DNA from: Lysobacterales bacterium
GTDB taxonomy: Bacteria > Pseudomonadota > Gammaproteobacteria > Xanthomonadales > SZUA-36
Reading direction: 5' to 3'
NCBI GenBank assembly: GCA_028289465.1
Contig: JANQPM010000117.1
Coordinates: 1 to 36,074 of the forward strand
DNA length: 36,074 bases
How positions within the stretch are numbered: position 1 is the first letter of the stretch; each line of letters begins with the position of its first letter. Position numbers and translations under genes: made by a program. Below the pieces are notes generated by a model. The model did no database searches, was not told where the DNA came from, and saw only the letters and a list, made by a program, of their open reading frames with translations. Below, in pieces: positions 1 to 36,074 of the stretch.

Positions 1-2
1 GC

Positions 3-524
3 CGTGACCGAAATCTGGTCGAACCCGGCTGGCAGCCGCTGTGGGTCACCGATTTTCCGATGTTCGAGTGGGATCCGGAAGCCGGCCGCTATTTTGCGAT
101 GCATCACCCGTTCACCGCGCCGAAATCCGATGATGCGGCGGCGCTTAAACAGCATGCCGGCGACGCGCTGTCAAAAGGCTACGACATGGTGCTGAACGGT
201 TCGGAGATCGGCGGCGGCTCGATCCGTATCCACCGGCAGGACATGCAGCAGGCGGTATTTGAATTGCTCGGCATCGAAGCGCCGGAGGCACGCGCCAAAT
301 TCGGTTTTCTGCTGGATGCGCTGCAATACGGCTGCCCGCCGCACGGCGGCATTGCGTTCGGCCTGGACAGAATCGTCGCGCTGATGGCCGGTGAGGAGTC
401 GATTCGGGATGTGATCGCGTTTCCGAAAACCACTACCGCGCAGTGTCCGCTGACCGATGCCCCTTCGGATATTGATGCCGAACAACTGGCGGAACTGCAG
501 GTTCGGGTAGTGCCCAGAACCTGA
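3..524 (+). CDS. aspS: Aspartyl-tRNA synthetase, C-terminal part (5' end outside window)
   Basis: Class II aminoacyl-tRNA synthetase that charges tRNA-Asp in the cytoplasm. The frame is already open at base 3, so the gene is cut by the window edge; about 173 C-terminal residues remain. The motif 3 region ([15 protein letters not shown]) is present and is followed by the AspRS signature [20 protein letters not shown]. Inside this part is a long segment rich in MHHPFTAPK, typical of the bacterial AspRS catalytic core flanking the GAD insertion. It ends with TGA. In Pseudomonas aspS lies directly upstream of yebC; here four other genes intervene. Family assignment is secure; only the missing start is unknown. 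Confidence 0.95.
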
Positions 525-579
525 AACGGGTCGTGCACTCGCTGACGATGCCTGGGAATGGTACAGGGCACCGATACAG

Positions 580-593
580 GGTCACCCGTGACC
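580..593. repeat. Short perfect palindrome in the aspS-peptidase gap
   Basis: GGTCAC-CC-GTGACC, a 6-bp stem with a 2-base loop, lies in the 164-bp gap after aspS. The loop is too tight and no T-run follows, so it is a poor intrinsic terminator. It could be an operator half-site pair, but nothing else supports that. Confidence 0.3.
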
Positions 594-688
594 TTTGGGG
601 CAGGATTCTGCACCCAAATTTGGTACCCTAGATAGAGTTTGCCGCATTGACGGCAGTCGTTTTGGACGAAAGCGTTTAGAGGTTGGTC

Positions 689-2608
689 ATGAAAAAATTT
701 GCTTTGCGGGCTTTGGTGCTGACCGCGGCCGTAATGATAAGCGGTTCGGTATTTGCCAAGTCCCTTCCATTGGAAACCTTCTTCAAAAAGCCGCAGTATG
801 CCGGCTTTCAATTATCTCCTGACGGTAACAATGTCGGTGTACTGGCACCGATCAATGACCGTTTGAATATCGTTGTTATTGACCTGAACAACCGGGAGCT
901 GACGCCGGTAACCGGTATCAAGGATCAGGATGTCAGCGGCTTTATATGGGCCAACAACGAGCGTCTGTTGTTCTTTATGGACAAAGACGGCAGCGAGTCT
1001 TTCGGTATCTTCGCGGTGAACAAGGACGGCAGCATGGCCCGCACCCTGGTTCAGCCGCTGGCCTCCCAGCTCAGCAAGGGCCAGCGGGTGATCCGCTTCA
1101 CGCAGTTGCTGGATGTGTTGGAAAAAGACCAAGATCACGTGCTGGTCGTCAATAACGACCGCCGGGCATCTTATCCCGATGTCTACAAAATGAATATCGT
1201 CACCGGCCGCAAGCAGCTGGTTCAGCGCAATCCGGGCAATGTCACCGGCTGGATTACCGATTGGGACGGCAACATCATCGGTGCGAATTACACCGACGGT
1301 GTGGAGGGCGGATTCCAGATGCTGAACAAGGAAACCGGCGAATGGGAAGAATATACCCGCGGCCGCTATGACGAGCCGGGTTACAGCCTGGCTGGCATCA
1401 CCGGCGATCTGGAACACGCTTATGTCAACTCGCAGATCAATCCTGACGGCTCAACCCGCGACAAGGCGGCGGTCTTCAAGTACAACCTGAAGACCCGTGA
1501 AATCGGCGATATGGTTTATGAGCATGACCAGATCGACTGCTGCAATGTGATGATGACCAAGGCCAAGAAAGACATGATTGGCATTTCTTATATGGTCGGC
1601 AAGCCGGAAGTGGTCTATACCGATGAGAAATGGAAGGCCATAATGGACGGCATCAATCAGGCGCTGCCGAATACCATTAACGGCGTCTCTTCCATGAGTG
1701 ACGATGAGCGGGTGATGACCGTGGTTGCCTCGTCATCTACCCAGCCGCCGCGCTATTTTCTGTACCACACCGAACGCAAAGCGCTGGAGCCGATGGGCGA
1801 TTCCAGGCCGTGGATCAACGCCGGGGATATGGCGGAGATGAAGCCGGTGACTTTCCAGGCGCGCGATGGCATGACCCTGCACGGCTACCTGACCCTGCCT
1901 AAGGGCAGCGACGGCAAGAACCTGCCGTTGATCATGAACCCGCATGGCGGGCCGTGGGCGCGCGATGGCTGGGGTTTCAACCCGGAAACTCAATTCCTGG
2001 CGAACCGCGGCTACGCGGTGCTGCAGGTGAATTTCCGCGGTTCGGTCGGTTTCGGCATGCAGCACCTGCTGTCCAGCAAGAAGCAATGGGGCCGGGCGAT
2101 GCAGGACGATGTCAGCGATGCGGTCAATTGGGCCATTGGTGAAGGCATCGCCGACAAGGGCAAGGTCTGCATCTACGGCGGCAGCTACGGCGGTTATGCC
2201 ACGATGGCCGGCCTGACCTTCTCGCCGGAGCTTTACCAGTGCGGCATCAACTATGTCGGCGTGACCGACCTGCCGCTGCTGTTCAAGACCGCGCCCGACG
2301 CCTGGGCATCCGGCATGGACTATATGAAGGAAATGGTCGGCGACCCGGACACCGAGAAGGAATTCCTCGAGCAGTGGTCGCCCAGCAACCACGCCGATAA
2401 GATCAAAGTACCGGTATTCATGGCCTATGGTGCGCAGGACCCGCGGGTCGATATTTCGCATGCCAAGGTGATGGAAAAGGCCTTGAAGAAGAATGGTGTG
2501 AAATACGAGCTGATGGTCAAACGCGACGAAGGCCATGGTTACCGTAAGCAGGAAAACCAGTATGATTACTACCGTAAAGTAGAGTCCTTCCTGGCGGAGA
2601 ACCTGTAA
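689..2608 (+). CDS. Secreted S9 family prolyl oligopeptidase-type serine peptidase
   Basis: Predicted periplasmic peptidase of the prolyl oligopeptidase / acylaminoacyl peptidase superfamily, 639 aa from the ATG at 689. The ATG is preferred over an in-frame TTG at 683 because AGAGG sits about 6 bases upstream and the protein then starts MKKFALRALVLTAAVM, a classic signal peptide with cleavage after SVFA. Residues ~30-370 are the degenerate beta-propeller-like half. The alpha/beta hydrolase domain follows, with the nucleophile in GGSYGGYA (Ser499), Asp584 in YGAQDPR and His616 in EGHGYR, so the triad looks complete. The substrate is unknown; relatives cleave small peptides. It is a single gene: the gap to aspS is 164 bp and a strong terminator follows. 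Confidence 0.9.
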   Translation: MKKFALRALVLTAAVMISGSVFAKSLPLETFFKKPQYAGFQLSPDGNNVGVLAPINDRLNIVVIDLNNRELTPVTGIKDQDVSGFIWANNERLLFFMDKDGSESFGIFAVNKDGSMARTLVQPLASQLSKGQRVIRFTQLLDVLEKDQDHVLVVNNDRRASYPDVYKMNIVTGRKQLVQRNPGNVTGWITDWDGNIIGANYTDGVEGGFQMLNKETGEWEEYTRGRYDEPGYSLAGITGDLEHAYVNSQINPDGSTRDKAAVFKYNLKTREIGDMVYEHDQIDCCNVMMTKAKKDMIGISYMVGKPEVVYTDEKWKAIMDGINQALPNTINGVSSMSDDERVMTVVASSSTQPPRYFLYHTERKALEPMGDSRPWINAGDMAEMKPVTFQARDGMTLHGYLTLPKGSDGKNLPLIMNPHGGPWARDGWGFNPETQFLANRGYAVLQVNFRGSVGFGMQHLLSSKKQWGRAMQDDVSDAVNWAIGEGIADKGKVCIYGGSYGGYATMAGLTFSPELYQCGINYVGVTDLPLLFKTAPDAWASGMDYMKEMVGDPDTEKEFLEQWSPSNHADKIKVPVFMAYGAQDPRVDISHAKVMEKALKKNGVKYELMVKRDEGHGYRKQENQYDYYRKVESFLAENL

Positions 2609-2629
2609 AAGCATCTTTCAATACGCGGG

Positions 2630-2661
2630 AAAGGCTGGCTTTTGCCAGCCTTTCTTTTTTT
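2630..2661 (+). terminator. Rho-independent terminator after the S9 peptidase
   Basis: Perfect 10-bp stem AAAGGCTGGC / GCCAGCCTTT with a TTTT loop, followed by C and seven T. It sits 21 bases after the peptidase stop and ends the transcript before rarD. Confidence 0.93.
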
Positions 2662-2681
2662 GGCCGGACCGCACAGCGACG

Positions 2682-3572
2682 ATGACGGAACAACGACAAG
2701 GCGTGATAGCCGCTCTGGCGGCATTCATTTTCTGGGGCCTGATGCCGATCTTCTTCAAGGCGATACAGGCGGTGCCGGCGCTGGAGATCATCGCCTACCG
2801 GGTATTGTGGGCCATTCCGGTATTGTTGTTGTTCTTGTGGTTTCGGGATGGCCGGGCGCTGCCCGGCAAGCTGCGCTTGCCGAAAAAGCGGATCGCAGGC
2901 CTGGCGCTGTCGGGCAGCCTGGTGGGTTTCAACTGGCTGGTGTTTGTCTGGGCGGTCAGCAACGACCAGGTGCTCGCGACCTCGCTGGGCTATTTCATCA
3001 CCCCGCTGGTCAATGTCGTTCTGGGCGTAGTTTTCCTGTCGGAAAAGCTGAGCAGGCCGCAGACTGTCGCCGTGCTTATCGCAGCGGCCGGAACGGCGTA
3101 CCTGGCCTGGTATCTGGGTCAGCCGCCATGGGTGTCGCTGTTACTGGCGGTTTCCTTCGGTTTCTACGGGCTGGTCAGAAAAAGCCTCGGCGTTGGCCCG
3201 ATGGTCGGACTGCTGTGGGAAGCCGGGCTGTTAAGCCTGCCGGCAGCCGTCTATCTGGCCTGGCTCGGAACCCGCACCGACCTCCACTTCACCGCTCTGG
3301 GCACAACGGTCACCGCGCTGCTGATCGCGTCGGGGCTGGTGACCATACTGCCGCTGATCTGGTACAACATCGCAGCTCAGCATCTGAAACTGAGCGTGGT
3401 CGGCTTCTTTCAGTACCTGGCGCCGACCATCAGTTTTCTGCTGGCGGTCTTTCTTTTCGGTGAAACCTTTACTCATGGCCACCTGGTCGCGTTTTCCTGT
3501 ATCTGGCTGGCGCTGGTTCTGATTTCCGTCGAGCCGTGGTACCGTGCCAGGCGTTATCGCCTGCCGGGCTGA
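2682..3572 (+). CDS. rarD: RarD-type EamA family inner-membrane transporter
   Basis: 296-aa polytopic membrane protein of the drug/metabolite transporter superfamily. It opens with MTEQRQGVIAALAAFIFWGL, close to the RarD N-terminus, and has about ten hydrophobic segments in two EamA repeats. The first repeat includes the conserved EIIAYRVLWAIP. The second includes FFQYLAPTISFLLAVFLFGE, the signature C-terminal EamA helix. RarD proteins were named for chloramphenicol resistance in Pseudomonas, but their transported substrate is not established. The gene starts 20 bp after a terminator, so it probably has its own promoter, and its 3' end lies 19 bp before the next hydrolase gene, suggesting a two-gene unit. 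Confidence 0.88.
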   Translation: MTEQRQGVIAALAAFIFWGLMPIFFKAIQAVPALEIIAYRVLWAIPVLLLFLWFRDGRALPGKLRLPKKRIAGLALSGSLVGFNWLVFVWAVSNDQVLATSLGYFITPLVNVVLGVVFLSEKLSRPQTVAVLIAAAGTAYLAWYLGQPPWVSLLLAVSFGFYGLVRKSLGVGPMVGLLWEAGLLSLPAAVYLAWLGTRTDLHFTALGTTVTALLIASGLVTILPLIWYNIAAQHLKLSVVGFFQYLAPTISFLLAVFLFGETFTHGHLVAFSCIWLALVLISVEPWYRARRYRLPG

Positions 3573-3591
3573 AACCGGTATAAAACGGGGC

Positions 3592-4236
3592 ATGTCGGAA
3601 AAAGGCACGGAACAAGTACTATTGATCCACGGGCTGTGGCACCGGGCCTGGACGCTGCGGACCTTGGCCGGCCGGCTGCGAAAAGCCGGTTTTGCGCCGC
3701 ACCGCTTCAGTTATCCGACGCGCCGCTATACGCTGCCGGATCTGGCGGCCCGGCTGCATGAACATATCGGTTCCCTGGCGTCCCCGTCGTTGCATTTTGT
3801 CGCCCACAGCATGGGCGGGCTGGCGGTACTGCGCATGCTGAATGAATATCGCGACCTGCCGCCGGGGCGCGTCGTGCTGCTCGGCTCACCGGTGCATGGC
3901 AGCCGGGTTGCACGCCGGGTCGGCCGGCTGCCGGGGTCCGGAATACTGTTCGGGCGCAGTGCCGCAACGCTGAAAACCGGTTACAGCATAATGCCCGCCG
4001 GGCGTGAAGTCGGCATGATTCGGGGCACTGTGCCGCTCGGGCTGGGCCTGATCAGCGGCGGTTTCGATGAGCCGAATGACGGCACGGTAGCGGCGTCCGA
4101 AACCCGGCTGGATGATGTTACCGACTCGATAGGTCTGCCGACCACGCATACCGGCCTGATCTATTCTTCGGCCGTGGCTCACCAGGCGATTCATTTTCTC
4201 CATCACGGCCGGTTCGAGCGCCGCGATAGCGAATAA
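3592..4236 (+). CDS. Small alpha/beta hydrolase (lipase/PGAP1-like)
   Basis: 214-aa predicted esterase/lipase starting at the ATG at 3592, which directly follows a G-rich stretch. An upstream in-frame GTG at 3544 would overlap rarD and is less likely. It has the oxyanion-hole HGLWH near residue 13, the nucleophile elbow AHSMGG (Ser73), a candidate Asp163 in PNDGTV and a candidate His186 in TTHTGLI, in correct order. There is no signal peptide, so it is probably cytoplasmic or membrane-associated. The domain resembles the EstA/PGAP1-like group often annotated as acetyltransferase or hydrolase. It is probably co-transcribed with rarD. It ends 11 bp before the stop of a convergent gene. The substrate cannot be inferred. 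Confidence 0.82.
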   Translation: MSEKGTEQVLLIHGLWHRAWTLRTLAGRLRKAGFAPHRFSYPTRRYTLPDLAARLHEHIGSLASPSLHFVAHSMGGLAVLRMLNEYRDLPPGRVVLLGSPVHGSRVARRVGRLPGSGILFGRSAATLKTGYSIMPAGREVGMIRGTVPLGLGLISGGFDEPNDGTVAASETRLDDVTDSIGLPTTHTGLIYSSAVAHQAIHFLHHGRFERRDSE

Positions 4237-4247
4237 TCCGAATTGTT

Positions 4248-4958
4248 TTAATCCGGGTTTCTAGGTTCATCGCCTGCAGGCTGATTCTTGTCGGCAGAAT
4301 CCGGCTCGTCATCCTCATGAATAATCAGCGGCCCCAGTTCTACCTGGCCCTCGCCGTAAACGTATTTCTCCAGCGCCAAAATGATCTGCTGTTCGCGCGA
4401 AAAATTATCCAGTTCGTCAAAAATGGACACCGGCCGCGCGACGCCGTCGTGGCCCATGCGGTAGAAGTTTACCTGGCCGTTCGGCCCGGTCTTGAAGATA
4501 CTTTCCAAGCGCAGTTTCTGGCGGGTTTTTTGTATCAGGCTGACCGCAATGGCGCGGTCATTGAAAAAATCGTAGTGGTCCTTGGCGGCCCGCTGCGCTT
4601 TCTGCCGGGCCTCGGCCGGCAACGACGCATAGATGCGATTGCGCAGCTCTATATAGGCCGGTTGATTGAATTCGGCCGATACCCAGGCCCATTTATACGC
4701 CTTGATCGGGTTCTTGCGATGCCCTTTTCCTCGGAACAGCAGCTCGGCAGCCCGGTGCTGGGCATGCTTGCTGCCTATTCGGGCGAGTTCGATATACAGC
4801 TTGTAAGCATCACGGTAGCGGTGGTTTTCATAGTAGATGTCAGCCTGCTGCAACATCTGTCCGACCGGTTTCTTGGCAGTCGCCGGATTGCGCGCCTGCA
4901 AACTGATCGGCGCGGCCAGCAGGATCAGTAGCAAGCAGTGTGCGAGTCCCTTCGTCAC
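4248..4958 (-). CDS. Periplasmic Sel1-like (TPR-like) repeat protein
   Basis: 236 aa on the minus strand, starting at a GTG preceded by TAGGA about 5 bases upstream. The N-terminus MTKGLAHCLLLILLAAPISL is a signal peptide, probably cleaved after LQA. Residues ~35-115 carry helical Sel1/TPR-like units (ADIYYENHRYRDAYKLYIEL, then ..RAAELLFRGKGHRKNPIKAYKWAWVSAEF). The remaining C-terminal half is charged, with a Glu/Asp-rich tail. Such proteins usually mediate protein-protein contacts in the envelope; no partner is visible. It converges on the hydrolase gene and diverges from yebC with a 168-bp gap. Confidence 0.75.
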   Translation of the reverse strand: MTKGLAHCLLLILLAAPISLQARNPATAKKPVGQMLQQADIYYENHRYRDAYKLYIELARIGSKHAQHRAAELLFRGKGHRKNPIKAYKWAWVSAEFNQPAYIELRNRIYASLPAEARQKAQRAAKDHYDFFNDRAIAVSLIQKTRQKLRLESIFKTGPNGQVNFYRMGHDGVARPVSIFDELDNFSREQQIILALEKYVYGEGQVELGPLIIHEDDEPDSADKNQPAGDEPRNPD

Positions 4959-5126
4959 GGTTTCCTATCAAATGTCTCGAACTTCGATCGAACTGTACCA
5001 TTTTGGCGGTCGGCCAGAAAGCGCCGGAAGTGGCGCCCGCGATGCCTGAAAGCCGACTCTGCCGGCCGGGCTCAGCCGAAGCCGTGATAGAATAGGACCC
5101 GGTATTTTTTAGAATCATTTGGAGTT

Positions 5127-5867
5127 ATGGCAGGACATAGCAAGTGGGCCAATATTCAGCATCGGAAGAAGGCTCAGGACGCCAAGCGGGGAAAGATTTT
5201 TACCCGCGTTAACCGTGAAATTACCGTTGCCGCCAGAGAAGGCGGCGGCGACCCGGATACCAATCCGCGGCTGCGGCTGGCAATCGAAAAAGCCAACGCC
5301 GCAAACATGCCCAAGGACAATATCGCGCGGACCATCAAGAAGGCCACCGGGGAACTGGAAGGCGTGACGTATGAAGAAGTCCGCTATGAGGGCTATGCGC
5401 CGGGCGGCGTTGCGGTGATGGTCGATTGTCTGACAGACAATCGCAACCGGACGGTGGCCGAGGTGCGCCACGCGTTCACCAAGCATGGCGGGAACCTGGG
5501 CACCGACGGTTCGGTTGCGTACCTGTTCAGCAAGATCGGTGTGCTGAATTTTGCGCCCGGCACCGATGAGGAGCAGGTCATGGAAGCCGCGCTGGAAGCC
5601 GGCGCCGACGATGTTGTGACCGAAGGAGACGGGTCGATAGAAGTGCAGGCTTCGGCTGAAAACTACGTCAATGTCGTCACGGCGATGGAAGCCGCCGGCC
5701 TGCAGCCGGAAAACAGCGAGATCGTCATGCGGGCCTCGACCGAGGTCGAGCTGGATGTGGAGACCGGCCGCAAGGTTTTGAAGTTTCTGGATCGGCTGGA
5801 AGAGCTGGACGATACTCAGGAGGTTTCCTCCAACGCCGATATTCCGCAACAGGCCTACCACGACTGA
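5127..5867 (+). CDS. yebC: YebC/PmpR family protein (TACO1-like)
   Basis: 246 aa, the usual family length. The diagnostic N-terminus [20 protein letters not shown] is followed by the conserved [20 protein letters not shown] segment and the three-domain YebC fold. Members have been described as DNA-binding regulators (PmpR in Pseudomonas) and, more recently, as ribosome-associated factors that help translation of difficult motifs. The sequence does not decide between these. GGAG lies just before the ATG. It is the first gene of the ruv block: its TGA overlaps the ruvC ATG (TGATG), implying translational coupling. The same order is known in Pseudomonas and E. coli. Confidence 0.95.
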
Positions 5868-6373
5868 TGCGCATCCTCGGCATTGATCCCGGCTCCGTGA
5901 CAACCGGCTTTGGCATCATCGAGATCGCCGGCCGGGCCAGAACTGTGCCGCAATGCCTCCATTACGGCGCGATCAAGACCGGCGGTGGAGAAATTCCGCA
6001 GCGGCTGAAAGTGATTTTCGAGGGAGTTGGCGCACTGATTCAAGAGTACCGGCCGGATCAGATGGCAGTGGAAAATGTATTCGTTTCCCGCGGTGCGCTG
6101 TCGGCGCTGAAGCTGGGTCAGGCGCGCGGTGCGGCTATCTGTGCCGGCGTGACTGTCGGGCTTCCGGTGGCCGAATATGCGCCGCGGCAGATCAAGCAGG
6201 CCGTGGTCGGCCGGGGCGGTGCCGACAAGGTACAGGTTCAGCATATGGTCGGCGTACTGCTTCGCTTGCCGAACAAATTGCAGGCCGACGCGGCCGATGC
6301 GCTGGCCGTCGCGTTGTGCCATCAGCATTACCACGAAACCAAATCGCGTATGGCCAAGGCGATCGGCCAGTAG
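5867..6373 (+). CDS. ruvC: Holliday junction resolvase RuvC
   Basis: 168-aa endonuclease that cuts four-way DNA junctions symmetrically after branch migration by RuvAB. The RNase H-like catalytic acids are all present: Asp7 in [10 protein letters not shown], Glu69 in MAVENVF, and Asp141 and Asp144 in [10 protein letters not shown]. The start is fixed by one-base overlap with the yebC stop. Its length is normal (E. coli 173 aa). It is the first of the contiguous ruvC-ruvA-ruvB set, so the whole resolvasome is encoded together. Confidence 0.97.
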
Positions 6374-6399
6374 TTCCAAGCAGAAAACGGTAAGGCAAC

Positions 6400-6999
6400 A
6401 TGATCGGTCGAATCAGTGGAATTCTAATCGCGAAACAACCGCCGGTACTGCTGATCGACGTCGCCGGTGTCGGCTATGAAATCGAGGCGCCGATGACGGT
6501 GTTCTACGATCTGCCGCAGACCGGCCAGCCGCTGACCCTGGTCACCCATCTGGCGGTTAAGGACGACAGCCACAGTCTGTACGGTTTTCAATCCGAGCAG
6601 GAACGGTCGCTGTTTCGCAATCTGCTGAAAATATCCGGTATTGGCGCGAAACTGGCGCTGACCGTGCTATCCGGCATCAGCGCCGCGGAATTGAGTCAAC
6701 TGGTTGCCGATGGCGATGCCAACGCACTGACCCGGCTGCCGGGTATCGGCAAGAAGACCGCCGAACGCCTGATCATCGAACTGAGGGATAAGCTGGATGG
6801 CGTGCCGGCTGCCGGACCGGCCATTGCGGCCGGCGCCGCTTCGGCCGCAAAGACACCGGTTGCAGAAGCGGTCCAGGCATTGGTGGCGCTGGGCTATAAG
6901 CCGGCCGAGGCCAGCCGCATGGTCAGCAAGGTGGATGCCGCCGAGGCCAGCACAGAAGACATTATTCGCGATGCGCTGCAAAGCCGGGTCAAAGCCTGA
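6400..6999 (+). CDS. ruvA: Holliday junction branch migration protein RuvA
   Basis: 199-aa protein that binds the four-way junction and loads RuvB. It starts [10 protein letters not shown], the canonical N-terminal OB-fold. Two helix-hairpin-helix motifs are visible ([12 protein letters not shown] near residue 75, and [16 protein letters not shown] near residue 110). An Ala-rich flexible linker follows at ~132-147, then the C-terminal RuvB-contacting three-helix domain. A TAAGG ribosome-binding site lies 4-8 bases before the ATG. Its TGA overlaps the ruvB ATG. Confidence 0.97.
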
Positions 7000-8039
7000 T
7001 GAACCCCGAGCCTACCGACCGCCTGATTGACGCGGAGGAGTCTGCCGAAGACTATGCGGCGGAGCTCAGTCTGCGACCGCAGAACCTGGCTGAATATATC
7101 GGCCAGCAGGCCATGAAAGACAAGCTGGCGATCTATATCGAAGCGGCCCGGCGTCGTCGGGAAGCGCTCGACCACGTATTGATTTTCGGTCCGCCCGGCC
7201 TGGGCAAGACGACACTGGCGCATGTCATCGCGAATGAAATGGGCGTCAGCCTGCGGCAGACATCGGGTCCGGTACTGGAGCGTGCCGGCGATCTGGCGGC
7301 GCTGCTGACCAACCTCGAGTCCGGCGATGTACTGTTTGTCGATGAGATTCACCGCTTGTCGCCGGTAGTCGAGGAAGTGCTGTATCCGGCGATGGAAGAC
7401 TATCAGATCGATATTATGATCGGCGAAGGCCCGGCTGCGCGTTCGATCAAATTGGACCTGCCGCGTTTCACGCTGGTCGGTGCGACTACCCGTGCCGGCC
7501 TGCTGACCTCGCCGTTGCGTGATCGTTTCGGCATCGTCGAGCGGCTGGAGTTCTACAACACAGCCGAACTGACCGAAATCGTGACCCGTTCGGCCGGCAT
7601 TCTGGATATCAACATTGATCGGGACGGCGCTGCCGAGGTGGCCTGCCGGTCCCGCGGTACGCCGAGGATCGCCAACCGCCTGCTGCGTCGCGTGCGCGAC
7701 TTCGCGGAAGTCAAGGGCGACGGGCATATCGACCAGGCGATTGCATCGTCGGCAATGGATTTGCTGAAGGTGGACAATCTTGGTTTCGACACTCTGGACC
7801 GTCGTCTGCTGCAGCTTATGATTGAACATTTCGACGGCGGGCCGGTGGGTATCGAAAGCCTGGCGGCAGCGCTTTCCGAAGAACGCGGCACCATTGAGGA
7901 TGTCATTGAGCCTTACCTGATTCAGCAGGGCTTTGTGATGCGCACCGCGCGCGGACGGATGGCGACTGCGAAGGCATACCGCCATTTCGGCCTGAAGGCG
8001 CCGGGCGGTTCAGATGATCTTTTTGGCGCTGACAAGTAA
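6999..8039 (+). CDS. ruvB: Holliday junction branch migration ATPase RuvB
   Basis: 346-aa AAA+ motor that drives branch migration on RuvA-bound junctions. It has Walker [11 protein letters not shown] (Lys70), Walker B LFVDEIHR, the sensor/arginine-finger region [18 protein letters not shown], and the C-terminal winged-helix domain with [19 protein letters not shown]. Length and order match the family. The stop TAA at 8037-8039 is followed with no gap by the ybgC ATG, so the DNA repair set and the Tol-Pal set appear to form one transcript. Confidence 0.98.
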
Positions 8040-8447
8040 ATGCAGACCTTTTCCTGGTCCATTCGCGTTTACTATGAAGATACCGATGCTGGTGGCGTGG
8101 TATACCACTCAAAATATATGAACTTTTTCGAACGCGCACGGACTGAATGGCTGAGGTCGCGCGGTTTTGACCAAAGCGCTTTGGTCGAAGCCTATTCCGT
8201 TGTGTTTGCGGTAAGGCGTATGACCATTGAATTTATCAAACCTGCGCGGCTGGATGACCAACTCACCGTAACGGTCGAACCCGGACGTATCGGCGGCGCC
8301 CGCTTACAACTGCGCCAGACGCTGGAACGAAACTCGAATGCGCCGCAGCGCCAACAACTGGCTGCAGCGGACGTGGAAGTGGCCTGTTTAGATGCCCGGC
8401 AGTTCGCGCCGGTACGCATCCCCGCAGCGATTAAAGAAAAATTGTAA
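8040..8447 (+). CDS. ybgC: Tol-Pal-associated acyl-CoA thioesterase YbgC
   Basis: 135-aa hot-dog fold thioesterase, the usual first gene of the tol-pal cluster. The active-site region reads YYEDTDAGGVVYHSKYMNFF, with catalytic Asp16 just before the AGGVVYH signature and ERARTEWLR after it. In E. coli YbgC hydrolyses short- and long-chain acyl-CoA and associates with phospholipid metabolism at the inner membrane; its role in Tol-Pal function is not settled. It starts immediately after the ruvB stop. The tolQ start follows after 43 bp. Confidence 0.94.
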   Translation: MQTFSWSIRVYYEDTDAGGVVYHSKYMNFFERARTEWLRSRGFDQSALVEAYSVVFAVRRMTIEFIKPARLDDQLTVTVEPGRIGGARLQLRQTLERNSNAPQRQQLAAADVEVACLDARQFAPVRIPAAIKEKL

Positions 8448-8490
8448 CAGCCGGCTCCTGGGGTCGGCGATCGTTAGTTGGAGTGCATGA

Positions 8491-9177
8491 ATGGAACTGG
8501 ATCTTGGTCTGTGGGAACTAATCCGCAATGCCAGCCTGCTGGTAAAAATCGTGATGGCTTTGCTGTTGCTGGCATCGGTTGTCTCCTGGATGATTATTTT
8601 TCGAAAGCGCGGCCAGCTCGCCCGGGCCCAGAAGATGGCCGAGGTCTTTGAAGAAGGGTTTTGGTCCGGAACCGATTTAAACCGACTGTATGACGGTATC
8701 AGCAGCGGCCAAAAAAAGGCCGAAGGTCTGGAACATCTGTTCGAGGCCGGATTTCGCGAATTTGCCAGAATGCGCCAGCAAAAAGGTATCACGCCCGGCG
8801 CCATCGTCGAGGGCGCGCAGCGGGCTATGCGAATCGCGCTGGCCCGCGAGACCGACCGCCTGGAGCATCACCTGAATTTTCTCGCAACCGTCGGCTCCAC
8901 CAGCCCTTATGTGGGCCTGTTTGGCACGGTCTGGGGCATTATGACCTCTTTCCGCGGCCTGATCGGAGAGAACCAGGCAACCATTGCGGCGGTTGCACCC
9001 GGTATCTCTGAAGCACTGGTCGCAACCGCGATGGGTCTGTTTGCGGCGATTCCGGCGGTGATCGCGTACAACCGTTTTTCCAATCAGGTGGAACGGCTGG
9101 AAACTCGCTACGACAATTTTAAGGAGGAATTCGCAACCATTCTGCAGCGCCAGGCCCATACGCTGCTTAATGAGTGA
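8491..9177 (+). CDS. tolQ: Tol-Pal proton channel subunit TolQ
   Basis: 228-aa inner-membrane protein of the MotA/TolQ/ExbB family. It has a first transmembrane helix at ~15-37 (SLLVKIVMALLLLASVVSWM), a large cytoplasmic loop, and two further helices around TVGSTSPYVGLFGTVWGIMT and ISEALVATAMGLFAAIPAVI, the pore-lining signature. With TolR it converts proton motive force into motion of TolA. GGAG lies 7 bases before the ATG. The length matches E. coli TolQ (230 aa). Confidence 0.97.
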   Translation: MELDLGLWELIRNASLLVKIVMALLLLASVVSWMIIFRKRGQLARAQKMAEVFEEGFWSGTDLNRLYDGISSGQKKAEGLEHLFEAGFREFARMRQQKGITPGAIVEGAQRAMRIALARETDRLEHHLNFLATVGSTSPYVGLFGTVWGIMTSFRGLIGENQATIAAVAPGISEALVATAMGLFAAIPAVIAYNRFSNQVERLETRYDNFKEEFATILQRQAHTLLNE

Positions 9178-9209
9178 TGACTCCGGAACGTATCGCTGAG
9201 TGAAGAGCC

Positions 9210-9644
9210 ATGACTGACAGTATTCGCAAACGCCGCCGCCCGATGTCCGAGATCAATGTCGTGCCCTACATTGATGTGATGCTGGTGCTGTTGGTGATTT
9301 TCATGATTACCGCGCCGCTGTTGAACCTCGGGGTAGAAGTCGATTTGCCCGAAGCGGATGCCGAAGCGATGGATATCAACGAACAGGAACTGCCGCTGAT
9401 TATTACCGTGCTGGAAAACGGACAATTGTTCTTCAACGCCGCCAACGAGAAAGCGCAGTTGATCGATGAGGATACGCTACTGCAAAAGGTCGGGGCCATC
9501 GTTCGTCGTAACCCGGAAGTGCAGGTGCTGGTCGGCGGTGACCAGAGCGTTGACTATGGCCGTATCTATAACGCCATGGTGTTGCTGCAAAAAGCGGGTG
9601 TCAGCAAAGTCGGGCTGATGAGCGACCCGGTGGATAGCGGATAG
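9210..9644 (+). CDS. tolR: Tol-Pal motor subunit TolR
   Basis: 144-aa ExbD/TolR family protein with a short basic cytoplasmic N-terminus (SIRKRRRPMSEINVVPYIDV), one transmembrane helix, and a periplasmic dimerisation domain. The proton-relaying Asp lies in PYIDVMLVLLVIFMITAP, as expected. It forms the stator/rotor unit with TolQ. A purine-rich GAAGAG precedes the ATG. It lies 32 bp after tolQ and 9 bp before tolA. Confidence 0.97.
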   Translation: MTDSIRKRRRPMSEINVVPYIDVMLVLLVIFMITAPLLNLGVEVDLPEADAEAMDINEQELPLIITVLENGQLFFNAANEKAQLIDEDTLLQKVGAIVRRNPEVQVLVGGDQSVDYGRIYNAMVLLQKAGVSKVGLMSDPVDSG

Positions 9645-9653
9645 CGCCGAACC

Positions 9654-10622
9654 ATGAAAGATTCCGTCAGCTACGGCCTGTCCTTTGTGCTCGCGCTGCT
9701 GGTGCATTTGGCGCTGGCGGCGTTGCTGCTGCTGGGGACCTGGAACTGGCGGCCGGAGCCGACTCGAACAGCCGGACTGACGATCAGTGCGACCGTCGTC
9801 GACGCCGAGCAACTGAACAGTCTGCTGACCCAGGCAAACCGGGCCCAGCAGCGCGAACAGCGGCTTGAGGAGCGCAATCAGGCGCTGGCAGCGCAGCAAG
9901 AACGTGAACGCCGGCAGGCTGCGGAGCGCGAACAGCGGCTTCAAGCGGAACAGCGGCGGCAGGCAGAACAGCGCGAAGCCGAAGCGCTGGCCGAACAGCA
10001 GCGCCAGCAGGCCCTGGCAAGGCAGCAGGCGGAGGAGGAGGCTCGTCGCAAGCAAGCCGAGGAACAGCGTCGCCGCGAATTGGCGGCACAGCGCCGCCGG
10101 GAACGGGAAGAAGCGCAGCGCAAGGCGCTGGAAGAGGAACTGCGAAAGCAGAACGAAGAACTGGCAAAATTGCGCCGCCAGCAGTTGGAAAAAGAACAGC
10201 AGGTCGAGCAGGAGCGCCGGCGCATGGAACGGCTGCAGGAGCAGCGCAAGGCGGAAGAGGCAGCCGAAGAAGAGCGTCGGCGGCAGCAGTTGCTGGCCGA
10301 AGAGCAATACGCGGCTGCCCAGGCACAGCAGCTTGGAACCCTGGGCGATCAGTATGTACTGGATATCACGGAGATCGTGACCCGAAACTGGTTGCGGCCG
10401 CCGACGGCTGAAAGCGGTTTGCGGTGCCGGCTGAGAATTCGCCAGATTCCGGGCGGCGATGTGGTCGGTGCCGAGATCGTATCAAGTGCCTGCAACGCCG
10501 ATCAGGCCACGCAGCGTTCAATCGTTGCGGCGGTGAACCGCGCCTCGCCGCTGCCTTACCGGGGTTACGAAAAGGTCTTTGAAAAGGAAATCGAATTTGT
10601 CTTTATTTACGATGGTGACTAA
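9654..10622 (+). CDS. tolA: Tol-Pal trans-periplasmic linker TolA
   Basis: 322 aa with the three TolA domains. Domain I is a single N-terminal membrane anchor at ~8-28 (LSFVLALLVHLALAALLLLG). Domain II is a long, almost uninterrupted charged helix at ~50-225, made of Gln/Arg/Glu/Ala-rich segments such as REQRLEERNQALAAQQERER. Domain III is a globular C-terminal domain at ~235-322 (YVLDITEIVTRNWLRPP ...) that contacts TolB and Pal. The low-complexity domain II also produces long spurious open frames on the other strand. It is somewhat shorter than E. coli TolA (421 aa), the difference lying in the helical domain. Its TAA abuts the tolB ATG. Confidence 0.95.
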   Translation: MKDSVSYGLSFVLALLVHLALAALLLLGTWNWRPEPTRTAGLTISATVVDAEQLNSLLTQANRAQQREQRLEERNQALAAQQERERRQAAEREQRLQAEQRRQAEQREAEALAEQQRQQALARQQAEEEARRKQAEEQRRRELAAQRRREREEAQRKALEEELRKQNEELAKLRRQQLEKEQQVEQERRRMERLQEQRKAEEAAEEERRRQQLLAEEQYAAAQAQQLGTLGDQYVLDITEIVTRNWLRPPTAESGLRCRLRIRQIPGGDVVGAEIVSSACNADQATQRSIVAAVNRASPLPYRGYEKVFEKEIEFVFIYDGD

Positions 10623-11915
10623 ATGACCAGAAAGCTGATTCTCACTTTGTTGCTGCTGAGCGTTGGGGCAAATGCCTGGGCCAAGCTGGAAATCGAAATC
10701 GTCCGCGGCAACAAATCGGCCATTCCGATAGCCGTGGTGCCGTTTGCGTGGGCATCGTCCGTGCCGCAGCCCGCCACCGGTACGGCCGGTATCATCTCCG
10801 ATGATCTGTACCGTTCCGGCCTGTTTGACCCGCTGGCGGAGGCCGATATGGTGGCACGCCCTCAGGGCCCGACCGATATACGCTACGGTGACTGGAAACT
10901 GCTGAAAACCGATTACCTGGTGATCGGCAGCGTTGAAGACGGCAGCAATGGCGACTACCGCTTTGTCTATCAGCTTTACGATGTCAACACCCAGGAACAG
11001 CTATTGAGCCGAGTATTGCCGGTGCGGCCGGGCGATTTGCGCTATGGTGCTCACCGCATCGCCGATGACGTCTATGAGCGTATTATCGGCGTGCCCGGTG
11101 CATTCGCGACCCGCATCGCGTATGTCGCGGCGACCGGGGTTGGTAATGAGCTTCAGTTCGAGCTGGTGGTCGCCGATGCCGATGGATTCAATCCCCAGTC
11201 CATCGTATCTTCCCCCGAACCGCTGATGTCACCGACCTGGTCGCCGGACGGGCAGAACCTGGCCTATGTCTCGTTTGAGAAGGGCAATTCGGCGATATGG
11301 ATGCAGAACGTTTTTACCGGTGGCCGGCGGCAGATATCAGCGTACCGCGGCATCAACGGCGCACCGGCGTTTTCGCCGGATGGCGGCAAACTGGCGATGG
11401 CGCTGTCACGCAGCGGCAACCCCGAGATCGTCGTGCATGATTTGAATACGGGACGGTTTCAGCAACTGACCCAGCATTGGGCGATCGACACAGAACCGGC
11501 GTTTTCGCCGGACGGGCGATGGATTTATTTTACCTCAGACCGGGCTGGAAAACCGCAGATATACAAGATCGGAATCAGCGGGGGGCAGGTGCAGCGGGTG
11601 ACTTTCGAAGGCGACTACAACGCCCGCGTTACCATCGCGCCGGATGGAAAGCGGTTAGCTATGGCGCATGGCAATGGAAACCAGTATCGTATAGCGATTC
11701 TGGATAGCGAGCGTAACCGTTTAACCGTGTTATCAGACGGGCGTTTGGATGAATCTCCAAGCTTCGCACCCAACGGCAGTATGATTTTGTACGCATCCAG
11801 AGAGGGAGGTCGAGGGGTGCTGTCGGCTGTGTCGGCAGACGGCAGCGTACGCCAGCGACTGGTTTTGAGCGAAGGCGATGTGCGCGAGCCGGCATGGTCG
11901 CCGGTGATACGCTAG
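10623..11915 (+). CDS. tolB: Tol-Pal periplasmic beta-propeller protein TolB
   Basis: 430-aa periplasmic protein. The signal peptide is residues 1-20 (cleavage after GANAWA), followed by an N-terminal alpha/beta domain starting KLEIEIVRGN, then a C-terminal beta-propeller. Propeller blades are visible as repeated SPDG motifs: PTWSPDGQNLAYVS, PAFSPDGGKLAMAL, PAFSPDGRWIYFTS, TIAPDGKRLAMA, PSFAPNGSMILYAS. TolB binds Pal and is released by TolA pulling. The start directly follows the tolA stop. Confidence 0.97.
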   Translation: MTRKLILTLLLLSVGANAWAKLEIEIVRGNKSAIPIAVVPFAWASSVPQPATGTAGIISDDLYRSGLFDPLAEADMVARPQGPTDIRYGDWKLLKTDYLVIGSVEDGSNGDYRFVYQLYDVNTQEQLLSRVLPVRPGDLRYGAHRIADDVYERIIGVPGAFATRIAYVAATGVGNELQFELVVADADGFNPQSIVSSPEPLMSPTWSPDGQNLAYVSFEKGNSAIWMQNVFTGGRRQISAYRGINGAPAFSPDGGKLAMALSRSGNPEIVVHDLNTGRFQQLTQHWAIDTEPAFSPDGRWIYFTSDRAGKPQIYKIGISGGQVQRVTFEGDYNARVTIAPDGKRLAMAHGNGNQYRIAILDSERNRLTVLSDGRLDESPSFAPNGSMILYASREGGRGVLSAVSADGSVRQRLVLSEGDVREPAWSPVIR

Positions 11916-11966
11916 AATACGCACGGCCTTTCATTAGCACTAAGGAAACATAAAACGGAGGTTCCC

Positions 11967-12509
11967 ATGAAATCGGCTTCTCGTCTACTGCTAACCGCCC
12001 TGTTAGCCATTACGCTGGCGGCCTGCGCCAACCAAAAAAAGGAGCCTGTCGAGGTTGATACACCTCCGGTGCAGGATCGGACAGACACTCCTGAAGTCGT
12101 CACTCAGGCACTGGATGCCAATGATTATGCCAATTCGGAGAATTTCGATAACCCGGACAGCATGCTCTACCGTGGCCGGCGTGTGATCTATTTTGACTTC
12201 GACCAGTCTACGGTTCGGTCGGAATTCCGCCCGGTACTGCGCGCCAATGGGGAATATCTGGCCGCCCACTCCGGCGCCAAGGTTACCCTGGAAGGCCATG
12301 CCGACGAGCGGGGTTCGCGCGAATATAACCTCGGCCTTGGCGAGCGCCGCGGTAACGCCGTCAGGCAGATTCTGCTGTCCCACGGCGCCAGCGCCAACCA
12401 GATCGAAGTTGTCAGTTATGGCGAAGAACGGCCGACTTGTCGGGAATCTTCTGAGTCCTGCTGGAGTCAAAACCGGCGAGTGGAAATTGTTTTTAACTCG
12501 ACCAACTGA
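11967..12509 (+). CDS. pal: Peptidoglycan-associated lipoprotein Pal
   Basis: 180-aa outer-membrane lipoprotein that binds peptidoglycan and TolB. The signal peptide ends in lipobox LAAC, giving lipidated Cys20. A linker rich in Thr/Pro/Asp at ~21-60 precedes the OmpA-like domain, with VYFDFDQS-type start (VIYFDFDQSTVR) and the peptidoglycan-binding segment LEGHADERGSREYNLGLGERR. A strong ribosome-binding site CGGAGG lies 5 bases before the ATG. A 51-bp gap after tolB contains a TAGAAT -10-like hexamer but no convincing -35, so an extra pal promoter is possible but unproven. Confidence 0.97.
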   Translation: MKSASRLLLTALLAITLAACANQKKEPVEVDTPPVQDRTDTPEVVTQALDANDYANSENFDNPDSMLYRGRRVIYFDFDQSTVRSEFRPVLRANGEYLAAHSGAKVTLEGHADERGSREYNLGLGERRGNAVRQILLSHGASANQIEVVSYGEERPTCRESSESCWSQNRRVEIVFNSTN

Positions 12510-12544
12510 TTTCACCGCTTATTTGGGAACCGTTTGACACTGCA

Positions 12545-13336
12545 ATGACTGGTCGATGGTCAAGATTAATCGCAGGCGGGGCCGGTCTCTGGCTGGCCTC
12601 GTCGAGCGGTTTCGCACAGGCACAACTGGACCAAAGCCTGATCGCCGATTTGGTGCTGCAGGTTCAGCAATTGCAGGAAGAAGTACGGCAGTTGCGCGGC
12701 CAGGTCGAGCAGCAGAATTACCAGATCGAACGCCTGGAAGAGCGCCAGAAAGCCCAGTATCTGGACCTTGACGAGCGCCTGACCGATTTGCAATCCGGTG
12801 CGGTTGCAGCACCCGCCCCGAATACGCCGCCGATAGCGGCATTGGAGCCGCCCACTGCGACCGATCAGCCACCGGACAACGACGCCACTGCGAATAGCGA
12901 CACACAGAATGACGCCGGGGACACAGTTGCCGCAGTGAATCCGGCTATGGATGAAGAAGGAACGTATCGAAGCGCCTTCGATCATCTTAAGGCGCTGCGC
13001 TATGTCGATGCGGCGGAAGGCTTTATGGACTATCTGGAGCAGCATCCGGACAGCCCGCGTGCCGGTAATGCCCAATACTGGCTGGGCGAATCCTACTACG
13101 TCACCCGCAACTACGAAATCGCACTGGATGTCTTTCAAGAACTGCTGGAAAAATATCCGGAATCCAACAAAGTGGCCGATGCCTGGCTGAAGATCGGCTA
13201 CACCCACTACGAACTGAAGAACTGGGACCGGGCGCGCGATGCATTGACGCGGGTTGTGGAACAGTACAGCAGCACCAACCTGGCTCGACTGGCAGAGAAT
13301 AGGCTGCGGACAATGCGGCTGGAAGGCCATTATTAG
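12545..13336 (+). CDS. cpoB: Cell division coordinator CpoB (YbgF)
   Basis: 263-aa periplasmic protein. The signal peptide ends about GFAQA, followed by a trimerising coiled coil at ~30-85 (LVLQVQQLQEEVRQLRGQVE...), an Ala/Pro/Thr/Asp-rich linker at ~88-135, and a C-terminal TPR domain at ~140-263 (YRSAFDHLKALRYVDAAEGF, then NAQYWLGESYYVTRNYEIAL). In E. coli CpoB links Tol-Pal activity to PBP1B; an mrcB gene occurs later in this window. It lies 35 bp after pal and is the last gene of the tol block. The tandem-repeat region begins only 3 bp after its stop. Confidence 0.94.
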   Translation: MTGRWSRLIAGGAGLWLASSSGFAQAQLDQSLIADLVLQVQQLQEEVRQLRGQVEQQNYQIERLEERQKAQYLDLDERLTDLQSGAVAAPAPNTPPIAALEPPTATDQPPDNDATANSDTQNDAGDTVAAVNPAMDEEGTYRSAFDHLKALRYVDAAEGFMDYLEQHPDSPRAGNAQYWLGESYYVTRNYEIALDVFQELLEKYPESNKVADAWLKIGYTHYELKNWDRARDALTRVVEQYSSTNLARLAENRLRTMRLEGHY

Positions 13337-13338
13337 GA

Positions 13339-13830
13339 GTTCGTTCAGCGCTTCTTTCACACCCTCTTCCGGGTGTAAAAACCGCCCCTCACTCACGGCG
13401 TTAAAAGAAGATGCTCGCTGGCGCTCGCGAAAGCCGGGGGAGTTCGTTCAGCGCTTCTTTCACACCCTTTCCGGGTGTAAAAACCGCCCCTCACTCACGG
13501 CGTTAAAAGAAGATGCTCGCTGGCGCTCGCGAAAGCCGGGGGCGTTTGTTCAGCGCTTCTTTCACACCCTTTCCGGGTGTGAAAACCGCCCCTCACTCAC
13601 GGCGTTAAAAGAAGACGCTCGCTGGCGCTCGCGAAAGCCGGCGGCGTTCGTTTGGCGCTTCATTCATGCGTTGCCAGGCGTGAAAATCGCCCCTTGCTCA
13701 CCGCGTTATTGGAAGATGCTCGCGTACGCTCACGAAGACGGGCGGCGTTTGGTCAGCGTTTCGTTAACGTGCTGCTTCGGCGTGTTGAATTTAGGTGTTT
13801 TTCGCCCGTGTAGCGCTAAATACACTGCCG
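13339..13830 (+). repeat. Tandem ~102-bp intergenic repeats, four clear copies and a decayed fifth
   Basis: Copies start at about 13339, 13442, 13544, 13646 and 13747 (periods 103, 102, 102, 101). Copies 1-3 are nearly identical, copy 4 is clearly diverged, and copy 5 is recognisable only in its first half. Each begins G-T-T-[C/T]-G and contains a hairpin ACACCC-TTTCC-GGGTGT; in copy 3 this extends to a perfect 10-bp stem TTTCACACCC/GGGTGTGAAA. A potential outer pairing CTTCTTT/AAAGAAG encloses it. The array fills the cpoB-queE gap. Because 102 is a multiple of three, one frame stays open through it (13254-13910), but I see no gene-like start or composition. Confidence 0.9.
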
Positions 13831-13861
13831 TTTGCGCGGCGTGGCAGGTACAATATTGGGT

Positions 13862-14536
13862 ATGGAAAGACCGTCCGACAGCGTGCCGGAGTCGCGTGAA
13901 AATTGCTTGAAAATCACGGAGATATTTCATTCCGTGCAAGGGGAGGCCAGAGATGCCGGACGCCCTACGGTTTTTATTCGGCTGACCGGCTGTCCACTAC
14001 GCTGCCAGTACTGCGATAGCGAATACGCATTTTATGGTGGGCAGTGGATGCAGTTTGATCAGATTCTGCAGCAGGTGGCGGCTTATCATACGCCATTGGT
14101 ATGCGTAACCGGCGGTGAGCCGCTGGCGCAGAAACGCTGCCATCAGTTGCTGACCCGGTTATGCGATGCCGGCTATCGGGTGTCGCTTGAAACCAGCGGT
14201 GCGATCGATCTGGCCGAGGTCGATCCGCGGGTGGTCAAGGTTGTCGATATCAAGACACCGGATTCTGGTGAATGCCCGCGTAACCTGTGGGATAATTTGC
14301 AGCACCTGAATCCGGCGGATCAGCTCAAGTTCGTTATTTGCTCACACGATGACTACCGGTGGGCGCGTTCGCAGCTTGGATCCAGGGATCTGATCGAAAA
14401 AGACGTTATTTTTTCCCCCAGTTATCAACAGCTTGAACTACGGGACCTGGCTGAGTGGGTATTGAACGATCGGCTGAACGTCCGGGTGCAGATTCAACTG
14501 CATAAAATACTCTGGGGTGATGTGCCCGGTAAATAG
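13862..14536 (+). CDS. queE: 7-carboxy-7-deazaguanine synthase QueE
   Basis: 224-aa radical SAM enzyme that contracts 6-carboxytetrahydropterin to 7-carboxy-7-deazaguanine, a step to queuosine in tRNA. The [4Fe-4S]-binding CxxxCxxC is Cys44, Cys48, Cys51 in GCPLRCQYC. Upstream is the family segment FHSVQGEARDAGRPTVFIRL. SAM-binding GGEPL (VTGGEPL) and the DIKTPDSGE region are present. The ATG at 13862 is chosen because the QueE N-terminus follows; an upstream TTG adds ten unlikely residues. No good ribosome-binding site is visible, but a -10-like TACAAT lies 8-13 bases before the ATG. It precedes queC by 34 bp. Confidence 0.95.
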   Translation: MERPSDSVPESRENCLKITEIFHSVQGEARDAGRPTVFIRLTGCPLRCQYCDSEYAFYGGQWMQFDQILQQVAAYHTPLVCVTGGEPLAQKRCHQLLTRLCDAGYRVSLETSGAIDLAEVDPRVVKVVDIKTPDSGECPRNLWDNLQHLNPADQLKFVICSHDDYRWARSQLGSRDLIEKDVIFSPSYQQLELRDLAEWVLNDRLNVRVQIQLHKILWGDVPGK

Positions 14537-14570
14537 CCCGACCATCAGCCAGATCGGAATATAGAAGAGA

Positions 14571-15257
14571 ATGCAGCAGACGGCTAAAAAAGCAGTGGTG
14601 TTGCTGTCAGGCGGTCTGGATTCGGCGACTTGTCTGGCAATGGCGGTCGAGCAGGGATTCGACTGCTACTGTCTGACAGTGGATTACGGGCAGCGGCATG
14701 CATTTGAAATTGAAGCGGCGGCTCGGCTGACGCGGCAATTTCAGGCTAGACAGCACAAAATTTTGAAGGTGGATCTACGGGCCATCGGCGGTTCCGCACT
14801 GACCGATGATTCGGTAGCGGTACCGAAAGACGGTATCAGCCAGGATATTCCGCCAACCTATGTGCCGGCCAGGAACACTGTATTTCTGGCCTTGGCCCTG
14901 GGGTGGGCCGAGGTGATGGCTGCCGAGGCCATTTATATCGGAGTGAATGCGGTGGACTATTCCGGTTATCCGGACTGCCGGCCTGAGTTTATCGCGGCGT
15001 TCCAGCAGCTCGCCGGGCTTGCGACCAAGGCAGGCGTGGAAGGGCAGGCGGTACGGATTTGTACGCCGTTGCTGCACCTGTCCAAGGCCGAGATTATCGG
15101 GCATGCTGTGAACGCCGGAATCGCATTGGATCAGGTTATTTCCTGCTACGCTCCGGACGATTCGGGGCAGGCCTGCGGCGACTGTGATGCGTGCAGAATC
15201 AGAGCGTCCGCGATGGCAGAATACCGGCAGCGCGAGGCAGCGTCGCCAGGTACTTAG
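14571..15257 (+). CDS. queC: 7-cyano-7-deazaguanine synthase QueC
   Basis: 228-aa ATP-dependent enzyme that converts 7-carboxy-7-deazaguanine to preQ0, the step after QueE. The PP-loop SGGLDS lies near residue 13, followed by VDYGQRH. The Zn site is Cys192, Cys202, Cys205 and Cys208 in the C-terminal CYAP...CGDCDAC stretch. It has a purine-rich AGAAGAGA just before the ATG. In Pseudomonas queE-queC lie between cpoB and tRNA-Lys, as here except for two inserted genes downstream. Confidence 0.96.
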
Positions 15258-15451
15258 CAATACTGTGCCGGCGGGCTGGAATTATCGCCGGGAAATTCGC
15301 AACGGCTGGCGATATTTACAGAATTTGACTTGATTATGTGGCGTTCGGTCGTAGTCTAGGGAAAATACTTGGCGGAATCTTGGGGTGATTCGGCAACTAC
15401 CGAAGGTGTGTGAGGTAATGTTTAAGATTGAACTAAAAAGGCAACGGAGCA

Positions 15452-16294
15452 GTGGACGCCGAGAATAGTAGAACCGTCTATACGTCCATAGCTCCAAGGG
15501 GTTTGTCAAAGCAGTTTAAAGCGGTTAATAGCTGGCGTCACCTGGGGTTTAAGGTCAGGTCAGTGAACAATCCCGATGAGATAGAACAGATTCGGGACCG
15601 GTTTCCGTTTGTCGAATTCGTGCCGGTGGGCCGGACGGCCCAGCAGCTGTACGGTCGTCCGCTGGTATTTCTGGATGACATTTTCGATGCGTTTTTGCGC
15701 ACCGAGGAAGACATCTTTATCATCATCAATTCCGACGTGTCGTTGAAACCTGTGTATCGGAATGCGCACGACCGCATCATCGACGCGGCGAAAACCGGGA
15801 TCGCATACGGGCCGCGAGTCGATGTGTACGATGAGGATTTTAAGAAAGGGGAAATCTATTTCGGCGGATTCGACTATTTCTTCGTATCGAGAAAAGTTAT
15901 TCCGTTTTTTCCGCGGACCAATCTGGCCATCGGTGCCACCTGGTGGGACTACTGGATTGTGATGTTCCCGATTCTGAAAAATATCAAGCCGAAGCTGATT
16001 AACGCGATGCTGGCTGCACATCCGTATCATGAAATCGCCTGGAGCGAGGAGATACTGCTGTTAACGCTGAAAGAAATTGTCGATAAATCAACGATAGAAT
16101 TCGAAGGCACAGAGCGATTGGACTTCAAAACCGTCAATTTGAAGACGCTACAGTTCGCCGGGATGTTTGCGACCTGGTGTAAAAAGCTGATTTATATGGA
16201 ATCTACCCCGGTTTTTGAGAAAGCCAAGCAACCGGTTTTTGAAAAACACTATGCCAAATACATTCAGGGGCTGATGAAGCATGATGTCGGATGA
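15452..16294 (+). CDS. Glycosyltransferase-like protein (GT-A fold suspected)
   Basis: 280 aa from a GTG with CGGAG a few bases upstream. I do not recognise a named family with certainty. The N-terminus reads YTSIAPRGLSKQFKAVNSW, followed by GFKVRSVNNPDEIEQI; this resembles proteins that act on sugar nucleotides, and IIINSDVSLK near residue 90-100 looks like a DxD-type metal/nucleotide site with hydrophobic strand before it. No signal peptide or membrane helix. Base composition is visibly more AT-rich than the flanking genes. It sits between queC (194-bp gap) and a sulfotransferase gene (111-bp gap), suggesting a pair that makes and sulfates a glycan; that is inference. Confidence 0.55.
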   Translation: MDAENSRTVYTSIAPRGLSKQFKAVNSWRHLGFKVRSVNNPDEIEQIRDRFPFVEFVPVGRTAQQLYGRPLVFLDDIFDAFLRTEEDIFIIINSDVSLKPVYRNAHDRIIDAAKTGIAYGPRVDVYDEDFKKGEIYFGGFDYFFVSRKVIPFFPRTNLAIGATWWDYWIVMFPILKNIKPKLINAMLAAHPYHEIAWSEEILLLTLKEIVDKSTIEFEGTERLDFKTVNLKTLQFAGMFATWCKKLIYMESTPVFEKAKQPVFEKHYAKYIQGLMKHDVG

Positions 16295-16405
16295 GATGGT
16301 CAATCGGCGACGTAGCCAGCATGGAAATGGCATAATCCGAGAATATGCCCAATGACGGGTAGATAGTGCAAAGCAGAGCTTAGAATTTACTATGGAGGTT
16401 AGTTC

Positions 16406-17203
16406 GTGCGCGTAAGTCTGAAGAACGAAACATGGGTGGAAATTGCGCTTCCGCCGCCGTCTGAACATCCGGCTATATTTGCGTTTGGTATGCATAAGTG
16501 TGGTAGCACGTTGCTCAATCGGGTGGTTTTATCCTTGTGTCGCTGTGTTAACAGGCCGACGGTCTCTCTGCCCAACATTTTCTTCCATCAGGGCTTTGCG
16601 GATGAGGTTTGGGTTGATCAGCAGAGCATGGTGCCGCTTATTCAGGACGGTTATTGCTATTGCGGGTTTCGTTACTACCCGGTTTTCTTTGATCATTGCG
16701 GGTTGATCTGGAACCGGAAGAACATATTGTTAGTCCGGGATCCGCGGGATGCGATAGTCAGCATGTACTATTCGGTGGCTTACAGTCACGTGAGTCCGGA
16801 CGACGAAAAAGCGAAAAAGGAATTTGCCGATCGGCGGGCAGATGTACGCCAGCAAGAGATTAACCAATTCTGTCTCGAATATGCACAGGAGTGGATTCAT
16901 CAATGGAACCGTGTACTGAATACGCTGGTTAAAAACGAACACACGTTGATTTTCCGTTACGAAGATGTGGTTTTCGACAAGATCAGGCTGGTGTCAGATA
17001 TTAATGATCATCTGGAGCTTGGCGTCGATCGGGAGCTGCAACATAAAATCGCACAGCGATACGACATCATTCCGGAGAAAGAGGACAAATCGAAGCACAT
17101 CCGATTCGTTAAACCCGGTAATCACAAAGACCGGCTGAAACCGGAGACAATCGATAAAATAAACGAATTGTATGCCCCTGTTTTGTCGCATTTCGACTAT
17201 TAG
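16406..17203 (+). CDS. PAPS-dependent sulfotransferase
   Basis: 265-aa predicted cytosolic sulfotransferase that moves sulfate from 3'-phosphoadenylyl sulfate to an unknown acceptor. The 5'-phosphosulfate loop is FGMHKCGSTLLNR (residues ~27-39). The 3'-phosphate site is LLVRDPRDAIVSMYYS, with Arg111 and Ser119 in the expected positions. The C-terminal region HIRFVKPGNHKDRLKPETI matches the family's second PAPS-contact segment before the final helix. It starts at GTG with a strong GGAGG 7 bases upstream. It is AT-richer than surrounding housekeeping genes, like its upstream neighbour. Acceptor could be a lipid, glycan or small molecule; context mildly favours a glycan. Confidence 0.82.
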   Translation: MRVSLKNETWVEIALPPPSEHPAIFAFGMHKCGSTLLNRVVLSLCRCVNRPTVSLPNIFFHQGFADEVWVDQQSMVPLIQDGYCYCGFRYYPVFFDHCGLIWNRKNILLVRDPRDAIVSMYYSVAYSHVSPDDEKAKKEFADRRADVRQQEINQFCLEYAQEWIHQWNRVLNTLVKNEHTLIFRYEDVVFDKIRLVSDINDHLELGVDRELQHKIAQRYDIIPEKEDKSKHIRFVKPGNHKDRLKPETIDKINELYAPVLSHFDY

Positions 17204-17276
17204 CGCCGCGAACTGCCCCTTGTCCGCCGCGATTCGATGCGTGGGAGAACCGCACTGAATTCGGCGCAAATTTGGC

Positions 17277-17305
17277 TTGTTGCGGCAATTAGAATTCACT
17301 ACAAT
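17277..17305 (+). promoter_or_regulatory. Sigma70-type promoter of tRNA-Lys
   Basis: TTGTTG (17277-17282), a 17-bp spacer, and TACAAT (17300-17305), followed by a GC-rich stretch 15 bp before the mature tRNA. Spacing is ideal and position is right for a stable RNA promoter. Confidence 0.7.
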
Positions 17306-17320
17306 GTGCGGCTTCCTGGC

Positions 17321-17396
17321 GGGCCGTTAGCTCAGTTGGTAGAGCAGTGGACTTTTAATCCATTGGTCGTAGGTTCGAATCCTACACGGCCCACCA
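17321..17396 (+). tRNA. tRNA-Lys, anticodon TTT
   Basis: 76-nt cloverleaf with encoded CCA. The acceptor stem GGGCCGT pairs with ACGGCCC. The D arm is GCTCAGTTGGTAGAGC, the anticodon loop is CTTTTAA with anticodon TTT, and the T arm loop is TTCGAAT closed by GTAGG/CCTAC. tRNA-Lys at this position after queC matches the Pseudomonas gene order. Confidence 0.97.
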
Positions 17397-17425
17397 TTTT
17401 TAGGGGATGTACCCCTAAAAATGGT
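17393..17425 (+). terminator. Perfect 14-bp hairpin overlapping the tRNA CCA end
   Basis: ACCATTTTTAGGGG (17393-17406), loop ATGTA, then the exact complement at 17412-17425. It begins inside the CCA end. There is no T-run directly after, so it may be a processing or 3'-protection structure; the likelier stop signal is the T6 run at 17506-17511. Confidence 0.5.
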
Positions 17426-17556
17426 AGTCCCTGCAGGGTTCGCTACTCCTGGGGTTTTCGAGTGGTTTGAGGTTTGACACTGCCTCGCAGGGGGCGCTCT
17501 CAGTCTTTTTTATTTCTGCTCCGCGCGACGCGATTCGAATCCTACACGGCCCACCA

Positions 17557-17586
17557 ATTTTTCGGGGGTTCCACCCCCCAAAAAAT
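17557..17586 (+). other. Second-unit hairpin after the duplicated tRNA end
   Basis: ATTTTTCGGGGG pairs with the C6-A6-T tract at 17574-17586 with one mismatch around a TTCCA loop. It has the same position as the first-unit hairpin but a different sequence, so pairing is kept while bases changed. Confidence 0.6.
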
Positions 17587-17700
17587 CAGTGAGCCGTGCA
17601 GCATCCACCACTCTTGGGTTTTCTGACGATTTGAGGTTTGACACTACCTCGCAGGGGACGCTCTCAGTCTTTCTTACTCTCGTTCAGCGCGATGTGACGC

Positions 17701-17859
17701 GAATGGTGTGTGATCCACTCATTTTCTGGTGCTTGTCCCCAAATGTTTCTCAAGCCCTGTAGAATTCGCGGCCATGGATATGGTTTGCGTGGTTTTGATC
17801 GAGTATTGCCGGTCGGCGGTATGTAGCCCTTATCATTGGTGTACGGCGAAGGGCGCGTA
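17701..17859. other. Remaining gap before hrpA
   Basis: The tRNA-hrpA gap is 463 bp in total. The repeats described above occupy its first 300 bases. The last 160 bases hold a TAGAAT -10-like hexamer at about 17760 that could drive hrpA, without a good -35 at standard spacing. I see no gene in it. Confidence 0.35.
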
Positions 17860-20800
17860 GTGGAGATCAAAGAGGCATTGGCGGATATCGAAGGCCGGTT
17901 GTCGGAGCTGCCGGCAAGCGAGTCCGCATATTGCCGTAAGCGGTTGAGATTGATCAAGAAATCAAGATCGTCGAAAAAGCAGCTTCGTTATCTTAGCGAA
18001 CTTCAGAAAACCGCTGAGCGAGGACTGGCGCAAGTACGCCGGCGCCGGGACGGGCTGCCGGCGGTCAGTTTTCCGCCTGAATTGCCGGTTTCCGGTCGGG
18101 TGAAGGAAATCCGCGCCGCGCTGCGGGGTCATCAGGTCATCATTCTGGCCGGCGAAACCGGTTCGGGGAAGTCGACCCAGATGCCGAAAATCTGCCTGGC
18201 AGAAGGGCTCGGCATTCGTGGCCAGATCGGCGTGACTCAGCCGCGCCGAATCGCGGCCCGCAGCGTTGCCGCAAGAGTGGCCGAGGAGTTGCAAACCGAG
18301 CTGGGTACAGCGGTCGGCTTTCAGGTCCGGTTTCAGGAAAAAGTCAGCCGGCAGAGTTATATCAAATTCATGACGGACGGCATTTTGCTGTCGGAGATCC
18401 AGCGCGATCCGCAGTTGACGGCCTACGATACGGTCATCATTGACGAAGCGCACGAGCGCAGCCTGAACATCGACTTTCTGCTCGGCTATTTGAAACGGCT
18501 ATTGCGCCGGCGGCCGGATCTGAAACTGATCGTGACATCGGCCACCATCGACACGGAAAAATTCTCCCGCCACTTTAACGCCGCACCGGTCATCGAAGTG
18601 TCGGGCCGGACCTATCCGGTGGATATCCGCTATATGCCGTTGCAGGTCGATGACCGGGATAAGGCGATGAATCAGGGAATATCGGATGCGATCGGGTCTC
18701 TGTCGAGAATCGATTCAGCGGGCGATATTCTGGTTTTTCTGCCCGGTGAGCGTGATATTCACGAGGCGAAGGCTTTTCTGGAAAAACGCGCACTGAAAAA
18801 TACCGAGGTGCTGCCGCTGTATGCGCGGCTGCCGGCAAAGGCCCAACACCGGATTTTTCATCCGGGCCGGCAACGAAGGATTATTTTATCGACCAATGTT
18901 GCCGAAACCTCGCTGACCGTGCCCCGGATTCGGTTTGTCATCGACGCCGGAACCGCGCGTATCAGCCGCTACTCTCATCGCAGCCGCGTTCAGCGGCTGC
19001 CGATAGAGCCGATCTCGCGGGCCAGTGCCGACCAGCGGGCAGGGCGCTGCGGCCGTCTCGGTCCGGGTACCTGTGTGCGACTGTACAGCGAGGCAGATTA
19101 CTCGCTGCGGCCCGAGTTTACCGAACCGGAAATTCTGCGGACGTCGCTGGCAACGGTTATTTTGTGTATGGCCAGCATGAATCTCGGTGCGATAGCGGAT
19201 TTTCCGTTCGTGGATCGTCCGCCGCCAAAAGCGGTTAATGACGCCTATCGCTTGCTGTTCGAGCTGCGTGCGATGGATGCAGACGGGCGGATTACCCCGC
19301 TGGGTCGCCGGCTGGCCCGATGGCCGGTGGATGTTCGTATCGGCCGCATGCTGCTGGCGGGCGAACGTCACGGTGCGTTGCGCGAATTGCTGATACTGGC
19401 GGCGGTGCTGAGTATTCAGGATCCGCGCGAACGGCCGGCCGAAGCCCGTCAGGCCGCGGACGAAGCGCACCGGCAGCATGCGGACCCGAAGTCGGACTTC
19501 GTCGCGCTGCTGAATTTATGGCGCTACCTCGAAACGCAACAGGACGCGTTGTCCGCCAGCCAGTTTCGAAAACTCTGCATGCGCGAGTTCCTGGCCTATC
19601 ATCGCGTACGGGAATGGCGCGATCTGTACCGCCAACTCAGGCGCTTTGCACAAGATGAGAAGCTGCCGTTGAACCGGCAGCCGGCCGACTACGATGCCAT
19701 TCACCGATCGTTGCTAAGCGGTCTTCTGAGTCATATTGGCCGCAAAGACGAGGATCAGGCCTATGCCGGGGCCAAATCGCGCAAGTTTCACGTTTTTCCG
19801 GGCTCAGGTTTATTCAAGCATCAGCCAAAATGGCTGATGTCGGCTGAACTGGTGGAGACCAGCCGCCTGTTTGCCCGCACCAATGCCGCGATCCGGCCTG
19901 AGTGGCTGGAACTGCTCGCCGGGCATCTGGTCAGGCGCCACCACTTCGATCCGCACTGGTCTGTCCGGCGCGGCAAGGTGCTGGCCAGCGAGCAGGTCAC
20001 GCTCTACGGCCTGGTGATTGTCGAAAAACGCCGGGTCGACTACTCGGCGATACAGGCGGTTGACGCCCGCGAGATTTTCATCCGCGACGGACTGGTTCCC
20101 GGTACGCTGGCCGGGCACTATGCATTTGTCGACCACAACCGGCGCCAGGTGGAACAAGTCATGCAGTTGGAGCACAAACGGCGGCGCCACGATGTCATGG
20201 TTCGCGATGCATTGCTGCAGCGGTTCTTCGATGATCGTCTGCCCGCTGATGTCTGCTCTGAGAAAGCCTTGAAAGCCTGGCTGACCGCCGAGCCGGATGC
20301 CGTGCAGCGATTGTGCTACTCCGATGATCTGCTGATTCGCGATGATGCCGAATCCACGCCGGATCGTGACTATCCCGGTCATTTGTCGATCGACGGGCGG
20401 GAGTTTCCGTTAAGTTATCGTTTCGAGCCCGCGGCCGAAGATGATGGTATCAGCCTGGATACGCCGCTCGAACTGCTGAATCTACTGTCCGCGGAGCAAT
20501 TGAGCTGGCTGGTACCGGGCATGCTGGAAGAGAAGATCAGCGCGCTGATCCAGTCTTTACCAAAGCCGCTGCGCCGGCCGCTGACACCGGCCTCGCAATT
20601 CGCCCGCCGGTTTGCCGATTCGTTGTCTTATTCGCCCGAACAGCCTCCGCAGGTTTCGCTGGCTCACGCGCTGAGTGGTTTTTTCCTCGACCGTCTTGGG
20701 CTTGAGATACCCGTGCCGCGTTGGAACGAAGCGAATCTGCCGGCGCATTTACGGCTGAATATTCGAGTATCGGACCCGAACGGCGCCCTGCTGGGCAGCA

Positions 20801-21726
20801 ACCGTGATCTGACCGCATTAAAAGCGCAGTTTGGCAGCCGGGCCAGACGCCATTTCATGAACAGCGCCGGGGCCGACTGGCGCCAGGACGGGCTTTCGAC
20901 CTGGTCTGTCGGCAGCCTGCCTGAATCGGTCAGGACAGCCGCCGGTGTTGAAGCCTATCCGGCGCTGGTCGATCGAAAGACGTCGGTCAGCCTGCGCTTG
21001 TACGATGACCGGTCGGAAGCCGCCTATGCGCACCGCGCCGGCTTGCAGCGTCTGTTGTTGCTGGATTTGGCCGATAAAGCGCGTTATGCAGCAAAAAATA
21101 GCGGTCTCCGCAAAGCCACGCTGATGCGCTGGCAGTCGATTGGGGCTGCAACACGGCTGACCACCGACCTGATCGAAAGTTGTCTGGCGGATATTATCGG
21201 CGATTTACCGGACGTTCGTTCGGAAGACCAATATTCGGCGCTGCGGGACGAGGTCAGACAGCGCTGGCTGGCTGCATGCCAGCGCAAGGCCGGCGTGCTG
21301 AATCAAATACTGGAAACCCGTGCCGGCATCGTTACAGCGCTGCGCCGGAAATCATTGGCCTCGGCGCTGGCCGAGGACGTTCAAACCCAACTGGACGATT
21401 TGATCTATGAGGGGTTTTTGAGTGACGTGCAGAATAGCCGGTTGGCGCATTACCCGCGCTATTTTCAGGCGATGCAGATTCGTCTGGACCGCGCGCGGCA
21501 GGATCCCCAAAAAGACGCGGCTCTGGCATCGCAGGTTGCGCCTTTCTGGAAGCGTTATCTGGACTGGCTGGAGCAGCGCAAACCGTATACCGTGGCCATG
21601 GACGCCTATCGCTGGCTGATCGAAGAGTTCCGCGTATCCCTGTTCGCGCAATCGCTGGGAACCGCCGATAAAGTGTCCGCGAAACGCCTGGAGCAGGCCT
21701 GGCGGCAGGTATTGGAAGAGGCTTGA
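17860..21726 (+). CDS. hrpA: ATP-dependent RNA helicase HrpA
   Basis: 1288-aa DEAH-box helicase. The GTG at 17860 is chosen because GAAGGG lies 6 bases upstream and the length then matches E. coli HrpA (1300 aa); in-frame TTG/GTG codons at 17836/17839 are alternatives. Walker A is GETGSGKST (98-106, Lys104), Walker B is DEAH (195-198), followed by SATID and the arginine-finger motif DQRAGRCGR. After the helicase core come the helicase-associated domain and OB-fold, then the long C-terminal DUF3418 region typical of HrpA. In E. coli HrpA has been linked to fimbrial mRNA processing and to resolving stalled ribosomes. Its stop overlaps the start of the next gene by three bases. Confidence 0.96.
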   Translation: MEIKEALADIEGRLSELPASESAYCRKRLRLIKKSRSSKKQLRYLSELQKTAERGLAQVRRRRDGLPAVSFPPELPVSGRVKEIRAALRGHQVIILAGETGSGKSTQMPKICLAEGLGIRGQIGVTQPRRIAARSVAARVAEELQTELGTAVGFQVRFQEKVSRQSYIKFMTDGILLSEIQRDPQLTAYDTVIIDEAHERSLNIDFLLGYLKRLLRRRPDLKLIVTSATIDTEKFSRHFNAAPVIEVSGRTYPVDIRYMPLQVDDRDKAMNQGISDAIGSLSRIDSAGDILVFLPGERDIHEAKAFLEKRALKNTEVLPLYARLPAKAQHRIFHPGRQRRIILSTNVAETSLTVPRIRFVIDAGTARISRYSHRSRVQRLPIEPISRASADQRAGRCGRLGPGTCVRLYSEADYSLRPEFTEPEILRTSLATVILCMASMNLGAIADFPFVDRPPPKAVNDAYRLLFELRAMDADGRITPLGRRLARWPVDVRIGRMLLAGERHGALRELLILAAVLSIQDPRERPAEARQAADEAHRQHADPKSDFVALLNLWRYLETQQDALSASQFRKLCMREFLAYHRVREWRDLYRQLRRFAQDEKLPLNRQPADYDAIHRSLLSGLLSHIGRKDEDQAYAGAKSRKFHVFPGSGLFKHQPKWLMSAELVETSRLFARTNAAIRPEWLELLAGHLVRRHHFDPHWSVRRGKVLASEQVTLYGLVIVEKRRVDYSAIQAVDAREIFIRDGLVPGTLAGHYAFVDHNRRQVEQVMQLEHKRRRHDVMVRDALLQRFFDDRLPADVCSEKALKAWLTAEPDAVQRLCYSDDLLIRDDAESTPDRDYPGHLSIDGREFPLSYRFEPAAEDDGISLDTPLELLNLLSAEQLSWLVPGMLEEKISALIQSLPKPLRRPLTPASQFARRFADSLSYSPEQPPQVSLAHALSGFFLDRLGLEIPVPRWNEANLPAHLRLNIRVSDPNGALLGSNRDLTALKAQFGSRARRHFMNSAGADWRQDGLSTWSVGSLPESVRTAAGVEAYPALVDRKTSVSLRLYDDRSEAAYAHRAGLQRLLLLDLADKARYAAKNSGLRKATLMRWQSIGAATRLTTDLIESCLADIIGDLPDVRSEDQYSALRDEVRQRWLAACQRKAGVLNQILETRAGIVTALRRKSLASALAEDVQTQLDDLIYEGFLSDVQNSRLAHYPRYFQAMQIRLDRARQDPQKDAALASQVAPFWKRYLDWLEQRKPYTVAMDAYRWLIEEFRVSLFAQSLGTADKVSAKRLEQAWRQVLEEA

Positions 21727-23054
21727 ACGCGCAGCGTCCGATAACCGACCGGGAAATCTGGCGTCTGGCCGGCCCGATTATTCTGTCCAATCTCAGCATT
21801 CCGCTGCTGGGTCTGGTCGATACCGTCGTTATGGGTTACCTGCCGGCCGCCCGGTATCTCGCCGCGGTGGGGCTGGGTGCGATGGTTTTCGGCTTTCTGT
21901 TCTGGGGCTTCGGCTTTCTGCGCATGGGCACCACCGGCCTGGTCGCGCAGTTCTGGGGTGCGGGTGATCACCGGCGTATCCGTGCAACCCTGCTCAGAGC
22001 TTCGGGACTGGCACTGGCCATCGCGACGGCTATCTTGCTGTTGCAACAGCCGATCTGGGTTTTGACCCTGAAGCTGCTGGATGCGGAACCGGAGGTGCTG
22101 GCGCTAACCGCCGACTATTTCTCGACCCGTATCTGGTCGGCTCCGGCGACTTTGCTGAATTATGCCCTGCTCGGGTGGTTTCTCGGCATGCAGAATACCC
22201 GTGCGTCGCTGGTATTGATGCTGACCGTCAACGGCATCAATATTCTGCTGGATATCTTTTTCGTCTGGGGCCTGGGCTGGTCCGTACGCGGTGTCGCGGC
22301 TGCGTCGGTGATCGGTGAATACTGCGGACTGCTGGTCGGGCTGTGGTGGGTTCGGCGGCTGGCCGGACCGGGTAGCTGGCCGCTGCGGCAGTTCTTCAAT
22401 CCGGCGGCCTGGCGGCGCCTGCTGCAGGTCAACGGCGATATCATGATTCGAACCTTCTGCCTGATGTTCGCTTTTGCGTTCTTTACCCGCCAGGGCGGCG
22501 CGCAAGGTCAGTTGATCCTCGCGGCCAATACCGTGCTGATGAACTTTCAGAATATGATGGCCTACGGCCTGGATGGCTTTGCGCATGCAGCCGAAGCGCT
22601 GGTGGGCCGGACTGTCGGCGCAAGGGACCGGCAACGCTTGCAGCATGCGTTGCGGCTGACGGCCAAATGGTCGGCACTGTGTGCAGCGGCGGTGGTATTG
22701 ATCTACGCGGCGGGCGGCCGCTGGATGATCGACGCGATGACCGGTCTGGCCGATGTGGAGCAGGCCGCGACCCGCTATCTGCCGTGGCTGGTGGTATCGC
22801 CGCTGCTGTCCGTCTGGTCGTTCTGGCTGGACGGTGTGCTGATCGGTGCGACACGCACTCGAAGCATGCGCAATACCATGCTGATTTCGGTGCTGGCGGT
22901 TTATCTGCCGGTCTGGTGGCTGAGCCGGCCGCTGGGCAATCACGGGCTGTGGCTGGCGTTGATGACATTCATGCTGGCGCGCGCTGTCACCATGGCCATC
23001 GCATTGAAACGGCGGCCGCTGGCGGACCGGATGTGGACCGCCGACGATAGATGA
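21723..23054 (+). CDS. MATE family efflux transporter (DinF-like)
   Basis: 443-aa inner-membrane transporter with about twelve hydrophobic helices. The N-terminus REIWRLAGPIILSNLSIPLLGLVDTVVMG is the DinF-subgroup MATE signature, and the second half contains the matching repeat around LDGFAHAAEALVGRTVGARD. Such proteins export cationic or other toxic compounds using Na+ or H+. The start is TTG, overlapping the hrpA stop as TTGA and preceded by GGAAGAGG; no later start keeps the conserved first helix. Overlap suggests co-translation with hrpA. Confidence 0.9.
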   Translation: MNAQRPITDREIWRLAGPIILSNLSIPLLGLVDTVVMGYLPAARYLAAVGLGAMVFGFLFWGFGFLRMGTTGLVAQFWGAGDHRRIRATLLRASGLALAIATAILLLQQPIWVLTLKLLDAEPEVLALTADYFSTRIWSAPATLLNYALLGWFLGMQNTRASLVLMLTVNGINILLDIFFVWGLGWSVRGVAAASVIGEYCGLLVGLWWVRRLAGPGSWPLRQFFNPAAWRRLLQVNGDIMIRTFCLMFAFAFFTRQGGAQGQLILAANTVLMNFQNMMAYGLDGFAHAAEALVGRTVGARDRQRLQHALRLTAKWSALCAAAVVLIYAAGGRWMIDAMTGLADVEQAATRYLPWLVVSPLLSVWSFWLDGVLIGATRTRSMRNTMLISVLAVYLPVWWLSRPLGNHGLWLALMTFMLARAVTMAIALKRRPLADRMWTADDR

Positions 23055-23117
23055 TGCAATCGGTTCTGGCTTAAAATAGGCGGATATTTCTGATGGCCAC
23101 CGCTGCCCGCAGGTTTC

Positions 23118-25271
23118 ATGGATCAACAAGTTGCCGATATCCAAGACCGGTTACAGGCCTACCAGGTATCGGTAGGCCTGGACGCCGATAACCGCCGCAC
23201 TCGGCAGTATCGCGATATCTTCGATGCGGCGCTGGCAGCCTGCGAGGTCCGGCCGGCAAGCCTGGCCTATCTGTCCGAGTTTCTCGGCGTATTGGGCCGC
23301 CTGTCGCCCGATCCGATTACGCTGTCCAGTGCGCTGTGGTTTGTTCCGCACGTGCTGGCCGGTGTCGATATTCCCGACCGGCTGCCGCCCAAGGTGCAGC
23401 ACCAGTTGACCGAACTGCTTAAACTGCATCGGCTGGAAACCGAGCGCCTGGACAATCCGACCAAGGCCAGCGCCGAAGGCTTAAGGCGGCTGCTGCTGGC
23501 CCTGGTAGAAGATGTGCGTGTCGTGCTGATCGCGCTGGCGTGGCAGCTTGTCCAGCTTCGAATGACGCCGGCATCGGCGACTGCCGAACGTCGCCGGCTG
23601 GCCGAGGAAACCCTGCTGATTCATGCGCCGCTCGCGAACCGCCTCGGGGTCTGGCAACTGAAATGGGAACTGGAAGACCTGGCATTTCGCTACCTGCATC
23701 CGGAGGAATATCGGCGTATCGCATCGCTGGTGGCCGAACGCCGCCAGGACCGGGAGCGCTTTATCGAACGGTTTCTCGCGGAGTTGCGAGAGGTGCTGCA
23801 GAAGGCCGGCATCAAGGCCGAGGTCAAAGGACGGCCAAAGCACATGTACAGCATCTGGCGCAAGATGCAGCGCAAAGGCCTGGATTATCACGAACTCTAC
23901 GATGTACGCGCGGTACGGGTGCTGGTCGACGATCTGTCGGACTGTTATACCGTGCTCGGACTGGTCCATACGCGCTGGCAGCCGGTGCCGGGTGAATTCG
24001 ACGACTACATCACAACGCCGAAAGGCAATATGTACCAATCGCTGCATACCGCGGTGGTCGGTAAGCAGGGCAAGTCTGTAGAGGTACAGATTCGGACCTG
24101 GAAAATGCATGAACATGCCGAACTCGGGGTCGCCGCGCACTGGCGCTACAAGGAAGGCGGGCCTCACGATCCGGGCTTCGACCGCAAGGTGATTGTGATG
24201 CGGCAGTTGATGGAATCCGGTGACGATGCGCTGGACGATGCCAGCCTGCTGGACAGCTTTCAAAACGCGACCAGCGAAGACCGTGTCTACGCGCTGACAC
24301 CGAATGGCGATGTGATCGATTTACCGTCCGGCGCGACGGTGCTGGATTTCGCCTACCATGTGCATACCGAAGTCGGCCACCGTTGCCGAGGTGCGAAAAT
24401 CAACGGTCGTATAGTGCAGTTGACCCAGATGGTAAACACCGGCGACCGGGTACAGATTCTGACCGGCAAGCATCCGCAGCCGAGCCGCGACTGGCTCAAT
24501 CCGAAACTGGGCTATATCAAAGGTGCCCGGGCAAGGGCCAAGGTGCGCTCCTGGTTTCGCAAAGAACACTACGACGAAAACCTGCAGGCCGGCCGCGAAG
24601 TCCTGGAGAACGAGCTCGGCCGTCTCGGCCTGCCGACAGACATACCCGAAGCGGTATTGGAGCGCTATCACTACGGTCGTAAAGAAGAGCTGTACGTCGC
24701 GATCGGCAATGGCGATTTGACCGTTACCCAGGTAGTGCATGCGCTGGAGCGTGTGCTGCGGCCCGAAACGATACCGCTGGCCACGGAAAAGCGCCGCCGC
24801 AAACCGAAGCCGGCCAGGCCGGGCGCCGACGATATCGTGATCGAGGGCATCGGCAATCTGATGACCAGCATCGCCCGCTGCTGCCAGCCGGTGCCGGGAG
24901 ATCCGATTCAGGGCTATATCACCAGAGGTCGCGGCGTCAGCATCCACCGGCGGGATTGCAAGCATTTGCTGAATCTGCAGAATACCGGTCCGCAGCGGGT
25001 TATCGAGGTAAACTGGGGCGTTCCGCAGCACGAATACCCGGTGCAATTGCAGATCATTGCATTTGACCGCAAGGCACTGATCAAGGACATTTCAACGGTG
25101 CTCGCGGCCGATAATATCAGCGTGATGGAAATGAACAGCCAGGTGAACCAGGCAACCGACGAAGTGCGCTTGAACCTGACTGTACGGATTCGGAATTTCG
25201 CACAGTTGAACGATTTGCTGTCGCGTTTGAACGCGGTGGCGAACGTTCGGGAAGCAAAGCGGGTGAGCTAG
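23118..25271 (+). CDS. relA: (p)ppGpp synthetase RelA
   Basis: 717-aa ribosome-associated alarmone synthetase that makes (p)ppGpp on amino-acid starvation. The N-terminal hydrolase-like domain (~25-190) lacks the HD metal motif: the corresponding stretch reads ALWFVPHVLAG, so hydrolysis is not expected. The synthetase domain has EFDD at 293-296 in place of the RxKD of bifunctional Rel/SpoT, the hallmark of RelA, followed by DYITTPKGNMYQSLHT. A TGS domain starts near VYALTPNGDVIDLPSG. The zinc-finger/CC region includes ARCCQPVPGD and HRRDCKHL, and a C-terminal ACT domain ends the protein. AGG lies 5 bases before the ATG. Its stop shares CTAG with the convergent gene. Confidence 0.96.
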   Translation: MDQQVADIQDRLQAYQVSVGLDADNRRTRQYRDIFDAALAACEVRPASLAYLSEFLGVLGRLSPDPITLSSALWFVPHVLAGVDIPDRLPPKVQHQLTELLKLHRLETERLDNPTKASAEGLRRLLLALVEDVRVVLIALAWQLVQLRMTPASATAERRRLAEETLLIHAPLANRLGVWQLKWELEDLAFRYLHPEEYRRIASLVAERRQDRERFIERFLAELREVLQKAGIKAEVKGRPKHMYSIWRKMQRKGLDYHELYDVRAVRVLVDDLSDCYTVLGLVHTRWQPVPGEFDDYITTPKGNMYQSLHTAVVGKQGKSVEVQIRTWKMHEHAELGVAAHWRYKEGGPHDPGFDRKVIVMRQLMESGDDALDDASLLDSFQNATSEDRVYALTPNGDVIDLPSGATVLDFAYHVHTEVGHRCRGAKINGRIVQLTQMVNTGDRVQILTGKHPQPSRDWLNPKLGYIKGARARAKVRSWFRKEHYDENLQAGREVLENELGRLGLPTDIPEAVLERYHYGRKEELYVAIGNGDLTVTQVVHALERVLRPETIPLATEKRRRKPKPARPGADDIVIEGIGNLMTSIARCCQPVPGDPIQGYITRGRGVSIHRRDCKHLLNLQNTGPQRVIEVNWGVPQHEYPVQLQIIAFDRKALIKDISTVLAADNISVMEMNSQVNQATDEVRLNLTVRIRNFAQLNDLLSRLNAVANVREAKRVS

Positions 25272-28200
25272 GAATGCGCCGGGTCGGCCGGCTGGTCCTC
25301 TGAGGCGGTGGTCGCTGTTTGGTTTTCCGCAGCTTTGTTTTCGGGGTTCTCGTTTTCCGGGGTTTCATTTTCCGGGACCGGTTCCAGCGATTCGAATAGC
25401 TGCGATAACGCGCGTTTGGCCGCGTCGAAGGAGAAGTGTTCGGTCACATTGGTCAGTCCGGCTTTTGATACTTTCTGCCACAGCGCAGCATCGGTATACA
25501 ACCTGACAACAGCGTCGGCATAATCCTGGGCCTCGTCCGCGACCAGAATATGCGTACCGTCTTCGGCATACATGCCTTCCACGGCGATCGACGTGGCCAC
25601 CACCGGCTGTCCGTAGCTCATGCTCATGTTGACCTTGCCTTTGACGCCGGCGCCGTAGCGCAGCGGCGCGACTGACAGCCGGCAGCGATTCAGGAATGGA
25701 CCGAGGTCTTCGACAAAGCCTTTGAAGACGATGCCGTCACCGTGCAGCTTCTTGATTTCCTCCGGTGCCTTGCTGCCGACCAGATAGCATTTGATATTCG
25801 GTAACTGGGCTCTGATCAGCGGAAAGACCGATTCGGCAAACCAGGTCGCGGCATCGACATTCGGCGGGTGCTGATAACCGCCGACAAAGAAAATATCCCT
25901 GCGCTGTTCGAACGGGACCTGGCAGCCGTGCACCGGATGGATGTTGGATACCACCTGTACGTTGGCCTCCGGCAGTTCCCCGGCCAGAATAGACTGCTCG
26001 TACGGGCTGACGACCAGGGTTGCATCGGACTGGTGAACCAAGTTCAGTTCCGCTCGCTTGGTATGCAGCGCCATGCGTTTCAGCGCGGCCTTTCCTTCTA
26101 GTTCCGCCAGGCGCAGCTCACGCAGGTAGTGCAGATCGACCGTGTCGAAAACAAAGCGGGTGTTCGGGCAGTAGTGCCGGACGTAGCGCAGATACTTTTC
26201 GGCCACATAGTGGCGGCTGACCATGACCGCATCGAAACCCGGACCGCGCTGTTCAAAGAAATCCAGCAGATCGTCCACCCACGGGTGGTACAGGACTTCA
26301 ATGCCCGCGGCCTGCAGATTCGATGTGTAATGGCCGGCGTAGGCCCTGTTATCGGCAAGAAAGGTCACCTGGTAGCCGAGTTCCTGCAGACACATCATCA
26401 AATTGACCAGCCGTACGCTGCCGGAATCCTGATCCGGTTGCGGCGTATAGGCATCGATGACCAGTAGGCGGCCACGCCGGCCATGGTTTGCTGCGGCTTC
26501 GCCGGCGATCTGGTTGGCCGGGTCGTCGATCACATCGGGGTGATCGGCCAGTATTTCGGTCCAGCGGTCGATAAACTTTTCCTGGTTGATCTGCTGGTAA
26601 CGCTTGGTCCCGGCACTGATATCGGTGCCGGAGGTCGCGCCCTCGAAGTGAATCACGGTGGACTGCGGCTGCACCCGGACTTCGAAACCGGCGTCGCGGC
26701 ATTTGAAGGCCAGATCGGTATCCTCGTAGTAGGCCGGTGCATAGTGGTCATCAAAGCCGCCGAGCTGCTGAAACAGAGCTTTTGGGACAGCCAGGCAGGC
26801 CCCGGAAACATAGTCGGCTTTTCTGGCGTACTGGAAGCGCGGATCGGCCGGGTCCTGCCCGCGGCCGTAATTCCAGCCTGAGCCGTCGCGAAAGATAATG
26901 CCGCCGACTTCCTGCAGACTGCCGTCCGGAAACAGCAGCCGTGCGCCGGCGATACCGGTATTCGGGAATCGGCTGAAAGTTTCCAGCAACCGGTCCAGCC
27001 AGTAGTCCGTGACTGCCGTATCGTTGTTCAGGAAAACCAGAAATTCCGCATTCGCCTCACCGGCGCCGCGATTGCACGCACCGATAAAACCGAGGTTCTT
27101 CGGGTTGGTGAGCGTGGTGATGCCGTTCATGCCGGCCAGCAAGCGCGGCGTGCAGTCATCGGAGGCGTCGTCCACAACGATCACCTCATACGGCACTCTG
27201 GTGACGGTATTGGCCAGGCTCTTCAGGCAGGTCTGGGTGTGTTGGTATTGGTTGTAGACCGGAATGATCAGGCTGGCCTTGGGCCGAATACTGGTTGGCA
27301 GACTGAAGGACTCGAGGACTTCCGGCGCTGCCTCATCCGTCGTTTTGACTTCCGCCTGCGGCTCGGGCTGCGACTCCGGTTCCAGCGTGCTGACGATTTC
27401 GGGAATATCGATCAGCGGCAACTCGCTGACCGTTACTTCCGGCTCGCCGGCGGCCTGCAGGCGCCATAATGTGCGTTTCCAGCCGCGTGCGGCAAGGCTG
27501 TGCTTCAGGCGATTGAATAGATAGGGCCAGCGTCGCGGCGAGTATACTTGCGCGGTTTTGGCGTTTCTGGCCAGCCGGCTCAGCAGACGCAACGGTTTGG
27601 TCAGCCGCCAGGAACGGCTCGCAATCACCTGGTCCAGCCGGTGCTTGTGGTGTTGCAAATGGATGATTTCTTCGTGCTGGATCGCGCGTTGTGCTTCCAG
27701 TTCGATGATCACCTGATTTTGATAGGCCAGATGCGATTCCTGCTGGGCGATGGTCTGGTCGCGTTTCTGAATGGTGTGTTCGCGCTCCTGAATGGTCTGT
27801 TCGCGCTCCTGAATGGTTCGTTCGCGCTTTTGAATCGTCCGCTCGCGGGCCTGAATGGTCGTTTGCTGGGTTTGAATAGCTGCCTGATGTTCCTGCAGTT
27901 GCTGCTGCTCGTGCCGAATACTCTGGTTCAATTCCAGAATCCGTTCGTCCAGTGACAATGCCCACTCGGTTCGTTTCAGCAGTTCGTCATTCAGGGCTTG
28001 CGCTTCAGACTGCAGGTTTTTAACTGCGGTTTTGCCCGTTTCGATTTCTTGTTCCAGTCGCGTCGCCCAGGCAGTGCGTTTTTCCAGTTCCCGCTGCTGC
28101 AGATTGATCTTCTGACGCGCGCTGTCCAGTGCGGCATTCGAACGCCACTTCTCATAGCGGCTGAACTGATAGGCGAGACGCGTGCTGAGCAGCCGGCCGG

Positions 28201-30178
28201 TGCCATCATCGTCCAGGCTGTCGTTGTCGGGGCTGCGGTCGTCGAACGCCGGCGGAACGATTTCGCGGTAGGCTCGGACCATTTCGGACAGCGGCCTGTG
28301 CGTTCTTTTTGCGAGCGCCTGGCGCATTGCGGCAAGCGGTGCCGGGTCCTGGTGCAGTTCCTTGACCAGGGCCAGAAGGTCTTTCCAGCGCGGCTCGATC
28401 AGATAACCATCCCGGCCGTCGGCCAGTCGTTCGGAAAAGCTGCCGCGGCGAGTGGCGATGGCCGGAATGCCGAGCATCTGCAGTTCGGACAGTGTGTAGC
28501 TGAAGGTCTCCGGTACCGTCGACAGCAGCAGGCCGGCATGCGGGCCGGTTTCGCGCAGCAGTGAGGGTAATTGCTCGCGCTGATACTGGTAGACCACATT
28601 GACGCCGGTCTGGCCGAAGAAGGCTTCGCCGTCCTTGCCCGAGCCCAGTAAGTAGATCTGGGCATAGTCGGCCAGCCCGTGGCGCAGCGCGTCGGCCAGC
28701 AGCGACTTGCCTTTACCGGCCGATATACGCCCGAGAAGCACCAGTCGCAGGCGTTTGTCGGGCCGCGCGCGGGCACCGACCGCGGCCGGCTTTTTATCCA
28801 GTGGCGCGATGCCATGGGGTACTACCGTGGTCTGCTCTGCCAGCGATGGGTCGGCCAGCCAGGTCAGATTGTCGATCACCGACTGACTGGGTGCGACCAG
28901 CGGAATCCGACGGCGTTTAAGCGTCGTCAGCCATTTCTGTCTTAATCGCTCCCAATAGAGCGCCCGGTGGTCCGCAAATGGCGGCTGCTCGGTCTCGCGC
29001 AATGCGCGTGACAGGTCGACCGAGCCATCTTTTCGCCGGTAGTGTCCGGGGTCGGTCGACAACAGCGGCCAACAGGGGTAGTAGTCGTGCAACACCTGCA
29101 GCGTCGGCAGGCCGGTATTCAATGCGTCCAGATCGTGCCCGATCAGTGAGGAAACCACGATTCGGTCGACCGCATAGCGATGGATAATGTCATTGATGAT
29201 CGCCCGGTAGCCGGCGTGTCCGATTGTGCTGTCGGTAATGTCCGGTTGCAGCGGCCAGGCCATCAGGCTCGGCTCGCGCTGGGTACCCAGGTGTAGGCTC
29301 AGGCTGTGCCGGTCACCGGTTCGGTAATTCGCGGATGCCAGAATCAGATGATGGGAACGGTTTTCCGTTTGGGCGTAGTCATCGATCCAGCGGGCAACTC
29401 CGCCTCCCCAGCCATGGGTGATGTGCAGCGTTATCGGCCGGCCGTCCTGCAGGAACGGCTGATTGACGACACCGCCTTTCAACCACCGCTGCAGCGTATC
29501 GCGGATTCCGGCCAGCGCCGGCAGCAGTGGTTCTGCATCGGCTCCGACAGCCGGCCGCGGCGCCGCATCGCAGTAGATGGATTCGGCCACGGCCAGCAGG
29601 CGATGGTTCAACTGGCACCAGTCAGGGAATTCGGCCGACTGAATATCGGCAGCGGCCACTGTTTCTACCGTCGCGGCCGGCAGGTAAACGGCGCCGGCCG
29701 GCCAGCGGTTGTCTTCAAACCACTGCCGTTCGGCGGCCGCCGCAACTAGGCTGTCCGGGTCGAAAGCGGCGTCGGCGGGCCGCTTGAGGCCGGCAAACGG
29801 GTCCAGCCGCGGATCGGCGCTGCCCAGCGTAGTGATGGCCGCGATTTCGGGTTCGGCTTTCAAAATGGCCCACAGGCGTTCCATGAAGCGCGACGGAAGA
29901 ACGGTTGCCTGAGGTTTGATCAGCAGCGCATGGTGCGGATGCTGCTCCGCGACGGTGCGGCACAGCGCGGATAAGTCGCCGTTCGGGATTTCAAGGCTGG
30001 CGGCGACTGGCGAAGACACCCCTTTCAGCCCGTATACGCTTTCGAATTCAGCGACCTGTAAAGGCTGATCCGCCGATGCCGGGGTAGTGCCGACGATAGC
30101 CGGTAAAAGCACCAATATCGTCGGTGTGGCCGCATCGTCCTTCTCAGTAGCCCGCTTTTCAGTAACTCGGGGTTTCAA
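25268..30178 (-). CDS. Giant multi-domain glycosyltransferase (GT4-like / coiled coil / GT2 / GT4)
   Basis: 1636 aa from a TTG at 30178 that has GAAGG 6 bases upstream; the frame stays open to a weaker TTG at 30304 (1678 aa). Domains with approximate residues: an N-terminal unassigned part; a GT4-like region from ~250 (ITHGWGGGVARWIDDY) with the nucleotide-sugar half from ~475 (RLVLLGRISAGKG); a long coiled coil ~680-870 with 7-residue repeats at ~770-815; the basic linker SRSWRLTKPLRLLSRLAR; a GT2 domain ~965-1200 (LIIPVYNQ, VVDDASDD, FLNNDTAV, YYEDTDLAFKCRDAG); and a second GT4 domain ~1234-1600 (VIDAYTPQPDQDSGS, FVGGYQHPPNVDA, PLRYGAGVKGKV). The tail repeats Pro-Glu-Asn units. No signal peptide or membrane helix. 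It probably builds a surface polysaccharide at the cytoplasmic face; the product is unknown. It is monocistronic, convergent with relA and divergent from mrcB. Confidence 0.85.
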   Translation of the reverse strand: MKPRVTEKRATEKDDAATPTILVLLPAIVGTTPASADQPLQVAEFESVYGLKGVSSPVAASLEIPNGDLSALCRTVAEQHPHHALLIKPQATVLPSRFMERLWAILKAEPEIAAITTLGSADPRLDPFAGLKRPADAAFDPDSLVAAAAERQWFEDNRWPAGAVYLPAATVETVAAADIQSAEFPDWCQLNHRLLAVAESIYCDAAPRPAVGADAEPLLPALAGIRDTLQRWLKGGVVNQPFLQDGRPITLHITHGWGGGVARWIDDYAQTENRSHHLILASANYRTGDRHSLSLHLGTQREPSLMAWPLQPDITDSTIGHAGYRAIINDIIHRYAVDRIVVSSLIGHDLDALNTGLPTLQVLHDYYPCWPLLSTDPGHYRRKDGSVDLSRALRETEQPPFADHRALYWERLRQKWLTTLKRRRIPLVAPSQSVIDNLTWLADPSLAEQTTVVPHGIAPLDKKPAAVGARARPDKRLRLVLLGRISAGKGKSLLADALRHGLADYAQIYLLGSGKDGEAFFGQTGVNVVYQYQREQLPSLLRETGPHAGLLLSTVPETFSYTLSELQMLGIPAIATRRGSFSERLADGRDGYLIEPRWKDLLALVKELHQDPAPLAAMRQALAKRTHRPLSEMVRAYREIVPPAFDDRSPDNDSLDDDGTGRLLSTRLAYQFSRYEKWRSNAALDSARQKINLQQRELEKRTAWATRLEQEIETGKTAVKNLQSEAQALNDELLKRTEWALSLDERILELNQSIRHEQQQLQEHQAAIQTQQTTIQARERTIQKRERTIQEREQTIQEREHTIQKRDQTIAQQESHLAYQNQVIIELEAQRAIQHEEIIHLQHHKHRLDQVIASRSWRLTKPLRLLSRLARNAKTAQVYSPRRWPYLFNRLKHSLAARGWKRTLWRLQAAGEPEVTVSELPLIDIPEIVSTLEPESQPEPQAEVKTTDEAAPEVLESFSLPTSIRPKASLIIPVYNQYQHTQTCLKSLANTVTRVPYEVIVVDDASDDCTPRLLAGMNGITTLTNPKNLGFIGACNRGAGEANAEFLVFLNNDTAVTDYWLDRLLETFSRFPNTGIAGARLLFPDGSLQEVGGIIFRDGSGWNYGRGQDPADPRFQYARKADYVSGACLAVPKALFQQLGGFDDHYAPAYYEDTDLAFKCRDAGFEVRVQPQSTVIHFEGATSGTDISAGTKRYQQINQEKFIDRWTEILADHPDVIDDPANQIAGEAAANHGRRGRLLVIDAYTPQPDQDSGSVRLVNLMMCLQELGYQVTFLADNRAYAGHYTSNLQAAGIEVLYHPWVDDLLDFFEQRGPGFDAVMVSRHYVAEKYLRYVRHYCPNTRFVFDTVDLHYLRELRLAELEGKAALKRMALHTKRAELNLVHQSDATLVVSPYEQSILAGELPEANVQVVSNIHPVHGCQVPFEQRRDIFFVGGYQHPPNVDAATWFAESVFPLIRAQLPNIKCYLVGSKAPEEIKKLHGDGIVFKGFVEDLGPFLNRCRLSVAPLRYGAGVKGKVNMSMSYGQPVVATSIAVEGMYAEDGTHILVADEAQDYADAVVRLYTDAALWQKVSKAGLTNVTEHFSFDAAKRALSQLFESLEPVPENETPENENPENKAAENQTATTASEDQPADPAHS
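27748..27885 (-). repeat. 21-bp minisatellite coding coiled-coil heptads
   Basis: About six tandem 21-nt units within the giant glycosyltransferase encode seven-residue blocks of the form T-I-Q-x-R-E-x (QARERTI, QKRERTI, QEREQTI, QEREHTI, QKRDQTI). Units differ by a few bases, with related but non-identical DNA. Seven residues is one coiled-coil heptad, so copy-number change would lengthen the coil without a frameshift. Confidence 0.85.
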
Positions 30179-30337
30179 ATCGCGCCTTCGCTTTAGAAAA
30201 CAAGGAATTTTAGACGAATTTAGATCAAAATACTGAACTTGCGATGAATAATCTGGTAAAACCCGAACGGCCGTCTGAACCGGCCGGACCGCTGAGCGTT
30301 CCAAAGAAAATTCGATGCCTGACAGAAAGAACCAAAT
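30179..30337. promoter_or_regulatory. Divergent intergenic region between the giant glycosyltransferase and mrcB
   Basis: 159 bp, clearly more AT-rich than both flanking genes. On the minus strand TAAAAT (30212-30207) is a -10 candidate for the glycosyltransferase, without a good -35. No clear promoter for mrcB is visible. The region most likely holds both promoters. Confidence 0.4.
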
Positions 30338-32698
30338 ATGACGCGCAAACGCGCCGCCAAACGCCGCACCAAGCCCCGGAAAAAGGCAGCGTCCTCCTCG
30401 GCCGCGCCAAAACGCCGGCTGCTTAAATTTTCATTGCTCGCACTGGGTGTGCTCGCGGGGCTGTTTCTGCCGTGGATGGTCTATCTGGACCATACCGTCA
30501 AAACCGAATTCGAAGGCCGCAAATGGGATTTGCCCAGCCGCGTTTACGCCCGGCCACTGACGCTGTTTCCCGGTCAGCCGATGACCGGGGCGTTTTTGCT
30601 GCGGGAACTGCAAGCCGCCGGCTATCGCGAGGCGGCCGGCGCGAACCGACCCGGCAGTTATTCCCGCAATGGCGACCGATTTACGATTTATTCGCGCGAT
30701 TTCCAGTTTGCCGACCGCAAACAGGCCGCGCTGCGGTTTCAGGTTTCGGTCGGCAGCGGGGAGGTGGCCGGGCTGGCCGATCACCGCGGCCAGGCTATCA
30801 GCCTGGCGCGGCTGGACCCGGCTGAAATCGGTTCCATTTACCCGCTGCACAACGAGGACCGCAGCGTGGTTCGGCTGGACCAGGTCCCGCCGTTGCTCAT
30901 CACCGGTCTGCAAGCCGTCGAAGACCGCCAGTTCAAACACCATTACGGAGTCGACCTGAAAGCGATCGCCCGGGCGCTGTGGGCCAATCTTCGGCATCGC
31001 CGGGTCGTTCAGGGCGGAAGCACGATTACCCAGCAGTTGGTCAAAAACTACTTTCTCAGCCATGAGCAAACCGTGCTGCGCAAGCTCAATGAGGCCATGA
31101 TGGCGGTATTGCTGGAATGGCGCTACAGCAAGCCGGAAATTCTCGAAGCCTACCTGAACGAAGTTTGGCTAGGCCAGCAAGGCGCGCGGGCCATTCACGG
31201 TTTCGGCCGGGCTGCAGAATACTATTTCAATCAACCGTTGGAACGGCTGGACGGCGATCAACTGGCGCTGCTGATCGGGCTGGTCAAGGGAGCTTCCTAC
31301 TATAATCCGCGTCGCCACCCCGAGCGCGCACTGGACCGGCGCAACCAGGTGCTGAAGGCGTTTTTGGATACCGGCCTGATGGATGCGGCGGCCTATGCGG
31401 CGGCCCGCGGGCGACCGTTGCAGGTGACCGCGCAGGCCCGCTCGGGCCAGGCCAGCTATCCGGCCTTTATCGACCTGGTAAAACGCCAATTGCGCGACCA
31501 ATACCGCGAACAGGACCTGCGCTCGGAAGGGCTGCGCATCTTCACGACCCTGGAACCGGCCACCCAGGCTGCCGCCGAACAATCCGCCGAGGACGGGCTG
31601 TCCGCGCTGGCTGCGGCCGGCCTGCCCGAGGATCTGCAGTCGGCCATGGTCGTGGTGGACATCCACAACGGCGAGATACAGGCGCTGGTCGGTGACCGGC
31701 TGGCGGGACGTGTAGGATTCAATCGCGCGCTGGACGCCCGGCGGCAGATCGGTTCGGTGATAAAGCCGCTGGTTTATCTGCAGGCCCTGCAGCATCCGGA
31801 GACGTTTAACCTGCTGACCGAAGTCGAAGACCTGCCAGTTGAATTGCGGCTGGCCAACGGCGATCTGTGGCAGCCGCGTAATTACGATGGCGAAAGCCAC
31901 GGCACGGTTACGCTGCTGGAGGCGCTTTCCCAGTCCTACAATCAGGCTACCGTGCAGGTCGGCCTGAAAGTGGGCGTGCCGAATATCGTGCAGACGCTGG
32001 GCCTGTTTAATTTGCAGGATGCGGTGGAACCGGTGCCGTCGATTCTGCTGGGTGCGGCCGAATTCACGCCGCTGGAGGTTGCCCAGGTATACCAGTCGCT
32101 GGCCGCCGGTGGCTATACCAGCCCGCTGCGGGCCGTCACCGCGGTACTGGATGCGAACGGTACGGCGCTGAGCCGCTACCCGTTGAATCTGTCGCCACTG
32201 CCGAGAAGGGATGCGGTAGCACTGGTGAACTATGCGCTGACCCAGGTGGTCGATAAAGGCACGGGCCGTGGGTTGCGGCGCTGGCTGCCGTCTGATTTGA
32301 CGGTAGCGGGGAAAACCGGTACCACCAACGAGCGCCGCGATAGCTGGTTTGTCGGCTATACGCGAAACCGCCTCGGCGTGGTCTGGGTCGGGCTGGACGA
32401 TAATCGGCCGGCCGGGGTAACCGGCAGTAACGCGGCATTGCAGCTCTGGGGCAGGGCATTTGCCCGTCTGCCGTTGAAGTCGTTAACATTGGATTTGCCC
32501 GAAGGCGTTGGCTGGTACTGGGTAGACCCGGTGGAAATGGCCCTGGCGACGGAGGATTGTCCAGGTGCGGCTAAAATGCCGTTCGCCGAAGCTGCTCTGC
32601 CGGCCCGTTATGCGAGTTGTACCGCAAATGGCCGGTCCGGGCGAGGAGCCTCACAGAAAACACCCTGGTGGAGAAAGTGGTTTGGTAAGAATAATTAG
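30338..32698 (+). CDS. mrcB: Bifunctional penicillin-binding protein 1B
   Basis: 786-aa class A PBP that polymerises and cross-links peptidoglycan. It has a basic cytoplasmic N-terminus (MTRKRAAKRRTKPRKK), one membrane helix at ~28-50, and a UB2H-type region (~60-160: RVYARPLTLFPGQPMT), which marks PBP1B rather than PBP1A. The GT51 domain includes EDRQFKHHYGVD with catalytic Glu195 and QGGSTITQQLVKN. The transpeptidase motifs are SVIK (nucleophile Ser473, Lys476), SYN (533-535) and KTGT (659-662). The C-terminal tail is Ser/Lys/Trp-rich. The 3' end overlaps a lipoprotein gene by 17 bp. PBP1B needs outer-membrane lipoprotein activators (LpoB or LpoP), relevant to that neighbour. Confidence 0.96.
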   Translation: MTRKRAAKRRTKPRKKAASSSAAPKRRLLKFSLLALGVLAGLFLPWMVYLDHTVKTEFEGRKWDLPSRVYARPLTLFPGQPMTGAFLLRELQAAGYREAAGANRPGSYSRNGDRFTIYSRDFQFADRKQAALRFQVSVGSGEVAGLADHRGQAISLARLDPAEIGSIYPLHNEDRSVVRLDQVPPLLITGLQAVEDRQFKHHYGVDLKAIARALWANLRHRRVVQGGSTITQQLVKNYFLSHEQTVLRKLNEAMMAVLLEWRYSKPEILEAYLNEVWLGQQGARAIHGFGRAAEYYFNQPLERLDGDQLALLIGLVKGASYYNPRRHPERALDRRNQVLKAFLDTGLMDAAAYAAARGRPLQVTAQARSGQASYPAFIDLVKRQLRDQYREQDLRSEGLRIFTTLEPATQAAAEQSAEDGLSALAAAGLPEDLQSAMVVVDIHNGEIQALVGDRLAGRVGFNRALDARRQIGSVIKPLVYLQALQHPETFNLLTEVEDLPVELRLANGDLWQPRNYDGESHGTVTLLEALSQSYNQATVQVGLKVGVPNIVQTLGLFNLQDAVEPVPSILLGAAEFTPLEVAQVYQSLAAGGYTSPLRAVTAVLDANGTALSRYPLNLSPLPRRDAVALVNYALTQVVDKGTGRGLRRWLPSDLTVAGKTGTTNERRDSWFVGYTRNRLGVVWVGLDDNRPAGVTGSNAALQLWGRAFARLPLKSLTLDLPEGVGWYWVDPVEMALATEDCPGAAKMPFAEAALPARYASCTANGRSGRGASQKTPWWRKWFGKNN

Positions 32699-33182
32699 TT
32701 TGTTCGTGCTGCTGACAGCAATGACCGGCTGCGCGCTGGCGCCACGAGGACCGGCGCCGGTGGAAGAGCGCGAAGTCGATTCCCGGGTCCGTAATCCGGC
32801 CAGTGCCGACAGCGCCGGCGTTCAGGTGCGCCCGCTGCAGAATCCCGCGGTACAGGAACTGACCCGGGGAGCGCTTGCGGCCGAGGCGGCCGGCGATCTG
32901 ACGGGAGCTGCCGTGTTGCTGGAACGGGCATTGCGGATTGAACCGCGCGATCCCGAAATATTGCAGTATCTGGCCGAAATCAAATTGCAGCAGCAAGATT
33001 GGCAGCAGGCCATGAATTTTGCGACCCGCAGCTACGATATCGGGCCCAGGGTCGGCGAAATCTGCAGCAGAAACTGGCGCACCATCGGCGTTGCCCGGCA
33101 GCATTTGGGCGATGCCGGCGGTTCGCGGGAAGCCGAGCGGCGAGCCGGCCAGTGCATGAATACCCGTCCGCCTTCGCTATAG
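32682..33182 (+). CDS. lpoP: TPR outer-membrane lipoprotein, probable PBP1B activator LpoP-like
   Basis: 166 aa from a TTG at 32682 with GGAG 8 bases upstream, overlapping the end of mrcB. The N-terminus LFVLLTAMTGCALAP is a lipoprotein signal peptide with lipidated Cys after MTG; the frame extends upstream but those residues are just the out-of-phase mrcB sequence. A ~50-residue flexible linker is followed by TPR-like helices (EAAGDLTGAAVLLERALRIE, then QYLAEIKLQQQDWQQAMNFA) and a C-terminal Cys pair. In Pseudomonas aeruginosa a TPR lipoprotein encoded next to the PBP1B gene, LpoP, activates that synthase. Position, overlap and architecture fit; orthology is inferred, not tested. Confidence 0.72.
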   Translation: MVRIISLFVLLTAMTGCALAPRGPAPVEEREVDSRVRNPASADSAGVQVRPLQNPAVQELTRGALAAEAAGDLTGAAVLLERALRIEPRDPEILQYLAEIKLQQQDWQQAMNFATRSYDIGPRVGEICSRNWRTIGVARQHLGDAGGSREAERRAGQCMNTRPPSL

Positions 33183-33201
33183 TCGCCGACAGCAGATCGC
33201 G

Positions 33202-35121
33202 GTGAACAGCTTTGAGCTATTGGGGGACGAAGGCCCGTTCAAGAGCCAGTTGCCGGGCTTTGCCGAACGCCGTGGTCAGCAGGAGCTGGCAGGCCGGGTG
33301 GAAGCGGCGATTGCATCATCCCAAACGCTGATTGCGGAAGCCGGCACGGGCACCGGCAAGACGCTGGCCTATCTCGTGCCGGCGGTCAGCTCAGGCAAAC
33401 GCATTATTTTTTCCACCGGCACCAAGACGCTGCAGGATCAGTTGTATTTTCGCGATCTGCCGCTGGTTCGCAAAGCATTGGCCGATACACTGACCGGTAC
33501 GTTGACCAGCGCACTGCTAAAAGGCCGCGCGAATTACTACTGTCGCTACCGGGCGAATCAGTTTCGGCAGTCCGGTTTGCTGAATTCGCCAAATGCGGTG
33601 ACGACGCTGCAGCAGGTCCATGCCTGGTCTGCAGAGACCGTCGACGGCGATCTGAGCACCGCCAACGTACTGCCGGATGACAGTCCGTTGTGGCCCCAGG
33701 TGACTTCGACTATCGACAACTGCCTGGGCAGCGAATGTCCGGACTACCAGGATTGTTTTGTGGTTAAAGCGCGCCGAAAAGCGCAGGATGCCCAATGCGT
33801 GGTGGTCAATCATCATTTGCTGTTTGCGGATCTGGCAGTCAAGCAGACCGGGTTCGGCGAAATTTTGCCGGGAGCCGATGCGATCATCGTCGATGAGGCT
33901 CATTTGGTGCCTGAGATCGCCAGCCGCTTTTTCAGCCGCAGTTTCTCGAGCCGGCAGATACTGGACCTGCTGCGCGACAGCCTGTCCGAGGCCGGCAAGC
34001 AAAGCGGTATGCTGGCCGCTATCAAGCCGCTGGTCGATGAATGCCGGCACTGCGTACTGCAATCGCAATCGTTGTTTGCCGAACTGCTGCCGTTGTCGGG
34101 TGAGTTCACCCGGCTGCAGCGCAACCGGCGGTTGTGGCCGGCGCTGGGGCAGGTGATTGACGGCCTGACCGCACTGCGCGAGCAGTTGCATGATGTGGAA
34201 TCGCCGAGCCAGGGATTGGAATCCTGCCTGGTCAGGACAGAGCAGATACTGGAGCGCTGGTCGCAGCTCGATGGCGAGCCTTCCGAGAGCGAAGTTATTT
34301 GGTTCGAGCGCCGCGGGCGCGGTTTTCTGATCCATTGCACTCCGTTAGATGTGGCCGATGTGATGGACGATTGCCGCGCCGAGCTGGGCAGTACCTGGAT
34401 ATTCACGTCCGCCACGCTGACCGTGCGCCAGAGTTTTGAGCATTTCCAGCACGGCCTGGGTTTGCAGGACGCGGACACTTTTCTGGCCGACAGCGAATTC
34501 GATTATCGCAGCAATGCGCTGATATGGCTGCCGGACGATTTACCGGACCCGGGGGCGGCCGACTATACCGAACGGCTGCTGGACACGGTACTGCCGCTGA
34601 TTGAAGCAAACGACGGAAGGGCTTTCTTGTTATTCACTTCCCACCGTGCTCTCCAGATCGCTGCAGAATGGCTGGAGGAAAGAATAGATTTCCCACTATT
34701 TATTCAGGGCAGGGCATCCCGAACGCAACTGCTGGAGTCGTTCCGCGGTTCCGGTAATGGGGTGTTGTTGGGCGCGGCGAGTTTTTGGGAAGGCGTGGAC
34801 GTGGTCGGACCGGCGCTGTCGCTGGTGGTGATCGACAAACTGCCTTTTGCCGCGCCGAACGACCCGGTGCTCAGTGCCCGTTCGCGCCTGGTGCGGAAGC
34901 AGGGTCATCACCCTTTTCAGGTATTACAATTGCCGCAGGCCGTGATCGCGCTGAAGCAGGGTGCCGGCCGCCTGATCCGGGACGTACACGACCGTGGCGT
35001 ACTGGTGCTTGGCGACCCGCGCATTCGCAGCCGCTCCTACGGCCGCATATTCCTGGACAGCCTGCCGCCGATGCGCAAGACGCTGGATTTGGACGCGGCT
35101 CTGGAATTTCTGAGCGAATGA
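33202..35121 (+). CDS. yoaA: DinG-family Fe-S DNA helicase YoaA
   Basis: 639-aa XPD/DinG-like superfamily 2 helicase. Walker A is EAGTGTGKT (Lys53). Four cysteines in XPD-like spacing (Cys114, Cys174, Cys179, Cys185) would hold a [4Fe-4S] cluster between motifs I and II. DEAH is at 231-234, and the C-terminal helicase motifs include QGAGRLIRD. The start is GTG; the following residues FELLGDEGPFKSQLPGF are the usual YoaA N-terminus, though the ribosome-binding site is weak. E. coli YoaA works with the polymerase III chi subunit to repair damaged forks. It overlaps tsaB as ATGA, and follows the lipoprotein gene by 19 bp. Confidence 0.93.
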   Translation: MNSFELLGDEGPFKSQLPGFAERRGQQELAGRVEAAIASSQTLIAEAGTGTGKTLAYLVPAVSSGKRIIFSTGTKTLQDQLYFRDLPLVRKALADTLTGTLTSALLKGRANYYCRYRANQFRQSGLLNSPNAVTTLQQVHAWSAETVDGDLSTANVLPDDSPLWPQVTSTIDNCLGSECPDYQDCFVVKARRKAQDAQCVVVNHHLLFADLAVKQTGFGEILPGADAIIVDEAHLVPEIASRFFSRSFSSRQILDLLRDSLSEAGKQSGMLAAIKPLVDECRHCVLQSQSLFAELLPLSGEFTRLQRNRRLWPALGQVIDGLTALREQLHDVESPSQGLESCLVRTEQILERWSQLDGEPSESEVIWFERRGRGFLIHCTPLDVADVMDDCRAELGSTWIFTSATLTVRQSFEHFQHGLGLQDADTFLADSEFDYRSNALIWLPDDLPDPGAADYTERLLDTVLPLIEANDGRAFLLFTSHRALQIAAEWLEERIDFPLFIQGRASRTQLLESFRGSGNGVLLGAASFWEGVDVVGPALSLVVIDKLPFAAPNDPVLSARSRLVRKQGHHPFQVLQLPQAVIALKQGAGRLIRDVHDRGVLVLGDPRIRSRSYGRIFLDSLPPMRKTLDLDAALEFLSE

Positions 35122-35798
35122 ACGTACTGGCACTGGAAACCGCCACCGAGGCATGTTCCGTTGCACTGAGCTGGAACGGCGAGGTGAAAGAACGGCTTGA
35201 GCGTTCGCCGCGTCAGCACGCGGCATTGCTGCTGCCGTGGGTCGATGAGCTGCTGGCCGAGGCCGGCACCGCGTTAAATCGCCTCGACGGCATCGCGTTC
35301 GGTTGCGGCCCCGGCAGTTTTACCAGCCTGCGTATCGGCATCGGCGTGGTTCAGGGTCTGGCGCTCGGTGCAAATCTGGGTGTCAGGCCGGTCTCGTCGC
35401 TGCTGGCGCTGGCCGAGGCAGCGCTGTCAGGCGACGCGGACGACGGTGTTATTGTCGCGACGGATGCTCGAATGGGCGAGGTTTTTACCGCCCGCTTTAT
35501 TCGGCAAGACAGCCGGCTGGAGCCGCAGGATATCGAACGGGCGATCGCACCTGAAGAGATTCCGGTGCCTGACGGTCAGCGCTGGCTCGGCGCCGGCAAT
35601 GGCTTCGCCACATACCGCACCGAGCTGCAGCAGCGGTTGGGCACGACGCTCAGCGATATTCGGGATGATGCGTGGCCAACCGCGGCAGCCGTGATCCGTA
35701 TCGCCGAACGGCAGCCGGGAACATGGCTTGCGCCGGAAGCAGCGCTGCCGAATTACATTCGCAATCAAGTTGCGCAGCGACCGGCTTCCGCCCGGTAG
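35118..35798 (+). CDS. tsaB: tRNA threonylcarbamoyladenosine biosynthesis protein TsaB
   Basis: 226-aa ASKHA-fold scaffold protein for the TsaD/TsaE complex that makes t6A37 in ANN-decoding tRNAs. It starts MNVLALETATEACSVAL and carries the conserved FGCGPGSFTSLRIGIGVVQGLA segment. The ATG overlaps the yoaA stop (ATGA), fixing the start; the frame is open further upstream but only within yoaA. Its length matches E. coli TsaB (231 aa). It is the last intact gene in the window. Confidence 0.95.
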   Translation: MNVLALETATEACSVALSWNGEVKERLERSPRQHAALLLPWVDELLAEAGTALNRLDGIAFGCGPGSFTSLRIGIGVVQGLALGANLGVRPVSSLLALAEAALSGDADDGVIVATDARMGEVFTARFIRQDSRLEPQDIERAIAPEEIPVPDGQRWLGAGNGFATYRTELQQRLGTTLSDIRDDAWPTAAAVIRIAERQPGTWLAPEAALPNYIRNQVAQRPASAR

Positions 35799-35817
35799 TT
35801 CGCTACAAATCGGTCCG

Positions 35818-35854
35818 CTACAGGGTGATTAGGGCCACTACAGGGTGATTAGGG
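35818..35854. repeat. Direct repeat, two copies of a 17-bp sequence at 20-bp period
   Basis: CTACAGGGTGATTAGGG occurs at 35818-35834 and 35838-35854, separated by CCA. Its reverse complement lies at 36049-36065 in the right arm of the terminal inverted repeat. The CTA at 35838 is the minus-strand stop of the glycosyltransferase tail described below. Confidence 0.9.
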
Positions 35855-35927
35855 ACTGAGCCTTGCCATAGACTCGAATGTAGTCGTGTGCCAATGCCCG
35901 CCAGTCCAGTGTTCCGACATAGTCGCC
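35838..35927 (-). pseudogene. Mirror copy of the glycosyltransferase tail (left arm)
   Basis: 29 codons plus stop on the minus strand, identical to the last 29 residues of the right-arm fragment (GDYVGTLDWRALAHDYIRVY, then GKAQSLITL). Upstream of 35928 on this strand the frame continues into RMVPCQ, which does not look like the family. So the gene body is broken here, either truly or by a chimeric join. Confidence 0.4.
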
Positions 35928-36065
35928 GCCCTGGCACGGGACCATTCGCAGCGCGACGCTCTGGTCCGCGCGGCCGGCGACTATGTCGGAACACTGGACT
36001 GGCGGGCATTGGCACACGACTACATTCGAGTCTATGGCAAGGCTCAGTCCCTAATCACCCTGTAG
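35928..36065 (+). CDS. C-terminal fragment of a probable GT4-type glycosyltransferase (right arm plus spacer)
   Basis: 46 codons ending in TAG at 36063-36065. The translation runs from the spacer into the right arm: LARDHSQRDALVRAAGDYVG, then TLDWRALAHDYIRVYGKAQ. This matches the general pattern of the last helices of family 4 glycosyltransferases (a loop with xLxxDxxxRxxLxxxA, then W-x-x-[LV]-A-x-x-Y-x-x-[VL]-Y). The rest of the gene is absent. The same tail, without the spacer part, occurs on the minus strand at 35838-35927, convergent with tsaB. That copy is likely the genuine genomic location. Confidence 0.45.
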   Translation, partial: ALARDHSQRDALVRAAGDYVGTLDWRALAHDYIRVYGKAQSLITL

Positions 36066-36074
36066 GGGCCCTAA

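Follow-up and report, generated by a model that had tools for sequence, protein, structure and literature searches.

Enterobacterial BIMEs are tandem, mosaic arrangements of palindromic units, and IS200/IS605 elements insert without target duplication. Recognition of the attC sites of integrons depends on a folded single strand, whose structure outweighs its sequence, and these sites carry the core boxes RYYYAAC and GTTRRRY at their ends. The hairpin units described here, which form an array between cpoB and queE, resemble BIMEs in their tandem and mosaic arrangement, and differ from them in sequence, size and array period (66 to about 164 bp). They resemble IS200/IS605 elements and their RAYT Y1 (HUH) relatives in the folded strand and in the unpaired bases at its foot; in contrast, the rather insensitive Y1_Tnp model has no match in this genome, and the flanks examined of intact Y1-like genes lack units. 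As for attC, GTTRRRY lies near the 3' end in 26 of 113 units, but both core boxes together occur in none of the 113, and no cassettes are seen between unit copies.

The units also resemble REPs. What defines a REP superfamily is an unpaired foot of the hairpin, GTAG (GYRG) in one and CGTC in the other (PMC3733652). As REPs and REPINs are described there, our units share with them the short imperfect hairpin, high copy number, mostly intergenic and clustered placement, loops of 2-4 nt, mosaic arrays and, since those elements are believed to be non-autonomous, this property as well (PMC3733652). Measured against the same description, our units are longer (66-70 nt) and have four short helices with kept internal loops, their stems vary freely within one genome, and no flanking transposase was found (PMC3733652). 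A GTAG (GYRG) foot, the tag of one superfamily, is present in 3 of the 113 units with either strand considered, and the CGTC tag of the other in 7 of the 113. The unit works like a REP, but by its tags it belongs to neither of the REP superfamilies described. Rfam 15 gave no match to the array in the window (E<=1) and none on units in ten unit-bearing loci (E<=0.5). The sequence does not read as an intrinsic terminator either: there is no 3' T run, and on both strands Ts precede and As follow the hairpin. No description of this hairpin family was found in the open-access literature searched, which is not proof of novelty.

The window, i.e. the whole stretch of 36,074 nucleotides analysed, is contig C30 of a 2.95-Mb assembly in 121 contigs (the source genome, G000). 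Its features around the array are listed below with the matches to two covariance models. R1 is a first model of the hairpin core, built with array copy 4 among its sequences, so the R1 match of that copy is not independent. R2 is a 70-nt model built from an alignment (A4) of 12 units from Marinicella (f8) and from the family of the window, none of them from this genome. The z values compare folding with that of shuffled sequences.

12545..13336, plus strand: cpoB, with a TolA-binding trimerisation domain and TPR; its stop codon lies 2 bp before the array
13254..13910, plus strand: 218-codon open frame spanning the array, judged non-coding
13339..13762, hairpin units on the minus strand: tandem array, period 102 bp, 4.2 copies, Tandem Repeats Finder score 601
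13340..13395, minus strand: hairpin unit of copy 1; R2 E 0.015, model positions 12-56; exact core 13350-13385
13400..13440, strand not given: spacer between hairpin cores, of the GATGCTCGCTGGCGCTCGCGAAAGCC type, repeating along with the unit
13443..13497, minus strand: hairpin unit of copy 2; R2 E 0.014; exact core 13453-13487; z -2.64
13542..13603, minus strand: hairpin unit of copy 3, with the longest stem; R2 E 0.002, model positions 8-59; exact core 13555-13589; z -3.39
13644..13704, minus strand: copy 4, decayed; R1 54.3 bits; R2 E 6.8; z +1.20
about 13746-13797, minus strand: partial remnant of copy 5, read from the sequence, with no R2 match listed
13865..14536, plus strand: queE, radical SAM; 13865 is the start used in searches, and an ORF start at 13832 is also possible

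The layout described in the initial annotation is confirmed on all three counts: a real array of about 102 bp fills the gap between cpoB and queE, it consists of four clear copies followed by a decayed fifth that extends to about 13797, and it diverges toward queE, with identity to the first reference copy falling from 98 to 89 and 73% in successive copies. The minus-strand orientation of the units is assigned because of the polarity of G·T versus A·C mispairs in the wider repeat family (see below). Copy 1 is without a partner for the outer helix A, as the cpoB stop codon is immediately adjacent to the array. A coding tandem repeat is ruled out, as the 218-codon frame has no Pfam match and stays open because 102 = 3 x 34.

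The ACACCC/GGGTGT hairpin pointed out in copies 1-3 is present, and on the minus strand these copies fold better than shuffles (z -2.75, -2.64 and -3.39, respectively). The wider fold of copy 2 adds the outer helices GAGU/ACUC and GCCG/CGGC, with a loop layout as in the family. The initial annotation had also placed weight on a stem retained in copies 4 and 5, and this does not stand: copy 4 folds no better than shuffles on the minus strand (180 of 200 shuffles at least equal) or on the plus strand (z -0.30), and copy 5 no better than chance on either (z +0.05 minus, -1.53 plus). Among 11 cores from this genome, one pair is changed on both sides, no more than expected by chance (398/500 shuffles). 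Covariation within the array or within these 11 cores, and the folding of copies 4 and 5, were accordingly discarded as evidence. A conserved stem is displayed by the genome-wide family and is not demonstrated by the array on its own. Three array copies are nevertheless the three top matches of R2 in the 36-kb window, the next match having E 0.057, although they score poorly (16.7-19.6 bits), reach model positions 8-59 at best and leave helix A outside the match. On the margin between E 0.002-0.015 and 0.057, we call the array a diverged member of the hairpin family.

Comparison with relatives places the array in a variable gap. The queE protein is 53-69% identical in 21 relatives, and cpoB is present in the queE locus of 19 relatives, with cpoB-queE gaps that range from nearly none to more than 900 bp. 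An R2 search found no hairpin unit in the cpoB-queE gaps of these 19 relatives, and we see no positive evidence for a function of the array for cpoB or queE. In three relatives (L427, L429 and L435, from G011, G004 and G005, respectively), the gap holds a different long palindromic element, TGACTGGTCCA...CACCC...GGGT..., so the cpoB-queE gap seems prone to repeat insertion. Reverse-strand ORFs that resemble a HicB/HicA pair by eye lie in the gap of L427 and L434 (G011 and G015), and in L431 (G001) the cpoB and queE matches are on opposite strands, face to face, unlike in other relatives.

Outside this gap the hairpin is abundant. A blastn search with the array led to related cores on another contig, recognised by eye as three 150-bp units after infA, and 164-bp units carrying a related core lie between tRNA genes of this genome. 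R1 then gave 86 matches in the genome. On the strand opposite to the window, the constant core reads GCGGTTT, then a self-complementary stretch of varying sequence, then AAAGAAGC; this exact pattern occurs at 121 sites in the assembly (65 forward, 56 reverse), as against 0 for the backwards control, and a relaxed pattern with shorter anchors on each side occurs at 291 sites as against 17 in its control, i.e. about one site per 10 kb. A satellite confined to the cpoB-queE locus is ruled out by these cores elsewhere, and the possibility raised in the initial annotation that the unit occurs only here applies to the exact 102-bp unit, which was seen nowhere else, but not to its core. R2, although none of its sequences come from this genome, finds at least 149 matches in it at E<=1, with 150 candidates scored; at least 112 of these matches have E<1e-6 and cover the whole model. 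Further tandem arrays lie on contigs C62 (115 bp), C27 and C37 (66 bp each) of this genome and, in relatives, on G180 C34 (130 bp), G063 C2 and C9 and G099 C41 (66 bp each), so that periods by locus are 66, 102, 115, 130, 150 and about 164 bp; this genome and Marinicella have the 66-bp period in common.

The family is restricted to a clade. At E<=1e-5, R2 matches 61 of 250 genomes of the order, 16 in the family of the window, 17 in f8, 27 in f9 and 1 in f10, and the single-contig genomes G058, G076 and G116 are among them; the best 20 candidates per genome were scored, which makes per-genome counts lower bounds. L163, a locus of Marinicella sp. IP29b_bin.79, and G063 share an identical stretch, which identifies f8/g37 as Marinicella (order Lysobacterales). 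The core pattern is matched in 92 of 398 genomes of the order, single chance matches included. In a class-wide sample of 369 genomes, more than one core match is found in this genome only (112); nine others have one each, and in eight of the nine the match is without a 5-bp stem. A pattern scan of genome contigs gave, among the matches listed, two clear family members, L163 (Marinicella) and L188 (CAJXKA010000005.1, labelled Oceanospirillales). Phages and plasmids are ruled out as the main home, with one weak plasmid record and with viral-contig matches listed that are almost all non-palindromic chance matches. Within one family, the copy number of the unit ranges from none to more than 100 by genome. 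Of the 149 listed R2 matches in G000, 23 are no more than 320 bp from the first base of a contig, and in G063 several units lie in the last 100-250 bases of contigs; the hairpin repeat breaks assemblies.

Read on one strand, the unit typically forms a linear hairpin, about 66-70 nt long, with four short helices and kept internal loops, and its layout can be written A|GNNN-A-(G)GYn-(A/G-rich loop)-variable helix B-GC-GGT-variable helix C-short loop-GAA-GC-helix B'-...GCC-GTn-NNNC|GTG. Lengths are kept outside the innermost helix, and many units are exactly 70 nt. The loop of helix C is cGNAg in 64 of 143 hairpins (24 cGCAg, 20 cGAAg, 10 cGTAg and 10 cGGAg). Units start with AG in 99 of 113 cases and end with CGTN in 80 but with CGTG in 61, so the 3' GTG tag varies. 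GCGGTT and AAGAAGC look invariant in part because of ascertainment, since many loci were found through patterns that contain these letters.

The fold of this unit is supported by compensatory change. In A4, 92.7% of 273 cells are paired and 16 of 23 pairs are double-changed, with 69 double-changed cells as against a mean of 22.4 in shuffles (0/500) and at most 13 in slid controls; RNAalifold on A4 independently gives 23 pairs, 16 with a double change. Loci that differ in layout or stem length were left out (L087, L103 and L107 from alignment A3, L065 and L057 from A4), so that A4 favours the commonest layout, and row L109 was dropped from A2. A larger alignment (A5), fitted to the model, comprises 146 R2 matches from 80 loci in 134 distinct rows and has double compensatory changes in 20 of 23 pairs, with 825 such cells as against 252 in shuffles and at most 137 in slid controls. 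Covariation, which the initial annotation proposed to look for, is no more than chance in the 11 own-genome cores and clear across the family. Stems differ freely within one genome, whereas the internal loops and the lengths outside helix C are kept between families. Together with strand-specific wobble, the compensatory double changes identify a structured element of RNA or single-stranded DNA.

One strand of the unit folds. Among 42 units that share less than 80% identity, there are 49 G·T mispairs as against 9 A·C (p 9e-8), and in A4 there are 16 as against 1. A model-free count at the five outer positions of 201 hairpins, which are not independent, gives 182 G·T as against 13 A·C once the inner stem has been filtered in a strand-symmetric way. 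The inner stem itself is nearly all Watson-Crick, at 1011 of 1029 pair cells, with 7 G·T and 3 A·C. Palindromes merely kept perfect in duplex would give equal G·T and A·C, and the G·T excess therefore points to folding of a single strand. This is the strand that reads GCGGTT..AAGAAGC, which is the minus strand in the window, and predicted RNA folding is stronger on it in 36 of 37 units tested. The polarity does not separate folded RNA from folded single-stranded DNA and would fit both alike. Movement as single-stranded DNA of the lagging strand would lead one to expect a bias with respect to replication; the folding strand is the C-rich one in 25 of 39 regions, which is not significant (p 0.11).

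Empty and filled sites suggest that the unit moves. A resident hairpin, GCGGTTTTCGTCC-GCA-GGACGAAAGAAGC with close variants, is intact in 18 distinct contexts, and at 7 further places its loop is opened by one unit (93 and 94 nt), two (161 and 161), three (224 and 226) or four (294). In a longer composite repeat, the empty state, ACCCAACCGGGGTC-GGC-GGGTCGCC with variants (25 nt to the same end), is found in 16 versions and the filled state (90-91 nt), with one unit whose ends are the ends of the model, in five; a sixth row is an extension of an empty site and is not counted as filled. Both states of this repeat coexist within G011 and within G014. Gain rather than loss is the presumed direction at the loop sites, where loss of a unit would give an identical pattern. 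Among 82 distinct loci outside this genome, 66 of which carry units or were fetched by them, seven hold units inside large Y1-transposase-like genes (L105 = L487, L107 = L163, L114, L386, L496, L498 and L503), with up to five units in one gene. The junction in L386 reads CCAAGCAC|unit|TGCTTGATG, and its intact homologue L423 reads CAAGCACTGCTTGATG, so that the insertion adds the hairpin alone between CAC and T, i.e. A|GTG on the folding strand. Other junctions in Y1-like genes are off by at least one base (NEY|IAR in L114 and L105 by one base, L107 with a short deletion), for which reason we infer the A|GTG target rule rather than observe it. Around 74 unit islands, crude ORF calls give 25 convergent, 17 divergent and 32 codirectional neighbours, and in the codirectional islands the units have the same orientation in 13, the opposite in 10 and both in 9, i.e. 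no orientation bias; 22 further islands lie inside called ORFs and are outside the 74 classed. As a high-copy hairpin with evidence of dispersal, the unit is a REP-like mobile palindromic repeat in the broad sense.

A search for the mobilising enzyme gave a candidate family with what are probably ends of its own. At E<=0.01, this genome gave no match to Y1_Tnp (PF01797), a model that is insensitive to large Y1-like proteins: it gives them only 21-26 bits and missed the intact gene of G057. PF01797 is over the cut-off in 13 of 21 relatives, unrelated to unit number, being present in the motif-poor genomes G010, G005 and G018 and not listed in the motif-rich G063, G129 and G180. The large Y1-like transposase of f8 and f9 is RAYT-like, of the SWFM..NEYIARRAN type, with 315-350 aa, and two of these proteins come near NF047646 REP_Tyr_transpos in NCBIfam, below threshold (44 bits, cut-off 80). 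In the flanks examined of six intact genes (L399, L408, L415, L416, L417 and L423), no unit was found. The motif AGGACA(T/G)GCA lies upstream of large Y1-like genes (L408, L415, L423 and L386), and its inverse lies downstream in L415, L423 and L386, sometimes in tandem; these motifs are probably the ends of the Y1-like genes themselves, unrelated to the hairpin units. Among 90 of the 148 listed ORFs flanking units that were scanned, no common gene family had more than three members.

The initial annotation had proposed a structured RNA or a REP-like mobile family rather than neutral satellite alone, which is supported, but by family-wide evidence and not by the stem of the array. We consider it fairly probable that, between cpoB and queE, a high-copy structured repeat restricted to one clade has been amplified locally and has diverged, and that this repeat is a mobile hairpin of a REP-like, non-autonomous kind; it is likely that the unit moves as a single strand. 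Such a non-autonomous element would move as one folded strand; its internal loops and ends, not its stems, would serve for recognition, and it would enter A|GTG-like sites without target duplication. Arrays like that between cpoB and queE may then arise via repeated or adjacent insertion with slippage, followed by decay. HUH enzymes act on hairpins of single-stranded DNA, and a Y1/HUH (RAYT-like) enzyme is our leading guess for the mobiliser. Whether this is the large Y1 transposase of f8 and f9, mobilising the units in trans, is a more tentative matter: the units within its genes and the sub-threshold kinship of its proteins to REP_Tyr_transpos argue for it, but intact gene copies lack a unit in the flanks examined and end in another motif, AGGACA(T/G)GCA, and the distribution of PF01797, whose model misses the subfamily, bears no relation to unit number.

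A folded RNA would also give the double compensatory changes, the strand-specific tolerance of G·T and the stronger predicted RNA fold on one strand, and the units might be sRNAs or RNA-processing/UTR elements whose fold is kept by function and whose dispersal is secondary. We regard this as unlikely, as single-stranded DNA would give equal polarity, the units show no orientation bias to neighbouring genes and match no Rfam family, and nested and gene-interrupting copies fit mobility. It is more improbable still that they are neutral palindromic satellites in which template switching corrects quasi-palindromes with no selection on the fold. Correction would indeed yield almost perfectly Watson-Crick inner stems, and the array of the window is decaying; however, correction in duplex gives no reason for the excess of G·T over A·C, nor for internal loops and lengths outside helix C that are kept between families. 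The least credible reading, in our estimate, takes the units as sites of a chromosome-organising protein (e.g. gyrase or a nucleoid protein) amplified by selection: their density and mostly intergenic placement would suit it, as would BIME-like mosaics, but copy number varies from none to more than 100 within one family and units interrupt genes.

Beyond the array, and only tentatively, we suggest that the REP-like mobile hairpins form a class defined by structure, present in Marinicella, the family of the window and two further families: hairpins of about 66 nt with free stems that would travel as a folded strand, insert at A|GTG-like sites and prefer hairpin loops, their own kind included, and Y1 genes, by means of an enzyme tied to no palindromic repeat as yet. 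With it, the palindromic repeats would gain a family that falls into neither described REP superfamily. Its signals of compensatory change and strand polarity are very clear for an interspersed repeat, and the natural empty and filled pairs, with one, two, three or four units at one site type, make the spread of RAYT-less hairpin repeats directly testable. The hairpin repeat also explains assembly breaks.

Two other repeats lie in the window. Downstream of tRNA-Lys (17321-17676), a 164-bp tandem duplication (1.9 copies) comprises the final 23 nt of the tRNA-Lys gene together with its downstream hairpin, and looks like a tRNA 3'-end duplication or an integration scar. Near the contig end (35860-36050), about 70 bp are repeated in inverted orientation (GAGCCTTGCCATAGACTCGAATGTAGTCG...), possibly as a fold-back assembly artefact or an inverted repeat.

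Follow-up and report, generated by a model that had tools for sequence, protein, structure and literature searches.

Repeats behind a tRNA-Lys gene of a Lysobacterales bacterium as possible minimal integrative elements of stable-RNA genes

The tyrT/rttR repeats of Escherichia coli have stood as an isolated curiosity since 1991. The RttR RNA annotated in E. coli K-12 (171 nt) stops precisely with the CCA of the second tRNA-end copy, and in the consensus of the Rfam family RtT (RF00391) a 5' segment, GGGaaGGAU, pairs with the AUCCuuCcC of the terminal tRNA-end copy. Northern blots have shown RNAs of this family in Actinobacillus pleuropneumoniae (PMC4986893). Genomic islands and CIMEs residing in tRNA and tmRNA genes offer another term of comparison (PMC4383910, PMC5704250), where a regenerated target gene, accompanied by a displaced fragment of it, is an accepted hallmark of integration into tDNA (PMC4383910). 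A literature search returned no paper on the general layout described here, in which direct and inverted copies of a tRNA end stand behind tRNA genes.

The window analysed is a stretch of 36,074 nucleotides from a Lysobacterales bacterium (assembly GCA_028289465.1, contig JANQPM010000117.1, positions 1 to 36,074). Its single tRNA gene, found by both ARAGORN and Rfam, is a tRNA-Lys(TTT) gene with a sulfotransferase-like gene upstream and an hrpA-type helicase gene downstream (Table 1). The original prediction, that the last 23 nt of this tRNA (T54 to A76) are repeated exactly 160 bp downstream and that the flanks after both copies align over more than 100 bp, holds on both points: TTCGAATCCTACACGGCCCACCA is present in the window only at the two tabulated sites, with a start-to-start distance of 160 bp and no match in 100 shuffles with three mismatches allowed, and the 122 nt from 17449 align with those from 17613 at 73%. 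The copies open two units, 17374-17533 and 17534 to about 17700, which can be aligned over their whole length (about 73-75% where ungapped); since they differ by about a quarter, they are not a duplication introduced during assembly. What follows the second unit is at most a decayed third tRNA end (ACGCGAATGG). An inverted repeat (17376-17406 and 17412-17442, 84%) turns the tRNA-Lys end, hairpin A and the next 20 nt or so into a single long imperfect palindrome. Because no T-run follows its stem, hairpin A of unit 1 is not an intrinsic terminator. In hairpin C of the same unit, GCCTCGC (17482-17488) pairs with GCGACGC (17525-17531) with one C.C mismatch. No tRNA-end copy was found at the tRNA-Lys gene before hrpA in two distant genomes (L106, L146).

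Table 1. Positions of the tRNA-Lys gene and of the parts of the two units in the window
Feature	Position	Strand	Basis
tRNA-Lys(TTT) gene, CCA encoded, putative insertion target	17321..17396	+	ARAGORN; Rfam RF00005, 79.8 bits
Copy 1 of the tRNA-Lys 3' end (T54 to A76), part of the working tRNA	17374..17396	+	exact 23-nt repeat
Unit 1 hairpin A, TTTTTAGGGG-ATGTA-CCCCTAAAAA, no T-run 3' of the stem	17397..17421	+	
Unit 1 B, imperfect reverse complement of the tRNA-Lys 3' end (TGGTAGTCCCTGCAGGGTTCGCTAC)	17422..17446	+	complementarity score; inverted repeat
Unit 1 right end, common to eight other sites of the genome	17467..17533	+	
Copy 2 of the tRNA-Lys 3' end, start of unit 2	17534..17556	+	exact repeat
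Unit 2 hairpin A, shape as in unit 1, sequence differs	17557..17586	+	
Unit 2 B (CAGTGAGCCGTGCAGCATCCACCACT), resembles the reverse complement of the tRNA-Lys end	17587..17612	+	read from the sequence, no separate score
Unit 2 right end, core ACCTCGC ... GCGCGATGTG	17631..17698	+	match to model R1, 59.8 bits

The parallel with tyrT that had been proposed for this locus stands as far as anatomy is concerned. As in the E. coli tyrT/tyrV repeats, a unit placed after a tRNA closes with an exact, CCA-bearing repeat of that tRNA's 3' end; inside the unit are an imperfect complement of this end and intervening hairpins, and the spacing is 160 bp as against 178 or 175 bp. By its complementarity, B is able to pair with the terminal copy in a closing stem, as in RtT, and the fold predicted for the window unit has this stem; the E. 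coli units are likewise complementary to their own tRNA (p 0.002 and 0.05). The parallel fails at the level of sequence. The window units, unlike the E. coli ones, have no sequence or covariance match to RtT, neither at the gathering threshold (45 bits for this family) anywhere in the window nor at E<=10 over 17300-17800, whereas the E. coli controls matched at 137.5 and 132.9 bits, and their copy starts at T54 instead of about A58. Their hairpin A is joined directly to B and they occur at many RNA genes within a single genome, which also sets them apart from E. coli. The window unit is thus not a member of the Rfam RtT family, and by analogy it may work like the tyrT repeats or descend from the same process. 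Any other known Rfam RNA was ruled out as well, as the search returned the tRNA alone.

All units follow one plan, in which the tRNA 3' end (T54 to A76) is succeeded by hairpin A, B, a spacer, hairpin C and a GG, after which the next tRNA 3' end begins; without the tRNA end they measure 137-150 bp. Hairpin A stands directly after the CCA in nearly all units and differs in sequence among them, with a stem score of 10.4 compared to 4.7 in shuffles. B, which starts where hairpin A ends, is an imperfect reverse complement of the tRNA end of the same unit: the score is 18.9 with its own tRNA, 13.8 with other tRNAs and 12.4 in shuffles, and it fits its own tRNA end better than the others in 18 of 20 units, which are mutually related and therefore not independent in such counts. 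The same two bases opposite the T-loop are missing in several units of different tRNAs. A further complement of the T-arm in the right half of the unit was ruled out, since scoring the middle and right parts for complementarity to the tRNA end gave no signal. Hairpin C comprises 7-11 pairs with a loop of 28-36 nt and ends 0-3 nt upstream of the T54 of the next copy; its stem scores 7.9, compared to 5.2 for shuffles and 5.1 when the arms are swapped between units, and in the window's genome it pairs GCCTCGC with either GCGACGC or GCGAGGC.

When the window's genome (2.95 Mb in 121 contigs) was searched at the DNA level, matches to the right part of the unit turned up on other contigs, in every case downstream of a stable-RNA gene. 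Model R1, a 76-column sequence model of the unit core or right end (about 70 bp), has exactly nine sites in this genome at E below 1e-14: two at tRNA-Lys, one at tRNA-Met on contig C87, two at tmRNA, three at tRNA-Val and one at tRNA-Met on contig C8. The units after the Lys, Met (C87), Val and tmRNA genes bear the 3' end of their own RNA gene, so that the last three kinds are not mere copies of a unit with a tRNA-Lys end; at the tRNA-Met gene on C8 the second tRNA end is decayed. An insert of about 1.2 kb separates left part from core in the third tRNA-Val unit and has a 210-aa ORF matching DUF4760, the single case of a cargo-bearing unit. The R1 core was absent from 397 other genomes of the order, and a search for the unit core in phages, plasmids, E. 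coli, IMG/VR and GTDB contigs gave only tRNA ends in phages and otherwise nothing. Because related units stand after four or more further tRNA or tmRNA genes in this genome and after many tRNA genes of its relatives, the tRNA-Lys units probably represent a small element able to insert into tRNA genes without disrupting them, and not a local accident.

The same genome has arrays of tRNA 3' ends of another kind, repeated every 170 bp or so at a tRNA-Phe gene (L022, G000:C80) and every 205 bp or so at a tRNA-Thr(TGT) gene (L020, G000:C74), with spacers unrelated to the tRNA-Lys unit; a long reverse complement of the tRNA end lies inside the tRNA-Phe unit. A CRISPR-like array with the repeat GCTTAACAAATCGGAAAGCGCGTAGTAACTACAAC (L004 1-480, G000:C7) is found less than 2 kb from the unit-bearing tmRNA gene.

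The family to which this genome belongs is uncultivated and stands near Lysobacterales, with members such as JABDLD01 (SS_bin_66), JAOUCS01 and JAHEFS01. We screened 39 family genomes, all of them single assemblies and many from metagenomes, for two tRNA 3' ends 111-171 bp apart; loci were checked by ARAGORN and a copy finder, and tandem tRNA genes were excluded from the count of units. The same layout occurs after six tRNA species in at least eight relatives: tRNA-Lys (G001, and G013 with at least three units), tRNA-Leu(TAA) (G001), tRNA-Val(CAC) (G012, G020), tRNA-Met (G001, G006, G012, G016, G020, G098), tRNA-Cys (G016) and tRNA-Phe (G016, G022). There are from one to at least three units per locus, and with few exceptions copy 2 matches at all 23 nt. 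A class-wide scan for the pattern in 369 genomes gave a match in 47, and 28 of the 30 loci fetched had no such array; another, L306, consists of repeated tRNA-Asp genes. Among these 30 loci, arrays resembling rtT outside the family were found only in L298 (family f143; G753:C2, 147841), after tRNA-Pro(TGG) and tRNA-Arg(TCT) and with a clear B, the inverted copy in the tRNA-Arg unit being nearly full-length. Two further arrangements differ from the units. The initiator tRNA-Met gene of G007:C2 (L186) has a 150-bp tandem duplication in which the match includes the tRNA end and reaches further into the T-stem; it is probably an ordinary duplication. In G023:C10 (72250-73718; L261/L266) a second tRNA-Met 3' end follows the first at a distance of 1.44 kb and matches the tRNA over a greater length, which may represent a classical small island.

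One tRNA-Met locus, recognisable across the family by 1.1-1.5 kb of syntenic upstream DNA, allows orthologous sites to be compared. It is filled, with both copies, in G006, G016, G001, G020 and G098, and the left end of a unit is seen in G013 and G009; it is empty in G150 and G212, of the genus of G006 and G016, and in G010, G019, G056 and G180, of the genus of G098. Since G006 is nearer to the empty G150 (79.5%) than to the filled G016 (76.0%), the unit has probably been gained or lost more than once. A terminator of the native type follows the second copy in G006 and G020. At the tRNA-Met gene of G009:C25 (L265), hairpin A is followed by an assembly gap and then by a terminator of this type, probably a unit collapsed during assembly. 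Between genera, the tRNA-Met units share 55-72% identity and yet copy 2 is unchanged, so that the copy is either constrained or homogenised through recombination between copies.

The two ends of the units follow different rules of similarity. Left ends group according to the RNA gene (0.63 between units of the same gene in different genomes, 0.51 within the same genome and 0.48 otherwise; permutation p<0.001), and right ends cluster by genome (0.65 within the same genome, 0.55 for the same gene and 0.49 otherwise; permutation p<0.001). With the window's genome removed, the left-end result strengthens (0.70), the 'same genome' signal of the right end drops to p=0.18 and the spacer retains p=0.035. 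These figures suggest modular ends, the left adapted to each tRNA and the right recognised by a lineage-specific factor.

The anatomy of the units is that of an insertion into the T-loop with the tRNA restored, and we consider that there is about an even chance that they are very small integrative elements specialised on stable-RNA genes. Under this explanation, the element would enter at the start of the T-loop, between G53 and T54, and would supply a replacement tRNA 3' end; with the replacement brought in, an intact tRNA would remain on the left, while the original end (T54 to A76), now displaced, would form copy 2 on the right. The left-hand part (tRNA end, hairpin A and B) would be matched to a particular tRNA, and the right end (spacer, hairpin C and GG/TTC), common within a genome, would probably be recognised by the mobilising enzyme; we infer that insertion is enzymatic and site-specific, with hairpin C as its recognition site. 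Direct observations behind this explanation are the anatomy itself, the tRNA-matched left end, the genome- and family-wide spread, the filled and empty orthologous sites and the one cargo unit, and the nine copies of the right end, all downstream of tRNA-Lys, two tRNA-Met, tRNA-Val and tmRNA genes, argue for integration. The 55-72% figure at tRNA-Met speaks against it, as such divergence looks like long vertical inheritance and not recent mobility. So do the negative outcome of the search for a mover among the tyrosine recombinases, the restriction of cargo to one unit and the weaker right-end signal once the window's genome is removed. Further insertion, or recombination between the 23-bp copies, may add or remove units, and the latter process could also keep the copies identical.

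As the units encode no integrase, the element would be either moved in trans or an inactive remnant. Among the PF00589 proteins of the window's genome, whose assembly is 95% complete, the tyrosine recombinases are only XerC, XerD and one integron-type integrase, and no mover was found among them. The integron-type integrase (L077/L288, G000:C112, about 85715-86670) scores above the TIGR02249 cut-off and has one open frame, with a C-terminus that lacks the usual segment with the catalytic Tyr. Its relatives in G007, G017, G023 and G208 score similarly, and most end near profile position 289. An integron integrase over the cut-off, which an array of integron cassettes would call for, is absent in six of the nine array genomes (G001, G006, G013, G016, G020 and G022). 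The integron integrase was rejected as the mover: the genome's own copy lacks the catalytic Tyr region, and its presence among relatives does not track the units. The neighbour of xerD is a lysine- and alanine-rich, repetitive ORF of the histone H1-like type (L075 2538-3422, G000:C115).

The alternative that the repeat is simply a tract of unequal crossing-over, where the tRNA 3' end was duplicated by chance and the duplicate then multiplied, without function, through slippage or unequal exchange, agrees with a unit number that varies from one to at least three, with copies that remain identical as under concerted evolution, and with the ordinary, longer duplication at the initiator tRNA of G007. 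It does not account for a right end common to five stable-RNA genes, for boundaries at T54 and A76 that are constant across many tRNAs and genera, for the conserved shape of B and of hairpins A and C, or for orthologous sites that are empty in some relatives. As a sole explanation it is already contradicted by the homologous units at other RNA genes, and we regard it as improbable. Still less probable, in our opinion, is a cis-acting control where B would act as a competitor of the T-arm and acceptor strand while the tRNA is being made and so modulate its maturation or transcription. B is indeed matched to its own tRNA and placed directly after hairpin A, but the tRNA-Lys fold is unchanged in the predicted fold of tRNA plus unit, B is often mismatched at ACCA, and the presence of the unit is polymorphic among close relatives.

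A more serious rival, though one we hold to be rather unlikely, is that the unit is kept as a co-transcript cut at the tRNA 3' end to give a stable small RNA of the RtT type, with B paired to the terminal copy and a regulatory or decoy role like the one proposed for rtT of E. coli. The CCA end of RttR at copy 2, the pairing of B with copy 2 in the Rfam family and in the fold predicted for the window unit, and the layouts resembling rtT at tRNA-Pro and tRNA-Arg in another family all point this way, and there is no intrinsic terminator between tRNA-Lys and the repeats, so that read-through is possible. In several relatives (L199, L200, L202), however, hairpin A is a strong terminator right after the tRNA and the rest of the unit would therefore hardly be transcribed, and the window units lack an Rfam match. 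The sense strand of hairpin C tolerates G.T and not A.C, 20 to 1, these G.T pairs being partly inherited and not independent, whereas in B the A.C mismatches exceed G.T, 24 to 4 in all, opposite to what selection for RNA pairing would leave. Hairpin C favours the sense strand and B the opposite, in units that are related to one another; folding energy was rejected as evidence for an RNA, since the units fold no better than shuffled sequence. If an integrative element of the kind preferred here is transcribed, it could also yield an RNA like RtT with a tRNA-type CCA end, as a by-product or a second function. Should the units be RNAs, tRNA transcription units in numerous bacteria would yield a second product with a tRNA-like end.

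Compared to genomic islands and CIMEs in tRNA and tmRNA genes, the units likewise leave an intact, restored target gene on the left and a displaced 3' fragment on the right, grow by tandem accretion and, at the tRNA-Met locus, present filled and empty orthologous sites; they differ in their size of 137-150 bp instead of kilobases, in having no integrase, in the palindromic left end and in a single right end that serves several different RNA genes. With integron gene cassettes (attC) they share predicted hairpin ends, a G/TT junction, the organisation in arrays and one gene-bearing unit, but they are anchored at tRNA genes and the integron integrase is not associated with them. Like REP and MITE-like mini-elements they are short, palindromic, non-coding and repeated in the genome; unlike them, they occur only after stable-RNA genes, in one orientation and with a copy of the tRNA end. 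Should the units prove mobile, they would rank with the smallest known elements that enter essential RNA genes harmlessly, and the origin of rtT would become a testable question. A broader proposal, which we put forward as possible with the balance against it, is that minimal mobile elements of about 140 bp form a previously unrecognised class in the T-loop of gammaproteobacterial tRNA and tmRNA genes, with a left end rebuilt for each tRNA and a right-end hairpin read by a host- or element-borne enzyme, and with the E. coli tyrT/rttR repeats as their best-known fossil. The present survey makes those repeats part of a more widespread arrangement, where the tRNA end is present both as a direct copy and as an imperfect inverted one and which is seen after tRNA-Lys, Leu, Val, Met, Cys, Phe, Pro and Arg and after tmRNA genes in several gammaproteobacterial lineages.
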